DNA of 64,000 bases, taken from Nitrospirota bacterium (GTDB lineage: Bacteria; Nitrospirota; Thermodesulfovibrionia; UBA6902). The DNA is taken from assembly GCA_016234115.1 (NCBI GenBank), contig JACRHD010000019.1:62001-126000 (forward strand). Reading direction: 5' to 3'. The translations under genes and the position numbers were made by a program. Positions 1 through 64,000 of this stretch are shown piece by piece. The number at the start of each line of letters is the position of its first letter. The first letter of the stretch is position 1. The notes beneath the pieces are model-generated. The model made no database searches. It was not told the origin of the DNA and was given only the letters and a program-made list of their open reading frames with translations.

Positions 1-32
1 GGGTCGATTCCGATCCATCGCAGGAAATTTTA

Positions 33-100
33 GGGTCAGGGGTCAAGGGTCAAGGGTCCGGTTTTTCACTGGCCCCTGGCCCCTGGCCCCTGGCCCCTGG
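33..100. repeat. 7-bp-period inverted-arm repeat (words GGGTCAA / CCCCTGG)
   Basis: The left arm has GGGTCAA-type units every 7 bases, then a short T-rich loop, then four CCCCTGG units. The arms are partly complementary (GGG and CCC cores). It lies directly upstream of the pilus ATPase start. Confidence 0.75.
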
Positions 101-120
101 AAGCAGAGGAAGAATCTCGA

Positions 121-1770
121 TTGAAGCTCGGCGACATTCTCATAGAAAAAGGGCTGCTTACAAAGGACAGGCTGGAGCTTGCCCTCGCCCATCAGAAAGT
201 CACAGGCTCTCTATTAGGAGAAACGCTGATAAAGCTCGGGTTCGTTTCTTCCGCGGAGATCGCCAGAACGCTTGCCGGCCAGTCCGGGGTGCCGTTTATA
301 GATCTGGCGGAATATAATATCGCGGAAGACGCTATCCGCCTGGTCCCGAAAGAGGTCGCGGAAAAGACCGGGTTTATCCCGCTCCGCCTGACGGACGGGG
401 CGATCGAGATAGGGGTCACCAATCCCTCGAACATCCAGGCGATAGACACGGCCTCACGAATCACCGGCAGGAAACCCGTAATCTTCATGATCGACAATAC
501 GGGGTTTTACGAGACCCTGGAGAGGTCCTATTTCTTTCTCGAAAACCCCATCCAGCAGAACATCCTTGCGACAGTCAACGAAATAAAGTCCTCTCCGGCA
601 GTCCCGGCAGCCATGGTCGCCGAGCTTGCCCAGAACCTCATCATGGAGGGAATCAGGAGGAAGGCGACGGATATCCATATCAGTCCCGCAGCGGACACGC
701 TGAATGTATTTTACCGGGTGGACGGCGTGCTGCAATACGGCTTCTGCATCCCCAGGGCCGCGCAGGCGGGCATTGTGTCGAGGATAAAGGTCATGTCGAT
801 GCTGGACATCTCGGAGCAGAGGCTGCCCCAGGACGGGTCCTTCTCAATGGCGTTTCTGAATACAAAATATGAGATGCGCATATCGACGACGCCGACCATT
901 TACGGCGAGAACATAGTGCTAAGGGTGCTTGCGGGCGCCGGGCAGATGATCAGGATCGAGTCCCTCGGCTTCGATCCGAACAACACAAATCAGTTGCGCG
1001 CGCTGTTTCAGAAGCCCTATGGAATAATCCTGATTACAGGGCCTACGGGCAGCGGTAAGACAACAACGCTTTATGCGGCGCTGAGGGAAGTAAACCTTAT
1101 TGAAAGGAACGTGCTGACGGTTGAAGACCCTGTCGAATACAAGCTGAGTTTTGTAAAGCAGACTTCCGTAAATCTAAAAGCCGGCTATGATTTCGCCCTT
1201 GCCGGCAGGACGTTCATGAGACAGGACCCCGACGTAATGCTTCTGGGAGAGATAAGAGACGAGGAGACCGCGAAGATCGCGGTAAGGGCCTCCATCACCG
1301 GGCACCTTGTCCTGTCCACACTGCATACAAACGACGCCGTCACGTCCATTCCCAGGCTGCTCGATTTCAAGATCGACAAATTTCTGCTCTCCACGTCCAT
1401 CCTCGCGGTCATTGCGCAGAGGCTTGTAAGAAAGCTGTGCAGTAACTGCAAGGAAGAATATCCGGTCTCCGAAGAGGAACTGACATTGTTGAATGTGACC
1501 GGCAGGGGACATGACGTCTCCCTCAAAACAGCGTTCAGGTCAAAGGGCTGCGCCATGTGCAATCATACCGGCTATAGGGGCAGGACCGTTGTCGGAGAGA
1601 TAATGGTCGTCAATGACGAGATCAGGGAATATATAGCTTCAGGGGCCTCTCTGATGAAGGTCAGGGAGGCGTCGTTAAAAAACGGCATGGTCCCCCTGAA
1701 GATCGCCGGCATCCGGAAAATCGAACAGGAAATTACGAGCATAGATGAGATCGTGAGGCTGATTGACTGA
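121..1770 (+). CDS. GspE/PilB-family type IV pilus or type II secretion assembly ATPase
   Basis: This is a hexameric cytoplasmic ATPase that would power pilin or pseudopilin assembly. An MshEN/T2SSE_N domain fills about residues 1-150. The Walker A motif GPTGSGKTTT is near residue 305 and the Walker B/Asp-box region LLGEIRDEET near 370, followed by the His box STLHTND. A four-Cys zinc site (CSNC near 440, CAMC near 477) is typical of GspE, PilB and MshE. The length of 549 aa is normal. The start is TTG at 121, preceded by AGAGGAAG. It is followed by GspF- and ExeA-like genes, an arrangement that also recalls MshE-MshG-MshM. Whether the machine is a T4P, MSHA-like pilus or T2SS cannot be settled here because the pilin genes lie outside the window. 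Confidence 0.93.
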   Translation: MKLGDILIEKGLLTKDRLELALAHQKVTGSLLGETLIKLGFVSSAEIARTLAGQSGVPFIDLAEYNIAEDAIRLVPKEVAEKTGFIPLRLTDGAIEIGVTNPSNIQAIDTASRITGRKPVIFMIDNTGFYETLERSYFFLENPIQQNILATVNEIKSSPAVPAAMVAELAQNLIMEGIRRKATDIHISPAADTLNVFYRVDGVLQYGFCIPRAAQAGIVSRIKVMSMLDISEQRLPQDGSFSMAFLNTKYEMRISTTPTIYGENIVLRVLAGAGQMIRIESLGFDPNNTNQLRALFQKPYGIILITGPTGSGKTTTLYAALREVNLIERNVLTVEDPVEYKLSFVKQTSVNLKAGYDFALAGRTFMRQDPDVMLLGEIRDEETAKIAVRASITGHLVLSTLHTNDAVTSIPRLLDFKIDKFLLSTSILAVIAQRLVRKLCSNCKEEYPVSEEELTLLNVTGRGHDVSLKTAFRSKGCAMCNHTGYRGRTVVGEIMVVNDEIREYIASGASLMKVREASLKNGMVPLKIAGIRKIEQEITSIDEIVRLID

Positions 1771-1894
1771 GATGAAGGCAGAAAGGCATGGAGGCATGAA
1801 GTGATGGAGGTATGGAGGGAAGAAGTGATGAAGTGGGCACTTTACTTCTTCACTCCCTGCCTTCATGCCTTTCTGCCTTCATCCCTTCATCACT
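1771..1894. repeat. 7-bp-period inverted-arm repeat (GATGAAG/AGGCATG words)
   Basis: The left arm repeats ATGAAGG/GGCATGG-like words at 7-base spacing. After the loop GGGCACTTTAC the right arm is largely its reverse complement (TTCATGCC, TTTCTGCC, TTCATCCC). It fills the whole gap between the ATPase stop and the GspF start. Confidence 0.8.
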
Positions 1895-1903
1895 AAGTTT
1901 GTT

Positions 1904-3124
1904 ATGCCATTTTTTACATACAAAGCAATCAACAACGAAGGTGAATTAATAAAAGGCATAGTCGAAGATATCGACGAGACAACCGCCGTGGGCAGTATCT
2001 CTTCTTCCGGCCTGTACCTCGTCAAGATCAGGAAATCCGGCGGGATCGAAGACCTCTATCTGAAAAGAGTGAGGTCATGGGGCATCAAAAGAAGCGCCGT
2101 AATCGAATTTGCGAGCAACCTCGCCGTCATGCTCAGGGCCGGGCTGCCCCTGGTCACCTCCATTTCCGATATCGCGGCGACGACCGACAATAAACGCTTC
2201 AGCACAAGGCTCCTCGAGGTCAAGCAGACTATAGAGTTAGGCTCGGGGTTTTCATCCGCCCTGTCGGCCCACGGGGACGTATTCCCGGAAATCTTCATCA
2301 ACCTGGTGACCGTCGGCGAGGAGACGGGGCGGCTGGATGAGAGCCTGTCCGAGGCGGCGGTACACCTGCAGAGGATGGAGGACTTGAAGAGCGCGATGAT
2401 CCGGGCGCTGATGTATCCCGCGTTCGCCCTTGTCGGGACCGCGGGGGCGCTTTTGTTCTGGCTTATTTATGTCCTGCCGAAAATGACCTCGCTTTTTACG
2501 TCGATGGACGTAAAACTGCCGGCCCTCACGCTGTATCTTATGGCGGCGAGCAGCTTCAGTCAGAAATACTGGTATGTCTTATTTGTCGCGCCTGCGGCGT
2601 TCTATGCCCTCGTTTCTTTCCTGTCGAAAAAAGATTCGGCAAGATATTATATCGACGCGGCAAAACTGAAAATCCCGGTCCTGAAGCTGCTTCTTTACAA
2701 CAAGCTGCTCGCGCTGTTTGCAGAGCAGTTGAGGATCCTCGTGGCGGCAGGCGTCACAATTGACAGGTCATTTGATATCATGATAGCAGTCGTGAACAAT
2801 TCCGTATTCAGAAAGGCGCTCGTCGATATCAGGGAGGACATCCTGCTTGGAAGCAGGATCAGCGAGGCCGTGAAAAAGCATGAGGAACTATTCCCCAACA
2901 TGGTGGTCAGGATGCTGTCCATCGGGGAATCCACCGGGAACCTCAGCGAACAGCTCAACTATCTCTCGGAGTATTACCTGAAAAAACTTGACGATATTTC
3001 CCAGAAAATGGGTAAAATGATTGAGCCTATAATCATCGCCGTGATCGGCTCCATATTCCTTGTTATTATTCTCGGCCTCATGTCGCCTATATACGACCTG
3101 ATCGGCGAGATGGGGAAGAAGTGA
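1904..3124 (+). CDS. GspF/PilC-family inner-membrane platform protein
   Basis: This polytopic inner-membrane protein would anchor the assembly ATPase. The N-terminus MPFFTYKAINNEGELIKG is the classic GspF opening, so I use the ATG at 1904 rather than one at 1865 that lies inside a repeat arm. Two GspF domains are visible, at about residues 55-180 and 260-385. They share the pattern A-x-x-L-x-x-M-x-x-AG (LAVMLRAGLPLV and LRILVAAGVTID). Membrane segments are near 157-185, 208-230 and 365-395. The length of 406 aa is standard. Its stop overlaps the start of the next gene, which indicates an operon. Confidence 0.93.
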   Translation: MPFFTYKAINNEGELIKGIVEDIDETTAVGSISSSGLYLVKIRKSGGIEDLYLKRVRSWGIKRSAVIEFASNLAVMLRAGLPLVTSISDIAATTDNKRFSTRLLEVKQTIELGSGFSSALSAHGDVFPEIFINLVTVGEETGRLDESLSEAAVHLQRMEDLKSAMIRALMYPAFALVGTAGALLFWLIYVLPKMTSLFTSMDVKLPALTLYLMAASSFSQKYWYVLFVAPAAFYALVSFLSKKDSARYYIDAAKLKIPVLKLLLYNKLLALFAEQLRILVAAGVTIDRSFDIMIAVVNNSVFRKALVDIREDILLGSRISEAVKKHEELFPNMVVRMLSIGESTGNLSEQLNYLSEYYLKKLDDISQKMGKMIEPIIIAVIGSIFLVIILGLMSPIYDLIGEMGKK

Positions 3125-4434
3125 TGGATTTCTTAAGTTTCTTCGGACTGAAAGAAGACCCCTTCAAACTGACGCCGGACCCCGCCTATTTTTACCCCTC
3201 CGCGAGTCACAATGAGGGGCTTCTCCTTATGGACTACTCGATAGACCAGAAAGAAGGGTTTGTCCTTGTCATCGGCGACCCGGGGACCGGAAAGACGACC
3301 CTCCTGAAGGTATTGCTGGAAAAGTGGAAGGACCGGGCGGAAACCGCTATGGTCCTGACGCCGAGGCTTTCTCCGGAGGAGTTCCTCATTTCGGTTGTTG
3401 AAGACCTGAACATCAAACCCGGCAGGAAAAACAAGAACGAGCTCATAAAGGCCCTGCGGGACTTCATGGCCCAGAAATCCCTGGAAGGCAAGAGGGTGAT
3501 CATCATCGTTGACGAGGCACAGAACCTTCCAGACGAAACACTTGAGGAACTGAGGCTGCTTTCAAACCTCGAAACGGACAAGGACAAGCTCATCCAGATC
3601 ATCCTTCTGGGGCAACCCGAGCTTGAGCCGAAGCTGATGTCGGACAGATTGAGGCAGTTGAACCAGAGAATAACGACACGCGTGCGCCTCAGGCATTTCA
3701 GCCTCGAGGAAACAATCGACTATATAAACTTTCGTCTCATCAAGGCCGGAAAGCAGAATATCCAGGTCCACAGGAAGGCGGGAAGGCTCGCCCACAGGCT
3801 TTCAGGAGGCGTGCCGAGGCTCATCAACATGCTGATATCGAGGTCGCTTATGGCCGCGTACCTTGAGGAAAGCAACGTCATCGTCCCAAGGCACATATCC
3901 AACGCGGTAAAGAGCCTGGACCACAGCGATATGAAGCTGAAAAACCGGCCCGGCCCGGCCCAGCTTGCGGCGGTCTTCGTTCTGACTGTTCTATCGGTCA
4001 TTATCATTATGAACTTCCCCCTGCACCGGAAAACATCGGTCGTTCCGGAGCAACCCGTTAGAACAGCCGAATTGAATCCTGTTCAAAAACAGGTCGAAAC
4101 CGTATCCGCTCCACCCGTATCAGGGGCCGCCCCTTTGCCGGAGAGAGAGATAAATCTCCCGGCCCGGCAACCCGCGGCCCCCCCAGCGGAGGCGAATATA
4201 CCCGTGCACAAGATCGTATCTGTCAAAGTCGATGTCGCAAATGTCAGGGAGAAGCCGTCCTTCGATTCACTGAAGGTCGGAGCGTCCCACAAAGGCATCC
4301 AGATGATCGTACTGCAGGAACACGTAGACGGGGAAAACCTGACATGGTATCAGATAGCTTTCGAAGGTGAAAAGAGATGGATATCCGAAGAGGTGGTGGA
4401 TGTCATGGACGTAGGGGAGACAGGCGGGAGGTAG
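3124..4434 (+). CDS. ExeA/GspA/MshM-like AAA ATPase with C-terminal SH3-like domain
   Basis: The N-terminus MDFLSFFGLKEDPFKLTPDP is diagnostic of the ExeA family. Walker A GDPGTGKTTL is near residue 52 and Walker B IIIVDEAQN near 125. A transmembrane helix (VFVLTVLSVIIIMNF) near 280-298 is followed by a Pro/Ala-rich linker and a bacterial SH3 domain (about 362-432: VANVREKPS, WYQIAFEGEKRW), presumably periplasmic and peptidoglycan-binding. In the known Aeromonas ExeA/ExeB system such ATPases help fit the secretion machine through peptidoglycan. The ATG at 3124 overlaps the gspF stop (TGATG). A GTG three bases earlier is an alternative start. Confidence 0.88.
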   Translation: MDFLSFFGLKEDPFKLTPDPAYFYPSASHNEGLLLMDYSIDQKEGFVLVIGDPGTGKTTLLKVLLEKWKDRAETAMVLTPRLSPEEFLISVVEDLNIKPGRKNKNELIKALRDFMAQKSLEGKRVIIIVDEAQNLPDETLEELRLLSNLETDKDKLIQIILLGQPELEPKLMSDRLRQLNQRITTRVRLRHFSLEETIDYINFRLIKAGKQNIQVHRKAGRLAHRLSGGVPRLINMLISRSLMAAYLEESNVIVPRHISNAVKSLDHSDMKLKNRPGPAQLAAVFVLTVLSVIIIMNFPLHRKTSVVPEQPVRTAELNPVQKQVETVSAPPVSGAAPLPEREINLPARQPAAPPAEANIPVHKIVSVKVDVANVREKPSFDSLKVGASHKGIQMIVLQEHVDGENLTWYQIAFEGEKRWISEEVVDVMDVGETGGR

Positions 4435-4470
4435 GGACATGCGGCCCGCAAAAAACTCACCCGGGCTTTA

Positions 4471-5451
4471 TTATTTCTTTCTTGTCACCGCGTAGTCCGC
4501 TATGGCGAGCAGGGACGCCTTTTCCATTGAATCTTTGAATATATCGAGTTCAGCCTTTGCCTCATTTAAAAAAGCGACCGCCCTCTGTGAGGACTTATTG
4601 ATAGAGCCGTGCTTCTCAAACAGACTCTGAACGTAGGCGAGGTCCGACCCTGTCTTGTCTTCAGCGCCGATTATCTCTTTTATCCTCGCAGCTTCCCCGC
4701 TTTCGGCGTCCCGCAGTAAATAAATAAGAGGAAGCGTGATCTTGCCTTCTTCAAGGTCTTTGCCGAGGCTCTTGCCGAACGCCTTCTCCTGGGCCGCATA
4801 ATCAAGGATATCGTCCGCGATCTGAAACGCGTATCCGAACTTCAGGCCGAAAGAGGCAAGGGCCGCCTCCTCTTCCTTCGATGCGCCGCCGAGAGCGGCC
4901 CCTCCCTTGCAGGCCGCCGACATGAGTATCGCGGTCTTTCCCCGGATAATCTTCATATAGTCCTCTTCCGTCATATCGGGACTGCCCTGTTTACTAAGCT
5001 GTATCAATTCACCTTCGCTCATCTTCGCCGTTGCGGTGCAAAGGGCGTCCATAATACCCTGGCTTTCAAGGAGGTTTGCGAGCCTCAGGGCGTTTGCGTA
5101 GAGAAAGTCCCCGACAAGGACCACGACCTGGTTGCCCCACAGGGAATGGGCCGCGGGCCGCCCCCTTCGCAAACTGGCCCCGTCCACAACGTCATCGTGG
5201 ACCAGGGAAGCCGCATGTATGAATTCCACGCTGCTTGCAAGAGTGCTGACCCTGTCTCCCCTTGTCCCGAACATCCTTGCGCACAGGATGGCAAGGAAAG
5301 GACGGATGCGCTTGCCGCCGCTTGAAAACAGATGGTTCCCCACCAAGGAAATAGCGGGGGCCACGGTCTTCAGTATCTCGCTCATCTTTTCTTCAGCGAG
5401 GTTGAGGTCTTCCCTGTAATATTCCCAGATGTTTTCGATAGTAGTTATCAT
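4471..5451 (-). CDS. ispB: Long-chain polyprenyl diphosphate synthase
   Basis: This trans-prenyltransferase elongates FPP with IPP units to make a quinone side chain. The first Asp-rich motif DDVVD is at residues 86-90, followed by RRGRPA. The second, DDILD, is at 213-217. GGKRIRP near 45-51 binds IPP. The length of 326 aa fits octaprenyl/heptaprenyl synthases. The chain length cannot be read confidently from sequence. It lies downstream of mtnA on the same strand, separated by a 7-bp-period hairpin repeat, so co-transcription is uncertain. Confidence 0.92.
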   Translation of the reverse strand: MITTIENIWEYYREDLNLAEEKMSEILKTVAPAISLVGNHLFSSGGKRIRPFLAILCARMFGTRGDRVSTLASSVEFIHAASLVHDDVVDGASLRRGRPAAHSLWGNQVVVLVGDFLYANALRLANLLESQGIMDALCTATAKMSEGELIQLSKQGSPDMTEEDYMKIIRGKTAILMSAACKGGAALGGASKEEEAALASFGLKFGYAFQIADDILDYAAQEKAFGKSLGKDLEEGKITLPLIYLLRDAESGEAARIKEIIGAEDKTGSDLAYVQSLFEKHGSINKSSQRAVAFLNEAKAELDIFKDSMEKASLLAIADYAVTRKK

Positions 5452-5471
5452 AGTTCTTTAAACCTTCTCTT

Positions 5472-5535
5472 GGGTCAAGGGTCATGGGTGAGCAACCCGT
5501 CTTTTCTTGACCCTTGCCCCCTGACCCTTGACCCT
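5472..5535. repeat. 7-bp-period inverted-arm repeat (GGGTCAA / TTGACCC)
   Basis: The left arm GGGTCAA-GGGTCAT-GGGTGAG faces a right arm with TTGACCC-TTGCCCC-CTGACCC-TTGACCC. The arms are strongly complementary. It occupies the ispB-mtnA gap. Confidence 0.85.
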
Positions 5536-6601
5536 AATATTTTGCCTTCAGCATGATCTTTTCCAAATCCGCACCCTTCTCGTTCAGCTTATGCAAATCC
5601 CCCGGTCTGAACACGCCTTTTTCCGTAATTATGCCGGTTATATACTTTGCGGGCGTCACGTCAAAGGCGAGGTTCCTCACCTTCACGCCTTCAGGCGCGA
5701 TGTGACGTCCGAATATATGGGTCACCTCTTCCGGACCGCGCTCTTCTATAGGAATGAGATCGCCTGAGGGCATTGAAAAATCAATGCTGCTCAGGGGCGC
5801 CGCGACGTAGAAGGGAACGTTGTTTTCCCTGCACAGCACGGCAAGGGAATATGTGCCGATCTTGTTTGCGACGTCGCCATTGGCTACGGTCCTGTCCGTG
5901 CCGACGATGGCAAGATTTATCTCGCCTTTCCGCAAGATCGCCCCGGCCGTGTTGTCCGTTATGAGAGTCACCGGAATATTGTCCTGCATAAGCTCCCAGG
6001 CGGTCAAACGGCAGCCCTGCAGCACGGGCCTTGTCTCATCGGCGATTACCTGTATCTTCTTGCCCTGCTCTATGGCGACCCTTATCGGGCCGGTGGCGGT
6101 GCCGTACCCGCCGGTAGCGAGAGACCCCGCGTTACAGTGCGTAATCACGGTGTCGCCGTCTTTTATAAATTGCGCGCCCCATTCACCTATGGCCCTGTTG
6201 ATCTCGATGTCTTCATTGAGGACCCTGTTGGCCTCTTCTATGAGCATCGCCTTTAATTTGTCCACGGGTTCATGCCTTCTCTCCGTGAGGAATTTCCTGA
6301 TCCTCTCCACGGCCCACTGGATATTGACCGCCGTCGGTCTCGTTGACAGGAGGGTATTGAAAACACCCTCCAGCCCTTTCATGAATTCGTTGAAGTCGCC
6401 GGTCCTGATTTGCTGCGCCCCGAGCGCAATCCCCATGGCGGCCGCTATCCCGATTGCGGGGGCCCCGCGGATGCAGAGCTTCTTGATCCCTTCCGCGACC
6501 ATATGATAATCAGTGCAGTCGAGGTACTTGACCTCCCGTGGCAGCAAGGTCTGGTCCAGCATCCTCACCCTGCCGTCTGTCCATTCTATTGTTTTTACCA
6601 T
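5534..6601 (-). CDS. mtnA: S-methyl-5-thioribose-1-phosphate isomerase
   Basis: This eIF2B-alpha-like aldose-ketose isomerase of the methionine salvage pathway converts methylthioribose-1-P to methylthioribulose-1-[16 protein letters not shown] near residues 43-57, [16 protein letters not shown] with the catalytic Cys near 155, and [18 protein letters not shown] with the catalytic Asp near 236 all match the family. The length of 355 aa is normal. No other salvage genes (mtnP, mtnB and so on) are adjacent. In some bacteria MtnA also serves a DHAP shunt or alternative salvage route, and the local context does not decide this. Confidence 0.95.
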
Positions 6602-6637
6602 CTTTTCTCCCTTGTATGTCTATTTAATATAAAACTG

Positions 6638-6745
6638 AAAAATAAAATATCAAAAATCAAAATGACAGATTAAAATGTAAAAATGCCGGCTGCGGTTGAT
6701 TTTTGATTTTTGGTTTGTCATTTTGCATTTTGATTTTTTATCTTT
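6638..6745. repeat. AT-rich inverted-arm repeat (AAAATCA / TGATTTT words)
   Basis: The left arm (ATCAAAAATCAAAATGACA) and the right arm (TGTCATTTTGCATTTTGATT) are inverted copies around a GC-rich centre (TGCCGGCTGCGG). It is of the same class as the GC-rich 7-mer hairpins but uses AT words. Confidence 0.75.
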
Positions 6746-6751
6746 AATTTT

Positions 6752-7987
6752 TCAAATAACGTTCGGCAGCACCGTCATGACCAGCAGCGACGCCGTCAGT
6801 ATTATTAAAACAAGCACAGTGCCCCACGCTATGTAATTATAGCCTTTCGGGTTAGTATATTCTCCCATGATCCTCTCATTATTAACAAGTGCCAGCGCGA
6901 AGATGAGGACGAAAGGCAGCAAAACGCCGTTGAGCAGAGAGGAGAGGATCATTAATAGTATCAGCGGCGCGCCCGGTATCAGGACCAGCAGGGCGGAGAT
7001 GGCGATAAGAGCGGTATATATCCACATGAACTGGGGCGCCTCTTTGAAGCTCTTGTTTACCCCCGCCTCCCATCCCATAGCTTCACAGATATAATATGCC
7101 GTGGCAAGCGGAACGACAATGGCCCCCAATATTGACGCATTTGCAAGACATACGGCAAACAGAATGGAGGCGTATGTTCCCGCAAGAGGCTCAAGGGCCA
7201 GGGCCGCTTCCTTGGCCTCGTTTATCCTTATGCCGTGAGGAAACAGGGAGGTAGCACAGGTGACTATTATAAAAAACGCGATGATGTCGGTTATCACGCA
7301 CCCGATAATAACATCGAGCTTTGAAACCTTATAATTCTCTTTCTTGACTCCCTTTTCAGCAATTGACGACTGGAGATAGAACTGCATCCAGGGGGTTATG
7401 GTTGTCCCTATTATCGCAATGGTCAGCATAATAAATTCAGACTCGAACCTTACCTCCGGAACGACGGTGCTCTTTAAGACCTCCCCCCACTGGGGCGCGG
7501 AGATAAACCCTGAAACCACATAGCCGAAATACATCAGGCAGGCTATCAGCAGGGCCCACTCCACTAACCTGTAGCTTCCCTTGGTGACCAGGAGCCATAT
7601 CATAAAGGCCCCCAAGGGGACCATTATATATTTGCTCAGGCCGAATATCTCCATGCTCGCCGCCCAGCCCGCAAACTCGGCAATGGTGGTGCCGAAGTTT
7701 GCGATAAGCAGGACTATCATCATGAAGAAGGTCGTCTTTACACCGTAATTCTCCCTGATAAGGTCGGAAAGCCCTTTCCCCGTCACGACCCCCATCCTCG
7801 CAACCATCTCCTGAATGACGATGAGCGCTACAGTAGTGGGGATCAGTGTCCACAGGAGCGCGTAACCGTACCGCGCCCCCGCAACGGAGTATGTGGTGAT
7901 TCCCCCGGCGTCGTTGTCGATGGAAGCGGTTATGATACCCGGCCCTATAATGGATAGGAGCACGAAAAACTTTCTCCAGCGGCTCAC
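6752..7987 (-). CDS. Nramp/SLC11-family divalent cation transporter, non-canonical (Mg2+-type motif)
   Basis: A polytopic inner-membrane protein with about 11 hydrophobic helices (411 aa). It keeps the Nramp opening GPGIITASID, but the canonical helix-1 DPGN is DNDAGG (residues 24-29). The helix-6 metal-selecting MPH is T198-P199-W200 in GTTITPWMQFYLQSS. Loss of the Met ligand is the hallmark of the NRMT branch described as Mg2+ transporters. Its start overlaps by 4 bases the stop of an upstream gene encoding MgtE-type regulatory domains, which also points to Mg2+ rather than Mn2+/Fe2+. Substrate is inferred, not shown. Confidence 0.85.
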   Translation of the reverse strand: MSRWRKFFVLLSIIGPGIITASIDNDAGGITTYSVAGARYGYALLWTLIPTTVALIVIQEMVARMGVVTGKGLSDLIRENYGVKTTFFMMIVLLIANFGTTIAEFAGWAASMEIFGLSKYIMVPLGAFMIWLLVTKGSYRLVEWALLIACLMYFGYVVSGFISAPQWGEVLKSTVVPEVRFESEFIMLTIAIIGTTITPWMQFYLQSSIAEKGVKKENYKVSKLDVIIGCVITDIIAFFIIVTCATSLFPHGIRINEAKEAALALEPLAGTYASILFAVCLANASILGAIVVPLATAYYICEAMGWEAGVNKSFKEAPQFMWIYTALIAISALLVLIPGAPLILLMILSSLLNGVLLPFVLIFALALVNNERIMGEYTNPKGYNYIAWGTVLVLIILTASLLVMTVLPNVI

Positions 7988-9243
7988 ACCCTCCTCCTTT
8001 TCTTCCTCGACGAGGGAGGCAGGAAGATATCGATGATATCATCTATCGTCACTATGCCTAAGAGATTGTTGTCCGCATCCGCAACCGGGATGGCGAGGAG
8101 GTTATATTTCGATATGATCTCGGCAACGACCTGCTGGTTCGTTTCCGGCGAAACAGTCTTTATTTTGGTCTCCATGATCTCTGAAAGACTGAGATCCGGG
8201 GAAGAAATGATTATGTCCCTCAGCGACGCGATCCCCAGGAGCTTTTCATCTTTGACAATGTATATGTAATAGACGGTCTCTACGTCCGGAGAATCTATCC
8301 GGAGTCTTTCCATGGCCTCCCTGACGGTAAGCTCGGGGGGATAGAAAATAAACTGGTTGGTCATCAATCCGCCTGCCGTGTCCTCTTCATGGGCCAGAAG
8401 CTCCTGGATGTCCTGTGCCTCATCCTCCTCGATGGATTCAAGCAGTTCCTTCGCCTTGTCGGACTCAAGATCGGACATGAGGTCGGCCGCCTCGTCCGGC
8501 GGCATCCTCTCTACAACGTCGGTCGCGTGGTCTTTATCGAGGCTCTCTATTATCGCCCTCTTTACGTTCGCTTCAAGCTCATGCAGGGCCTCGGCGGCGA
8601 CGTCGGGATCAAGGCTCTTGAACAGGGCTATGCCCTTTTCAGCCGGCACCTTGCTGATAATCTCGGCGATGTCGGCCGGATGCAGATCGGAGATCATCTG
8701 ACGAGGCACAATCAGTGAAATGGTAGTCAGTCTCGGCTCCAGCGGCTGAATGTATCCCCACCTGATAAGGTTGTGCGGAAGGGTCTTGCCGAATACCGTG
8801 TAAATATCCTCGCTCCTCCTCTCTATCCCCATACGCCTGAGAATGCCGCGTATCCCGACATCCACGGCTACAAGACAGGCATGCTCATTCATGCCTTCGA
8901 GTTTTACGTCGTTTACGCGCACGACCTTGGCGCCGTTTGCGTCGACAATCTGCTTGTCAAAAATGTCCCTGGCTATCAGCAGGTCATCGTCAGAGGGGTC
9001 ATACGGCTGCACCTCCGGGGCATAGATATTGGAAGATATGATCCTCTTGTTGAATATGCCCACATTGGTCCAGTCCAGGCGGGACTGCTTCTTCTTTTTT
9101 TCCAGGATCAGCGCGGAGAGCCTCGGGAGGGGGTCTCCCTTAATGACGATGAAGTCTTTTACCCTGCCGAGTTCCTCACCGGTAGGGTCGAGGACAGGCA
9201 TTTTGACCAGCTCGCTGATAAAAACTTCACCGTAAAGGGGCAT
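7984..9243 (-). CDS. PRC-barrel / MgtE N-terminal / CBS-pair protein, cytosolic Mg2+-sensor-like
   Basis: This soluble protein (419 aa) has no membrane helix. N-terminal PRC-barrel-like segments (EVFISELVKMPVLDPTGEELG; KVVRVNDVKLEG) occupy about residues 1-160. An MgtE_N superhelical domain (LHPADIAEII, LDKDHATDVVERMPPDEAADLMSDL) follows at about 180-285, then a CBS pair at about 290-410. In MgtE these domains gate the Mg2+ channel. Here the pore is absent and an Nramp transporter starts 4 bases before this stop, so it probably regulates that transporter. I start at the ATG at 9243 because it follows GGGAGACC and begins the conserved region. An upstream in-frame start (9276) lies in repeat. 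Confidence 0.85.
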   Translation of the reverse strand: MPLYGEVFISELVKMPVLDPTGEELGRVKDFIVIKGDPLPRLSALILEKKKKQSRLDWTNVGIFNKRIISSNIYAPEVQPYDPSDDDLLIARDIFDKQIVDANGAKVVRVNDVKLEGMNEHACLVAVDVGIRGILRRMGIERRSEDIYTVFGKTLPHNLIRWGYIQPLEPRLTTISLIVPRQMISDLHPADIAEIISKVPAEKGIALFKSLDPDVAAEALHELEANVKRAIIESLDKDHATDVVERMPPDEAADLMSDLESDKAKELLESIEEDEAQDIQELLAHEEDTAGGLMTNQFIFYPPELTVREAMERLRIDSPDVETVYYIYIVKDEKLLGIASLRDIIISSPDLSLSEIMETKIKTVSPETNQQVVAEIISKYNLLAIPVADADNNLLGIVTIDDIIDIFLPPSSRKKRRRV

Positions 9244-9262
9244 GGGGGTCTCCCTAAAAAAA

Positions 9263-9340
9263 GTAACGAGTAACAAGTAACGCGTGACAGGCAGGGAATC
9301 CAGGTCTTCTCCCGTTACTCGTCACTCGTCACTTGTTACT
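9263..9340. repeat. 7-bp-period inverted-arm repeat (GTAACGA / GTTACTC words)
   Basis: The left arm is GTAACGA-GTAACAA-GTAACGC-GTGACAG. After a loop of about 20 bases the right arm is CGTTACT-CGTCACT-CGTCACT-TGTTACT. It lies upstream of the PRC/CBS gene. Confidence 0.88.
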
Positions 9341-9355
9341 GCCTCTGAAGTATAC

Positions 9356-10474
9356 CTAAGACAGGGTTTTTTCGGCAACCTGCAACCCATACCCCTCATG
9401 CAGAATCTCTATCTTCCCCTTCAGGCCCTTTGTAATGAAGACCCTCTTCTGCGAATCCACTAAAATTCCGTCTATGTTCATCGAATCAAGGAGCTTCATA
9501 CCCTTCTCGGCCCCGAGGACGAGTACGGCCGTATCAATGCCGTCGGAGATATACCCTTCCGGGGCGATGACAGAGACGCTTATGAGGCCTGACTCCGAAG
9601 GATAGCCTGTCTTCGGGTCGATGATGTGATGATAACGTTTCCCGTCTTTTATGAAGGACCTCTGATAGTCGCCCGCCGTCGATATCGCGCGGTCTTGGAG
9701 ATAAACGCTCGCAAAGATGTCCTCCCAGGGTTTTTCCGAACCGGGATTCACCGGCCTCGGGTCCTGGATGCCCACCTTCCACGGTTTCCCCGTTGCGCTC
9801 AATCCGTAGCCCCTGATATCTCCCGCAATGGCCACAAGCGCCGCCTGTGTCCCTTTTGCCTTAATCGCCTCAACGGCCCTGTCCGCCGCATAGCCCTTTG
9901 CGATACCTCCCAGATCAAGCTCCATTCCTTTTTGCTGAAGATATATTTCCGACGCCGCGCCGTCTGTTTTTATTTTTCTGAAGTCAACGAGTTTCAGTGC
10001 CTCTTCAATTGCGCCTTCCTCCGGTATTGCCGGATTTGCAGGACGTCCTGAAAACTTCCAAAGCTTAAGGACAGGAGCAATAGTGGGATCGAACGCCCCG
10101 TCCGTCATTTCCGATACAGCGATTGTTTTTTTCATTAAATCCAACGTCTCTTTGCTGACCCCTGCCGGCTTCGCTCCCGCTGATTTGCCGATCATGCTGA
10201 TCTCGCTGTCCGGGGAGAAGTTGTTGAAGAGGGTCTCCATTTTCTTGATTTCTCCAAACCCCGCTTCTATCGCCTCTTTCGCCTTTTCTTCAGAATCGGC
10301 AACCACCGTGATAGTACAGAAGGTGTCCATCAGGACCCGGTTTTCCTTAAACATCTTGTCCTGTCTTGAACAGGAAGTAAGAAGTAAGAAGTAAGAAGTA
10401 AGAAGTAAAGCAAGAAAAAGGTAAAGACGGCATCCTGAACTTTTGAACCTTTGAACCATTGAACTTTTATTCAT
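9356..10474 (-). CDS. apbE: FAD:protein FMN transferase, lipoprotein
   Basis: This periplasmic enzyme attaches FMN to Thr in flavoproteins such as Nqr/Rnf subunits. Family motifs are [43 protein letters not shown] and [12 protein letters not shown]. The N-terminus has a Lys/Arg start, a hydrophobic stretch and the lipobox-like LLTSC, so a lipoprotein is likely. The signal-peptide segment [13 protein letters not shown] is encoded by five perfect GAAGTAA units (10374-10408), so a repeat arm forms the secretion signal. The ATG at 10474 is chosen; it overlaps the uvrA 3' end by 8 bases. An upstream TTG (10492) is possible. Confidence 0.92.
10374..10410. repeat. Five tandem GAAGTAA units inside apbE
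   Basis: Five perfect 7-mers in a row within the coding region for the ApbE signal peptide. A looser period-7 tract (TTGAACC/TTGAACT words) continues at 10437-10467 over the gene start. No complementary arm is seen. Confidence 0.9.
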
Positions 10475-12983
10475 TCTGTAATCGTCTCGCAACCAACTTC
10501 TCCCTCAGATATATCCCCGTGTACGACTTCGGATTTTTCGCGACTTCCTCGGGGGTGCCCGTAGCCACCAGCCTGCCGCCTCCGTCTCCTCCTTCAGGTC
10601 CGAGGTCGATGATATAATCGGCGCTCTTGAGAATGTCGAGATTATGCTCGATGACGAGCACACTGTTGCCGGCGTCCACGAGCCTGTTGAGGACCTCGAG
10701 CAATTTCTCGATATCGAGGAAGTGAAGGCCGGTCGTGGGCTCATCGAGGATGTAGAGTGTCTTGCCGGTCGCCCTTTTGCTGAGTTCCCTCGACAGTTTT
10801 ACCCTCTGCGCCTCGCCGCCGGAAAGGGTCGTTGCGGACTGACCTAATTGAATATAACCGAGACCTACCTGTTCGAGAGTCGCCAGTTTATTTCTCAGCG
10901 GAGGTATCGCTTCGAAAAATTCCAGCGCCTGGGTCACGGTCATGTTAAGGACCTCGGAGATATTTTTCCCTTTGTACCGTATTTCGAGGGTCTCCTTGTT
11001 GTATCTCGCCCCCTTGCATGTGTCGCAGGGGACGTACAGGTCAGGCAGAAAATGCATCGACACCCTGACAAGCCCGTCCCCCTTGCAGGCCTCGCACCTG
11101 CCGCCCGTTACGTTGAAACTGAACCTCCCCGGCTTATATCCCCTCACGCGGGAGTCAGACGCCTGGGAAAACAGCATCCTCACAAATGAGAAGATCCCGG
11201 TATATGTCGCGGGATTGGACCTTGGGGTCCTTCCAAGAGGCGCCTGGTCTATATCGATCACCTTGTCGATCTTCCCGATCCCCTCGATGCCGCCATGTTT
11301 TCCGGGGACGTCAGGGGAGGAATATAATTTCTTCGCAAGGGCCTTATACAGGATTTCCAGTATCAGGGTGCTCTTGCCCGAGCCCGACACCCCGCTCACA
11401 CAGGTGAAAACCCCGAGGGGGACACCCACGTTTATCTTCCTGAGATTGAATTCCTGCGCGCCTTTTATCCTGATAAAGTCCTTCGGCCTTCGCCTGTGCG
11501 CGGGGACGGGGATAGTCATCCTGCCGCTGAGAAAAGAGCCGGTCACGGAATCCCTGTTATTTATGATGTCCCGGAAATTGCCCTCGGCCACTATGGAACC
11601 GCCGTGCACCCCGGCGCCCGGTCCCATGTCTATTATATGGTCTGCGGTCTTCATGGTCTCCTCATCATGCTCGACCACAAGGACTGTGTTGCCCATGTCT
11701 CTGAGCGCGCAGAGACTTTCAAGCAGCCTGTCGTTGTCCCTTGGGTGCAAACCGATGCTCGGCTCATCGAATATATAAAGCACCCCGGTGAGCGAGGAAC
11801 CGATCTGGGTCGCAAGCCTGATACGCTGGGACTCCCCGCTCGAAAGCGTCGCCGCCGGCCTGTTCAATGTAAGATAACCGAGGCCGACCTTTTCGAGGAA
11901 ATGCAGCCTTTCCCCTGTCTCCCTTAGAATTTTCGAGGCTATGACCTGCTCTGTCTTCGTCAATGTCAGTTGTTCAAAAAACGTGATAACGTCATTGATG
12001 GACATGGCGGACAACTCTCCGATGTTGAGGTCATTGATCCTGACGGACAATGACTCTTTCCTGAGCCTGTGTCCGTTACAGGCGGGACATACGGAAAGCC
12101 TGCCGGTGTCCTCCTCTTCTTCCTCCACATTCCTGAAGCCCAGACCCCTGCACTTCGGACACGCCCCGTACGGGCTGTTAAAGGAAAAAAACCTCGGGCT
12201 TATCTCCGGGTAATTTATGCCGCACCTGGAGCAGGCGAGCTTTGTGCTGAAGAAGAGGTCCTTGCCGTCGTCGATTATGTTTATCGTGACCGCGTCGGTA
12301 ATGCCGGTGGCGGTCGTGATCGCCTTTGAGAGATGTTTATCAATTCCGGGCCTTATTATCAGCCGGTCGATCACAATATCGATATCATGCCGTTTATGCC
12401 TGTTTAGCTTGATCTCCTTTGTAATATCGACCATCTCTCCGTCTATCCTCGCACGGATAAAGCCCTTCTTCCTGGCCTCATATAATTCTTTTTTGTATTC
12501 GCCTTTTCTGCCTGCTACTATCGGCGACAGCACCTGGATCCGCGTTCCTTCCGGCAAAGCGGTTATCATTTCAATAATCCGCTGCGTCCCCTGTGAAGAG
12601 ATCGGGTTTCCGCATTTGTAGCAGCTCAGTTTGCCGATCCTTGTGTACGCGACCCTGAGGTAATCATATATTTCCGTAATCGTGCCGACCGTGGAACGGA
12701 GATTCTTCGACACGGCCTTCTGCTCAATGGCGATGGAAGGGGAAAGTCCTTCAATGAAATCGACGTCGGGCTTCTGTATCTGATCGAGAAATTGCCGGGC
12801 ATACGCGGAAAGGCTCTCCACGTATCTCCTCTGGCCTTCTGCGTAAATCGTATCGAAGGCGAGGGACGACTTGCCTGAGCCTGAAGGCCCCGTGATGACT
12901 ACAAAGCTGTCACGCGGGATCGAGACGTCTATGTTCTTGAGATTATGGACCCTTGCGCCCCTGACTATGATATGTTCGAGCAT
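10467..12983 (-). CDS. uvrA: Excinuclease ABC subunit A, short form lacking the insertion domain
   Basis: The damage-recognition ATPase of nucleotide excision repair. Both ABC halves are intact: Walker [10 protein letters not shown] near residue 31 and GVSGSGKST in the second half, with signatures LSSGESQR and LSGGEAQR. The UvrB-binding region is retained and opens with [11 protein letters not shown]. The C-terminal zinc loop is CEAC...CDTC. The protein is 838 aa against about 940 for typical UvrA. The missing stretch maps precisely between CPKCRGLG and CPACNGHRL, where the roughly 100-residue insertion domain normally sits; only about 13 acidic residues ([11 protein letters not shown]) remain. 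Both flanking zinc Cys pairs are kept, so this looks like a clean loss rather than a frameshift. Confidence 0.93.
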
Positions 12984-13053
12984 ATTATGATTTCAGGAAT
13001 TATCGAATTCTTTACTTTACCTTATCTGAATGATAAGCTGTCAAACATTCACA

Positions 13054-13143
13054 AGGGTCCAGATGCCAGGGGCCTGGGTCCTGTTAAAAAGTTGACCTCT
13101 TCACTCTGTGCCCCCGGCCCCTGGGCCCTTGCCCCTGGACCCT
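13054..13143. repeat. 7-bp-period inverted-arm repeat (AGGGTCC / GGCCCCTG words)
   Basis: The left arm AAGGGTCCAGATGCCAGGGG and the right arm CCCTTGCCCCTGGACCCTT are complementary around an A/T-rich centre. It lies in the divergent uvrA-metK spacer, ahead of the metK promoter. Confidence 0.8.
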
Positions 13144-13171
13144 TTATCATTAATAATATTATAAGTCTTCC

Positions 13172-13199
13172 TTGACATTAGGAAGAAAAAAATTATTTA
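13172..13199 (+). promoter_or_regulatory. Probable sigma-70 promoter of metK
   Basis: TTGACA at 13172-13177, a 16-base spacer, then TATTTA at 13194-13199, about 30 bases before the metK start. A nearby TTTAAT is an alternative -10. Confidence 0.6.
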
Positions 13200-13230
13200 A
13201 TAAAAGACATTTACTTAATGGAGGAATAAT

Positions 13231-14379
13231 ATGAGGAAAAGGAATTACCTGTTTACGTCTGAATCCGTTACCGAAGGTCACCCCGACAAGATTGCCGATC
13301 AGATCTCCGACGCCGTCCTGGACACCATCATAGCCGAAGACCCCAAGGCAAGGGTAGCGTGCGAGACCCTGCTGACCACAGGACTGGCGTTTGTCGCCGG
13401 TGAAATAACTACGAACTGCTACGTCGATATACCTTCGGTCGTAAGGGAGACCATCAGGGACATCGGATATACAAGGGCCAAATACGGGTTCGATTATGAG
13501 ACCTGCGCTGTAATTACATCCATACACGAACAATCCGCGGATATCGCGATGGGCGTGGATACGGGAGGCGCCGGCGATCAGGGACTTATGTTCGGTTATG
13601 CCTGCAACGAGACGCCTGAACTTATGCCTATGCCCATAATGCTTGCGCATAAACTCGCAATGAAATTAACGGAAGTAAGAAAGAAAGACATCCTCAGCTA
13701 CCTCAGACCGGACGGGAAGACACAGGTCACCATTGAATACAGAGAAGGGGTCCCGTTCAAGGTCAATACCGTTGTTATTTCCTCCCAGCACAGCCCTGAA
13801 ATAACCCTCAAAGAGATGAAAGAAGATATCATCGAAAAAGTAATAAAGCCCGTTATTCCGAAGAGACTCCTTGATGAGGAGCACATTACCTACCACATCA
13901 ACCCGACCGGCCGTTTTGTTGTCGGGGGCCCGATGGGCGATACGGGTTTGACAGGAAGAAAGATCATTGTCGACAGCTACGGCGGAATGGGCAGCCACGG
14001 CGGAGGCGCGTTCTCCGGCAAAGACCCGTCGAAAGTAGACCGTTCAGCTTCTTATATGGCGAGATACGTAGCGAAGAACATTGTCGCTTCAGGCGTTGCC
14101 GCAAAGGTCGAAGTCCAGATCGCTTACGCGATAGGAGTTGCCGAGCCGGTCTCCGTGCTTGTCGATACCTTCGGCACAGGGAAAATCAACGACACCGATC
14201 TCTCCCAGATTGTTATGAAGACTTTCGATCTCACTCCAAAAGGTATTATGAAGAAACTGAATCTGAGACGCCCCATCTTCAAGAAGACCGCCGCTTACGG
14301 GCACTTCGGAAGAAACCTTCCCGAGTTCACATGGGAAAAAACAGATATGGCTGAAAAAATCAGAAAAGCCGCAAAATAG
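13231..14379 (+). CDS. metK: S-adenosylmethionine synthase
   Basis: It makes SAM from methionine and ATP. Diagnostic motifs are [18 protein letters not shown] near residues 14-31, [15 protein letters not shown] near 113-127 and [19 protein letters not shown]. The length of 382 aa is standard. A clear GGAGG Shine-Dalgarno lies at 13218-13224. It is followed by ahcY, so production of SAM and recycling of its demethylated product are adjacent. No SAM-riboswitch pattern was seen in the leader. Confidence 0.97.
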
Positions 14380-14393
14380 ATATGCTCTCATAT

Positions 14394-14434
14394 CAGGCGG
14401 GACGTCTTGCCCGGCAGGGTGGGTGTCCCGCCTG
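14394..14434 (+). terminator. Stem-loop between metK and ahcY
   Basis: A perfect 10-bp stem CAGGCGGGAC / GTCCCGCCTG with a 21-base GC-rich loop. It has no T tract, so it may be an RNA-stability element or attenuator rather than a true terminator. It does not match the SAH-riboswitch consensus. Confidence 0.5.
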
Positions 14435-14463
14435 ATTCGTTATTAATAAAAGGAGGTCGTTTA

Positions 14464-15882
14464 ATGACTACCACACTGACACAGGATTACAAAGTCGCCG
14501 ATATCGGCCTGGCCGAATGGGGAAGGAAAGAGATAGAGATCGCCGAAAAAGAAATGCCCGGACTCATGTCGGTCAGGGAAAAATACAGGAACGCAAAACC
14601 TCTCAAAGGGGTGAGGGTCTCCGGGTCGCTCCACATGACCATCCAGACGGCGGTCCTTATTGAAACCCTTGTTGATTTAGGGGCGAGCGTCAGGTGGGCC
14701 AGTTGTAATATATTTTCGACCCAGGACCACGCCGCAGCGGCAATCGCGAAAGCGGGCGTCCCGGTATTTGCCTGGAAGGGCGAGACGCTTGAAGATTACT
14801 GGTGGTGCACACTGAAGGCGTTGACGTTTCCCGGAGGCAAAGGGCCCCAGTTGATCGTAGATGACGGCGGAGACGCCACATTGCTGATACACAGGGGATA
14901 TGAGGCGGAAAATGACCCTTCAATCCTCGATGTCCCGACAGATAATAACGAACTCCGGATCATAAACGACACCCTGAAGGCCCAGTTGAAGGAAGACGGC
15001 AAATGGTGGCACAAGACTGTCGTGGAATGGAAGGGAGTCAGCGAGGAGACCACGACCGGGGTCCACAGGTTATATGAAATGATGAGAAGCGGAAAGCTGC
15101 TGGTGCCCGCGATTAACGTCAATGACTCCGTGACCAAATCGAAATTCGATAACCTCTACGGCTGCAGGGAATCATTGCCCGACGGAATCAAGAGGGCCAC
15201 GGACGTCATGTTGGCCGGAAAGGTAGCGGTGGTCTGCGGCTACGGCGACGTCGGCAAGGGTTCCGCCAAGTCTCTGAGGGCCTTCGGTTCGAGGGTCATC
15301 GTCACCGAGATAGACCCGATCTGCGCGCTGCAGGCCGCGATGGAAGGTTACGAGGTCAAGACCGTTGAAGACACGCTGGGGACCGCTGATATTTATGTGA
15401 CGACTACAGGCAACAGGGACATCATCACAATCGGGCATATGGCAAAGATGAAAGACCAGGCCATTGTCTGCAACATCGGGCATTTCGATAACGAGATACA
15501 GATAAACAAATTGAACGCTTATCCGGGGATCAGGAAGATCAACATCAAGCCGCAGGTCGATAAATACTTATTCCCTGAGGGGCACACGATCTTCATCCTT
15601 GCGGAGGGAAGGCTCGTCAACCTCGGCTGCGCCACAGGGCATCCTTCCTTCGTCATGTCCAACAGCTTCACCAACCAGACACTGGCCCAGATCGACCTCT
15701 GGAACAACAGAGACGTATATGAAAAGAAGGTGTATACCCTGTCCAAAAAGCTTGATGAGGAAGTTGCGAGACTTCACCTGGAAAAGATCGGCGTCAAGCT
15801 TACAAAGCTGACAAAGGAACAGGCCGACTATATCGGCGTTCCCCAGGAAGGGCCCTACAAGGCGGAGCACTACCGGTATTAA
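14464..15882 (+). CDS. ahcY: Adenosylhomocysteinase
   Basis: This NAD-dependent enzyme hydrolyses S-adenosylhomocysteine to adenosine and homocysteine, removing the methyltransferase inhibitor. The NAD motif [20 protein letters not shown] is near residues 257-276, with [13 protein letters not shown] near the start and the conserved C-terminus KAEHYRY. The length of 472 aa is typical of the long bacterial form. The ATG at 14464 follows a strong AAAGGAGG; an in-frame ATG at 14407 lies within the stem-loop and is rejected. It is likely co-regulated with metK. Confidence 0.97.
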
Positions 15883-15935
15883 TTTTGCATTGACGGCGCG
15901 CCGGGGAAGCGACCGCTCTTTTCTGCGCGGTCACA

Positions 15936-16655
15936 TTATGTCGTCTGAGAGGACAAAAGGGCCTCCAGATCTCTCTTTGTTTCAAAAGGGAGGTCCGATA
16001 TAAATTTTACGGCCACACGTATATGTTTAATGTCCGGAATGGCCTCGACCGCCTCCAGCCCGGTTATGACGCCTGCGATCCCTTCGAGTCGTTGCCTGTT
16101 CTGCAGCTCCACGCCTGCCTCGACCTTCTCCAATATCTGAGGGAGGCGCTCCTGAGTCTCAATTATGCCCGAGAGTCCGTCAAAAGCCATTTCCTGAAGG
16201 CTGCCGCTGAAATTCTGTGAACTCGTCCTCAGGGAAAACGCCCCGTCCGCCCTGTGCCTTTCCATCTTTCTCCTGAGGGGCCTGTTCACTATGGCGGCAA
16301 CCTTGCCTACCAGGCCGTCCATTTTAAAAGGCTTGAGAAGGTAGGCGTCCGCTCCAAGCTGTACGGCCCGTTTGAGGCTCTCCTCTTCAGTGCCGGCAGA
16401 CATCAGAATGAGAGGGGTCGCCTTCAGAGACTCATGCCTTCTCAACCATTCCAGAAGAGTAAATCCGTCAAGCAGAGGCATCTCCTTTTCATAAAGCACG
16501 AGGTCATAGCGGGTGCTCTCCATCCTCTGCTGGATGTTCTTGCCGCTATTGGCCATTTCAGTAGTCATTTGAGGAAAATGGGATTCAAGGGCGTATTTGA
16601 TAAACTGCCTCAGCGACGCAGTGCTGTCCGCTATGAGCACCTTCATTTTATTCAT
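15936..16655 (-). CDS. Receiver-domain regulator with Glu replacing the phospho-acceptor Asp
   Basis: The CheY-like domain (about residues 1-125) is recognisable from VLIADS, LLDGFTLLEW and the conserved Lys of LLKPFKM. The residue at the phosphorylation position is Glu56 (DLVLYEKEMP) rather than Asp. Glu there often mimics a constitutively phosphorylated state or marks a pseudo-receiver. The C-terminal 110 residues lack a DNA-binding motif and only faintly resemble a PilZ-type fold (LQEMAFDGLSG). It starts close to the LOG-protein stop, and both are on the minus strand. Confidence 0.75.
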   Translation of the reverse strand: MNKMKVLIADSTASLRQFIKYALESHFPQMTTEMANSGKNIQQRMESTRYDLVLYEKEMPLLDGFTLLEWLRRHESLKATPLILMSAGTEEESLKRAVQLGADAYLLKPFKMDGLVGKVAAIVNRPLRRKMERHRADGAFSLRTSSQNFSGSLQEMAFDGLSGIIETQERLPQILEKVEAGVELQNRQRLEGIAGVITGLEAVEAIPDIKHIRVAVKFISDLPFETKRDLEALLSSQTT

Positions 16656-16679
16656 GATGGACCCCGTTCCGATCTCATA

Positions 16680-17741
16680 TCAAAACCTGTTTATCGCATC
16701 AATAAGGCTTCTCAGTCTGCCGAAATCCCTGAAATTGAAATCCGCCACAAGCCTCGGCAGGTGCGCGATCTCCGGCTCGTCCTCCTCATCGGCAAGGGGG
16801 TCCGAGGGATAAATCCTGCCGTGCTGCTCAAGTATATCGGGGAAGTTGTCATTGAGCTGGGCGATGCACGAAGAATCCAGAGGAGACAACAGGCGTATTA
16901 CAAGCCTTTTGCCGGCATAGCGCAGGCTGTGATACCGCTTGTAGAACAGGTTGATCTTCTCCACCGCGCGATCGACCGATTCGACATATTCAAACAGGTT
17001 AAAGTCCGTCTCGCCGATATAATTCTCCCTCAGCAGCTCGTCTTTCAGGAACATGAAAAAACGGTCCCAGTAAGTGCCGTTGCCCGGCTCTTCTACGAGT
17101 ATGAGAGGTATCGGGTTGTGCTTGCCTGTCTGAAGGAGAGTGAGTGTTTCCATGGCCTCGTCGAGCGTGCCGAACCCCCCCGGAAAGAGCGCTACCGCGT
17201 CGGCCTCCTTCAGGAACGCGACCTTCCGGTTAAAGAAATATTTGTAGGTGATAAGCCGGGGATTGCCTACAAGGACAGGGTTCGGCTTCTGCTCAAAAGG
17301 AAGAAGTATATTGACGCCGAACGAGTGATCGGGTCCCGCGCCTTCGTTGGCGGCCTGCATGATCCCGCCGCCGCCGCCCGTAATGACCATATATCCCGCT
17401 TCGGCGAGTTTCCTGCCGAAGTCCCGCGCCATACCGTATATCGGCTCGTTGGACTGCGTCCTTGCCGACCCGAATACGGTCACCTTCCTTACCGTGCGAT
17501 AGGGGCCGAACACCTTTCCCGTGAATCTCATCTCCTTCAGGGTGGTATTCATGAGCTTCATGTGCGCCCTGATGTTCCCTTCCTGTCCCGCTTTGAGCGC
17601 GCATAAGATCATCTCCCGGACCAGGTCGGCATGCTCGGCACAGCCCGCAAGTTCAATCAACCGGTCGATGTCGTTGTCTACCGGGCCGTTGGTCCTCGTA
17701 AAATGAAGCTCCATTGCGGGACCGGCGTCTGAATTCTGCAT
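16680..17741 (-). CDS. LOG-family (PpnN/TIGR00730-like) nucleotide 5'-monophosphate phosphoribohydrolase
   Basis: Family signatures are GGGGGIMQAANEGA and PGGFGTLDEAMETLTLLQTG, the PGGxGTxxE motif once mis-annotated as lysine decarboxylase. LOG proteins cleave nucleotide monophosphates to a base and ribose-5-P. The 353-aa length exceeds minimal LOG proteins (about 190 aa) because of an N-terminal extension (residues 1-90) and a C-terminal tail, as in the long PpnN class. The substrate is unknown. It lies upstream of the pseudo-receiver gene on the same strand. Confidence 0.85.
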   Translation of the reverse strand: MQNSDAGPAMELHFTRTNGPVDNDIDRLIELAGCAEHADLVREMILCALKAGQEGNIRAHMKLMNTTLKEMRFTGKVFGPYRTVRKVTVFGSARTQSNEPIYGMARDFGRKLAEAGYMVITGGGGGIMQAANEGAGPDHSFGVNILLPFEQKPNPVLVGNPRLITYKYFFNRKVAFLKEADAVALFPGGFGTLDEAMETLTLLQTGKHNPIPLILVEEPGNGTYWDRFFMFLKDELLRENYIGETDFNLFEYVESVDRAVEKINLFYKRYHSLRYAGKRLVIRLLSPLDSSCIAQLNDNFPDILEQHGRIYPSDPLADEEDEPEIAHLPRLVADFNFRDFGRLRSLIDAINRF

Positions 17742-17822
17742 ATCGCATCTCCTTACGGTTTCTTATCGGAGAAAACAGCCGATAAAATAACGGTAATATA
17801 TTAACACAAGACAGCGCCGCAA

Positions 17823-17846
17823 GAAGTTGTCGCTGCCGACAACTTC
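17823..17846. terminator. Perfect 10-bp stem-loop in the LOG/FmdB spacer
   Basis: GAAGTTGTCG, loop CTGC, CGACAACTTC, followed on the plus strand by CTTTTAT. It is probably the transcription stop for the FmdB-like gene. The T tract is weak, so a structural role is possible. Confidence 0.5.
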
Positions 17847-17930
17847 CTTTTATGACGTAAAAGGCAAGCGCTCCTCTTCAACTGCCTTGCTTACCACCGG
17901 ACTCCTGGACCGCCATTGACCCGTTTCCGG

Positions 17931-18149
17931 TCAATGGCACGATTTGCACGACGACGAGCTGCACGAAGAACATCCGGAGCCTCCCGTGGAAGTCACCGGT
18001 TTTTCAACCCCGCTCATCCCGAAGAGGGAGAACTTCTTTTTGATATTTTTGGACTTGCACTTCGGGCATGAGACATCAGGGTCGGTCCCGGACACGAGCT
18101 TTTCAAAATCCTCAGAGCAGTCGCTGCATTTATATTCGTATACAGGCAT
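17931..18149 (-). CDS. FmdB-family zinc-ribbon protein
   Basis: A 72-residue protein opening with MPVYEYKCSDCSEDFEKLV, then CPKC, forming the CxxC...CxxC zinc ribbon of the FmdB/putative regulatory family. The tail is Ser/Cys/Gly-rich (GGSGCSSCSSSSCKSCH), which is common in this family. Function is generally unknown; a regulatory or metal-binding role is assumed. Confidence 0.85.
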   Translation of the reverse strand: MPVYEYKCSDCSEDFEKLVSGTDPDVSCPKCKSKNIKKKFSLFGMSGVEKPVTSTGGSGCSSCSSSSCKSCH

Positions 18150-18212
18150 ATGTTACTCCGTAACTGATTTCACAGATGATAAAAACTGATTACGCAGATA
18201 TAATAACACGGA

Positions 18213-18383
18213 CTAAACAACAAACCTCATTATTTGGCACTTCGTATTGCCGAAATTCACTAATAATCCGACTTTCAGTCCTGATGCTTTTAAATATGAT
18301 ATGACCTGTGATTCAAATATGGACGGTATATTACCGGACAATGCTTTAAGTTCAACAATTACTTTGTCATCTACCACCAAGGA
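18213..18383 (-). pseudogene. C-terminal remnant of a GxxExxY protein
   Basis: On the minus strand this stretch reads VVDDKVIVELKALSGN...SYLKASGLKVGLLVNFG...MRFVV and stop, matching the C-terminal half of the GxxExxY family (about 130 aa). An in-frame stop just upstream and absence of the GxxExxY N-terminus make it a fragment. Its flanks carry ATCTGTGTAATC-like repeated words. Confidence 0.75.
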
Positions 18384-18444
18384 TCTTTATCAGCCATCTG
18401 ATTTTATCTGTGTAATCTGTCCGTTATCTGTGTAATCAGGCGCC

Positions 18445-19089
18445 TTACTTAGGCACCTTTTCCCAGTCTTTCAGAAACTTCTCGATCCCGATATCCGTAA
18501 GCGGGTGCCTTGAAAGCTGATCGATGACGGCAAAGGGAATGGTCGCTATATGAGCGCCCATACGGGCGGCGTCCAGCACGTGTATCGGATTGCGGATGCT
18601 CGCTACGATCACCTCTGTTTCAAACTCATAATTTTCGTATATCTCCAGTATCTGCGCCACCAGGTCCATGCCGTAATGGGTTATATCATCAAGTCTGCCC
18701 ACAAAAGGGCTTACGAATGTCGCGCCCGCCTTTGCGGCCAGCAGCGCCTGGTTGGGCGAAAAAATCAGGGTGACGTTTGTCTTTATCCCGAGCTGTGAAA
18801 GCTTCTTTACCGCCTTCAGTCCGTCTTTTGTCATGGGGACCTTTATCACTATATTCTTATGTATCTTTGCCAGCTCCTGCGCCTCCCTCACCATCCCGTC
18901 CGGGTCAAGGCTGACGACCTCGGCGCTGACAGGGCCGTCGACTATATCGCAGATCTCCCTGAGCAGCTCCACCGGGTTTCTTTTCTCCTTTGACATAAGA
19001 GACGGGTTTGTAGTAACGCCGTCGATAACGCCAAGCTCCCACGCCTCCCTGATCTCCTTCGTATTCGCGGTGTCGATAAAAAATTTCAT
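18445..19089 (-). CDS. tal: Transaldolase, small TalC/Fsa type
   Basis: A 214-residue class I aldolase. The N-terminus [17 protein letters not shown], the segment [12 protein letters not shown], and the Schiff-base Lys context [16 protein letters not shown] are characteristic. It could act as transaldolase in the pentose phosphate pathway or as fructose-6-P aldolase; the subfamily cannot be resolved by eye. The ATG at 19089 sits behind AAAGGAGG. Confidence 0.93.
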
Positions 19090-19102
19090 CAAGCCTCCTT
19101 TT

Positions 19103-19178
19103 AGTGCAATAGCGCAGAAGCGCAATAGGGCAAAAGCGCATTAGCAGGGAATGGTTTTACATCTGCTCTTCCGCACTT
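19103..19178. repeat. 7-bp-period inverted-arm repeat (GCGCAAT / TTCTGCTC words)
   Basis: The left arm repeats GTGCAAT-AGCGCAG-AAGCGCA-type words and the right arm has CTGCTCTTCCGCACTTCTGC. It lies between the transaldolase start and the GlcF-like stop. Confidence 0.7.
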
Positions 19179-19187
19179 CTGCTCTGT

Positions 19188-20354
19188 CTATTTTACAGAA
19201 CTGCCCATCGCTTCATCAATCACCTCAACGATGTGCTTTATTTTTATCCCGGTATTCGACGCCCTTTCAAGGTCCTCAAGCTGCATCACACATCCGGGGC
19301 ATGACGTGACGACGGTGTCCGCTCCCGTATCGATAATGTTCTCCATCTTCCTCTTCCCGATGTCCTTCGAAAGGCCCCTGAAATGCAGACTGAAAGACCC
19401 CGCGAAGCCGCAGCATTCACGCGCGCCCCGCATTTCGGCAAACTCGACCCCTTTTATACCACGCAGGACCCGCCGGGGCTCGTCTGTAATCCCAAGTCCG
19501 TAATTGAGGTGGCAGGGGTCATGATAGGTGACGACCGCAGGGCTGATTTCAAGACCGGTCACGATGTCATGCTTGACGAGAAATTCATTTATGTCCATGA
19601 TATTTGAAATCGTATCTCCCGCAAGCAGGGGATACTGATCGCGGATGACCGTGGTACACGTGGGGCACATGCTGATTATCGCCTCGGCCCTGACCCTGCT
19701 GAAGTGTTCAACATTTCTCTTTGCAATTGATACGGCCTCAACCGTCAACCCGGCTGATCTCAGCGGGGCGCCGCAGCATAACTCCCCTTTAAATACTACG
19801 ACCTCGTATCCTCTTGCATACAGAATTCGCGAGAGCGCCCTCCCCAGGCCGGGATAAAAATAATTAACGCTGCACCCGGCAAAGATGGCCGCCCTGCCGG
19901 TCTTCTTCTTTTGCCTGTAAACCTGGAAGCCGTTCTTGAACGGCTCCGACGTCACTTCGGGCAGGTAGGGGATTATCCCCGTTTTCTGTATCAACCGCAG
20001 CGCCTTAAAGGCGGGGTCCATCCTTGACGCCGCATACTTCAATGCGGTCTTCAGCAGAAAGCCCCTGCTGAACGAGTCCTTCAGCCTCGTCCTTCCCTGA
20101 TAGACGACCTCGGGTATATTGATCCCCGTCGGGCAGAGATTTCTGCACGCCCCGCAGAGCATGCAACTGAAAATCTTTTCAGCAAGTTTTTTTGTGGGGG
20201 GGAGGCGGTCCTCTTCGAGTTCGCCTAAAAGGGCGACCCTTCCTCTTGCGCCCATGGACTCATTCATCGTAGTCAGAAAGGTCGGACACAGGGTCTTGCA
20301 CGCGCCGCAGCGGTTGCATCTGGAGAGCTCTGTCTGGTAAGCGGTATCATTCAT
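19188..20354 (-). CDS. GlcF-like (Fe-S)-binding oxidoreductase subunit
   Basis: Two 4Fe-4S ferredoxin motifs (CNRCGACKTLCP near residue 13 and CMLCGACRNLCP near 63) precede two CCG domains (CCGAPLRSAG and CCGFAGSFS), the architecture of glycolate oxidase iron-sulfur subunit GlcF and HdrD-like proteins. It would pass electrons from a flavoprotein dehydrogenase such as GlcD or D-lactate dehydrogenase to quinone. No GlcD-type gene is adjacent in the window. The ATG at 20354 is used, giving 388 aa. Confidence 0.87.
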   Translation of the reverse strand: MNDTAYQTELSRCNRCGACKTLCPTFLTTMNESMGARGRVALLGELEEDRLPPTKKLAEKIFSCMLCGACRNLCPTGINIPEVVYQGRTRLKDSFSRGFLLKTALKYAASRMDPAFKALRLIQKTGIIPYLPEVTSEPFKNGFQVYRQKKKTGRAAIFAGCSVNYFYPGLGRALSRILYARGYEVVVFKGELCCGAPLRSAGLTVEAVSIAKRNVEHFSRVRAEAIISMCPTCTTVIRDQYPLLAGDTISNIMDINEFLVKHDIVTGLEISPAVVTYHDPCHLNYGLGITDEPRRVLRGIKGVEFAEMRGARECCGFAGSFSLHFRGLSKDIGKRKMENIIDTGADTVVTSCPGCVMQLEDLERASNTGIKIKHIVEVIDEAMGSSVK

Positions 20355-20373
20355 GATGGAATTCCATTGCAAT

Positions 20374-20522
20374 GGTCATTTCCCGTCATTCCCGTGCCTA
20401 AAGCACCTACTGTTGGCAGTCCTTAAGCGGGAATCCATGGTTTGACAAGCCCACCATGACAACCTGTGTCACCCTGAGCCTGTCGAAGGGTGGATTCCCG
20501 ATAACGACCTCGGGAATGACAA
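20374..20522. repeat. REP-like palindromic units
   Basis: Contains ATTCCCG...CGGGAATCCATGG and CACCCTGAGCCTGTCGAAGGGTGG palindromic words in mixed orientation. The same words recur at 29139-29198, 40618-40715 and (in part) 54341-54420. A small GCGGGTTGCCCGC hairpin follows at about 20561-20578. Confidence 0.75.
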
Positions 20523-20579
20523 TACTATAAGTAATACATCTTAGAAATTTGTGTACGCGAGCAGGGCGGGTTGCCCGCA

Positions 20580-21428
20580 CTACCCGTTGTCCTTCAAATT
20601 AGCGGACGATAATGCCTCGTTCATGCTTCCGCTTCTGAAACCCTGAAGGTCAAGGGTAATATTCTTATACCCGATTTCTTTAAGGAAGGCCACTATCTTC
20701 TCCCTGACTTCGTCATTGAGCAATATCCCAAAATCCCGCGGACGGACCTCGATCCTCGCCGTATCCGGATATTCCCTCACCCTGAGATCCTCTATGCCGA
20801 ATTTCTTTAAAAATTGTTCCGCCCTGTTTACCCGTCGGAGGGCCTCTGCCGTAATCCTGTGACCGTAAGGAAAACGCGAAGAGAGGCAGGGGGTCGCCGG
20901 CTTGCCCCATGTGGGCAATCCGAGGTCGCGCGAGAGGTCCCGTATTTCATTTTTTGTAAGACCCGCCTCAAGCAGGGGGCTCAAGACCCCTTCCTCGCGC
21001 GCGGCCCGCCTGCCCGGACGCCAATCACCCGTGTCATCGGCGTTCGTCCCGTCGAGGATGAATGGAAAATCTTCATCCGCCGCAATCCGCCTGAGTCTGC
21101 TGAAAAGGTCTTTCTTGCAGTAATAACATCTGTCCGGGGGGTTGGCCGCGTAGTTTTCGTTATTGAGCTCCTCGGTGAGGACCGTCCTGTGGTCGATATT
21201 GAGCGACGAAGCCAGATCTCTGGCAAAGGAGAGTTCTTCTTCGGGGAGGCTCCCGGAAATCCCGGTGATCGCGAGCGTCCGGCCAAGGCCCGACAGGGAA
21301 GCGGCCTTCAGGAGAAAAGCGCTGTCCACACCGCCTGAATAGGCGATGATCACGCGGTCCATCGCCTTAAGGCTTTCTTTTAATTTATTGAATTTGTCAT
21401 TCAAAGAGATAGATTCACTCTTGCGCAT
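20580..21428 (-). CDS. larE: ATP-dependent sacrificial sulfur transferase
   Basis: A PP-loop ATP pyrophosphatase: AYSGGVDSAFLLKAA near residues 27-41, with RCYYCKKDLF and the conserved segment KPATPCLSSRFPYG. In Lactobacillus LarE the equivalent Cys donates its sulfur to build the nickel-pincer cofactor of lactate racemase; here Cys is present. Some homologues use a [4Fe-4S] cluster instead. No larA/B/C is visible, so the partner is elsewhere or the role differs. The start at 21428 is preferred because the extension to 21488 is repeat-derived. Confidence 0.9.
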   Translation of the reverse strand: MRKSESISLNDKFNKLKESLKAMDRVIIAYSGGVDSAFLLKAASLSGLGRTLAITGISGSLPEEELSFARDLASSLNIDHRTVLTEELNNENYAANPPDRCYYCKKDLFSRLRRIAADEDFPFILDGTNADDTGDWRPGRRAAREEGVLSPLLEAGLTKNEIRDLSRDLGLPTWGKPATPCLSSRFPYGHRITAEALRRVNRAEQFLKKFGIEDLRVREYPDTARIEVRPRDFGILLNDEVREKIVAFLKEIGYKNITLDLQGFRSGSMNEALSSANLKDNG

Positions 21429-21439
21429 ATCATTATGGA

Positions 21440-21513
21440 GGGTTCGAGGGGCCAAGGGTTCGAGGGTATTGTTTCCCGAGCTTTTCACTTGAACCCTGTA
21501 CCCTTGAACCCTG
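21440..21513. repeat. 7-bp-period inverted-arm repeat (GGTTCGA / TTGAACC words)
   Basis: The left arm GGTTCGAGGGGCCAAGGGTT faces the right arm TTGAACCCTGTACCCTTGAA. It lies between larE and rng. Confidence 0.8.
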
Positions 21514-21515
21514 TT

Positions 21516-22997
21516 TTATAAAGTCGTCACTTCGAAATACTCCTGGTGGAAGTTGTTGTCGGCCTTCAGGATAATTTTAAACCCGTTCTCCTTTTCTATC
21601 GCCTCAAGGCCCTCTCTTTCATCTTCATAGATAAGGTCCGCAACATAAGGATGCGCCGTCACCATGATCTTGCAATTTCTCTTCGTCAACGCGATCCGCC
21701 TCAGCTCCATGAATATCTCATAGCACACGGTCGTCGGAGATTTGACAAACCCCTTGCCGTCGCAATAATGGCAGGGCTCGCACAGCACCCTCTGAAGGCT
21801 TTCCCTCACCCTCTTCCTCGTCATCTGGATGAGGCCGAGTTCGGAGACTTCGAGTATCGTCGTCTTCGCCCTGTCTTTTGCCATCGCCTCATGAAATACG
21901 GTGAATAGCTTCTTCCTGTTTTCCTCTTTTTCCATATCGATAAAATCGATAATAATAATGCCGCCCAGGTTTCTCAGCCGTATCTGGTAAGCGATCTCTT
22001 TCAGCGCCTCCAGATTGGTCTTGAAGATCGTGTCTTCAAGCGACGCCTTGCCCACATATTTCCCCGTGTTTACGTCAATCGAGGTCAGGGCCTCGGTCTG
22101 GTCGATAACAATATAGCCGCCCGACTTCAGCCAGACGCGTTTGCCGAGGGCCTTCGGTATCTCGATTTCAATCCCGAAGGCGTCGAAGATCGGCTCAGTG
22201 CTTTCATGGAGCTTTATGCTGGAGATAAGTTTCGGAAAGTAGGTATTAACGAAGTCCAGGAGCTTCCTGTATTCTTCTTTTGAATCGATGATCACTTCCT
22301 CGATTTCGTGGCTGAGAAGGTCGCGCACGCTCCTGAGGGCCAGATCGAGGTCGCTGTAAAGCAGATGCGGCGCGCCGGCCTTGTCTTTCTTTTTCTGGAT
22401 GTTCTCCCAAAGGAGCATGAGGTAATCGATATCTTTCTTCAATTCCTCCTCAGTACAGCCCTCGCTCGCCGTCCTTATGATGAAGCCGAAATTCTTCTGT
22501 TTCAGCGCGTCCACGATGTCTTTGAGCCTGGTCCTTTCTTCCTCCTCTAAAATCTTTCTGGAGATGCCGGTATGCTCGACCCCCGGCATCAGCACGAGAT
22601 ATCTGCCGGGAAGGGTTATATAAGACGTGACCCTCGCGCCCTTGGAGCCGATGGAGTCCTTGGAAACCTGAACAAACACCTCTTCGCCTTCCCGCAGGAG
22701 GTCTTCGATCGGCAACTGGGGCGCAACGGTCTCCTCCACGTCCTCTCCAAAGATCGAATAGTCAAATCCCGAGAGCACGTCTGCGGCATGCAGAAAGGCC
22801 GCCTTCTCGAGGCCGATGTCCACAAACGCGGACTGCATGCCGGGCAGGATCTTTACTACCTTCCCCTTGTAGATGTTGCCGACAAGACTGGCGTCTTTTC
22901 TTCTCTCAATGTAAAGCTCCGAGAGCTGGGCGGTGTTTTCAAGCAGCGCCACCCGCGTCTGTTCGGCAGTTATGTTGATAATAATCTTTCCGGCCAT
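21516..22997 (-). CDS. rng: Ribonuclease G/E family endoribonuclease
   Basis: An S1 domain (LVGNIYKGKVVKILPGMQSAFVDIGLEKAAFLH, in part) is followed by the RNase E/G catalytic domain. It contains the DNase-I-like Asp site (SIDVNTGKYVG; IIIDFIDMEKEENR) and the zinc-link CEPCHYCDGKG. At 493 aa it is RNase G-sized, without the long RNase E scaffold tail. It matures 16S rRNA 5' ends and degrades RNA. It sits downstream of the radical-SAM/DUF2344 gene, a pairing often seen in bacteria. Confidence 0.95.
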   Translation of the reverse strand: MAGKIIINITAEQTRVALLENTAQLSELYIERRKDASLVGNIYKGKVVKILPGMQSAFVDIGLEKAAFLHAADVLSGFDYSIFGEDVEETVAPQLPIEDLLREGEEVFVQVSKDSIGSKGARVTSYITLPGRYLVLMPGVEHTGISRKILEEEERTRLKDIVDALKQKNFGFIIRTASEGCTEEELKKDIDYLMLLWENIQKKKDKAGAPHLLYSDLDLALRSVRDLLSHEIEEVIIDSKEEYRKLLDFVNTYFPKLISSIKLHESTEPIFDAFGIEIEIPKALGKRVWLKSGGYIVIDQTEALTSIDVNTGKYVGKASLEDTIFKTNLEALKEIAYQIRLRNLGGIIIIDFIDMEKEENRKKLFTVFHEAMAKDRAKTTILEVSELGLIQMTRKRVRESLQRVLCEPCHYCDGKGFVKSPTTVCYEIFMELRRIALTKRNCKIMVTAHPYVADLIYEDEREGLEAIEKENGFKIILKADNNFHQEYFEVTTL

Positions 22998-23000
22998 ATC

Positions 23001-23105
23001 AAATAAAAATTAAAAATCAAAATGCAAAAATCAAAATTAAGGAATATTATTTAATTAAATTCCTCTCCTTAATTTTGATCTTTTATTTTTCATTTTTGAT
23101 CTTTT
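23001..23105. repeat. AT-rich inverted-arm repeat (ATCAAAA / TTTTGAT words)
   Basis: The left arm AAAAATCAAAATGCAAAAATC is mirrored by CTTAATTTTGATCTTTTATT. The right arm provides the last codons (KIKNEK and stop) of the upstream radical-SAM gene. Confidence 0.8.
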
Positions 23106-25638
23106 CGTTAATAGGTTCAATCCATCCGCTACTATTATAACCATAAAGGCGTACTCTTTTGATCATCGCCGCCTGTATGTCCTCAACAGGCTGCCGGAGC
23201 ATCTCCATTAATATTTCATAAGGCCGCACCTTGGCCCTGTCCGTATCAACGACCACGAGACGCAGCCTGCCGTCTTTGACCTCCGCCTTTTCAACCATCT
23301 CACGGACATCCACGGATTTTGCCCGGACAGCTTTTCCGGAGCCCCCTGCCCCACCCTTCCCCGCCTTTTCATCTCCTCTGAAGACAAGGCAGCCTTCCTT
23401 TTCCATGAACGATGCTATTTGTTCCTCCACGCCTGAGCCGACCTCCACTTCATATTCATATCGTGAAATAAAATCGCTCAGGGCGCGTTCATCCCTTGGA
23501 ACTAAAACTGCCCGCAAGCCGTAAAGCCCATCCGGCAGTTCCCGGTTCAGTCTGCTCAAAAAATCGTCCGCATCCATCAAATGTGTCAACTCGACGTCGA
23601 AATACTCGCCCAGACCCTCGATCCCCGCTGCAAGGGCCGGACCGAAGGATATCCTGGGATGCGGATGAAACCCCGCTGAATACGCAACCGGAAGACCCGC
23701 CCTTCGCAAAGACCTCAGCATAACCGTTATCAGTTCATTATGAGAAAGATACCTCATGTCCCCGGTCTTTGAGAATTTCACCCTTATTTTCGTTGGCACG
23801 GCTATTTTCCATGATGGAGAAGCGTCACATGAGGTTTTGAGTTTTGAATTTTGAATTTTGAATTCTTCACCTTCAGCCTTCTGCCCCCTGCTGTCTTTGC
23901 ACCCCATCCCGCATCCGTGACAGACGTTCCTGCAGTCTACGGTAATTTTCTCCTGAAAGGCGCGGTTGTATTCGTCGGCCAGGAAATTCTTTGCCATCCC
24001 GGTATCTATAAAGTCCCAGGGTAGTTCATCCTCCAAAGCCCAGGAGCGCATTGCAGAGCCGTAAAGGTCGATGCCTGTCTTTTCGGCGGCGTACAGCCAC
24101 TTGTCAAAGCTGAACATCTCAGACCATCCGTCAAAGCGGCAGCCCTCTCTCCACGCCTCCTCAAGCAGCGCGGCGCACTCCGTGCCGCCCCTTGCGAAGA
24201 CCGCTTCAAGGAGGCTCACCTCGACATGCTGCCCCTTGAAATCGATCCCCCTCCGCCTGAACGCCCTTTTCAGATAATCCTGCTTCTCGCGCAGGTCCCC
24301 AGATGGGGCCTGCCCGGTCCACTGAAAGGGGGTATGAGGTTTCGGCACAAAGGACGAAACTCCCACGTTGACGGTAACGCTCCTTCCGGTGATCTCCCTG
24401 CCTCTTTTTGAGGCCCTCACTGCCATATTGATAAGCCCGTCGATGTCCTGCATGGTCTCAGAGGGAAGGCCCGTCATGAAATAAAGCTTGATACTCTTCC
24501 ACCCCTCGGAAAAGAGCTTCGTCAACGTCTCTTCGTATTCTTCTTCAGTAAAATTCTTGTTTATGACGCTTCGGAGCCTCACGGTGCCGGCCTCGGGCGC
24601 AATGGTAAAACCCGTCTTCCTTACGCTTTTTATCTCCCTGATCACGCCGCTGGTCAGGGAACCTACGCGCAGCGACGGCAGGGAAACCGAGATGTGCCGG
24701 CCCGCGCATGCGGCGTTAAAATCCCTGATTAAAGGAAGAAGACCGCTGTAGTCGCCCGTGCTGAGAGACGCAAATGAGACCTCCTCGTGTCCCGTGTTTG
24801 CGATGGAATTCAGCGCCAGCGAGAGGACCTTCTCCGGAGACCTTTCACGCAGGGGCCTGTAGATCATCCCCGCCTGGCAAAAGCGGCATCCCCGCGTGCA
24901 TCCCCTTGCGATCTCTATTGCCGCGCGGTCGTGGATGACCGCCGCATAAGGGACAACAGGCGCATCTGGATAAGGGGCCTCGTCGAGGTCCTCCACAAAC
25001 CTTCTCCTGATTTTCTGTTTGCTTATGTCGTGAATTGAAGGCACATAAATCCCTTCTATTTTTGAAAGGGCATTCAGAAGGTCTTCTTTTTTAGATTTGA
25101 AATTTGAAATTTGAAATTTGAAATTCTTGAAAATATCCAGTATCTCTCCAATCACTTCTTCCCCATCGCCTATCACAAAGGCGTCGATAAAAGGCGCCAG
25201 AGGCAGAGGATTTACAGAGCACGGCCCCCCGGCAATCACAAGCGGACAATCGTCTCCCCTCTCCGAGGCCCTTACCGGCATCCCTCCCAAGTCCAGCATA
25301 TTGAGAATATTTGTGTATGAAAGCTCATATTGAAGCGTAAAGCCGACAATGTCGAAGTCCCTCAACGGTCTCTTGTTTTCCAGGGAAGACAGGGGAATAT
25401 TGTTCCGCCTGATATGCTCTTCATAATCAGTCCATGGGGCATATATCCTCTCAGCGGAGGCATAAGGGACATTATTTATGATCTCATAGAGTATCTTGAG
25501 CCCAAGGTGGGACATCCCGATTTCATATGTGTCGGGAAAGCATAAAGCGACTTCTATGTCCGAGTCTTTCCGGGCTATATTTACTTCGCCGCCCATGTAT
25601 CTGCTCGGTTTTCTGAAACAGGCGAGATTTAAAGACAT
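23083..25638 (-). CDS. Radical SAM protein fused to DUF2344 domain (TIGR03960/TIGR03936)
   Basis: A B12-binding-like N-terminal region (LCFPDTYEIGMSHLGLK) precedes the radical SAM core with CTRGCRFC near residue 250 (CxxxCxxC for the 4Fe-4S/SAM cluster). The C-terminal DUF2344 domain starts around residue 610 (RVKFSKTGDMRYLSHNEL). Fusion of TIGR03960 with TIGR03936 next to rng is a known arrangement; the substrate is not established. Two in-frame AT-rich 7-bp repeats are embedded: 25092-25128 (FKNFKFQISNFKSKK, about residue 175) and 23835-23866 (EFKIQNSKLKTSC), plus a repeat-encoded C-terminus. ATG at 25638 is chosen over a TTG two codons earlier. Confidence 0.9.
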   Translation of the reverse strand: MSLNLACFRKPSRYMGGEVNIARKDSDIEVALCFPDTYEIGMSHLGLKILYEIINNVPYASAERIYAPWTDYEEHIRRNNIPLSSLENKRPLRDFDIVGFTLQYELSYTNILNMLDLGGMPVRASERGDDCPLVIAGGPCSVNPLPLAPFIDAFVIGDGEEVIGEILDIFKNFKFQISNFKSKKEDLLNALSKIEGIYVPSIHDISKQKIRRRFVEDLDEAPYPDAPVVPYAAVIHDRAAIEIARGCTRGCRFCQAGMIYRPLRERSPEKVLSLALNSIANTGHEEVSFASLSTGDYSGLLPLIRDFNAACAGRHISVSLPSLRVGSLTSGVIREIKSVRKTGFTIAPEAGTVRLRSVINKNFTEEEYEETLTKLFSEGWKSIKLYFMTGLPSETMQDIDGLINMAVRASKRGREITGRSVTVNVGVSSFVPKPHTPFQWTGQAPSGDLREKQDYLKRAFRRRGIDFKGQHVEVSLLEAVFARGGTECAALLEEAWREGCRFDGWSEMFSFDKWLYAAEKTGIDLYGSAMRSWALEDELPWDFIDTGMAKNFLADEYNRAFQEKITVDCRNVCHGCGMGCKDSRGQKAEGEEFKIQNSKLKTSCDASPSWKIAVPTKIRVKFSKTGDMRYLSHNELITVMLRSLRRAGLPVAYSAGFHPHPRISFGPALAAGIEGLGEYFDVELTHLMDADDFLSRLNRELPDGLYGLRAVLVPRDERALSDFISRYEYEVEVGSGVEEQIASFMEKEGCLVFRGDEKAGKGGAGGSGKAVRAKSVDVREMVEKAEVKDGRLRLVVVDTDRAKVRPYEILMEMLRQPVEDIQAAMIKRVRLYGYNSSGWIEPINEKIKNEK
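23835..23866. repeat. In-frame TTTTGAA 7-mer array inside the radical SAM gene
   Basis: GTTTTGA-GTTTTGA-ATTTTGA-ATTTTGA-ATTC spans the linker between the SAM domain and DUF2344 and translates as KIQNSKLK-like residues on the minus strand. Confidence 0.85.
25092..25128. repeat. In-frame TTGAAAT 7-mer array inside the radical SAM gene
   Basis: Four near-perfect TTGAAAT units. On the minus strand they encode FKNFKFQISNFKSK, an insertion between the B12-like domain and the SAM core. Confidence 0.9.
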
Positions 25639-25689
25639 TTCCAATTATCCCACAGGGAATTGTTGAAATGCAATTTGAGGGCACTACAA

Positions 25690-25790
25690 AGTAGTAAGTA
25701 GCAAGTAGTTGGTAGTTAAGGGAACACGTCAGGAAATTCTTCCCCTTAACTACTTACTACTATCTACTTACTACTAACTACTGGCTACTT
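25690..25790. repeat. 7-bp-period inverted-arm repeat (TAGTAAG / CTTACTA words)
   Basis: The left arm is TAGTAAG-TAGCAAG-TAGTTGG-TAGTTAA. After a loop of about 30 bases the right arm is TTAACTA-CTTACTA-CTATCTA-CTTACTA-CTAACTA. One of the clearest examples; it fills the gap upstream of the radical SAM gene. Confidence 0.92.
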
Positions 25791-26361
25791 AATTAGAGCG
25801 TCTCATCCCCCTCCACACATGATGCACCCTCTGAAGCACCGTGGCATGCGTGAGCACGAGCATTACCCACATCACCGGCACTATCCACCCTGTCAGCGCG
25901 CCGAAGGCCATGAGGATGACGCGCTCCGGCCTTTCCATCAGTCCCGTGCGACAAGCCTGCCCTAATCCCTCTGCTCGCGCCCGCGTGTAGCTTATCAGCA
26001 GGGCCCCGACCATGGTCCCCAGGCTCAGGATTACCCCTTCCGGGGCATCGGATTTGTAGAAATACCATGAAAGGCCGAGGAACAAAAAGGCGTCCGAATA
26101 TCTGTCAAGGACCGAATCAAGGAACGCACCGAACCGCGTAGTCCTGTCATTTACCCTCGCTGCGGTCCCGTCAAGGACGTCGAATGCCCCGCCCAATAAT
26201 ATCAGCGCACCCCCCATGAAAAGATCGCGGGACAGCGCAATTGCCGCGGCGGTAGTTATAAGAAAGCCTGTGACGGTGAGCAGGTTGGGGTTTATGTCGA
26301 TCTTCCTGACCAATGAAGACAGGGGTCTGTCTAAAAAATGTCCGAACCTGCCGCTGAGCAT
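25789..26361 (-). CDS. CDP-alcohol phosphatidyltransferase family protein
   Basis: An integral membrane phospholipid enzyme. The catalytic motif DVLDGTAARVNDRTTRFGAF followed by LDSVLDRYSD fits the D(x)2DG(x)2AR(x)8G(x)3D(x)3D consensus. At 190 aa with about five hydrophobic segments it resembles PgsA or inositol-phosphate phosphatidyltransferases; the acceptor alcohol cannot be assigned. ATG at 26361 (MLSGRFGHFLDRPLSSLVRKI) is preferred over a TTG at 26388 that lies inside a repeat arm. Confidence 0.9.
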   Translation of the reverse strand: MLSGRFGHFLDRPLSSLVRKIDINPNLLTVTGFLITTAAAIALSRDLFMGGALILLGGAFDVLDGTAARVNDRTTRFGAFLDSVLDRYSDAFLFLGLSWYFYKSDAPEGVILSLGTMVGALLISYTRARAEGLGQACRTGLMERPERVILMAFGALTGWIVPVMWVMLVLTHATVLQRVHHVWRGMRRSN

Positions 26362-26380
26362 GATAGATTGTATAACCAAC

Positions 26381-26465
26381 AGGGTCAAGGGTCAAGGGGC
26401 ATAGGGCATAGGGCATGGGGCGACCCGAAACAGGTCCTCCCCTTGACCCATGCCCCTTGCCCCCT
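26381..26465. repeat. 7-bp-period inverted-arm repeat (GGGTCAA, GGGCATA / TTGACCC words)
   Basis: The left arm GGGTCAAGGGTCAAGGGGC continues with GGGCATA units; the right arm is CCCCTTGACCCATGCCCCTT. It separates two divergently transcribed genes. Confidence 0.85.
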
Positions 26466-26479
26466 GTTTTCCCCTGCTA

Positions 26480-26507
26480 TTGACATCGTAGTTTTATGTA
26501 ATATAAT
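26480..26507 (+). promoter_or_regulatory. Strong sigma-70 consensus promoter
   Basis: TTGACA at 26480-26485, a 16-base spacer, TATAAT at 26502-26507. It is the best promoter match in the window and drives the signalling block that begins at 26582. Confidence 0.8.
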
Positions 26508-26581
26508 GTTAATTGGTGCGTCTTGTTGACGCAACTTTTTTTCCCGGAAAAGGTGGGTATTCCAAAGCCTGAAGTGTGTCC

Positions 26582-27040
26582 ATGAACGAATCTACATCCA
26601 AACCCATTGAAATCCTGCTCGTCGAGGACAATCCCGGGGACGTGCGCCTGATGCATGAGACCCTCTGTGACGCGAAGATTTCTAATAATCTTAACGTGGT
26701 AACCGACGGGGAACAGGTGATGTCCTATCTCCGCCGTGAGGGAAGATATTCGGACGCCCCTCAGCCGGACCTCATTATGCTGGACCTGAACCTTCCCAAT
26801 AAAGACGGCCGGGAGGTCCTTGCGGAAATCAGGAACAACCCCGCGCTTGAACATATTCCCGTTGTGATAGTCACTTCTTCAGAGGCCGAGGACGATATCA
26901 GGAAAAGTTACAACCTCAACGCGGACTGCTACCTGACCAAGCCTGTAACGTTTGAACACATCGTCAAAGTAGTCCAGTCGGTTGAGGAGTTCGGGTTTAC
27001 GATAGTGAAATTGACGAAGCAAGGCGATGGGAATAAATGA
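26582..27040 (+). CDS. Rcp1-type response regulator (stand-alone receiver)
   Basis: A single CheY-like domain of 152 aa: acidic pair in LLVEDNPGDVRLM, phospho-acceptor Asp in [10 protein letters not shown], Thr/Ser in VIVTSSEAEDD and Lys in LTKPVTF. The extra length before the phospho-Asp and the NPGDVRL signature are those of cyanobacterial-phytochrome Rcp1-like regulators, which pair with HisKA kinases carrying HDLREPLR boxes as found immediately downstream. A GTG two codons earlier is an alternative start. The ribosome-binding site is weak. Confidence 0.9.
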   Translation: MNESTSKPIEILLVEDNPGDVRLMHETLCDAKISNNLNVVTDGEQVMSYLRREGRYSDAPQPDLIMLDLNLPNKDGREVLAEIRNNPALEHIPVVIVTSSEAEDDIRKSYNLNADCYLTKPVTFEHIVKVVQSVEEFGFTIVKLTKQGDGNK

Positions 27041-27100
27041 AGGCAATAGGCGATGGGCTATGAGGACAACCTATTGCCTATAGCCTATTATCCATCGCCC
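27041..27100. repeat. 7-bp-period inverted-arm repeat (GGCAATA / CCTATTG words)
   Basis: The left arm GGCAATA-GGCGATG-GGCTATG faces CCTATTG-CCTATAG-CCTATTA-TCCATCG. It fills the 68-base gap between the regulator and the kinase. Confidence 0.88.
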
Positions 27101-27108
27101 GTTTTTAT

Positions 27109-29136
27109 ATGCAAAACTTATTCAGCCGGAAATCTCCACATCACTTATTGACAGTCACCTTCATACTGTCGGCATTGCCCATTCTGACAGTGGTGATGTT
27201 TCCCGCGCGGCTTAACGGTGTAATGGCCCCGGAGCCGTATGTCGTTTTCCATAACATTGCCGAGTTCTTCAGCATCATGGTTTCCCTGTCCATTTTCGGA
27301 GTCGGATGGTTCACTTACGAGCGGTCCGGCAACCGGCACGCGCTTTTTTTAAGTGCGGCCTTCCTTGCCATCGGCCTCATGGATTTCATGCACACCATGA
27401 GCAATGCCGCCATGCCCGCGTTTATAACTCCCAACTCCTCCAACAAGTCTACCCGGTTCTGGGTGGCAGCCAGGCTGTTTCAGGCGGCGGTGTTTCTTGC
27501 CGGCGCTTATATTTATCCGGAGAGACAAATTCGCTGGTTGTCGAGAAAGGTATTGATGACGTCGGCGCTTCTCATGCCCGGGATTGTCTTTACCGGGATT
27601 GTTTTTTTTCCTGAACTCGTGCCCGCCACTCACATACAGGGGACCGGCCTCACACCTTTCAAGAAAATTTCCGAGTATCTGGCAGTCGTCCTTCTGTGCA
27701 TATCGGCTGCTGCTTACTGGCGTCGCATGAGGAAGACCGGGGACAGGGTCATCATATACTACCTGGCGGCATTCATTATCTGTATCTTCAGCGAGATCGT
27801 CTTTGCGAGCTACACAAAGGTGTTTGACACCTATAATGTGCTTGGACATCTCTATAAGATAGCCGCTTTTTATATGATGTATAAAGGGATATTCATCGCA
27901 TCGGTCAGTGAGCCTTATATTAAACTCGTGGATATGACGGTTTCGAGGGATGAATTGAGCAGGGAGGTGGAGGAGCGCAGGCGGGCGGAGGAGGCGCTGC
28001 GTGAGAGCGAGCAGAGTTATCACTCGTTATTTGAAAATATGGTTGAAGGGTGCGCATATTGCAGGATGCTTTTTGACGACCGGGGACAGCCTGCGGATTT
28101 TGTCTATCTCGATGTCAACAGCGCATTTGGACGGTTGACCGGGCTGCAGAACGTGGTCGGTAAAAAAGTCACACAGGTAATTCCCGGGATCAAAGAATCA
28201 CATCCTGAGTTATTGGAGACTTACGGCAGGGTCGCGTTGACTGGCAGGCCGGAGAAATTCGAAATTGAATTCCTGCCCCTGAAAGTCTGGCTGTCCCTCT
28301 CGGTCTACAGCACGGAAAAGGGACATTTTGTGGCTGTGTTCGACAACATCACCGCACGAAAGGGAGCCGAAGAGAATATCGCTCAACTGAATCTGGAGCT
28401 GAATCAGAGGGTCGGGGAGCTTGAGCGTTCCAACCGCGAGCTGGAACAGTTTGCCCATATCACGTCTCATGACCTGAGGGAGCCTCTCCGTATGGTCTCA
28501 AGCTATATGCAGCTTATCGAGCGCCGGTATAAGGGCAAGCTCGATAAGGACGCCGACGAGTTCATCGATTTTGCGGTCAGGGGCTCCGAGCACATGCAGG
28601 CGCTGCTCAAAGACCTGCAAGTCTACTCGCGCGTTGGAAGGGACGAGGAGCCTTTTGTATCGACTAATTTAAATTTCGCACTCAAGAGGGCGCATGACAA
28701 CCTGCAGAGCGCAATCAAGGAAAGTCACGCCGATATCATGTATGAAAAGCTGCCGTCTGTTTATGCTCATGAGATCCAGATGGTGCAGGTGTTTCAGAAC
28801 CTTATGGCAAACGCTATCAAGTTTCGGGGCATGGAAAAGCCCTGCATCCGCATTTCCGCCGGACAGATGGGAGATGAATGGGTCATACAGGTCCGCGACA
28901 ACGGCATCGGCATCGCCCCGGAATATTTCGACAGGATATTCCTGATGTTCAAGCGTCTTCATACGCGCGACAAGTATCCGGGAACGGGCGCAGGGCTGGC
29001 GATCTGCAAAAAAATTGTGGAGCGCCACGGGGGGCGGATATGGGTAGAGTCGGAGAAAGGGAAAGGGGCGACGTTTTATTTTACGATTCCGGAGAAAAGA
29101 CAGGGGCAAGGGTCATGGGTCATGGGGCACGGGTAA
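27109..29136 (+). CDS. Membrane sensor histidine kinase (MASE3-PAS-HisKA-HATPase)
   Basis: The N-terminal 265 residues have about seven hydrophobic helices and match the MASE3-type membrane sensor (FMHTMSNAAMPAFITPNSSNKS). A PAS domain (about 300-415), a coiled-coil linker, HisKA with His near 451 (ITSHDLREPLRMVSSYMQLI) and a HATPase domain (NLMANAIKFRG, DNGIGIAPEYFDRIF, GTGAGLAICKKIVERHGG) follow. The last residues (KRQGQGSWVMGHG) and the stop are encoded by a GGGTCAT-type repeat arm. It is probably the partner of the Rcp1-like regulator upstream. Confidence 0.92.
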   Translation: MQNLFSRKSPHHLLTVTFILSALPILTVVMFPARLNGVMAPEPYVVFHNIAEFFSIMVSLSIFGVGWFTYERSGNRHALFLSAAFLAIGLMDFMHTMSNAAMPAFITPNSSNKSTRFWVAARLFQAAVFLAGAYIYPERQIRWLSRKVLMTSALLMPGIVFTGIVFFPELVPATHIQGTGLTPFKKISEYLAVVLLCISAAAYWRRMRKTGDRVIIYYLAAFIICIFSEIVFASYTKVFDTYNVLGHLYKIAAFYMMYKGIFIASVSEPYIKLVDMTVSRDELSREVEERRRAEEALRESEQSYHSLFENMVEGCAYCRMLFDDRGQPADFVYLDVNSAFGRLTGLQNVVGKKVTQVIPGIKESHPELLETYGRVALTGRPEKFEIEFLPLKVWLSLSVYSTEKGHFVAVFDNITARKGAEENIAQLNLELNQRVGELERSNRELEQFAHITSHDLREPLRMVSSYMQLIERRYKGKLDKDADEFIDFAVRGSEHMQALLKDLQVYSRVGRDEEPFVSTNLNFALKRAHDNLQSAIKESHADIMYEKLPSVYAHEIQMVQVFQNLMANAIKFRGMEKPCIRISAGQMGDEWVIQVRDNGIGIAPEYFDRIFLMFKRLHTRDKYPGTGAGLAICKKIVERHGGRIWVESEKGKGATFYFTIPEKRQGQGSWVMGHG

Positions 29137-29258
29137 CAAGCTCACCCTTCGACAGGCTCAGGGTGACAAACGTGTCATGGTGAGCCTGTCGAACCATGCG
29201 CCGTTGCCCTCTGCCCTTTTCCTAACCCTTGCCCCATGACCCCTGCCCCTTGACCCTG
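29101..29258. repeat. 7-bp-period inverted-arm repeat with a REP-like element in its loop
   Basis: The left arm (29101-29133; GGGTCAT, GGGGCAC words) lies within the kinase 3' end. The right arm (29204-29258; CCCTTGC, CCATGAC, CCCTTGACC words) is about 70 bases later. Between them (29139-29198) is a REP-type palindrome with CACCCTTCGACAGGCTCAGG and GGTGAGCCTGTCGAACCATG. Confidence 0.85.
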
Positions 29259-29277
29259 TTTTTATTACCCTTCCCAG

Positions 29278-29307
29278 TTGCCCTCATAAATTGCAATCAA
29301 GTATAAT
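29278..29307 (+). promoter_or_regulatory. Probable sigma-70 promoter
   Basis: TTGCCC at 29278-29283, an 18-base spacer, TATAAT at 29302-29307, upstream of the MEDS gene at 29357. Confidence 0.45.
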
Positions 29308-29356
29308 AAACTTTGTTCCATTCTTGTAAGCCATAGCATTTCAGGAGGAGCCTAAA

Positions 29357-29974
29357 ATGAAAACCTCATCGGAGAAGAGAAAATCAGGAATAGCCCTCAT
29401 CGGCGATATGCCGTGGGGCACGCATTTCTGCCAGTTCTACACGACAAAGAAGGACCTGCTTGACGTTCTGGTCCCATACTTCAGGGCAGGACTGGAGAAC
29501 AACGAGCTTTGCGTCTGGGTAACTTCGGAGTTTGTTACCGTAGAAGACGCCTTAAGGGCCATGAAGAAAGGCGTGCCGGGGTTTGAGCAATACCTGGCGA
29601 AGAATCAGATAGAGATATTTCCTTACACTGACTGGTACCTCAGGGGCGGAAAATTCAGCATGAAGAGGACGCTCAGGATGTGGATGCAAAAGCACAACGA
29701 GGCCCTCAAAAGGGGGTTTGAGGGCATGAGGGTCAGCGGCAACCCTTACTGGATAGACAACAAGAAGGACTGGAACGATTTCGCCGCCTACGAGGCGGAG
29801 ATAAATAACGTAATCGGCGGAACGAAGCTGTTGGTCCTCTGCACCTATTCTCTCAAAAAGTGCGGCGTGATGGAGATCGTGGACGTGGTGAAGAACCATG
29901 AGTTCGCCCTCGCAATTAACCGGGGCGCCTGGCAGATAGTCAACAACCCGGCGTTCGCGCACGCGCATTCATAA
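29357..29974 (+). CDS. MEDS-domain protein
   Basis: A 205-residue protein made almost entirely of a MEDS (methanogen/methylotroph DcmR sensory) domain. Motifs are GIALIGDMPWGTHFCQFYTTKKDLLDVL, LENNELCVWVTSEF (each in part) and a Cys-containing end SLKKCGVMEIVDVVKNHEFA. MEDS domains are thought to sense small molecules or redox state. It is a close paralogue of the N-terminal domain of the next gene's product but lacks the kinase. A clear AGGAGGAG Shine-Dalgarno precedes the start. Confidence 0.88.
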   Translation: MKTSSEKRKSGIALIGDMPWGTHFCQFYTTKKDLLDVLVPYFRAGLENNELCVWVTSEFVTVEDALRAMKKGVPGFEQYLAKNQIEIFPYTDWYLRGGKFSMKRTLRMWMQKHNEALKRGFEGMRVSGNPYWIDNKKDWNDFAAYEAEINNVIGGTKLLVLCTYSLKKCGVMEIVDVVKNHEFALAINRGAWQIVNNPAFAHAHS

Positions 29975-30049
29975 CCCCCCTGAATCCCCCCTTAACTTAA
30001 GGGGGGAGACCGAAATTCCCCCTCTTAAGGTAAGAGGGGGCAGGGGGAG
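29974..30049. repeat. Inverted repeat with CCCCCCTTAA / TTAAGGGGGG cores
   Basis: A perfect palindromic core CCCCCCTTAA-C-TTAAGGGGGG at 29986-30006, then a second imperfect hairpin (CCCCCTCTTAAGG / TAAGAGGGGG). It lies between two MEDS-domain genes. Confidence 0.8.
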
Positions 30050-30056
30050 TTAAACT

Positions 30057-32123
30057 ATGCACTCTATACATTCTGACATACGGAAATCCGGCATTCCCTT
30101 AATCGGGGACCTGCCGTGGGGCAGCCATATCTGCCAGTTCTACCAGACGAAGAAAGACATGCTTGACATACTGGTCCCTTACGTCAGGACCGGACTGGAA
30201 AACAACGAGTTCTGTTTATGGGTAGTTTCCAGTCCGCTTAAAGCTGAGGACGCGGAAAAGGCCCTGAAAAAGGCCGTGCCCGATTTTAAAAAATATGAAA
30301 AGAAAGGGCAGGTGGAGATAATTCCTTTCAGCGACTGTCACAACGTAAAGGGGCACGGGTCAGGGGGCACGGGTCAAGGGAACAGCCTTATAGTTTCAAT
30401 GCTCGACAGGGCCGTCTCAAAGGGCTTCGACGGTCTGAGGCTCGCCTGCCATGCCTTCCCGGAGGACGGCAAGGTCTTCACCTGTAACGGCATCGATACC
30501 ATAAGCAGATATAACGCGCTGGCGATCTTTGCGTATCCTCGAGACAAATTTGATGCGATAGCCCTCATGGAGGTCGTAAAGAACCACCGGTTTGCGCTGC
30601 TCCGGAATGCGGACAAATGGGAGGTCATCGAAAGCTCGGAAGCGCGGACGGTAAAAGACGCGCTGAAGAGGAGCGAGGAAAAGCTTCATTCCCTCTTCAG
30701 CAACATGTCTGAAGGGTTTGCGTATCACAGGATAATTTTAGATGATAAGGGGAAGCCGTGTGACTACGTCTTCCTCGAGGTCAACGAGGCCTTTGAGAAG
30801 CTTACCGGCCTTAAAGGGAAAAATATAATAGGCAAAAAGGTCACCGACGCCCTTCCGGGCATAGAGAAAGACCCAACAGACTGGATCGGTAAATACGGGA
30901 AGGTCGCGCTCACCGGAGAGCCCGCGCAATTCGAGAGCTACTCGGAGCCGCTCAAAAAATGGTTTTCAATCTCCGCCTTCAGTCCGCATAAAGGCTATTT
31001 CGCCGTGACGTTCAGCGACATCACGGAGCGTAAGCAGGCTGAACAGGAGATCATCCGCGTCAAAGAGGAATGGGAGCGGACCTTCGACAGCGTACCTGAT
31101 TTGATCGCAATTTTAGACAACCGGCACCGTATAGTCCGGGTCAACCAGGCCATGGCAAAGCAGTTGGGACTGGATGCCGACAAATGCGTCGGGCTGCCAT
31201 GCTACAAATATGTTCACGGACTGGACGCCCCCCCTGCCTTCTGCCCGCATTCACGCAGCATAAAGAACGGGTGCCAGCATATGGAAGAATTATTTGAAGA
31301 GCGTCTCGGGGGCCATTTCATCGTAAGCACGACCCCGATGTTCGACAAACAGGGCAGGATGACCGGTTCCGTTCATGTGGCCAGAAACATCACGGAGCGT
31401 AAGCAGGCCGAGGTAGAGCGTGAACGGCTCGTTGAAGAGCTCATGAGGTCCAACAGGGAGCTCGAACAGTTCGCCTATATTGCGTCCCATGACCTGCAGG
31501 AGCCGCTGCGTACCGTCTCAAACTATGTCCAGCTCATAAAGAAGCGCTATAAAGGCAACCTCGACAGCGACGCGGATGAATTTATTGATTACGTTGTCGG
31601 CGGCGCAGCGCATATGCAGACGCTCCTGAAGGACCTGCTTGCATACTCGCGCGTCGGCTCGGGGCAGACGTCTCTCGGGCTGACGGATTTGAATGCCGCA
31701 CTGGACAGGGCGACCGGAAATCTCGGGAAACTGATTGAAGATACCGGGACCGACATACAGCGTGAAGACCTTCCGACCGTTTATGCAGATGGAATTCAGA
31801 TTGTCCAGGTCTTACAGAATCTGATAGGCAATGCGATCAAATTTCGCGGCAGCGGGAGTCCCCTCATTCAGATAGGGTCGGAGCGAAAAGGAAATGAATG
31901 GGTAATACATGTCAGCGATAACGGCATAGGGATAGACCCGAAGTATTTCGACAGGATATTCCTGATCTTCAAGCGCCTTCATTCAAGGGGATCATACGAG
32001 GGCTCCGGAATCGGGCTTGCGATCTGTAAAAAGATAATTGAACGGCACGGAGGCCGCATATGGGTGGAGTCGGAGCCTGAAAAAGGGACGACGTTTTATT
32101 TTACGATACCGGATAAAAGATAG
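30057..32123 (+). CDS. MEDS-PAS-PAS-HisKA-HATPase sensor histidine kinase
   Basis: A soluble kinase of 688 aa. The MEDS domain spans about residues 8-200 (SGIPLIGDLPWGSHICQFYQ). PAS domains at about 225-325 and 340-455 follow; the second has a Cys-rich segment (CYKYVHG...CPHSR...GCQH). HisKA has its His near 476 (YIASHDLQEPLRTVSNYV), and HATPase motifs are intact (DNGIGIDPKYFDRIF, GSGIGLAICKKII). Within the MEDS domain an extra Gly-rich segment VKGHGSGGTGQGNS is encoded by a GGGGCAC/GGGTCAA 7-bp repeat (30348-30381) absent from the paralogous MEDS protein upstream. It pairs naturally with the Rcp1-like regulator downstream. Confidence 0.9.
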   Translation: MHSIHSDIRKSGIPLIGDLPWGSHICQFYQTKKDMLDILVPYVRTGLENNEFCLWVVSSPLKAEDAEKALKKAVPDFKKYEKKGQVEIIPFSDCHNVKGHGSGGTGQGNSLIVSMLDRAVSKGFDGLRLACHAFPEDGKVFTCNGIDTISRYNALAIFAYPRDKFDAIALMEVVKNHRFALLRNADKWEVIESSEARTVKDALKRSEEKLHSLFSNMSEGFAYHRIILDDKGKPCDYVFLEVNEAFEKLTGLKGKNIIGKKVTDALPGIEKDPTDWIGKYGKVALTGEPAQFESYSEPLKKWFSISAFSPHKGYFAVTFSDITERKQAEQEIIRVKEEWERTFDSVPDLIAILDNRHRIVRVNQAMAKQLGLDADKCVGLPCYKYVHGLDAPPAFCPHSRSIKNGCQHMEELFEERLGGHFIVSTTPMFDKQGRMTGSVHVARNITERKQAEVERERLVEELMRSNRELEQFAYIASHDLQEPLRTVSNYVQLIKKRYKGNLDSDADEFIDYVVGGAAHMQTLLKDLLAYSRVGSGQTSLGLTDLNAALDRATGNLGKLIEDTGTDIQREDLPTVYADGIQIVQVLQNLIGNAIKFRGSGSPLIQIGSERKGNEWVIHVSDNGIGIDPKYFDRIFLIFKRLHSRGSYEGSGIGLAICKKIIERHGGRIWVESEPEKGTTFYFTIPDKR
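30348..30381. repeat. In-frame GGGGCAC/GGGTCAA array inside the MEDS kinase gene
   Basis: AAGGGGCACGGGTCAGGGGG followed by CACGGGTCAAGGG forms a period-7/8 array of the intergenic type inside the coding region, and it keeps the reading frame. Confidence 0.85.
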
Positions 32124-32280
32124 GGGCCAAGGGGCAGGGGTCATGGGGCAAGGGTTGGGAGAAGTTGAAACTTAGTTTAAATGTATTACAAAAGGAACTG
32201 AATTAAATGAATCAGATTGTCAAAGGCAGGAAGCAGGGATGTGATTTTACCCTTGACCCTTGCCCCCTGACCCTTGACCC
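32123..32280. repeat. 7-bp-period inverted arms around a conserved spacer, copy 1
   Basis: The left arm (32123-32158) is GGGGCCA-AGGGGCA-GGGGTCA-TGGGGCA; the right arm (32250-32280) has TTGACCC-TTGCCCC-CTGACCC words. The roughly 90-base spacer (GAGAAGTTGAA, AACTGAATTAAAT, GGCAGGAAGCAGGGA) recurs in the spacer at 34922-35087. Confidence 0.8.
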
Positions 32281-32307
32281 TATCTTTTATAAAGGAGTGA
32301 ATGACAG

Positions 32308-32763
32308 ATGAACAACGTAACAGGAAATCCGATTGAAGTCCTTCTTGTGGAAGACAATCCGGCGGACGTGCGCCTGATGAGGGAGTCCCTCAAAGACTCC
32401 AAGGTCCGTAATTACCTGCATGTTGTAAATGACGGTGAAGAGGCAATGTCCTTTCTCCGCCGCGAAGGGAAATACTCGGGCGTTCCCAGGCCGGACCTTA
32501 TAATGCTCGACCTGAACCTCCCGAAGAAGGACGGCCGTGAGGTGCTGGAGGAGATAAAGAACGACCCGGAGCTGAAGCAAATCCCGGTCGTGATCGTAAC
32601 CACTTCGTCGGCTGATGAGGACATCGTCAAGAGCTATTGTCTCCATGCGAATTGCTATGTAACGAAGCCGGTCGATCTCGACCAGTTCATGAAAGTTGTG
32701 CATGCGATTGAAGATTTCTGGCTCACAATTGTGAAACTGCCGAAGAAGCATGATATGATGTAG
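32308..32763 (+). CDS. Rcp1-type response regulator, second copy
   Basis: A stand-alone receiver of 151 aa that is closely similar to the product at 26582. It has [15 protein letters not shown], phospho-Asp in [27 protein letters not shown] and [11 protein letters not shown] good AAAGGAG site lies at 32291. It is probably the cognate regulator of the MEDS kinase immediately upstream, as the 26582/27109 pair is for the membrane kinase in the opposite gene order. Confidence 0.9.
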
Positions 32764-32771
32764 GTATATTT

Positions 32772-32858
32772 CAGGGTCCGGAAGCCAGGGTCCGGAGGCC
32801 AGGGTCCGGAGGCCAGGGTAAATTTCTCTGGACCCTTGACCCCGGCCCCCGGCCCCTT
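32772..32858. repeat. 7/14-bp-period inverted-arm repeat (GGGTCCG-GAGGCCA words)
   Basis: The left arm has three GGGTCCG-GAAGCCA/GAGGCCA double units (14 = 2 x 7); the right arm is CTGGACCCTTGACCCCGGCC. It lies between regulator and GGDEF-EAL genes. Confidence 0.85.
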
Positions 32859-32869
32859 TCTTTAATAAA

Positions 32870-34918
32870 ATGACCGCAAAAAAATTAAACATACTTCTGA
32901 TCGAGGACAACCCCGGAGACGTCAGGCTCATAATAGAAATGATGGGAAGGGCGGAAATAGAGTATTCGATCGAGCATGCCGGCACGCTTTCCGACGGTCT
33001 CGATAAGCTCAGAAGGAAGACGTTCGACGTTATCCTGCTGGATATGAATCTTCCGGACGGCAACGGTCTCGATTCCGTCCCGGAGATCAAGAAGGTGTCG
33101 CCGAAGATGCCGATAGTCATGCTCACCGGACTCGATGACGAAGAGACGGCCGTGTCCGCGCTCCAGCTTGGCGTCCAGGACTATCTGCTCAAAGACAGGA
33201 TAGACAGGACACTTCTTCTGCGCTCGCTGCGGTATTCCATGGAAAGGAAGCGGATCCTCGATGAGTTGGCCGAATCGGAAGAAAAATACAAGGGCCTTGT
33301 GGACAACGCCCTTGTAGGGGTCTTCAAAACAAATATTAAAGGCGAAATACTTTATATAAATGATGCGCTGGTAAGGATGCTGGAATATGGATCTCCCGGG
33401 GAATTAATAGCGGCAAGGGCACTTTCGATTTACAGGACCCCTGAGGACAGAAAAAATCTGGTCGATATCCTGAGAAAATCGGGGAAGATCGACAATTATG
33501 AATTTGAAGCCGTCACAAAGACCGGAAACACCAGGAGCCTCCTCCTGAGCGCTACCCTGAGCAGGGACATCATGTCGGGGATGATTATCGACATTACGGA
33601 GCGAAAGCAGATGGAAGAGACCATAAAGCGCCAGTCAAACCATGACGCCCTGACCGGTCTGCCCAACAGGGTGCTCTTCAGCGAGCATCTCGATCTGGCG
33701 CTGAGCCAGGCGGCCAGGGAACGGCATATGGTGGCTGTGCTTTATCTGGACCTCGATAATTTCAAGGAAATAAACGATTCCCTCGGGCACGCAGCCGGGG
33801 ACCAGATGCTGCAGGCCGTTTCCCGGCGGCTGAAGACCTGCCTGCGCGAAAGCGACACCATAGCCCGCATCGGGGGAGACGAGTACAACATCCTGCTGCC
33901 TGATGCGAATAATGAAAACGATATCGTCACGATAGCCGGCAAGTTGATTTCTGCCTTCCGGAAACCGTTTATGATCAACAGTCACTCGCTTCACACGTCC
34001 ACGAGCATCGGCATCAGTCTATATCCTCATGACGGCGGAGACGCGGAGACCCTGATGAAGAACGCCGACGCCGCGATGTATGACGCAAAGAAACAGGGAA
34101 GGAACAATTACCGGTTTTACAGTCCCGCCATGAATGCCCGGACGCTTGAACGGATGAAACTGGCAAACCGCCTGCGCGGGGCGATTGAGTCGGGAGAACT
34201 TGTGGTCCACTATCAGCCGCAGGTGACCCTTGATACCGGGCAGGTACACTGCGCCGAGGCGCTCGTCAGGTGGCGGCACCCGGAGAAGGGACTGCTTTAC
34301 CCCCTGCAGTTTATCCCCCTCGCTGAAGAAATGGGATTTATCACCCAAATAGATGAATGGGTGCTGCGCGCCGCCTGCGCCCAGAATAAGGCATGGCAGG
34401 AGGCCGGCTGCGCGTCCGCCTGCGTGATGGTAAATCTGTCGGCGCGCCATTTGCAGCAGCCCGAGTTGGCCGACATCGTGACCCGGATATTGCAGGAGAC
34501 CGGTCTCGAGCCCCGGTTTTTAGGGATTGAAATCTCCGAACGCACGATCATGCAGGAGATAGAGATGACCATCCCCTCTCTCGTCCGGCTGGCCGACACG
34601 GGCGTCAGGTTTTGCATAGACGACTTCGGGGTGGGGTACTCGGCCTTGAATTACCTGAAAAAACTCCCCGTCCGGGTGCTCAAGGTAGACAAATCATTTA
34701 TCAGCGGAATGACCTCGGACCCCGATTACAAGACGATAATTAATGCCGTGATCAATCTTGCGCACAGCCTGAATCTGAAAGTGGTCGCAGAAGGCGTTGA
34801 GAACGAGAGCCAGCTTGCATTCCTGCAGATGATAAGCTGCGACGAGGCGCAGGGATATCATTTCAGCAGACCTCTGCCGCCGGAAGAGTTTGCCCGGTAT
34901 CTGAAACCGGCATGTTAA
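32870..34918 (+). CDS. REC-PAS-GGDEF-EAL cyclic-di-GMP turnover protein
   Basis: An N-terminal receiver (LLIEDNPGDVRLI; phospho-Asp in VILLDMNLPDG) precedes a PAS domain (about 140-245), GGDEF and EAL. The diguanylate cyclase active site is GGDEY near residue 333, acceptable for activity. An inhibitory I-site RESD lies five residues upstream. The phosphodiesterase motif EALVRWRHP is near 463 with DDFGVGYSALNYLKKL and KVDKSFI intact. Both activities look catalytically competent (682 aa), so net direction cannot be predicted; control by the receiver is likely. Probably links the local kinases to c-di-GMP. Confidence 0.93.
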   Translation: MTAKKLNILLIEDNPGDVRLIIEMMGRAEIEYSIEHAGTLSDGLDKLRRKTFDVILLDMNLPDGNGLDSVPEIKKVSPKMPIVMLTGLDDEETAVSALQLGVQDYLLKDRIDRTLLLRSLRYSMERKRILDELAESEEKYKGLVDNALVGVFKTNIKGEILYINDALVRMLEYGSPGELIAARALSIYRTPEDRKNLVDILRKSGKIDNYEFEAVTKTGNTRSLLLSATLSRDIMSGMIIDITERKQMEETIKRQSNHDALTGLPNRVLFSEHLDLALSQAARERHMVAVLYLDLDNFKEINDSLGHAAGDQMLQAVSRRLKTCLRESDTIARIGGDEYNILLPDANNENDIVTIAGKLISAFRKPFMINSHSLHTSTSIGISLYPHDGGDAETLMKNADAAMYDAKKQGRNNYRFYSPAMNARTLERMKLANRLRGAIESGELVVHYQPQVTLDTGQVHCAEALVRWRHPEKGLLYPLQFIPLAEEMGFITQIDEWVLRAACAQNKAWQEAGCASACVMVNLSARHLQQPELADIVTRILQETGLEPRFLGIEISERTIMQEIEMTIPSLVRLADTGVRFCIDDFGVGYSALNYLKKLPVRVLKVDKSFISGMTSDPDYKTIINAVINLAHSLNLKVVAEGVENESQLAFLQMISCDEAQGYHFSRPLPPEEFARYLKPAC

Positions 34919-34921
34919 ATA

Positions 34922-35087
34922 CAGGGGCAAGGGGCAGGGGTCATGGGGCAAGGGTTTGGGAGAAGTTGAACTAAGTTGATTTTTGCAAAAAAACTAAATT
35001 AAATAGATGTGCCTGAATATGATGAATATTGGAGTGTCAGAGGCATGAAGCAGGGAGGTGATTTTATCCTTGACCCTTGCCCCTGTC
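34922..35087. repeat. 7-bp-period inverted arms around a conserved spacer, copy 2
   Basis: Arms of GGGGCAA-GGGGCAG-GGGTCAT and CCTTGACCCTTGCCCCTG flank a spacer similar to that at 32159-32249 (AGAAGTTGAACTAAG, AAACTAAATTAAAT, GAAGCAGGGAGGTGATTTTA). The whole intergenic module appears duplicated. Confidence 0.8.
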
Positions 35088-35094
35088 TTTTAAG

Positions 35095-37125
35095 ATGGAT
35101 AAAAAAGAAATTCATATCCTCCTGATCGACGACAATCCCGGAGACGCCCGGCTGATAGAGGAAATGCTTGAAGAATCGGAGTCGCAGCGCTTTCTTCTCA
35201 TGCACTCGGCCACACTTTCCGACGGCATTGCCGCGCTGTCCCGTAACAGTCATGACGTTGTGCTACTGGACCTCGGGCTCCCCGACGGCAAGGGACTCAA
35301 CTCCATCAGCGAGATCAAAAAGGCGGCCCCAATCACGCCGATCGTGATGCTTACAGGGCTCGATGATGAAAAGACCGCCATATCCTCTCTGTACTTAGGG
35401 GCGCAGGACTACCTGGTCAAAGGACACATAGACACCGGGCTGCTGGTCCGTTCAATCCGTTACGCCATCGGACGCGGACAGGCCGAGGCCCGGCTTCAGA
35501 AAGAACAGCATATGGTCCAGCGCATCGCCGAAGCCACCCCGAGCATTCTCTACATCTTCGACGTTATTGAAAATACCCTTGTCTATGCAAACAAAGGGCT
35601 GGACCTCCTGCTCGGTTATTCCCCTGAAGACCTCCGGCACATGGGGAGCGACCTGCTCCGAAGACTTATCCACCCTGACGACCTGCCTGCCGTTATCGGC
35701 AGCCTTCAAAGCGGGTTGAGGGCAGGCGACGACGACATTATCGGCTCCACCCTCCGGATTAAACACGCATCGGGAGAATGGCGCTGGCTTTATACGAGGA
35801 ATGTCGCTTTCAGCAGAAACAGCGACGGCAGGATAAAGGAAGCCTTGGGCTCTGCCCAGGATATCACGGAACAGAAGGTCGTTGAAGGCGAGCTGATGAG
35901 GCACAGGCAATTCCTCATGGAGCTTGTAGAAGAGCGCACTGGGGAGCTGCAGCAGAGCAATGAAGAGCTGGAGCTTGAGATTGTAGAGCGCAGGAAAGTG
36001 GAAAACGAGCTCATGAAGAATTACGAATCGCTCCAGGCGACAAATGAGCTGCTTGAAAATGTCTTCTCCAACGTCTACATACTGATTGCGTACATGGACG
36101 CTGCTTTCAATTTTATCAAGGTGAACAGTAAATACGCCGAGTCGGACGGCAGAGAGCCGGAATTCTTCGTCGGCAAAAACCATTTCGACCTCTATCCCGA
36201 CAAAGAAAACGAGGAGATTTTCAGAAGGGTCGTCAACACCGGGGAGCCCTACTTCACAAGGGCAAAACCCTTCACCTATTCCGGTCATCCCGATCGCGGG
36301 ATGACGTACTGGGACTGGAGCCTGAAACCCGTCAAAAATACGAAAGGCAGGGTCGCCGGACTCGTCCTCAGCCTGATAGACGTGACCGAAAATATCAACC
36401 TCTATTCGGAGCTGATGCGCGCGGAGCATCTCGCCTCCATCGGCAAACTTGCCGCGGGAGTGGCGCACGAGGTAAATAACCCAATAAACGGCATTATCAA
36501 CTACGCGCAGATCCTGCTCAACAGGTGCGAGGCGGGCGGCAAAGAGTGTGACATCGCGGGCAGGATCATAAAGGAAGGCGACCGCATAGCGGGCATCGTT
36601 AAAAGCCTGCTTTCATTTGCCCGCGGCAGCACGGATGAAAAAAGGTCCGTTCATGTCAATGAGATAATGTCCGATTCGCTCTCTTTGACCGGGGCGCAGA
36701 TAAAAAAGGACGGAATTAATCTCAGGGTCGATATGCCGGAGGGCCTGCCGGTGATTCTTGCCCAGCCCCAGCAAATAGAACAGGTGTTTGTAAACCTTAT
36801 CAGTAATGCCTGCTATGCCCTCAAGAAGAAATATCCCGAAGCGCACAGCGACAAGATACTGAGCATTTCCGCGGAGCCGGCAATGGTCGACAACAAGCCT
36901 CTCGTAAGGATAACATTCCTCGATAACGGCACCGGTGTCCCCGAGGACATCAGGGACAGGATAATGGACCCTTTTTTCACTACCAAATCCGGAGACGGAA
37001 CGGGTCTCGGGCTGAGCATCAGCCACGGCATTATCAAAGATCACGGCGGCGCGATTAAAATAGAGAGCGCCGAAGGGGCCTTCACCAAAATCATCATCGA
37101 CCTGCCTTCAGGCAACAGGCAATAG
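35095..37125 (+). CDS. REC-PAS-PAS-HisKA-HATPase hybrid sensor kinase
   Basis: The protein begins with a receiver (LLIDDNPGDARLI; phospho-Asp in VVLLDLGLPDG) and continues with a PAS fold with PAC motif (HASGEWRWLYTRN), a long coiled coil (about 265-315), a second PAS domain and a NtrB-like kinase core. His lies near 457 in AAGVAHEVNNPINGIINYAQ, and the ATP site is DNGTGVPEDI...GTGLGLSIS. At 676 aa it is soluble. The N-terminal receiver suggests it takes phosphoryl input from a kinase upstream. C-terminal residues overlap a GGCAATA-type repeat arm. Confidence 0.9.
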   Translation: MDKKEIHILLIDDNPGDARLIEEMLEESESQRFLLMHSATLSDGIAALSRNSHDVVLLDLGLPDGKGLNSISEIKKAAPITPIVMLTGLDDEKTAISSLYLGAQDYLVKGHIDTGLLVRSIRYAIGRGQAEARLQKEQHMVQRIAEATPSILYIFDVIENTLVYANKGLDLLLGYSPEDLRHMGSDLLRRLIHPDDLPAVIGSLQSGLRAGDDDIIGSTLRIKHASGEWRWLYTRNVAFSRNSDGRIKEALGSAQDITEQKVVEGELMRHRQFLMELVEERTGELQQSNEELELEIVERRKVENELMKNYESLQATNELLENVFSNVYILIAYMDAAFNFIKVNSKYAESDGREPEFFVGKNHFDLYPDKENEEIFRRVVNTGEPYFTRAKPFTYSGHPDRGMTYWDWSLKPVKNTKGRVAGLVLSLIDVTENINLYSELMRAEHLASIGKLAAGVAHEVNNPINGIINYAQILLNRCEAGGKECDIAGRIIKEGDRIAGIVKSLLSFARGSTDEKRSVHVNEIMSDSLSLTGAQIKKDGINLRVDMPEGLPVILAQPQQIEQVFVNLISNACYALKKKYPEAHSDKILSISAEPAMVDNKPLVRITFLDNGTGVPEDIRDRIMDPFFTTKSGDGTGLGLSISHGIIKDHGGAIKIESAEGAFTKIIIDLPSGNRQ

Positions 37126-37198
37126 GCAAGAGGCTATCGGCTATGGGGAAAACACACCCGGTATCAGTCTTTTCCTATGGCCCATTGCCTATCGCCTT
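37111..37198. repeat. 7-bp-period inverted-arm repeat (GGCAATA / CCTATCG words)
   Basis: The left arm GGCAACA-GGCAATA-GGCAAGA-GGCTATC-GGCTATG overlaps the kinase stop; the right arm is CCTATGG-CCCATTG-CCTATCG-CC. It uses the same word family as the repeat at 27041-27100. Confidence 0.88.
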
Positions 37199-37236
37199 TC
37201 TTTATTTATAAAGAAATTTTATATCCTCATTCTTTC

Positions 37237-37265
37237 TTGACAAACAGGCCGTCAGTAGCTAAAAT
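37237..37265 (+). promoter_or_regulatory. Strong sigma-70 promoter of the sulfur-relay operon
   Basis: TTGACA at 37237-37242, a 17-base spacer, TAAAAT at 37260-37265, about 49 bases before the first gene. Confidence 0.75.
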
Positions 37266-37313
37266 TACAGACCTTATTAACTCCCATTTAATCTAATCAG
37301 GAGGTAAATAAAT

Positions 37314-37610
37314 ATGAAACTGGCTGTCTTTGTGAGTGATTTCAAGCTTGATGTCGATACCCTTGACAGGCTGAAAGCCGATAAGCTCGGCATTATTCTT
37401 GTTCAAAACGGCGTCTATCACGCAACGCTCAAGGAAAACGGGGCCGCTTCGTCCCTGTTGAAAAAATCCGCAACGTTCTATGCCCTTAAAGACGATATCG
37501 AGACAAGGGGTCTGGGCAGCGCGGCAGTTGACGGAAGTGTGAAGACCGTAAGTTACGGCGACATAGTGGACCTTATTTTTAATGATTACGATAAAATCGC
37601 TTGGTTATAG
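37314..37610 (+). CDS. DsrH/TusB-like sulfur relay protein
   Basis: A 98-residue protein with DsrH/TusB features: LGIILVQNGVYHATLKE near residues 28-45, FYALKDDIETRGLG near 60-73 and the terminal DYDKIAWL. It has no cysteine at all, so it cannot carry persulfide and would act structurally in a DsrEFH/TusBCD-like hexamer. AGGAGG lies just upstream. It is the first gene of a compact four-gene run. Confidence 0.82.
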   Translation: MKLAVFVSDFKLDVDTLDRLKADKLGIILVQNGVYHATLKENGAASSLLKKSATFYALKDDIETRGLGSAAVDGSVKTVSYGDIVDLIFNDYDKIAWL

Positions 37611-37622
37611 GAGGAACGAATA

Positions 37623-37982
37623 ATGGCAGTCTTGACAATCGGAATTTTCTCTTCATTAGTAGGTTCGATGACTCCGGACTTTATGTTTAAACTGTCCGAG
37701 GCGGCCCTTGAAAAAGGCCATAAGGTAAACATTTGGGTGTCCGGGAATGCGGTAAGCCTGATCAAGAACCATCAGAAACACCTCAAGGATTACTCAACAG
37801 GCGAAAAACCGCTGGCTGCTCTGATCCAGAAAGGCGTCGAGGTCTGCACCTGCGAGGCCTGCACACTGGCGAGGGGAATTCAGAAGCCGGACGCGGTTGA
37901 AGGCGTTCAGTGGAACGCCATGCACTGGTATCTCGCGAAGGTGCATGGAAGCGACAGAGTATTACATATGGGAGGAGAATAA
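37623..37982 (+). CDS. DsrE/TusD-like sulfurtransferase subunit
   Basis: 119 aa. The segment CEACTLARGI aligns with the active-site Cys region of DsrE (C-x4-L-x-RG), so the persulfide-carrying Cys is present. The N-terminus is a hydrophobic beta strand (AVLTIGIFSSLVGS) typical of the DsrE fold. It starts 12 bases after the DsrH-like gene behind TAGGAGG. Confidence 0.82.
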   Translation: MAVLTIGIFSSLVGSMTPDFMFKLSEAALEKGHKVNIWVSGNAVSLIKNHQKHLKDYSTGEKPLAALIQKGVEVCTCEACTLARGIQKPDAVEGVQWNAMHWYLAKVHGSDRVLHMGGE

Positions 37983-37983
37983 T

Positions 37984-38394
37984 ATGGCTGATATAAAATT
38001 GGCTTTTCTTATACAAAGACCGCCTTATAAAAGTGAAAATCCCAAGCTGGGCCTGACGCATGCCATCTCATATCAAACAGTGGAAATCCTGCTTGAAGAC
38101 GGTGAGACAGTCACCCCTACCGTGTGCGTAGTGGGAGAGGGAGTTTTGGGGTGTGTTAAAGACCAGAAGGCCATGGAGCTGTACGGGATAACAAGCACTG
38201 AGATGCATGTCAAGAGCTGCCTTCTTGTGGATTTGGACGTCCTGGTGTGCAAAGAAGACCTCGCCCGCTTCGGCATTTCCGAGGACATGATGCCGGATGC
38301 GGAAGATATGGGGGCCGACAAAACGATCCAGGTGGTCCCGTATGCCGAGATTCAAAAGGTAATAGAGAACGCTAACCACGTTCTTTTCTTCTAA
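37984..38394 (+). CDS. DsrF/TusC-like sulfur relay subunit
   Basis: 136 aa of DsrE/F-like fold (IKLAFLIQRPPYKSENPKLG; VVGEGVLGCVKDQKAMELYG), completing a three-subunit relay with the two genes before it. It begins one base after the preceding stop codon, with GGAGGA before the ATG at 37984. The order here is H-E-F, whereas dsrEFH in purple sulfur bacteria runs E-F-H. Confidence 0.8.
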   Translation: MADIKLAFLIQRPPYKSENPKLGLTHAISYQTVEILLEDGETVTPTVCVVGEGVLGCVKDQKAMELYGITSTEMHVKSCLLVDLDVLVCKEDLARFGISEDMMPDAEDMGADKTIQVVPYAEIQKVIENANHVLFF

Positions 38395-38425
38395 GAAAAA
38401 AATTTAATTGATATTAGGAGGTAAC

Positions 38426-38677
38426 ATGTCTGATCTTAAATCACAAACACCGACCCAGGTACTCGATGTGTTGGGGCGGGTATGCCCCTACCCCCTGGTC
38501 CTGACGAAAAAGACCATGGAGAAGGCCCCGGCAGGCACGCTTTTGAAAGTCCTCTGTGACGCCCCGGCATCCGCAGAAGACACCATCCCGAAGTATTGTG
38601 AAAAACAGGGCTTCGAGTTCGAATTGATCAAGATCGAAGACAAGGGCCTGTGGGAAATCTTCATCAAGAAGGCTTAA
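38426..38677 (+). CDS. tusA: TusA-family sulfur carrier protein
   Basis: 83 residues with the invariant CPxP motif (LGRVCPYPLVLTKKTM) whose Cys carries persulfide sulfur. It is the fourth gene of the DsrH-E-F operon, followed immediately by a strong terminator. TusA normally hands sulfur to TusBCD/DsrEFH, so the operon is self-consistent for tRNA thiolation or dissimilatory sulfur trafficking. AGGAGG at 38416-38421 supports the ATG at 38426. Confidence 0.93.
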   Translation: MSDLKSQTPTQVLDVLGRVCPYPLVLTKKTMEKAPAGTLLKVLCDAPASAEDTIPKYCEKQGFEFELIKIEDKGLWEIFIKKA

Positions 38678-38710
38678 GAGACGAAATTACTCATTGCGAA
38701 AAGTTAAAAA

Positions 38711-38741
38711 GGCATCCCGATCAACGGGATGCCTTTTTTTT
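38711..38741 (+). terminator. Rho-independent terminator of the sulfur-relay operon
   Basis: A 9-bp stem GGCATCCCG / CGGGATGCC with loop ATCAA, followed by eight T residues. A-rich sequence on the other side makes it bidirectional, also serving the convergent ferredoxin gene. Confidence 0.92.
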
Positions 38742-38760
38742 AATTCGTTATTGCCGTATC

Positions 38761-38946
38761 CTACATTTCTGTTACTGTTATGGCGCTGTTAGGACATGAC
38801 TCCACGCATGTTAAACAGTAAGCGCAATCGGACGCCTGGTGAGGGTCTGATTTTCCATCGCTTATCTGAAAAACTTCAGACGGACACAGATTGACACATT
38901 CCTCACAGCCGTCGCATTTGTCATTATCAACCGTTACTATATACAT
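38761..38946 (-). CDS. 2[4Fe-4S] ferredoxin
   Basis: 61 residues with CDGCEECVNLCP near residues 11-22 and CAYCLTCVESCP near 41-52: two CxxCxxCxxxCP cluster motifs. It is a small soluble low-potential electron carrier, transcribed toward the sulfur-relay operon and sharing its terminator. Upstream is a GGAGGTG ribosome-binding site. Confidence 0.93.
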   Translation of the reverse strand: MYIVTVDNDKCDGCEECVNLCPSEVFQISDGKSDPHQASDCAYCLTCVESCPNSAITVTEM

Positions 38947-39076
38947 TGCTCTTCACCTCCTGTTCATTTAATATCGGCAATTCCCCGAAAACAAAATATG
39001 TTTTTCCTTTGCGTACAAAGGGTATGACCGTTTAAAAGTTAATATACATGATTGATCCTTTAAAAATCTACTAAAT

Positions 39077-39178
39077 CAGAGTTAAGAGTTAAGAGTAATG
39101 AGTAATGAGTAATGAGTTAAGTATAGAATAATTTATAATCCCTGGCACATAACTCTTGACTCTTGACTCCTAACTCTG
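39077..39178. repeat. 7-bp-period inverted-arm repeat (GAGTTAA / CTCTTGA words)
   Basis: The left arm is GAGTTAA-GAGTTAA-GAGTAAT-GAGTAAT-GAGTAAT-GAGTTAA; the right arm, after about 35 bases, is AACTCTTGACTCTTGACTCC. It fills the ferredoxin-glmM spacer. Confidence 0.92.
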
Positions 39179-39183
39179 TCGTT

Positions 39184-40548
39184 TCACGACATATTCTCCT
39201 TAATCACCCCGGCGAGCTCTTCCGCCGCTGCCGTTATGTCGTCCATATTGTCGCCCTCGACCATTACCCTGATCTTCGGCTCCGTCCCGGAGGGCCTGAC
39301 AAGCACCCTGCCGCCTGTGAGCTTTTTCTCCACTTTCTTTATTGCCGACATGACCACGGGGAAGTCTTCTAAGTGTCTGGTCTTCCTGATCGTGACATTG
39401 ATCAGGATCTGGGGGTAAATCGGGACATATGACGCAAGCTCGGAAAGACATTTGTTCCTCCTGCACATGACGGACAATATCTGGAGCGCCGTTATCGGTC
39501 CGTCTCCCGTGGTGTTGCAGTCGAGAAATACAATATGCCCGGATTGCTCGCCCCCGAGGTTGCAGCCCCTTTTCACCATCTCTTCAACCACATATCTGTC
39601 GCCCACCCTGGTCCTGACGATTTTTATTCCAAGGTTCTTTAAAAATATCTCGAAGCCCAGGTTGCTCATCACCGTGGTGACCACCGTATCAGCTTTCAGA
39701 GTTCTGTCTTTCTTCATGTCCGACGCGCAGATCCCCATAATCCTGTCGCCGTCCACTATCTCGCCTTTTTCATCGCAAAGGAGGGTCCTGTCGGCGTCAC
39801 CGTCATGGGCGATACCGATATCCGCCTTATGTTCAAGGACCGCCTTCTGCATGGCCTCCGGATGAGTGGCCCCGCAGGCGGCATTGATATTGGTCCCATC
39901 GGGCTTGTCGTTTATGGATATGACGGTGGCGCCCAGCTCGCTGAGCACGGTCGGGGTGATTTTATATGCCGAGCCGTTGCTGCAGTCGATGACCACCTTC
40001 ATCCCGTCGAGCGTCATCCCCTTCGGAAAGGTGGATTTGACGAATTCAATATATCTTCCCGTCGCGTCATCTATCCTTTTGGCCCTTCCTATCTCGGCCC
40101 CCTCGGGCCTGATGGCTTCAAGGGCCTCGGAGAACATGACCCTCTCTATCTCTTCCTCCGTGCTGTCGGGGAGCTTGAACCCGTCGGAGGAAAAAAACTT
40201 TATGCCGTTGTCGTCATAGGGATTGTGCGAGGCCGAGATGACGATGCCCGCGTCTACCCTCAGGCTGCGCGTCACAAACGCTATTCCGGGGGTAGGCATC
40301 GGCCCTATAAGGACGACATTCATTCCCATGGAACAGATGCCGGAAGTGAGCGCGCTCTCCAGCATGTATCCCGACAGACGCGTGTCCTTGCCGATAAGTA
40401 TCTTGTTGAGGCCGTGCTTTTTCTTGAGCACAAAGGCCGCCGCCCTCCCTACTTCCAGCGCAATCTCACCCGTCATGGGAGGCTGGTTCGCCTTTCCCCT
40501 TATCCCGTCGGTCCCGAACAGCCTCTTTCGTTTTCTGCTATCTGTCAT
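39184..40548 (-). CDS. glmM: Phosphoglucosamine mutase
   Basis: It converts glucosamine-6-P to glucosamine-1-P for peptidoglycan and LPS. FGTDGIRGKAN near the N-terminus, the phospho-Ser motif VISASHNPYDDNGIKF near 100-115, the metal loop DGDADRTLL and the C-terminal phosphate-binding RPSGTEPKIRVMVEG are all intact (454 aa). ATG at 40548 follows AGGGGTAAGAGA; an upstream extension is REP sequence. It is the last gene of the cdaA-cdaR-glmM run. Confidence 0.96.
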   Translation of the reverse strand: MTDSRKRKRLFGTDGIRGKANQPPMTGEIALEVGRAAAFVLKKKHGLNKILIGKDTRLSGYMLESALTSGICSMGMNVVLIGPMPTPGIAFVTRSLRVDAGIVISASHNPYDDNGIKFFSSDGFKLPDSTEEEIERVMFSEALEAIRPEGAEIGRAKRIDDATGRYIEFVKSTFPKGMTLDGMKVVIDCSNGSAYKITPTVLSELGATVISINDKPDGTNINAACGATHPEAMQKAVLEHKADIGIAHDGDADRTLLCDEKGEIVDGDRIMGICASDMKKDRTLKADTVVTTVMSNLGFEIFLKNLGIKIVRTRVGDRYVVEEMVKRGCNLGGEQSGHIVFLDCNTTGDGPITALQILSVMCRRNKCLSELASYVPIYPQILINVTIRKTRHLEDFPVVMSAIKKVEKKLTGGRVLVRPSGTEPKIRVMVEGDNMDDITAAAEELAGVIKENMS

Positions 40549-40617
40549 TCTCTTACCCCTCTTTTTGTATTTACTGGCGCTGCTGCAAAAAACCGCCATA
40601 CCCGAAGTTTTTTTATC

Positions 40618-40715
40618 GGGCATCCACCCTTCGACAGGCTCAGGGTGACAAGCCTGTCATGGCGAGCCTGTCAAACCATGGATTCCCGCTTACTGACTGC
40701 GGGAATGACAACTGA
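40618..40715. repeat. REP-like palindromic units between ybbR/cdaR and glmM
   Basis: CACCCTTCGACAGGCTCAGG, GCGAGCCTGTCAAACCATGG and ATTCCCGC...GCGGGAATGAC, the same words as at 29139-29198 and 20374-20522. Confidence 0.8.
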
Positions 40716-40734
40716 CGTAGCTCTATAAATGAAT

Positions 40735-41379
40735 CTATTTTATCTGTTTCACCAGTATATGTACATCGACCTTCTGAACACTCGTCTTCAACGACGGGTT
40801 CGGAAGGTTCAATTTGGCCTTATACCGCAGGTCCCTGTTCAGTCCGCTTATATCTATCGGCTCCGTCTTCACATTTTGTATCTTCGAAACGATGCTTCGC
40901 GGGCCCTCCAGCACAAGTGTCTCCGGCTCGACCCTGATCTCGAAGATTACATACCCGCGTTCCGGGAGCCCCTCGATAGCGGGCTGGACGAACACGCTTT
41001 TGCTGAATTGTTTCTCGACCGTCAGGCTGATGGTCTGCGGTTCGATGTTTGTTACATTAAGGGGCCTGGGAAGTTTGATATTTTCGGAGGTAAGGGAATA
41101 GAAATTTCTCCCGGTCTTTACGTCCTGCAAATTGATCTCCGCGCTGATATCATCCTGCTTCAGGCCTTTCAGGAGCCGCTCCTGTCCTTCCACATTTATC
41201 CTGACCGTCTTCGGGAAATCGACTACTTCAAGCTCCGGGGGGATGTTTACATACATCACCGGTATATCAATGACTATCCCCGAGCGTCCGCTCAGTATTA
41301 CGAAAAACCAGAGTGTCACGGCAAGTATGAGCGACGCTATTTTCAGGCCGATATTTTTTGTAAGGAAATCTCTTCTCAT
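40735..41379 (-). CDS. cdaR: YbbR-domain protein, CdaA regulator-like
   Basis: 214 aa with one N-terminal membrane helix (IASLILAVTLWFFVIL) and extracytoplasmic YbbR repeats (INVEGQERLLKGL; VQPAIEGLPERGYVI; VLEGPRSIVSKI). In Firmicutes CdaR binds and modulates the diadenylate cyclase CdaA. Its start overlaps the cdaA stop by 4 bases, giving translational coupling. Only about two or three YbbR units are present versus four in Bacillus. Confidence 0.88.
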   Translation of the reverse strand: MRRDFLTKNIGLKIASLILAVTLWFFVILSGRSGIVIDIPVMYVNIPPELEVVDFPKTVRINVEGQERLLKGLKQDDISAEINLQDVKTGRNFYSLTSENIKLPRPLNVTNIEPQTISLTVEKQFSKSVFVQPAIEGLPERGYVIFEIRVEPETLVLEGPRSIVSKIQNVKTEPIDISGLNRDLRYKAKLNLPNPSLKTSVQKVDVHILVKQIK

Positions 41380-42155
41380 TTTTTCGATTCCTGCGGTTTG
41401 ACGAAGTTTTCATTGAGGAAATCCCTCAGGACCGTTATATCGACATTTTTCTGCAGCCGCCCGCCCGACGCGGTCGTGATGCCGCCGGTCTCTTCAGAGA
41501 TTATTATCACCACGGCGTCCGTCTCTTCGGTAAGGCCGATTCCCGCCCGGTGCCTGGTCCCGAAGGCCTTCGATATCTCCGCGCTCAGCGTGAGGGGCAG
41601 GAAACAGCCCGCGGCCACTACACGGTTTCCCCTGATAATAATGGCCCCGTCATGGATCGGCGATGAGGGATGAAAAATGCTCAAAAGGAGCTCGCGCGAG
41701 ACCTTGGCGTCAAGCTGTGTCCCCATCTCGATGAAGTCTTTCAGATCGGTCTCCTTTTCAATAACGATCAGGGCGCCGATCTTCCTGTTGGCAAGGGCCA
41801 CGGAGGCCTTTACTATCTCCTCCAGGGACTTCAGCTCTTCCGCCGTAGTGAGAGAAGGCAGGAAACGGGCCTCCCCCATCTGCGCCAGCGTCTTTCGTAT
41901 CTCGGGCTGAAACAGTATGATGATCGCCAGGACTATCTGCGCCCAGAGGCTCTGGATGATCCAGTCGACCGTATAAAGTCCCGAGTACTTTGAAAGGACA
42001 AACGCTAAAAAAAGGAAGGCCAGACCGGTAAGCATACGGGCCGCCTTTGTGCCCTTCATGATCAGCAGCACCCTGTAGAGTATTACCGACACAAGAAAGA
42101 TATCGAGAACATCCTGCCATCTTATGAGACTGAATATCTTGGCTATCATATTCAT
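41376..42155 (-). CDS. cdaA: Diadenylate cyclase (c-di-AMP synthase)
   Basis: Three N-terminal membrane helices (about residues 14-95) precede a DAC domain with DGAIIIRGNRVVAAGCFLPL (DGA motif) and GTRHRAGIG (RHR motif), both needed for c-di-AMP synthesis. 259 aa, usual for CdaA. The cdaA-cdaR-glmM order is the conserved Gram-positive arrangement linking c-di-AMP to cell-wall precursor supply; here it occurs in an apparently Gram-negative genome. Confidence 0.95.
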   Translation of the reverse strand: MNMIAKIFSLIRWQDVLDIFLVSVILYRVLLIMKGTKAARMLTGLAFLFLAFVLSKYSGLYTVDWIIQSLWAQIVLAIIILFQPEIRKTLAQMGEARFLPSLTTAEELKSLEEIVKASVALANRKIGALIVIEKETDLKDFIEMGTQLDAKVSRELLLSIFHPSSPIHDGAIIIRGNRVVAAGCFLPLTLSAEISKAFGTRHRAGIGLTEETDAVVIIISEETGGITTASGGRLQKNVDITVLRDFLNENFVKPQESKK

Positions 42156-42697
42156 AACGGATTATTTGCTTATCCCCGGTCCTTCAGGACCCTGTATTTT
42201 ACCAATTTCGACGTCCGCGCTGTAAATTGCGTCCGCCTGAAACAGGGCCCTTGGGCCCGTATCATTTATGGAAAGTATTTTAGCAGAACAGGGATGATTT
42301 TTTGGGGCAATTATTTTCACAGCGGGCCGGCCGCCGTCATTGCCGGCCGGATGAGCAGGTCCTTCGCTCCCGGGCACTTTCAAAAGCGCCCTCTTTTCCC
42401 GAAGACAAATCGATCTTCATGAATCAAGAGGTCGAGTGACGGTGTATGATTTGAGTCATACCATAATTCATTTTCTTCTGCAAGAATGTAAGAGGATTCA
42501 GTTTCTTGCCGAATCTTAGATCTAAGAGAAAAGCTGTTCAATAATGCGGAGGGATTAATATCCTCCGGTGCGGTCGGCCTGCGACTCGTCGAGGTTGAAC
42601 AACCTCCCGGCCGCTGCGACTCTTGTCAGTTTTATGTCCGCAAGAAAAATTTCCAGGCAGCGCAAAATTAATTTAACCAATCTCAAGGAGGAAAGTA
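42156..42697. other. 542-base non-coding region with several hairpins
   Basis: Near cdaA it holds small GC-rich hairpins (GGTCC-TTCA-GGACC at about 42180; CCGGCCG...CGGCCGG at about 42330). Toward the cytochrome gene it has the palindrome TCTTAGATCTAAGA (about 42513-42526), GGAGG-GATTAATAT-CCTCC (about 42548-42566), and GAGGTTG-AA-CAACCTC (about 42590-42605) flanked by GGTCGGCC/CGGCCG and CGAC repeats. No known riboswitch consensus was recognised. A structured leader for the cytochrome gene is possible. GGAGG lies just before 42698. Confidence 0.45.
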
Positions 42698-43930
42698 ATG
42701 AAGCACCTGAAAATCGCATTACCGATCATTGCAATTTTATTGTTCGGCGGCATGGCATCGGCGGCCACACCTAAAAGCGCGTGCGTTGAATGCCATAAGA
42801 AAGTAACGCCGGGCGTGGTCCAGCAGCACCTTGAAGGGGCCATGTCAAAGAAAGGCGTAGACTGCTCATCCTGTCATGGCTCGGACCATCAGAAGATGGA
42901 TGATCCTCAATTGGCAAAAATGCCGACCCCGGAGACCTGCGCCAAATGTCACAAAAACCGCGTTGACCAGTTCAAGGAAGGGAAGCATAATCTGGCATGG
43001 ATCGCGTCAGGCGCGATGCCTATGTGGGCGCATCAACCGAAGTCGGTCGTCGGCGAAGGATATAAGGGATGTTCGAGCTGTCACAAGGTAGGAGTGAAAT
43101 CCGACGCTGAAAAGGCGCAGTACCGCTACGGCAACGCCCAGTGCGACGCATGCCATACAAGGCACTCATTCAAGAAATCCGAGGCCCGGGACCCGAGGGC
43201 ATGCCAGACATGCCACATGGGGTTCGACCACCCGCAGTGGGAGATGTGGTCCACCTCGAAACACGGGACAATCTGGCAGATTGAAGGCAAGGATTCAAAG
43301 AGGGCCCCGACATGCCAGACCTGCCATATGCCGGGCGGAGACCATAACGTAATGACCTCATGGGGCTTTCTTGCAGTGAGACTCCCGGAGGACGATAAGG
43401 ACTGGATGAACGACAGGGTGGCGATCCTGCAGGCCCTCGGCGTGCTTGACGAAAAAGGCAGTCCTACGGCAAGGCTCGATATTGTGAAAGCGGGAAAGGT
43501 CGCGAGACTCACAAAAGAGGAATTCCAGAAAGAGCGGGACGAGATGCTGAAGGTCTGCGCAAGCTGTCACGGAGCGACTTACGCAAAAAACCAGCTCAAT
43601 GCAGCAGACATGACGATAAAAGACGTGGATAAAATAATGGCGGAGGCCATCAGGGTTGTTCAGGGACTCTACCAGGACGGCACACTTCAGAAACCCGCAG
43701 GCTGGACAGTCGCGCCTGATCTGCTGCAATTCTATGAGGCAAAGAGCTCCGTGGAGCAGGACCTTTATGTCATGTTCCTTGAATACAGGATGAGGGCCTT
43801 CCAGGGGGCGTTCCACATGAACCCCGATTACATGCACTGGTACGGCTGGGCGCCGATGAAGGAGACCCTGCAGAAGATAAAAGACGAGGCCGCGAAGCTC
43901 CGCGCTGAGAAGGCCTCGATGAAGCATTAG
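42698..43930 (+). CDS. Octaheme c-type cytochrome, hydroxylamine oxidoreductase (HAO) family
   Basis: A Sec signal peptide (residues 1-22, ending ASA-A) is followed by eight CxxCH heme sites at residues 29, 56, 81, 125, 149, 169, 206 and 287. The spacing and the C-terminal segment HMNPDYMHWYGWAPM resemble HAO-family octaheme proteins. In nitrifiers HAO oxidises hydroxylamine with a Tyr-cross-linked P460 heme; in Nitrospirota and Campylobacterota relatives nitrite or hydroxylamine reduction is proposed. Whether a cross-linking Tyr exists cannot be judged here (Tyr378 and Tyr382 are candidates). No membrane quinol partner gene is adjacent. 410 aa, periplasmic. Confidence 0.88.
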   Translation: MKHLKIALPIIAILLFGGMASAATPKSACVECHKKVTPGVVQQHLEGAMSKKGVDCSSCHGSDHQKMDDPQLAKMPTPETCAKCHKNRVDQFKEGKHNLAWIASGAMPMWAHQPKSVVGEGYKGCSSCHKVGVKSDAEKAQYRYGNAQCDACHTRHSFKKSEARDPRACQTCHMGFDHPQWEMWSTSKHGTIWQIEGKDSKRAPTCQTCHMPGGDHNVMTSWGFLAVRLPEDDKDWMNDRVAILQALGVLDEKGSPTARLDIVKAGKVARLTKEEFQKERDEMLKVCASCHGATYAKNQLNAADMTIKDVDKIMAEAIRVVQGLYQDGTLQKPAGWTVAPDLLQFYEAKSSVEQDLYVMFLEYRMRAFQGAFHMNPDYMHWYGWAPMKETLQKIKDEAAKLRAEKASMKH

Positions 43931-43944
43931 TTTTATTCCATCTC

Positions 43945-43972
43945 GTAGGGGCGAACGGCCGTTCGCCCCTAC
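43945..43972. repeat. 28-base perfect palindrome after the cytochrome gene
   Basis: GTAGGGGCGAACGG and its exact reverse complement abut each other, 15 bases after the cytochrome stop. It may act as a terminator, and belongs to a GTAGGGGCGAAC-type REP family. Confidence 0.75.
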
Positions 43973-44021
43973 AAACTATCTTAACCCGCTCTTACGCTAA
44001 GAGCCAGGAATCTCCCCGGCA

Positions 44022-44179
44022 ATATTCGGCTGAAAAATTACGCCCTTTTGGTATACAATGTCTCTTGTACCTACAAGCTCACAGGGGATTCAATGCCGGG
44101 ATTAAACAAAGCGGATACCTGTCGCGTCTATACAACACCTGCCTTAAAAACAGCAGGATGGTGTGATCCGCATTGGCGT
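44022..44179. repeat. Direct repeat, copy 1 (hsdR 5' region)
   Basis: About 158 bases nearly identical to 45183-45339, starting GGCTGAAAAATTACG and including TATACAATGTCTCTTGTACC (a possible promoter) and the first codons of an hsdR-like gene. The two copies flank dinD. Confidence 0.9.
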
Positions 44180-44200
44180 ATTGAATTATTAAATGAATGA
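44093..44200 (+). pseudogene. Type I restriction HsdR N-terminal remnant 1
   Basis: A 35-codon ORF reading MPGLNKADTCRVYTTPALKT then AGWCDPHWRIELLNE and stop. It matches the very start of HsdR/DEAD-type restriction subunits (MPGLNEADTCR...WCDPHWRIAEQ), then is cut off. A second copy is at 45253. Confidence 0.75.
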
Positions 44201-44230
44201 GACACATGTAAATTCCGAAAGGGGGCACGG

Positions 44231-45073
44231 ATGAAAAAAGAGCTCATTGTAGAATTGTTCAGGAAATTTGAAGATGCTCGTTATCTATTCAACGATCTTG
44301 AGTGTTGGAGCGCGCGCGAGCTGCAGGAGATTCTGGGTTATTCCGAATGGCGGAACTTCCTAAAGGTTGTTGATAAAGCTAAAACAGCCTGTGAAAACAC
44401 CGGGCTATCTGTTTCAGACCATTTTGTTGAAGTCAACAAAATGGTTCGACTGGGAAGCGGAGCTGAACGTGAAATAGATGATATGGCTCTGACCCGATAC
44501 GCCTGCTATCTGATCGCGCAAAACGGTGACTCATCAAAGAGCGAAATAGCTTTTGCCCAAACCTATTTTGCCGTTCAAACACGCAAGCAAGAGATTATCG
44601 AACAGCGCCTGCTTGATGTAGATCGAGTCTCGGCCCGCGATAAGCTGTCCAAATCCGAAAAGAAACTATCGGGCATCATCTATGAGCGCGGCGTTGACGA
44701 CAGGGGCTTTGCCGTTATCCGCTCCAGAGGCGATCAGGCCTTGTTCGGCGGATATTCCACTAATGAAATGAAACGAAAATTAACGGTTCCCGCCGGTAGG
44801 CCTCTGGCGGATTTTCTGCCTACGCTGACGATCAAAGCAAAAGATTTTGCAACCGAGCTCACCAGCCATAACGTGCTCGAAAAAGATTTAACCGGCGAAA
44901 CACAAATATCAAACGAGCACGTTGATAATAATAGAGCCGTCCGCAAAATGTTGATCGAGCGAGGCGTAAAACCCGAAGCCCTGCCTCCTGCCGATGATGT
45001 GAAAAAGGTTCAGCGCAAATTGGACGGGGATGAAAAGAGGCTGTTGAAAGACGTCAAAAAGAAAAGGGGCTAA
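44231..45073 (+). CDS. dinD: DinD-like BRO-N domain protein
   Basis: 280 aa resembling DNA-damage-inducible protein D: LFNDLECWSARELQEILGYS and WRNFLKVVDKA (BRO-N fold), FAQTYFAVQTRKQEIIEQRL, and RGDQALFGGYSTNEMK. DinD of E. coli inhibits RecA filaments; homologues are frequent inside type I restriction-modification loci. Here it is flanked by two hsdR 5' remnants, suggesting decay or rearrangement of such a locus. GGGGG precedes the ATG. Confidence 0.85.
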   Translation: MKKELIVELFRKFEDARYLFNDLECWSARELQEILGYSEWRNFLKVVDKAKTACENTGLSVSDHFVEVNKMVRLGSGAEREIDDMALTRYACYLIAQNGDSSKSEIAFAQTYFAVQTRKQEIIEQRLLDVDRVSARDKLSKSEKKLSGIIYERGVDDRGFAVIRSRGDQALFGGYSTNEMKRKLTVPAGRPLADFLPTLTIKAKDFATELTSHNVLEKDLTGETQISNEHVDNNRAVRKMLIERGVKPEALPPADDVKKVQRKLDGDEKRLLKDVKKKRG

Positions 45074-45075
45074 GC

Positions 45076-45171
45076 ATGATCTTCAACGAGCTCAACAGCG
45101 TAGATCATTTCAACATTCACCGCATATCCGGTCGATACTTGCAATTGTTTGAAGCTCCTTATCCGGCTTGA
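45076..45171 (+). CDS. Short ORF (31 aa), possible restriction-gene remnant
   Basis: MIFNELNSVDHFNIHRISGR and eleven further residues, starting 2 bases after the dinD stop. The opening resembles N-termini of some type I R-subunit proteins (FNELNSVEH-like), but similarity by eye is weak. It is probably a truncated gene start. Confidence 0.35.
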   Translation: MIFNELNSVDHFNIHRISGRYLQLFEAPYPA

Positions 45172-45182
45172 TATCTTTGACC

Positions 45183-45339
45183 ATATTGGCTGAAAAATTA
45201 CGTCCTTTTGGTATACAATGTCTCTTGTACCTACAAGCTCACAGGGGATTCAATGCCGGGATTAAACGAAGCGGATACATGTCGCATTTATATAACGCCT
45301 GCCTTAAAGACGGCGGGGCTGGTGTGATCCGCATTGGCG
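45183..45339. repeat. Direct repeat, copy 2 (hsdR 5' region)
   Basis: Second copy of the repeat at 44022-44179, with scattered substitutions and one extra base that breaks the reading frame. Confidence 0.9.
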
Positions 45340-45424
45340 GATCGCTGAACAGCATTATTTTACAGATGGGCAGATATATTTAGTGGGGGACGGCAGAAAA
45401 CGGATTGACATTGCGGAGCGGTAA
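45253..45424 (+). pseudogene. Type I restriction HsdR N-terminal remnant 2, frameshifted
   Basis: ATG at 45253 reads MPGLNEADTCRIYITPALKT, then a +1 shift near 45318 moves the match to another frame (WCDPHWRIAEQHYFTDGQIY then LVGDGRKR) before a stop at 45422. It is a longer remnant than copy 1. The remaining 130 bases to the next gene hold nothing recognisable. Confidence 0.8.
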
Positions 45425-45554
45425 GGATGGGATGATGTAAGAGGAGATGTGGAAGGCGGATGATGATAAAAAGGGATGTGTCCCTCTGGCATTCTCTGGC
45501 ATTTGCATAATGACTGTTAGACCATAAAATGAATAAAAATGGAGAAATCAAAAT

Positions 45555-47525
45555 ATGCAGGCAAAAGAAACTAAATTGCAAGATATAATTGAAGGGACAA
45601 AACAATACGTTATTCCTCTTTTTCAGCGAACCTATAGCTGGACAACTAAAGAATGGGAAATCTTATGGAAAGACCTAATTGAATTATGCGAAGCAGAAAA
45701 CCCACGGACTCATTTTATTGGTTCAATCGTAAATATGCCTACTGTTTCAGTGCCAGAAGGTGTAGCAAAATTTTTGCTGATCGATGGTCAGCAACGTTTA
45801 ACGACAATCTTCATTCTGCTAACTCTCTTGCGAAACAAGGCGCGAGAGCTACAACGGCAAGATTTCGCCGAGGAAATCAATAATACCTTACTTGTCAATC
45901 CTTATAAGAAAGATAATGACTTTTTCAAATTAATGCCAACACAGGTTGATAGGGATATATACAAGAACATCATCAATGGAAAAGCAAATGAAACAGAAAG
46001 TCAACTTACGAAGGCATACACTTTTTTTGAAAAGAAACTGCGACAAGTGTCGTTAGAACACGACAAACTCAAAAAAATCATTACCAGCTATTTTTCAGTT
46101 GTCAGCATTGTGCTCGATACGGACGATAACCCGTATTTGGTTTTTGAAAGCTTGAACGCTAAAGGAAGGCCCCTAACGCAGGCAGACCTCATTCGCAATT
46201 ATTTCTTTATGCGTATTCACATAGACAATCAAGATGAAGTTTACAGCAACTATTGGCAACCCATGCAAACCGCATTGAATGACAGCCTAACCGAATATAT
46301 AAGACACTACCTGATGAGAGACGGAAGCATCATAAAGCAAAATGACGTTTATTATGCTCTCAAAGAAAAAGTATCATCGGCCAAAGCAATTGATTATTTA
46401 AAGGAGCTGCAAAAATATTCTATTTACTATCAGCGTCTGCTCTATCCGGAACTTGAGCCAGAGGAGGATTTGCAGAAATATTTTCGCAGGTTGAACAGAA
46501 TAGAGGTCACAACGGCTTATCCATTGCTTCTAAACTTTTACGGTAATTATTCGGCAAACAAAATGAGCAAGGCCGACTTTATTACCATTCTGAAAACACT
46601 AGAAAATTATCTTATTCGCCGGTTTGTCTGCAATGTTCCTACAAATCAACTCAACAAAATCTTCCCAGCAGTTTATCCACTATTAGTCACAAAGCATCAA
46701 GATAATCATGCTGAAGGTGTCAAAGAAATATTGCAAGGCAGGGGTTATCCAAAAGACGCCGAGTTTTATACGCGGTTCAGGGAAACAAAGTTTTATGGTG
46801 CTGGAGACAGACTGATAAAAACCAAACTCATTCTTGAAACTATAGAAGAAGGTTTTGCTCACAAAGAGGCCGCGCCGTTTGATAATTTAACAATAGAACA
46901 TGTAATGCCTCAAACTTTATCAGTATGGTGGCAAAATCATATCGGGGAAGACTGGGAAGAGACCCACGAACTGTTTTTGCATACTATCGGCAATCTGACA
47001 TTGACTGCTTACAATACGGAGATGTCAAATGACGATTTCACGACGAAGAAAAAGACGTATAACGACAGTCATCTGGAGTTAAACAAATATTTTTCTTCTA
47101 TCTCGTCTTGGACACGTGCTGAAATTGAAAGAAGAGCAGAAGCATTAGCAAAACGAGCTCTTGAGATTTGGAACTACTTCGGTCAAGAAAACACCGCTAC
47201 TTCTGACCTGAAGGAAGTTACAGGCACATCGCCATCAGGCCTGAAAATCTTGGGGCAGCAGTTTCAAGTTCAAACATGGCGTGACGTTTTGGAGCAAACG
47301 CTCAATACAGTTGCTGATCTCGAACCCGACAAGTTCGAAGTTATTGCACAGAACTTTCCGCGCTATCTCGGTAAGGAAAAAAATAAATTCAGGGCGGTAC
47401 GACAGCTACAAAATGGTTTTTTCATCGAGGTCAACCTGTCAGCTCAAAGCATACAAAAGTTTTGTTCTCAAGCGATGGAGACCATTGAACTTACATCAGA
47501 TGACTGGCGCGTAATAATAAGCTGA
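45555..47525 (+). CDS. DUF262/DUF1524 (GmrSD-like) restriction-type nuclease
   Basis: A 656-residue protein. The DUF262 domain has the nucleotide-site motif LLIDGQQRLTTIF near residue 74, the opening PLFQRTYSWT, and YLVFESLNAKGRPLTQADL. The DUF1524 HNH motif TIEHVMPQTL is near 450 with HTIGNLTLTAYN. Fused GmrS/GmrD architectures act as type IV restriction enzymes against modified phage DNA. A C-terminal 110-residue domain is not recognised. The coding sequence is clearly more AT-rich than neighbouring core genes, suggesting horizontal acquisition. Likely anti-phage defence. Confidence 0.88.
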   Translation: MQAKETKLQDIIEGTKQYVIPLFQRTYSWTTKEWEILWKDLIELCEAENPRTHFIGSIVNMPTVSVPEGVAKFLLIDGQQRLTTIFILLTLLRNKARELQRQDFAEEINNTLLVNPYKKDNDFFKLMPTQVDRDIYKNIINGKANETESQLTKAYTFFEKKLRQVSLEHDKLKKIITSYFSVVSIVLDTDDNPYLVFESLNAKGRPLTQADLIRNYFFMRIHIDNQDEVYSNYWQPMQTALNDSLTEYIRHYLMRDGSIIKQNDVYYALKEKVSSAKAIDYLKELQKYSIYYQRLLYPELEPEEDLQKYFRRLNRIEVTTAYPLLLNFYGNYSANKMSKADFITILKTLENYLIRRFVCNVPTNQLNKIFPAVYPLLVTKHQDNHAEGVKEILQGRGYPKDAEFYTRFRETKFYGAGDRLIKTKLILETIEEGFAHKEAAPFDNLTIEHVMPQTLSVWWQNHIGEDWEETHELFLHTIGNLTLTAYNTEMSNDDFTTKKKTYNDSHLELNKYFSSISSWTRAEIERRAEALAKRALEIWNYFGQENTATSDLKEVTGTSPSGLKILGQQFQVQTWRDVLEQTLNTVADLEPDKFEVIAQNFPRYLGKEKNKFRAVRQLQNGFFIEVNLSAQSIQKFCSQAMETIELTSDDWRVIIS

Positions 47526-47527
47526 TA

Positions 47528-47690
47528 ATGCGAGGTCTGGAAAAGCTCAAGAGGTACGTGCATAAAGCAGCCGCGCAGGGGGAAAACTGCTTGCGGAGTT
47601 CGTTCCCTTAGACGGCAGGGAACTCTTTTTATTCAACATCACCAGGGCAAGGGTAAAAGTTAGTGGTCACTCGTAACATATTAAGATATA
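47528..47690 (+). pseudogene. Degenerate coding remnant A
   Basis: An ORF starting MRGLEKLKRYVHKAAAQGEN ends early; after a shift near a G/A run another frame reads KLLAEFVPLDGRELFLFN. The block EFVxLDGRExFLF recurs at 49306-49360, on the other side of the ATPase gene. Family not recognised. Confidence 0.5.
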
Positions 47691-47780
47691 AAGTAATAAT
47701 GGGTAAATGCAAAATATGAGCGGTATAAGGCGCATAATTTACCTGAAGCTGAAATATATTGTTGGATCAGGGAGTTAGCT

Positions 47781-49211
47781 ATGCCCGATAAAAACCTTGG
47801 CAATTTGCTTAAGCTTTACAATCCATGGTGGGACAACCGTCGAGGCCACTGGCGCGATGACCTGCCTGATTATCAACGGCCTGTCGTGCGGGAAGTGCTT
47901 TCCGATATCAAAGACCTGCTCCAGATCATATCCATAACAGGCCCGCGACGTGTTGGCAAGACGACAGCTCTAAGGCAGGTAATATGTTACCTGCTGGATA
48001 ATCTGGACATTGCCCCTTCACACATCCTTTATTTCTCTTTTGACGATCCCGAAGTCTATGGATCAGAAGATTTACAGAGAGTTATTTTCGACAGATTAAT
48101 AGAAAAGATGAAGGTTGATTCAAGAGATAAAACGCCAAGGTATTTTTTTCTCGACGAAATTCAGAGATTGCCCAAGTGGGAGTTGTATCTTAAAAGATAT
48201 TATGACCTGAAGTTTCCAGTACGTTTTATTATATCAGGATCAGCGTCGTCAGCTATCTTCAGACACAGCCAGGAAAGTCTGTTAGGCAGGATCAAAGACC
48301 GCCATCTTTTACCCTTTAGTTTTCGGGAATATTGTTTTTATCGTCTGCGTAAGCACCCCGAGTTTGCATCTATTGTCGGTGAGCACTTCGGGCTTCGTCA
48401 ATCCTTGTTGCTGGGCAACTGGCGGGAGATAGTCGCATCCATCAAGCAGCTTGAAACTAAACTATCAACCTTTGAAGATGATGTTCGCCAGACGATTGTC
48501 TCTTACTGTCGAGAGGGAGGCTTTCCAGAAGTCTGGTCATTAGCCGATCCTGTACGGAAAATAGAATATTTGATGGAACAACAAGTACGGAAAGTTCTCT
48601 ACGAGGACCTTATGGCCCTTACCCAGTATCGAAAACCGGAAAACGTGCTGAGATTCTTTGTTTATCTTCTGGCTCATCCTGGTAATGAAATCAACATGTC
48701 CACTTTGGCAAAACAAATTGGCGTTGAGCGGCGTATTGTGGAAGAGAATCTGCCCCGATTAATCATGACAGATTTGATTATTCGCATACAGAAATTCAGT
48801 CATCAGCCACTGAGAGTGCGACAGGGGAATATTAAGTGCTATCCTGTGGATTTGGCGCTCAGGAATGCAGTGCTGAAGACATGGGATGATTTTACCGCCA
48901 ATCCGGTTGTGATGGGCATGTATGCCGAAAACCTTGTTGCGCACGAGATATGCAAATGGCCTGAAGCAATTGAGATTGCATATTACCGTGAAAAGAAAAA
49001 TGAAGTCGACTTTGTGGTAACCTATGGCGGCAACAGATATCTGCCTATTGAAGTAAAGCATCGAAAATCTGATGACAAAGCTACCGGACTCAAACATTTC
49101 ATGAAAAAGTATAAACTTGATTTTGGCGTTGTCATAACGCGCGATCGGGACTGCCGTTTCAGTGAAGGAATTATTTATCTGCCGTTACGTTATTTTTTAT
49201 TGACGAATTGA
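47781..49211 (+). CDS. AAA ATPase with DUF4143 domain
   Basis: 476 aa. Walker A TGPRRVGKTTAL near residues 54-65 and Walker B YFFLDEIQRLPKWE near 117-130, with the sensor ISGSASSAI. The DUF4143 C-terminal domain has a PD-(D/E)xK-like segment (NEVDFVVTYGGNRYLPIEVKHR). Such ATPases are abundant in accessory regions of archaea and uncultured bacteria, and their role is not settled. It is located beside a DUF262 nuclease in the accessory island. GGGAG precedes the ATG. Confidence 0.87.
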   Translation: MPDKNLGNLLKLYNPWWDNRRGHWRDDLPDYQRPVVREVLSDIKDLLQIISITGPRRVGKTTALRQVICYLLDNLDIAPSHILYFSFDDPEVYGSEDLQRVIFDRLIEKMKVDSRDKTPRYFFLDEIQRLPKWELYLKRYYDLKFPVRFIISGSASSAIFRHSQESLLGRIKDRHLLPFSFREYCFYRLRKHPEFASIVGEHFGLRQSLLLGNWREIVASIKQLETKLSTFEDDVRQTIVSYCREGGFPEVWSLADPVRKIEYLMEQQVRKVLYEDLMALTQYRKPENVLRFFVYLLAHPGNEINMSTLAKQIGVERRIVEENLPRLIMTDLIIRIQKFSHQPLRVRQGNIKCYPVDLALRNAVLKTWDDFTANPVVMGMYAENLVAHEICKWPEAIEIAYYREKKNEVDFVVTYGGNRYLPIEVKHRKSDDKATGLKHFMKKYKLDFGVVITRDRDCRFSEGIIYLPLRYFLLTN

Positions 49212-49593
49212 GTTATTTGAAAAGAGATAGCAATTGTGGAGAGAGAATTAAATGATATTGATAGGAGCAAAGACAATCGTCTTGCTTTCCCTCACGCCGG
49301 AGGATAACTGTTACGGAGTTCGTTTCTTTGGACGGCAGGGAAGTATTTCTATTCAGTAAAACGCATAAAAAGGACGGCGACGCGTGACTTGACCGGTCTC
49401 GTTGAAAAAAAGCTGCTGGTAAAACAAGGTGAAAAGAAGGGCACGTATTATCTGCTTTCTCCGGCAATTTCAAAAATAAGGGACATTAAGGGACATGGTT
49501 AAGGGACAAATACAACCTTCAGGATATGCCGAATATCGAAAGAGGTTTATTTATATGAGCACATTGGATTGTTTTTCGCCCAAAAACTAAAAC
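49212..49593 (+). pseudogene. Degenerate coding remnant B (winged-helix end)
   Basis: After about 80 bases with nothing recognisable, 49306-49388 reads VTEFVSLDGREVFLFS, related to remnant A. A shifted frame then reads RDLTGLVEKKLLVKQGEKKG and TYYLLSPAISK to a stop near 49501. The latter resembles the winged-helix C-terminus of AlbA-type ATP-binding or Fic proteins. No intact gene; the last 90 bases hold no feature. Confidence 0.5.
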
Positions 49594-49623
49594 GGAGTTA
49601 CGGGACGTTACTCCCGTAACTCC
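49594..49623 (-). terminator. Terminator of the sigma-factor operon
   Basis: An 11-bp perfect stem GGAGTTACGGG / CCCGTAACTCC with an 8-base loop. Read on the minus strand it is followed by GTTTTAGTTTTTG. It sits just downstream of the sigma gene. Confidence 0.8.
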
Positions 49624-49665
49624 TTATGGTCAACTCAGCAAAGGCCTTTGCCGAGACCCGGTGGC

Positions 49666-51189
49666 TTAGTGGGCCTGGAGGAAGAGTTTAAGGTTCTGGC
49701 TGCGCGCAGGGTGTCTCAGTTTCCTGAGGGCCTTGCCTTCCAGTTGCCTTATTCTTTCCCTTGTGACCCTGAACTGTTTACCTACCTCTTCAAGTGTCTG
49801 CGAGACCCCGTCGTTTATGCCGAAGCGTTTCTCTATGATCTCGGCCTCCTTCGGGGTAAGGGTGCTCATGACTTTCCTGATCTCTTCTTTCAATTCCTGC
49901 TGGATCACGCCGTCAAGGGGGACGGAAGACGTCTTGTCCTCGATAAAATCTTCGAGGTGGCTGTCCTCATCATTGCCTATAGGCGTCTCGAGGGAGATAG
50001 GTTCCTTGCATATCTTGAGGATCTCTCTGACCTTTTCCAGCGGCAGCTTCATCTTCTTCGCTATTTCATCCGCCCTGGGCTCCCTGCCCAGGTCCTGCAC
50101 GAGATATTTGGACACGTGGGTAAGCCTGTTGATGGTTTCAATCATGTGCACCGGGAGTCTGATGGTCCGCGCCTGGTCGGCGAGCGCCCTCGTTATGGCC
50201 TGCCGTATCCACCACGTCGCATAAGTGCTGAATTTATACCCTCTCTTATAATCGAATTTATCTACCGCCCTCATCAGGCCGATATTGCCTTCCTGTATAA
50301 GATCCAGCAGACTGAGCCCCCTGCCGATGTACTTCCTTGCAACGCTGATGACAAGCCTCAGGTTCGCTTCGGTAAGCATTTTTTTCGCCTCTTCAATTTC
50401 AGCCTCGCTCCTGCGTAAAAGCCCCAGCATCCTCCCCACTTCTTCTGCCTTCAACCCGAGCTCCGCCTCCACTACCTCCATCTCTGTTTTCAGGCATCTC
50501 TGCATGTTGCGCGCTTTTTCGGCCACGTCCGCGCCCGCGTCCCGGTTGGAGGACAGGCTGCGGAGGTCTGCGGATATGTCTGCATGCAGGGCCGCCAGTT
50601 TCCTGAACTGGGCGCAGAAGGCCTCGATGATTTCTTCCCTGATCTGGAAATTCTGCACGTCGTCGACTATCCTGCGGTTGAGTTTCGCAAGCCTCGTTTT
50701 TATTGTTTCCCTTTCCGCGTCGTCCAGTCTCTTCTCACCCAATTTCTGCTGATAGAGGCTGATCTTCTGTAAGCCCGGCTTCAGGGACTTCATCCTGTCA
50801 TTAAGGTTTTGCACGAGGTTGTTCTTGTCCTCCTCCGGCATGTCTTTGTCCACCATGCAGATGCTTCCTATGGACAGCCTCTTTTCATTTAAGAGGAACG
50901 GCAGATGCATCATCTGCTTTACCGCGAACGGGGAAGCGAGAATAATTTCCGATAATTTCCTCTTCCCTTGCTCGATCTTCATGGCAAGGGCGACCTCCCC
51001 TTCCTTGTTCAGCAGGGGGATCGACTCCATTTCCCGGAGATATATTTTAATCGGATCATCCGCGCTGTAATTCGAGGAATAAGAAAATGCCCTGTGCTCG
51101 TGAGCGGTGTTGTCAAATTCTTCCGTTTCCGTTTCGGCTTCCGGAAACCTCGGTTCCTCAATTTCCATGTAATCGAGTGTTTCTTCCAT
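49666..51189 (-). CDS. Sigma-70 family RNA polymerase sigma factor without region 1.1
   Basis: 507 aa. After about 55 acidic residues region 1.2 begins ([23 protein letters not shown]). Region 2 is intact ([42 protein letters not shown]), as are regions 3 and 4 ([20 protein letters not shown]). A classical RpoD region 1.1 is absent, so this may be a group 2 (RpoS-like or second RpoD) factor rather than the housekeeping one. ATG at 51189 follows GGAGGTAAAGGCA. It is the last gene of a run with a STAS protein and small Cys-rich proteins, unusual company for rpoD. Confidence 0.88.
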
Positions 51190-51424
51190 TGCCTTTACCT
51201 CCAATAAGATGTAATACCTTAAATTGCTCAAGTGTGTTCAGCTCCGCGATATCAGCGCAGATTTTAAACCCTTTGCCTCTGAAAAATTTCCTGCTGTCGC
51301 TTTTTCGTTCGGACGGCCAGAGGTCTTCCATAGACTGCAGAATGATCGCCTCAGCAAGGTTTTTCGCTTTAGACTTAAGAGTCCCGTCCACATGCCGTTT
51401 CACTTCAGATGTCACTGCGCTCAT
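51158..51424 (-). CDS. Hypothetical small protein overlapping the sigma gene
   Basis: 88 aa ([20 protein letters not shown]...). Good GGAGGAAATC site before the ATG at 51424. It overlaps the STAS gene by 20 bases upstream and the sigma gene by 32 bases downstream, so it is translationally coupled to both. No recognised domain; mostly helical and charged. Confidence 0.65.
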
Positions 51425-51734
51425 GATTTCCTCCTGTAATATGATCAACTTTGTCGTCATCAATGTGGTCAGCCACTTTCTTCCTGTAATCCTGCTGAAG
51501 ATTAGTCAGGATCAAAGGGTTCCTCAGCCTCAAAGACGTGAAATACGCCTGTTTGAGAAGCTGCAGGCACTTCCGGTCGATCCTGGTGACCATCTGGAAG
51601 CTCAATACCGCTTTGTCCGTCCCGTGTATGGCCCTCATGAGGGCTATCTTCAGATTGTCTTCATGCTCCCGCGTGAGTTCGCCGCTGAAGTTGAATACTC
51701 CGACTGTGTCTACCTGTTCAAATATCAGTTCCAT
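51405..51734 (-). CDS. STAS-domain protein lacking the phospho-serine
   Basis: 109 aa with the STAS pattern: VGVFNFSGELTREHEDNLK, then AVLSFQMVTRIDRKCLQLLK. In anti-sigma antagonists (SpoIIAA/RsbV) the equivalent of IDRKC is DSSG with the phosphorylated Ser; here it is D53-R54-K55-C56, so classical kinase control is not possible. It lies in the sigma operon, so it may still interact with an anti-sigma factor or sense directly. Confidence 0.7.
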   Translation of the reverse strand: MELIFEQVDTVGVFNFSGELTREHEDNLKIALMRAIHGTDKAVLSFQMVTRIDRKCLQLLKQAYFTSLRLRNPLILTNLQQDYRKKVADHIDDDKVDHITGGNHERSDI

Positions 51735-51778
51735 TTCCTCACCTTTTAAAATTGTTAAGGCACTCTCAGGCGCCGGGC

Positions 51779-51988
51779 TCAGTTTGCGTTGACGGCATTC
51801 GCCTGCATTCCTGCAGGGTTTTTCTTTTCCCCAGGCAAATTCCTTTTATATATGTCGCAGGACGTAAAATGATTACCGCAGTAATGGATGGCGGACTTGA
51901 CATATCTGCTGGTCAGATTAAAGCAGTAACAGTCCTCAAATGGGTCCTGCACATGCGGGCAAATCGGGTTTTTTATCAGAACATGCAT
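51779..51988 (-). CDS. Small Cys-rich protein
   Basis: 69 aa with CPHVQDPFEDCYCFN, YCGNHFTSCDIYK: six Cys in two clusters, suggesting metal or Fe-S binding. A GAGGAAGGTG site precedes the ATG. Not recognised; shares the C-P...YC...C pattern with the next small gene. Confidence 0.6.
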   Translation of the reverse strand: MHVLIKNPICPHVQDPFEDCYCFNLTSRYVKSAIHYCGNHFTSCDIYKRNLPGEKKNPAGMQANAVNAN

Positions 51989-52029
51989 ACTTATTCACCT
52001 TCCTCGCTTGTTTCTTAAGGAACAACTCC

Positions 52030-52263
52030 TTATCCGTGAATCGCCTCACAATTGTCGGCAACTCTGTTTAAATTTTTTACAGTTAAGGCACGATCAAATT
52101 TTATGCTGTGCGGGCATTTGTTATAAGCCTTGTTCTTGCAATATGATTTGAGCTCCGTCGTACTCGGGACATAGGGGCTGTCTCCCTTTTTACACATCAA
52201 TATCACCCAGTCCAGCCACTCAACGAGGTTGGGACACTTAACATCATTCATCGTACTATTCAT
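52030..52263 (-). CDS. Small Cys-rich protein
   Basis: 77 aa (MNSTMNDVKCPNLVEWLDWV...). Six Cys (CPNL, MCKK, SYCKNKAYNKCPHS, NCEA). AAAGGAG at optimal distance supports the start at 52263 over an internal ATG. It is the first gene of a five-gene minus-strand run ending in the sigma gene, with gaps of about 40 bases. Function unknown. Confidence 0.6.
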   Translation of the reverse strand: MNSTMNDVKCPNLVEWLDWVILMCKKGDSPYVPSTTELKSYCKNKAYNKCPHSIKFDRALTVKNLNRVADNCEAIHG

Positions 52264-52433
52264 CGAAGACTCCTTTCGTGATCTGTAACATCGCGTTCTT
52301 TAATAAAGGAAATATTTTGTAAGAGAACCTCTTAAGCGTGTCACTTAAAAGATTTGATGAGTGAGATATAACAAGAAGCTTGCCAGAGAATAATCATTCA
52401 TCCGAAGCGCGCGTCCGGATGCATTAGACAGAA

Positions 52434-52522
52434 GAGTAAAGAGTTATGAGTTACGAGTTAAGAGTTAAGAATTAACGACTTGCAACGCTCCACTGCCGAC
52501 TTCTGACTTGTGACTCCTGACC
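52434..52522. repeat. 7-bp-period inverted-arm repeat (GAGTTAA / TGACTTG words)
   Basis: The left arm is GAGTAAA-GAGTTAT-GAGTTAC-GAGTTAA-GAGTTAA-GAATTAA; the right arm has TTCTGACTTGTGACTCCTGA. The word is shared with the repeat at 39077-39178. Confidence 0.85.
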
Positions 52523-52565
52523 TGAGGTGAGTTGCCGGCGACTTTTGATTAAACGACGGAGGGTA

Positions 52566-52613
52566 TGACATGTCATGGTACCATGACAGACAGACTTCCA
52601 TGTCATGTCATGG
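52566..52613. promoter_or_regulatory. Cluster of TGTCATG palindromes
   Basis: Overlapping palindromes: TGACATGTCA (52566-52575), an 18-base perfect one TGTCATGGTACCATGACA (52571-52588), and CCATGTCATGTCATGG (52598-52613). On the plus strand it is followed by TTTTT. It could be an operator array or, in hairpin form, a terminator of the NtrC-type gene. Confidence 0.5.
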
Positions 52614-52616
52614 TTT

Positions 52617-54320
52617 TTAATCTTTTTCCGTGGCGATATTGAACTTCTCTATCTTCCTGTATATGGTCCTGACGGTCACGCCTAAAAGACGCGCTGCCTT
52701 CGACTTGTTCCCGCCCGCTTTCTCCAGCGCCTCGATGACGGCCTCAGGACCGACCCCGTCATGCTGCAGCGATGAAGGCATGGCTTTATCAAAGAATGCT
52801 TTCATGTTTTGCGGCAGATGGTCCACAGTGATCGTGTCCTGCCGGCAAACGATGAACGCATGCTCAAGCGTATTTTCCATTTCCCTGATATTGCCCGGCC
52901 AGGGGTAATCCATAAATATTCCCTGCACGTCCTCTGAGACGAATTCTATATGTTTCCTTAATTTTTTATTCAGTTTCCCTATGAAATGGTCTGTCAGTAA
53001 CGGTATATCGTCCCTGCGCTCCCTCAAAGGAGGAAGGGACAGCTCCATGACCTTCAACCGGTAATAGAGGTCTTCCCTGAACTGGCCGAGCCTGACCTTC
53101 CTCGGAAGGTCCTGGTTTGTGGCCGCAAGGACCCGGACGTCCACTTTTATCGGGGTCGAATCGCCCACGCGCTCCACCACCTTTTCCTGGAGCACCCTCA
53201 GAAGACGAAGCTGCATCCTTGAAGAAATGTCCCCGATCTCATCAAGGAAAATCGTGCCGCCGTCCGCCTTCTGAAAACGCCCGGTCTTGTCCCTGTCCGC
53301 GCCGGTAAACGCTCCCTTAACATAACCGAAGAGCTCACTCTCCAGCAGGGTCTCCGTCAACGCCGAGCAGTTGACTTTAATCAGCGGGCCGCCACTCCTC
53401 GAGCCCGCATAATGAATGGCGTCGGCGACAAGCTCTTTCCCGGTGCCGCTTTCGCCTGTTATCAGGACCGTTGTCTGAACGTCGGCGAGGTCCTCGATAA
53501 GGTCGTATATCTTCTGCATTTTTTCGTTCTTGCTGACAATGTTGTGAAACTGATGACGCTCACGGAGGTCGCGTTCGAGACTGTTTATGCGGGTTTCATC
53601 CCTGACAATCATCACCGCCCCTGAAAATTCGCCCAGGCTGTCAAGCAGCGGTGTAGTGGTTATCGTCACTACCTGCCCGGGCTGTTCGTTAAACCGGCAT
53701 TCCATGCGCCCCAGCTCCACGTCCTGTTTATCGGCGATGGTCTTTTTAAGGGCCTCCATGCATTTCCCCGAACAGCCGGCGGTTGAGGCGTTAAACGGTT
53801 TTCCTATATAAGCGCGGTCCACGCCGCAAATCTCTCCGGCCGCGTCATTTACCTCGACCACGTTCATATCTTTGTCCACGGTAATGACGGCGTCTTTTAT
53901 ACTCCTGAATATGGCTTCAAGGTTACGGCGGTATTTTTCATTCTCTTCCAGAAGCGTCTTGTGCTGCAGCGCCATCTTCGCCACATGCAGGAGCGCCGCC
54001 TGGCGCACAGGCTTGGGGATATAGTCAAAAGCGCCCAAGCGTATCGCCTCCGATGCCGTTTCCACATTGGGGTATCCGGTAATCATGATTACGGGACAGT
54101 TGTTTTTCCTCTTCCTGACTTCTCTCAGGATATCGACGCCTGTCCTGTTACCAAGGATAATGTCCGTAAAGACAACGTCGATGTCCGCCCCGGTCAGCCT
54201 GGCCAGGGCCTCTTCGAAGTCCCCGGCCGTTGTTACCTCGTAGCCCTCATCCGACAGGAAATTCTCAAACGTAAACCTTATGCTCTCTTCATCATCGATG
54301 ACAAGTATTTTCGCAGACAT
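52617..54320 (-). CDS. NtrC-family sigma-54-dependent response regulator with PAS domain
   Basis: Receiver (VIDDEESIRF; phospho-Asp in VVFTDIILGN), then PAS (about 130-240), AAA+ sigma-54 activation domain with Walker A GESGTGKELV near 290 and the intact sigma-54 loop GAFTGA near 338, and a Fis-type HTH at the C-terminus (NKSAARLLGVTVRTIYRKIE). 567 aa. The central PAS is an insertion relative to plain NtrC. It lies downstream of a PAS kinase, its likely partner, and next to chemotaxis genes. The upstream ATG at 54341 is an alternative start; neither has a good ribosome-binding site. Confidence 0.93.
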   Translation of the reverse strand: MSAKILVIDDEESIRFTFENFLSDEGYEVTTAGDFEEALARLTGADIDVVFTDIILGNRTGVDILREVRKRKNNCPVIMITGYPNVETASEAIRLGAFDYIPKPVRQAALLHVAKMALQHKTLLEENEKYRRNLEAIFRSIKDAVITVDKDMNVVEVNDAAGEICGVDRAYIGKPFNASTAGCSGKCMEALKKTIADKQDVELGRMECRFNEQPGQVVTITTTPLLDSLGEFSGAVMIVRDETRINSLERDLRERHQFHNIVSKNEKMQKIYDLIEDLADVQTTVLITGESGTGKELVADAIHYAGSRSGGPLIKVNCSALTETLLESELFGYVKGAFTGADRDKTGRFQKADGGTIFLDEIGDISSRMQLRLLRVLQEKVVERVGDSTPIKVDVRVLAATNQDLPRKVRLGQFREDLYYRLKVMELSLPPLRERRDDIPLLTDHFIGKLNKKLRKHIEFVSEDVQGIFMDYPWPGNIREMENTLEHAFIVCRQDTITVDHLPQNMKAFFDKAMPSSLQHDGVGPEAVIEALEKAGGNKSKAARLLGVTVRTIYRKIEKFNIATEKD

Positions 54321-54340
54321 ATTGGTTGTTTTGCTTGTCA

Positions 54341-54420
54341 TGCCCGCAGGTAGTCAGCGGGCATCCAGTGCCTGTATGGATTCCCGCTCAATCCCGATTG
54401 ATCGGGACGGGAATGACGCT
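54341..54420. repeat. REP-like palindromes
   Basis: GCCCGCAGG...AGCGGGC and GGATTCCCGC...CGGGAATGAC with ATCCCGATTGATCGGGA, between kinase and regulator. Confidence 0.7.
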
Positions 54421-54447
54421 ACGGTATTCTTACACATGAATACATCG

Positions 54448-56307
54448 TTAATTCTTTATACTTTTCTGACTGACCGGCAGGTCGATTATCACTCTGGTAT
54501 ACTCTCCGGCGACACTTTCAATCTGTATCTTACCACCATGATTATTGATAATGCCATAACTGATGCTCAGGCCCAATCCGGTGCCTGTATTGACCGGCTT
54601 GGTGGTAAAGAAAGGATTCATGACCTTATTAAGTATTGTTACGGGGATTCCTGTGCCTGAATCATTAAAGGCAATCCGTACATGCTGAGAGCCCTCTACA
54701 TCTATGCTCTCGGCAGCCACGTCGATTACCTTGTTCTTATGGGCGCCGGCGAATTTTTCATTAAGCGCATATTTCGCATTGCTGATAACATTCAGAAACA
54801 CCTGTTCGATCTGCTGGGGCTGCACGGTGACCATCGGTAAATGCTCCGGGACGTTTGCCGTGAACCGGATGCCGTCCTTCTTCAGATGCGCTTCAGTGAG
54901 CGCAAGGGTATCGGTAATGATGTCCCGGACATGGACGGGGTACTTGTCTTCCCTCCTGTCGCGCGCAAAAAACAGGAGCGCCCTGACAATACCGGCGATC
55001 CGGTCCCCTTCTTTAATGATCCGGGAGGCGATATCATGTTCGCCGCTGCCCGGCTCGTTCCTGTTTGCCAGCATCTGGGAATAGTTGATGATTCCATTGA
55101 CGGGGTTGTTGATCTCGTGGGCGACTCCGGCCGCCAATTCTCCCAGGGCCGCAAGATGGCTTGCGCGCACGGCCTCGGCCTCGGCACGCCTGCGGTCGGT
55201 GATGTCTTCAATCATATTCAGAAACCGCACGATATTGCCGCTCTCGTCCGCTTCCGGGATCGTGGTCACCGACACGATCCTGTCGGCAAGGGGCCGCTCC
55301 ACCGAAATGGGTCTTTTGCTATGCAGGCATGATTCTATTTTGCAATAAGAACAGATTTTCTCCTGGCCGGTTTTCGCAGGGTCCCGGGCAAATTCACCTA
55401 CCGTTTCATAACAGGTTTTCCCGATTATATCTTCTTCCACTTTTCTGATGAGAGAAGTGAAGAACCTGTTGGTGCTGATTACAGTATAATCGTGATCGAG
55501 ATAGACGATGCCGACCGGAAGGTTTTCAAATATGGTCTTCAGCTCCATGAGCAGGGCCGATTCCCTTGCCTTCGCCTCCCTGTGGCCGTCGATCTCATTC
55601 AGGAGAATATCGTTTACCTTCTGGAGCTCGATTGTCCGCTCTTCGACCAGCTCCATAAGCTGGTCCCGGTGTCTTGTCAGCTCTTCCTGGCTCTCGGTCA
55701 GGGATGTCTGAAGCTCTTTTTTATAGGTAATGTCCCTGACGATGTGTATAACCCCCATCACCTTTCGGCCTTCATCGAACCGGGGCATGGTCCTGATTTC
55801 GAAGTGTTTATTCAGGAACGGCTCATAGCGCTGAAAAACCGAAGGACGCCCCGTTCTCAGGGTCTCACAGGAAGGGCACTCTTCAGGCGGCGAGTCTTTC
55901 CCGTGATAACACTTATGGCATTTTAGACCGCCGTCGTTTTCAAGAGAAATCCCTAACAGGGTTTCGGCCGCCCTGTTGGCCCATATGATATTAAATTCAC
56001 TGTCGTGGATGGTAATACTGTCGGTGATGCTGTTGAACGTCTCCTCCAGCTCGTATTTCGCCCGGACGAGACGCCCCTCAAGTTTTTTCTGTTCAGAGAC
56101 CTTTTTTGAGATCAGGAGGCCGAAAAAAATAAAGACTATTACGATGAATGAGTGGCGATAAGAGGAAGGTCCGTATATGTTGCTTTCAAGAGAGGTCATA
56201 AACGGACTCGCCGGCGCATAGATGATTGAATCCACAATCAGATCGGTCAGCCAGAGAATAACGCCTGCGGCAGAAGAAAGCAGGATTATCTTATATTCGG
56301 TTTTCAT
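54448..56307 (-). CDS. PAS-domain sensor histidine kinase, NtrB-like core
   Basis: A short membrane region (IILLSSAAGVILWLTDLIV; IVIVFIFFGLLIS), then a PAS domain with a Cys cluster (CHKCYHGKDSPPEECPSC), a coiled coil, a second PAS with CSYCKIESCLHS, and a HisKA domain (His near 396, AAGVAHEINNPVNGIINYSQ) with HATPase (DSGTGIPVTI; GTGLGLSISYG). 619 aa. The ATG at 56307 is chosen because upstream sequence contains REP-like GC palindromes and gives an unlikely Cys/Pro-rich extension. The Cys-rich PAS domains recur in this window and could be redox- or metal-responsive. Confidence 0.88.
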   Translation of the reverse strand: MKTEYKIILLSSAAGVILWLTDLIVDSIIYAPASPFMTSLESNIYGPSSYRHSFIVIVFIFFGLLISKKVSEQKKLEGRLVRAKYELEETFNSITDSITIHDSEFNIIWANRAAETLLGISLENDGGLKCHKCYHGKDSPPEECPSCETLRTGRPSVFQRYEPFLNKHFEIRTMPRFDEGRKVMGVIHIVRDITYKKELQTSLTESQEELTRHRDQLMELVEERTIELQKVNDILLNEIDGHREAKARESALLMELKTIFENLPVGIVYLDHDYTVISTNRFFTSLIRKVEEDIIGKTCYETVGEFARDPAKTGQEKICSYCKIESCLHSKRPISVERPLADRIVSVTTIPEADESGNIVRFLNMIEDITDRRRAEAEAVRASHLAALGELAAGVAHEINNPVNGIINYSQMLANRNEPGSGEHDIASRIIKEGDRIAGIVRALLFFARDRREDKYPVHVRDIITDTLALTEAHLKKDGIRFTANVPEHLPMVTVQPQQIEQVFLNVISNAKYALNEKFAGAHKNKVIDVAAESIDVEGSQHVRIAFNDSGTGIPVTILNKVMNPFFTTKPVNTGTGLGLSISYGIINNHGGKIQIESVAGEYTRVIIDLPVSQKSIKN

Positions 56308-56519
56308 TGTGGGAAGATTTGCCCCTTCAGAAAGCCCGGCCTCTCTAACAGCGATTACTGCCTCGCAGTTTTCTGCCGCCATCTTACCACAGTGTCCCGG
56401 GACAATTCCATGATTTTTTTGTCCGGTGGGGATGAACGTGCTGAGAAGACACAGGTCTGCTTTAAAAAAAGTGTACCACATTAAAAAAAAGATGCAAGGG
56501 TGTGTATAACACTGATCGC

Positions 56520-57757
<1,238 letters not shown>

Positions 57758-57766
57758 TCGGGCTGT

Positions 57767-58645
57767 TCATACCTGTTTTCTGTATACCATTTGTCCGGCT
57801 GTCTGCAGCGGAATGTTCATGCCGCTTAATGTTTCAGAATGTCCCATGAAGAGATATCCCCCAGGCACAAGGTGATGACAAAATCTGTTCAGCAGCCTCT
57901 CCTGCGTCGGCCTGTCAAAGTAGATAATGACGTTCCTGCAGAATATTATGTCAACCGGCTCTTTCATCCCGAAATCGCTGCCCATGAAGTTCAGCCTCCT
58001 GAACTTTATCAACGACCTCAGCTCATGGACGATCCGCACAAGATTTTTATTTCTGTCCCGGCTCCTGAGAAGATATTTCATTCTCAATGCCGCCGGCACA
58101 GGCGCCACGCTATCTTCTTTATAAATTCCGAGTCCGGCATTCTGAAGCACTCGTGTTGAAATGTCCGTTGCAAGGATTGAAAAATAAAACCCGTGCTGTT
58201 TTTCAGCGAACTCGCTCAGCACCATCGCAAGGGTATACGGTTCCTCGCCTGTGGAGCAGCCGGCGCTCCAGACAATGTACTTTCTCCTTATGGTCGCTCC
58301 ATAGCGGCTGATCAATTCCGGAAGGGCCGTCCGGACCAGATAATCAAAATGCCTTGGCTCACGAAAAAAATCGGTCTTGTTTGTTGTGACGACATCGATC
58401 ATGTGGACAAGTTCACTGTTTGTTCCTTCGGGACTGAACAGGTAGTCACAATATTCGGAATATGAACGCATTCCCAAAACACGGAGTCTCTTCCTGAGCC
58501 TTGACTCAAGAAGGACCTTTTTTGCTTCCGGCATTTTGATGCCGCACTCATTATGAATGAACCCGCTTAAACGGCGGAAATCTTTTTCAGAAAGGACCGC
58601 CCTGTACGCATCTGCCTGAGTATTGTCATGCATGACGGTTGTCAT
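57767..58645 (-). CDS. cheR: Chemotaxis protein methyltransferase
   Basis: 292 aa SAM-dependent methyltransferase that methylates MCP glutamates. The all-alpha N-terminal domain (FIHNECGIKMPEAKKVLLESRL) is followed by the SAM domain with WSAGCSTGEEPYTLAM, and DIIFCRNVIIYFD then GGYLFMGHSE. The ATG at 58645 is used; 58633 is possible. Confidence 0.95.
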   Translation of the reverse strand: MTTVMHDNTQADAYRAVLSEKDFRRLSGFIHNECGIKMPEAKKVLLESRLRKRLRVLGMRSYSEYCDYLFSPEGTNSELVHMIDVVTTNKTDFFREPRHFDYLVRTALPELISRYGATIRRKYIVWSAGCSTGEEPYTLAMVLSEFAEKQHGFYFSILATDISTRVLQNAGLGIYKEDSVAPVPAALRMKYLLRSRDRNKNLVRIVHELRSLIKFRRLNFMGSDFGMKEPVDIIFCRNVIIYFDRPTQERLLNRFCHHLVPGGYLFMGHSETLSGMNIPLQTAGQMVYRKQV

Positions 58646-58697
58646 ATTTCATTCTCGGGTCCCCCCATTTGATTTTGCAGCTATTCCCTGCAGTTGC

Positions 58698-58741
58698 CAT
58701 GCATACAGGAGCAGGCTCAAAGGCCTGCCCCTGTATGCATG
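58698..58741. terminator. 19-bp near-perfect stem-loop between MCP and cheR
   Basis: CATGCATACAGG-AGCAGGC, loop TCAAAG, GCCTGCC-CCTGTATGCATG, with one mismatch. It could terminate the MCP transcript or stabilise processed ends. Confidence 0.6.
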
Positions 58742-58760
58742 ATAAATTAACTTACTGATT

Positions 58761-60455
58761 TTACTTTTCTTTATAAGCGCCCGCATCGCGCACCAGCGCG
58801 TTGCAAAGTCCTTCCCCGGTAACTGCATCATTTGCGTTTACTGTCATCAGCTTTGACCTGCTTCCATCATCTCCTGTCTTAAAGAAGGAGATAGTCCCCT
58901 GAAGCTGCTCCGCCTGCGAGGCCAGCTCCTGTGCGGTTGACGCCATTTCCTCGGACAGTCCCGCATTCTGCTGTATGACCAGTTCAAGCTGCTGTATTGC
59001 CTTATTTATCTGATCGACCCCGGTATTCTGTTCATGGGTGGCAGCGCTTATTTCATGGACCAGCTCAGCCGTCTTTCGGATATCAGGTACAATAGTTGAA
59101 AGCATCACTCCGGCCTTCTCAGCCACCACCATGCTTGATGCTGAAATTGTACTGATCTCTCCCGCTGCCGCCTGGCTCCTCTCAGCCAGTTTCCTCACCT
59201 CTGCCGCAACTACCGCAAAGCCCTTGCCGTGTTCTCCCGCGCGCGCAGCCTCGATAGCGGCATTAAGCGCCAGCAGGTTTGTCTGTCTCGCTATCTCTTC
59301 TATTATCGATATCTTGCCCGCTATGTCTTTCATGGCCGCGACCGCCTCCGCAACCGCCTCCCCGCCTTCCTGCGCATCCTGCGCCGCCTTCTCCGATATC
59401 TTTGCAGTCTGCTGCGCGTTGTCCGCGCTCTGCCTTATATTGGCCGCCATCTGCTCCATTGACGAGGACGCCTCCTCCGCGGCCGATGCCTGTTCGGTTG
59501 CGCCCCGGGACATTTCCTCTGAGTTCGAGCTCAACTCCTGGCTTCCCGAAGCCACTTGTTCAGAGGCGCTCTTAACGTCACCCACAATATCGCGGAGCCT
59601 TTCAACCATGTTCTTCATTGCCGAAAATATGCCGGTTTCATGTCTTCTGCCCGACTCCAGTTTTACTGAGAGGTTGCCGTTGGCAAGGTCCCTGGCGATA
59701 GCTTCAATCGCATCAGGTTCACCACCTATCTGTCTGAGGACGCCGCGGGCTGTATTACCCAGAACCAGCATCATTAGAATAAAACCTGCGCAAAGGGTCA
59801 CGCCAACGGACAATGTCATCTTTTTGAGAAATTCCCGCCCCCGGGCCGCCGAATCTTTCCTTGTGGCATCCAATCGCCCGGATACCTTCATTTTCATATC
59901 GGATACATATGATCCGGCGCCTTTGCCGTCCGTCAGAATCTGGCCGGCAATGCCTGTAAGTCCGTCCGGGATGTTTATTACAAAGACAAGGAAGCCCTTT
60001 GGCGTCTCCACGTCGATGATGGGAGAAAACCCTATCATCTTGTTGTCGAGGAAAACGGTCTGTGCGACACCTTTGGCCTGCGGCGCCTTACTTAATGCGA
60101 CAGACAGACCTGAAGGCAGGGCGACTTCCTTGGGAAAGACAGGCCGCCCGTTCAGGTCCGTAATATAACTCGCATCAAGCCCCATAGGCTCTATCTGGCT
60201 GAATATGTCTATTGCCAACACATCGTCGCCGGCCTCAATGCCCAGAAAGGCGTCCGCTGAAAGCTGTTGGGACGCAACAAGCAACAGGGCAGTGCTTAAA
60301 TTATTCTTTTCGCTCAGAATAAGTTTGGTCAGCTCGTTTGTCTGGTCTGTGCGTGAGTTGCGAGTTATAAGCCCCGTGAATACTATGCCCATAATAATAA
60401 AGATGGTTATAAGTATTCCTGCAGGCAGCCACAATATCTTTGTAGATAGTTTCAT
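58761..60455 (-). CDS. Methyl-accepting chemotaxis protein (single-Cache type)
   Basis: 564 aa. N-terminal membrane helix (residues 7-29), periplasmic sCache-like domain (about 30-190, [13 protein letters not shown]), second helix near 205-225, HAMP and a long coiled signalling domain with the hairpin tip [20 protein letters not shown]. It transmits ligand signals to CheA-CheW. An AAGGAGAG site precedes the ATG. Its signalling half is nearly the same as that of the MCP at 61885. Confidence 0.93.
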
Positions 60456-60492
60456 ACACTCTCCTTGCTTTCAAAACATCGCTCTGTTCTGA

Positions 60493-61251
60493 CTAATTAA
60501 AGTATTTCCTGGCCCCAGGCGTCATCAGATAGTCGATAATCGCCTGCACATCGGAGTCGGGCTTTCCCTTTGTTATAAAGCTGAGAGGTCTGGATATCGC
60601 ATCCGTCTTTATGACCTTCACCTTTCCGGGGTTCAAATCCACAAAGCCCTTGGAGACCGCACCCACGCCGCCCTTGAACTTCGCCACGAGGTTTACCTCC
60701 TCCCTCGTCGACTGTACCGTACGCGCTTCCTTGATGTAGCCGGCCTTCTTCATGACCTCTTCCTGAAAGACGTCCCTTGTCGCCGAGCCCTCGTGCGAGG
60801 TGACCACTATGATCTTCATGTCCGGGCCGCCCACTTCTTTCCAGTTGGTTATCTTTCCGATGTTGATGTCCGAAAGCTGCTGCCATGTCAGCGCAGATAC
60901 CTGATTTGAGGGGTGCACAATCGGGACTATGACGTCCTCTATTATCGTATGCTGCACGTATGTGCCGTCATCCGGAAGGTTGTTCTTCTTCAAGAGTATG
61001 CTCAAGGGGTTTGAGGCAAGGGACGCCTTCACCTTCCCCTCCATGAGCTGTTTGAAGCCCCCGCCGGAGCCTATTCCCAGCACATTGATCCTGATCCCGG
61101 TTGCCTTCTCAATGGCGTCAGCAGATGGCTCAAGGACCCTCTTCTGTATAGTCGTCGAGCCCGGCAGAACCAGTTCTGCCGCGAATACCTGAGACGCCGC
61201 AAATGCCATGGCTATCATTACTGCCAGTAAAAGAGAAAACCTTTTTTTCAT
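60493..61251 (-). CDS. PstS-like periplasmic substrate-binding protein
   Basis: 252 aa with a Sec signal peptide (MKKRFSLLLAVMIAMAFAAS...FAAE). The GSTTIQ and SHEGSATRDVFQEEVMKKAGY segments resemble phosphate-binding PBP-like proteins. No ABC permease or ATPase is nearby; it lies between CheW and an MCP gene, so it may deliver a ligand signal to that receptor rather than feed a transporter. AAGGAGG before the ATG. Confidence 0.83.
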   Translation of the reverse strand: MKKRFSLLLAVMIAMAFAASQVFAAELVLPGSTTIQKRVLEPSADAIEKATGIRINVLGIGSGGGFKQLMEGKVKASLASNPLSILLKKNNLPDDGTYVQHTIIEDVIVPIVHPSNQVSALTWQQLSDINIGKITNWKEVGGPDMKIIVVTSHEGSATRDVFQEEVMKKAGYIKEARTVQSTREEVNLVAKFKGGVGAVSKGFVDLNPGKVKVIKTDAISRPLSFITKGKPDSDVQAIIDYLMTPGARKYFN

Positions 61252-61313
61252 TTCATTCCTCCTTATTGTCTTTTTAAATTGCTTATTGCATTTTCCGGGT
61301 ACACATGTCTTGT

Positions 61314-61811
61314 CTAAATAAGGGCAGATGCCCCCGTATCCTGAACCATTGCCATTTCGTCCGCGGAAAACACCTTGTCGATATCCAGTATCATGATGAA
61401 CTTATTGTCGTGTTTACCCATGCCTTTGATGAAATCCGTCCTTAGCCTTGTGCCTATCTTCGGCGCGGGCTCGATCCGGTCGGGTTCAAGGTCCATCACT
61501 TCCTGCACGGAATCGGCAAGGGCGCCAAGGACAGTTGTCTCTCCGTCCAGATTGACCTCGACAATTATGATGCAGGTGTTTACCGTCTTCTCCGCGTCCG
61601 GCATCCCGAACTTAAGACGCATGTTGACTACCGGCACTACTCCGCCCCTGAGGTTTATCACCCCGCACATGAAATCAGGCGTCCTCGGCACCTTTGTAAC
61701 GGTCGTGTACTCAAGCACTTCACGCACCTTTGCTATATCAAGCGCGAACACCTCGTCCTCCAGCTTGAAGGTCAGGTACTGCGTTGTCTCCAGTATCTCA
61801 GCTACACTCAT
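61314..61811 (-). CDS. cheW: Chemotaxis coupling protein
   Basis: 165 aa CheW with YLTFKLEDEVFALDIAKVREVL, VPRTPDFMCGVINLRGGVVP and LRTDFIKGMG. It couples MCPs to CheA. AAGGAGA precedes the ATG. Confidence 0.94.
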   Translation of the reverse strand: MSVAEILETTQYLTFKLEDEVFALDIAKVREVLEYTTVTKVPRTPDFMCGVINLRGGVVPVVNMRLKFGMPDAEKTVNTCIIIVEVNLDGETTVLGALADSVQEVMDLEPDRIEPAPKIGTRLRTDFIKGMGKHDNKFIMILDIDKVFSADEMAMVQDTGASALI

Positions 61812-61821
61812 TGTTGTCTCC

Positions 61822-61884
61822 TTATTTCGTTGTCCGTGTCCGTTTATAATTCACGGTCACGTTAACCGGACACGAATCACGTTA
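61822..61884. repeat. Short inverted repeat of the 7-mer-arm type (GTCCGTG / CGGACAC)
   Basis: TTGTCCGTGTCCGTTTATAA faces ACCGGACACGAATCACG, between an MCP gene and cheW. Shorter than the others. Confidence 0.5.
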
Positions 61885-63582
61885 TTAGAATTTCTCAAAC
61901 TCATCATCAAGATTGTCATGCCCACCGTTACCCATATCTAATGCGACCCCTGCAGGCCCTGCTGCTGTTGCCGCCTTGACATACTTAACAGTTTCCTTCT
62001 TTACATGAGCTATGGCTGTTTTCACTGCAGGCTTTTGCACGGCCTGTCTTAATGCCCTGCCCCTTGTGCCTGTGTCGTCTACCTTGAAGAATGCAATAGC
62101 GCCCTGCAGTTGCTCTGCCTGTGACGACAGCTCTTCCGCAGTCGCCGACATTTCTTCCGATGCCCCGGCGTTCTGCTGTATCACCTGGTCTAATTGCTGT
62201 ATCGCCCTGTTTATCTGGTCGGCCCCGGAGTTTTGCTCATTGCTGGCCCCGCTTATCTCCTGCACAAGCTCCGCCGTCTTCTGGATGTCAGGGACGAGTT
62301 TCGCAAGCATCTCTCCTGCCTGCTCCGCCACTTCTACGCTGGATGATGAAAGCTGGCTGATCTCTCCTGCCGCCGCCTGGCTGCGCTCAGCAAGCTTTCT
62401 CACCTCTGACGCGACCACTGCAAAGCCCTTGCCGTGTTCTCCCGCCCTTGCCGCCTCGATTGCCGCGTTCAGCGCAAGAAGGTTTGTCTGTCTCGCTATC
62501 TCTTCGATTATCGATATCTTGCCTGCTATCTCTTTCATTGCCGACACTGTCTCTGAAACAGACTTGCCGCTCTCTTTTGCGTCCGTAGCAGACTTCAGCG
62601 CTATCTTTTCGGTCTGCTGTGCGTTGTCCGCATTCTGTCTTATATTTGATACCATCTGCTCCATCGATGACGATACCTCTTCAACGGAACTTGCCTGCTC
62701 TGTGGCGCCCTGCGACATTTGTTCCGAGCTGGCGCTCAGTTCCTGGCTGCCTGAGGCGACATTGTCTGCCGCGGATTTGACGTCCGTTACAACCATCTGG
62801 AGCTTTTCAACCATGTTCTTCATTGCCGCAAGCATTTGACCCGTCTCGTCCCTGCCGGTTGCTTCAATAGTAAGCGTCAGATCGCCTTCGGCAAGTTTGT
62901 TGGCAACATTCAGGCCTTCACTTAACGGCTTAACAATGCTGCGGGTGATGAATATAGTTGTGCCTATGCTCAACGCAATTGCTACGAGGGCAAGGATGAT
63001 CATGATAGTAGTAACACGGCTTGTAAAACTCTTGATAACGCCTTCCTGCCCGTCCATAGACTTATTGGCTGCGTCCGCAAGTTCCTTTGCCGCGCTTTCA
63101 AGCTTATGGATTTCATCCTTTACTTCACCGACGGCCTTATTGCCCTCCTGGGGAGTCGTTATCTTTCCCGTCTGGACCATGTTATAGACTTTGTTGAAAC
63201 CCGCAGCATAAGCGGCAAGATTGTCCTTCATCTGTTTAACCGCGTCTTTGTCGTCCTGATGGAGCGCAACTTTTTCGAGGTCGCTGAGTCTTGCCGACAT
63301 ATGATCATATTGCTCTTTCCATTTGCCGAGATACTCCGCCTCTTTTTCGCGCGACCCGATATTCAGAAATGTGTCTTTCTCGTATCTCCGCATACCGAGG
63401 ATATTCGCGCGTGCCCGCGCTGAATGCTGGGCAATCTGCGCTTCACCCCTAAGCATGTTAATTGTCTCATCCTCGAGAGAATTTACTCCCCAATAGCCGG
63501 ACCCGCCAATTATGAGCAGCAGGGCCAAAACCATGCCGAAACCGAGCATCAAACGTGTTCCGATTTTCATATTCTTTAACAT
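61885..63582 (-). CDS. Methyl-accepting chemotaxis protein (four-helix-bundle type)
   Basis: 565 aa. The sensor region (residues 30-190) is a four-helix bundle with [20 protein letters not shown], between helices at about 10-30 and 190-212. HAMP and a signalling hairpin ([20 protein letters not shown]) follow. The C-terminal tail ends in acidic residues ([10 protein letters not shown]) and might serve as a CheR/CheB tether, though it is not the classic NWETF. AAAAGGAGG upstream. Confidence 0.93.
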
Positions 63583-63638
63583 TACGTCTTCCTCCTTTTA
63601 ATAGATGAACCGTTAACTAATTGCTCTGTTAAGCTGCG

Positions 63639-64000
63639 CTAATTGTCTCCTTCCTTCAAGCTCTGCAGCTTCTTACTGCCCGCCTGCGCCTTCATCTCCT
63701 CATGTTCCGCAATTTCAGTCAGTCTCTGTATATCAAGTATGAGGGCCACTGTCCCGTCGCCTAATATCGTCGCCCCTGATATGCCGTCAATATCTTTATA
63801 AATACGTCCTAATGTCTTTATGACCGTCTGGTGTTCGCCGACAACGCTGTCCACCACAAAGCCCACCCTGTGTCCCTCCACCCCGGCAATCACTATCTGC
63901 TCTATCTCAGGCCCTTCTCCCTGAATAATGAACTGTTCGCGCAGGCGTATGTACGGCACTATCTGCCCACGGACATTCGCAAGGTGTCTGCCGTGGGCAT
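63639..64000 (-). CDS. cheA: CheA C-terminal (P5) region, partial
   Basis: It runs off the window edge. On the minus strand the visible part reads AHGRHLANVRGQIVPYIRLR followed by EQFIIQGEGPEIEQIVIAGV and VGFVVDSVVGEHQTVIKTLG: the CheW-like P5 regulatory domain of CheA histidine kinase. A stand-alone CheW is less likely because VRGQIVPYIRLRE is the CheA form. It ends with a charged tail. It is the promoter-proximal member of the chemotaxis run. Confidence 0.87.
   Translation of the reverse strand, partial: AHGRHLANVRGQIVPYIRLREQFIIQGEGPEIEQIVIAGVEGHRVGFVVDSVVGEHQTVIKTLGRIYKDIDGISGATILGDGTVALILDIQRLTEIAEHEEMKAQAGSKKLQSLKEGDN

Follow-up and report, generated by a model that had tools for sequence, protein, structure and literature searches.

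The question raised by this locus is how an intact ATPase gene came to lie between two related remnants of another gene. In the window, by which we mean the whole 64,000-nucleotide stretch of Nitrospirota DNA that was analysed, the gene (47781-49211, forward strand) encodes a 476-residue protein with AAA_14 and DUF4143 domains (PF13173, E 1.9e-34; PF13635, E 3.4e-25) that score above the curated cut-offs (118.8 bits against 27 and 89.1 bits against 28.1, respectively), and the protein matches the PADLOC candidate defence model PDC-S01 (E 1.3e-57). A preliminary description of the sequence had proposed that two frameshifted segments bracketing the gene are related to each other, and that the gene had possibly inserted into a duplicated or split gene. 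The relationship of the segments is borne out: BLAST comparison of the left and right 800-nt flanks of the ATPase aligns 62 columns with 82% identity (E 1.1e-12), and a repeat search of the window pairs 47591-47635 with 49311-49355 (84% identity over 45 nt). The pair is in direct orientation, is far longer than the duplications made by insertion sequences, and comes in both copies from one gene. The repeat consensus, with up to 3 mismatches allowed, occurs in the window only at these two sites and was not met in 100 shuffles, and the left piece, used as query against the whole 3.5-Mb genome, gives E <0.2 at the two copies only.

A search of 150 related genomes for an uninterrupted homologue found one in genome G041, a gene for 158 amino acids (L009:1417-1893) of the DUF6978 family (PF22398, E 1.7e-37) that lies beside the type I specificity gene hsdS and is followed by a DUF1828/DUF1829 gene. 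Both window pieces match this one intact gene, and they are thus not remnants of unrelated genes, the outcome that would have spoken against the preliminary description. The G041 protein is matched in 17 of 230 genomes of the class, and partial DUF6978 matches occur in the window's genome and in G005, G032, G148 and G114, the pieces in the latter four holding the first 25 to 58 residues only, with a second piece from the gene end in G114. The left copy in the window (47575-47651, forward strand) is 75% identical to L009:1498-1574 and 92% identical to L010 over 48 nt, and is crossed by an open reading of 31 codons (47578-47670). The right copy (49271-49358, forward strand) is 75% identical to L009:1475-1561 over 49273-49358, and 84% identical to L010 over 49271-49344. 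A second right-hand part (49523-49571, forward strand; 84% to L009:1858-1906) comprises the 3' end of the DUF6978 gene and the first codons of the next, DUF1828-type gene, at the same gene junction as in G041. The right side is accordingly made of two parts of the DUF6978 gene with other DNA between them, including 49 codons (49353-49499, forward strand) that resemble the C-terminus of a Fic-family protein (42% over 45 aa, E 2.8e-4, to the end of a Fic gene in Rhizobium, L262). A Pfam search with the window pieces alone gave no match to DUF6978 (PF22398); the pieces align to a gene that does match. The copies differ by 16-18%, and the duplication is therefore either old or derived from two alleles. 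Insertion remains the best reading of the locus, but not insertion that simply split a gene: both pieces carry the same part of the DUF6978 gene, overlapping on L009, which excludes one gene cut in two by the ATPase.

The extent of the inserted unit follows from homologous DNA in three genomes, all from other families, in which the ATPase protein is 93% (G109), 92% (G117) and 85% (G139) identical to that of the window. The G109 DNA matches window positions 47650-49212 (91%), the G139 DNA matches 47668-49216 (81%), and the G117 DNA matches 47836-49213, with the G117 contig ending at the left. The unit (47650-49216, forward strand) therefore consists of a short leader and the ATPase gene, and is about one gene long. 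Analysis of the junctions, as proposed in the preliminary description, shows that the left junction is sharp, since the DUF6978 piece stops at 47651 and the homology of the unit starts at 47650. At the right junction the homology stops at 49212-49216, leaving ~55 nt before the right copy; 26 nt of this spacer (49222-49247, forward strand) resemble DNA to the left of the ATPase in G109 (88%, E 0.001 and 0.002), a lead only, and may have been carried along from a previous landing site. The terminal inverted repeats of an insertion sequence or transposon were not found: of the 20 inverted pairs listed for 46000-51000, none has arms at both ends of the unit. A search of related genomes for an empty counterpart of the window's own site found none, and for that reason the order of events at this site is one that we infer. 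In another Nitrospirota genome (L071:5219-6378), a close but truncated relative of the window's ATPase has an hsdR 5' piece on its left.

The surroundings of the ATPase in the window have a similar structure. The preliminary description had likened the bracketing pair to hsdR repeats around dinD, and the likeness holds: hsdR-like repeats that flank dinD (44231-45073, forward strand; NF008573, E 1.8e-107) align by BLAST over 161 columns with 91% identity. The left copy (44022-44181, forward strand) is 91% identical to 45183-45342 and, over 44093-44178, 86% identical to the start of the intact hsdR gene of a congener, G005; the right copy (45183-45393, forward strand) holds the second repeat copy at 45183-45342 and is 84% identical to the same hsdR start over 45253-45393. 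Between these repeats and the ATPase, immediately upstream of the left DUF6978 copy, lies a GmrSD-type (DUF262) gene (45555-47525, forward strand; PF03235, E 3.3e-36; PF07510, E 2.3e-31). G005 has a complete type I operon of hsdR, hsdM and hsdS (L056), also holding remnants: a Bro-N gene has hsdR on one side and an hsdR 5' copy (98 nt, 86%) on the other, an OLD-like and UvrD-like gene pair, which we take to be Gabija-like, lies between copies of the hsdS 3' end (L056:10072-13423; 33 nt, 88%), and a DUF6978 5' piece lies at the end of the OLD-UvrD pair. This comparison explains the hsdR pieces around dinD in the window: they match the start of the G005 hsdR gene (84-86%). The most plausible reading of the stretch from 44.0 to 49.6 kb of the window is a ruined type I operon, into which dinD, the GmrSD-type gene and the ATPase would have come singly. 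In a dinD control (20 ORFs testable from 30 loci), 2 of 20 dinD ORFs were bracketed, namely the window's own and a 107-aa fragment, and the idea that dinD is a second gene with recurrent bracketing was rejected.

In G139, the same ATPase lies between two copies of the start of a different gene (98 nt, 92%), which from its sequence appears to be zeta-like. Because G139 shows the same bracketing, we sampled 60 further DUF4143 regions, taken round DUF4143 domains from a family search in 61 genomes and analysed together with the earlier loci. The regions were picked in list order, some kilobases inside the contig, and the choice was blind to repeats. Bracketing was scored by BLAST (E<=1e-4) between 800 nt on each side, with other ORFs of at least 200 aa from the same loci for comparison; ORFs with less than 400 nt of flank on either side were excluded (less than 250 nt for Fic and for six outside genomes), and loci L063, L065 and L059, which duplicate L057 and L070, were left out of the counts of 74 and 282. 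Direct repeats bracket 24 of the 74 ATPases, those within one locus (L110, L115, L104/L105) being non-independent, vs. 10 of the 282 other ORFs (Fisher p 3.8e-11). Inverted repeats were found at 4/74 ATPases and 8/282 others. With a stricter threshold (E<=1e-8 and at least 40 nt), the counts for direct repeats are 20/74 vs. 4/282. Cases with one copy within another ORF of at least 150 aa number 14/74 vs. 3/282, and no repeat was found at 50 of the 74 ATPases. In the six outside genomes, 5 of 26 ATPases (26 ORFs from 30 loci; four of them, L066-L069, including the bracketed lepA case described below, already within the 74) and 0 of 12 other ORFs are bracketed. We conclude that direct repeats bracket DUF4143 ATPases more often than other ORFs of the same loci.

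The best repeats of the 24 bracketed ATPases are 31-163 nt long (median 65) and 71-98% identical. The right-hand copies are mutually dissimilar between loci, save in one tandem pair, and by eye some of the repeats (L104, L158, L161) resemble dispersed intergenic sequence. Between ATPases at different sites, homology mostly ends inside the repeats, no more than ~70 nt before the gene and ~25 nt after it. At L115 (G032:C4), one target piece is present in three copies beside two different ATPases arranged in tandem. Six plasmid loci (three from Thermus and one each from Moraxella, Rhizobium and Mesorhizobium) have no bracketing direct repeat. The Thermus thermophilus megaplasmids of HB8 (L258) and HB27 (L259) differ in that HB8 keeps about the first 58 and the last 9 bases of the HB27 ATPase gene, a loss that looks like a deletion between 4-bp matches; three Thermus plasmids that lack the HB8 ATPase at that place have only the right flank in common.

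At several loci one of the two copies is the complete end of a gene and the other a fragment of it, as for the 3' ends of lepA (L069), cysS (L121) and recR (L138) and the 5' ends of selB (L109) and livH (L125), all five gene families having been confirmed; a complete gene can therefore remain beside the insert. At L115, L152 and L163 the longer gene copy is on the left. Unoccupied sites were found at two of these loci. For cysS, all 8 congeners of G008 that were compared (G001-G007 and G009, a set that does not include the window's own genome) carry one 3' end only, with the surrounding 1.5 kb free of ATPase ORFs. For selB, G028 is continuous through a single copy of the start, and G032 has an ATPase between two copies; upstream of it, both genomes retain the final 27-39 codons left by an older ATPase, so this site is not virgin. 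A livH-like piece also lies upstream of selB (E 1.9e-8 in G028; weaker in G032, E 0.004). The start of selB has served as a landing site more than once, with three selB 5' copies in G032 (L109; compare L251 in G019 and L252 in G028). Four contigs (L125, L110, L181, L084) have a livH start next to an ATPase, the type of ATPase differing among them, and L186 has a fragment of livH; they span genomes of different families, and some of the contigs are without the rest of livH. Such sites are struck repeatedly. An unoccupied livH site was not found: regions of G000, G018 and G048 that match the left flank of L125 have no livH match. Sequence upstream of argG in two congeners matches on the right side only.

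Differences between the copies bear on how they arose. At cysS, 12 columns differ between the copies, 6 of them private to the fragment and 3 private to the gene. In G032, the outermost selB copy resembles the G019 start, and the inner fragment resembles the G028 start. Orthologue comparisons for the copies at cysS, selB and livH gave no separation of decay from import.

The same bracketing is found round other cargo. As a control in the same 61 genomes, 4 of 26 Fic genes (26 of 30 loci testable) are bracketed, a fraction that does not differ significantly from that of the ATPases (p 0.076), and our working idea of an ATPase-specific effect is weakened by this count. One of the Fic genes, at L276, lies between two 42-nt copies (98%) that by eye look to be a GTPase gene's 3' end.

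We consider it likely that the ATPase gene of the window entered a DUF6978 gene and in doing so duplicated ~64-100 bp of its target, probably by one-sided homologous import. The target gene would have been part of what was once a type I restriction operon. An incoming DNA fragment would carry the cargo together with a gene end that is also found in the host; the shared gene end would recombine with the resident copy, the other end of the fragment would join without homology, within or just past the same stretch, and the host's own gene end would stay as the second piece. Both copies would later decay, with neighbouring insertions cutting further into them. Several kinds of single accessory genes seem to take such a route, DUF4143 ATPases often. 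Import as the route is favoured by four observations: several gene types (Fic, Bro-N, the OLD-UvrD pair) bear the same scar; none of the 24 best repeat pairs is identical; at selB in G032 the outermost copy goes with G019 and the inner fragment with G028; and apparent pieces of former targets travel along with the cargo (livH-like DNA by selB, DUF6978 by the OLD-UvrD pair). The pattern of private columns at cysS counts against import, in that decay after plain duplication would also give it.

According to an alternative that we regard as unlikely, the ATPase is itself mobile: a predicted PD-(D/E)XK domain would nick the target twice, tens of bases apart, the gene would be captured, and fill-in would duplicate the target. 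E383, D410, E424 and K426, presumably the residues expected of PD-(D/E)XK nucleases, are invariant in all 7 aligned ATPases, and the C-terminal order of elements in a structural model of the protein (helix, three strands, helix, strand) fits the PD-(D/E)XK core order. A fold search with that model listed no nuclease, the listed matches falling on the ATPase part; the search says little about the nuclease domain, because the model covers 476 residues at a mean pLDDT of 73. Mobility of the ATPase itself would also suit a shared unit that comprises little beyond the gene, the frequency of bracketed ATPases, the tandem at L115, and the up to 15 DUF4143 domain matches per genome. It is at odds with the Fic genes, not significantly less often bracketed, with the bracketing of other gene types, with the lack of an identical pair, and with window unit ends that carry no inverted pair. 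A wider proposition would make DUF4143 ATPases single-gene elements able to move themselves and would place them with the smallest autonomous elements; their ATPase-nuclease would open a widely staggered break at gene ends, duplicating the landing site and sparing the host gene. We consider this proposition improbable.

The other alternatives place the repeats before the insertion or assign them to a different machinery. Two diverged DUF6978 genes, paralogues or alleles, might already have stood in tandem, the ATPase then entering between them or replacing the intervening DNA; this would account for copies that are 16-18% apart, and the type I operon of G005 holds remnants too. We nevertheless think this history quite unlikely: at other loci the duplicated genes are core genes such as cysS, lepA and recR, for which a tandem state is not expected, the cysS 3' end is single in 8 of 8 congeners, and the left piece in the window stops exactly at the unit boundary. 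The reading in the preliminary description that the ATPase entered a duplicated gene gives way here: more probably the insertion itself produced the duplication, since the ATPases at other loci are bracketed by copies of quite different genes. Alternatively, the repeats could be attachment sites of an integrase-driven element that carried a replacement gene end and is now reduced to the ATPase. The complete gene end retained on one side at several loci would fit such an element, as would the repeats at L228 (an ATPase of the outside genomes) and L297 (one of the four bracketed Fic genes), which by eye resemble tRNA ends. The repeats vary between loci in sequence and in length, and the shared unit, being one gene long, leaves no room for an integrase; we regard this origin as highly improbable.

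Insertion with target duplication by one-sided import resembles events described in other bacteria. Insertion with long target duplication was described by Nobusato et al. 2000 in Helicobacter pylori, and in the accounts available it is frequently tied to restriction-modification genes without strictly requiring them (PMC1643837, PMC3031569). The loci described here are like those cases in that a gene lies between long direct target copies of variable length. They differ from them, as far as those accounts go, in cargo, which here is a lone ATPase (or a Fic gene, a Bro-N gene or an OLD-UvrD pair) rather than a restriction-modification gene, and in their occurrence in Nitrospirota and some other phyla, with diverged copies and with core gene ends among the targets. 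In homology-facilitated illegitimate recombination, one end is joined by homology and the other without it (PMC5361080, PMC3240628), and one-sided homologous joining that leaves orphan pieces has been proposed for Vibrio effector-immunity arrays (PMC5361080). As described for the Vibrio modules, successive one-sided events would leave orphan pieces beside the new module; unlike there, the remnant here derives from the end of an ordinary adjacent gene. In E. coli, S. aureus and S. pyogenes, direct repeats are reported at the base of 10-18% of small variable segments, 66-94% of these repeats being shorter than 30 bp and discussed as deletion substrates (PMC2884548). Compared with the segments as reported there, the repeats here are longer, with a median of 65 nt, and some of them are gene ends. 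Archaeal AAA+ ATPases with HTH and RecB-type nuclease domains have been described as likely defence or plasmid genes (PMC4158269). Among the literature matches listed, in which subscription journals are thinly covered, there was no report of duplications round DUF4143 genes. The kind of event is already known; the cargo and the frequency are, as far as searched, new.

These loci bear on the movement of lone defence-type genes that have neither a transposase nor an integrase. About one third of the sampled ATPase copies are still scarred by their arrival, and some of the scars lie at core gene ends with unoccupied sites in relatives, which opens such movement to tests by counting as well as by experiment. 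Around island genes, 'frameshifted remnants' such as those beside the ATPase of the window can be read as copies of a landing site.
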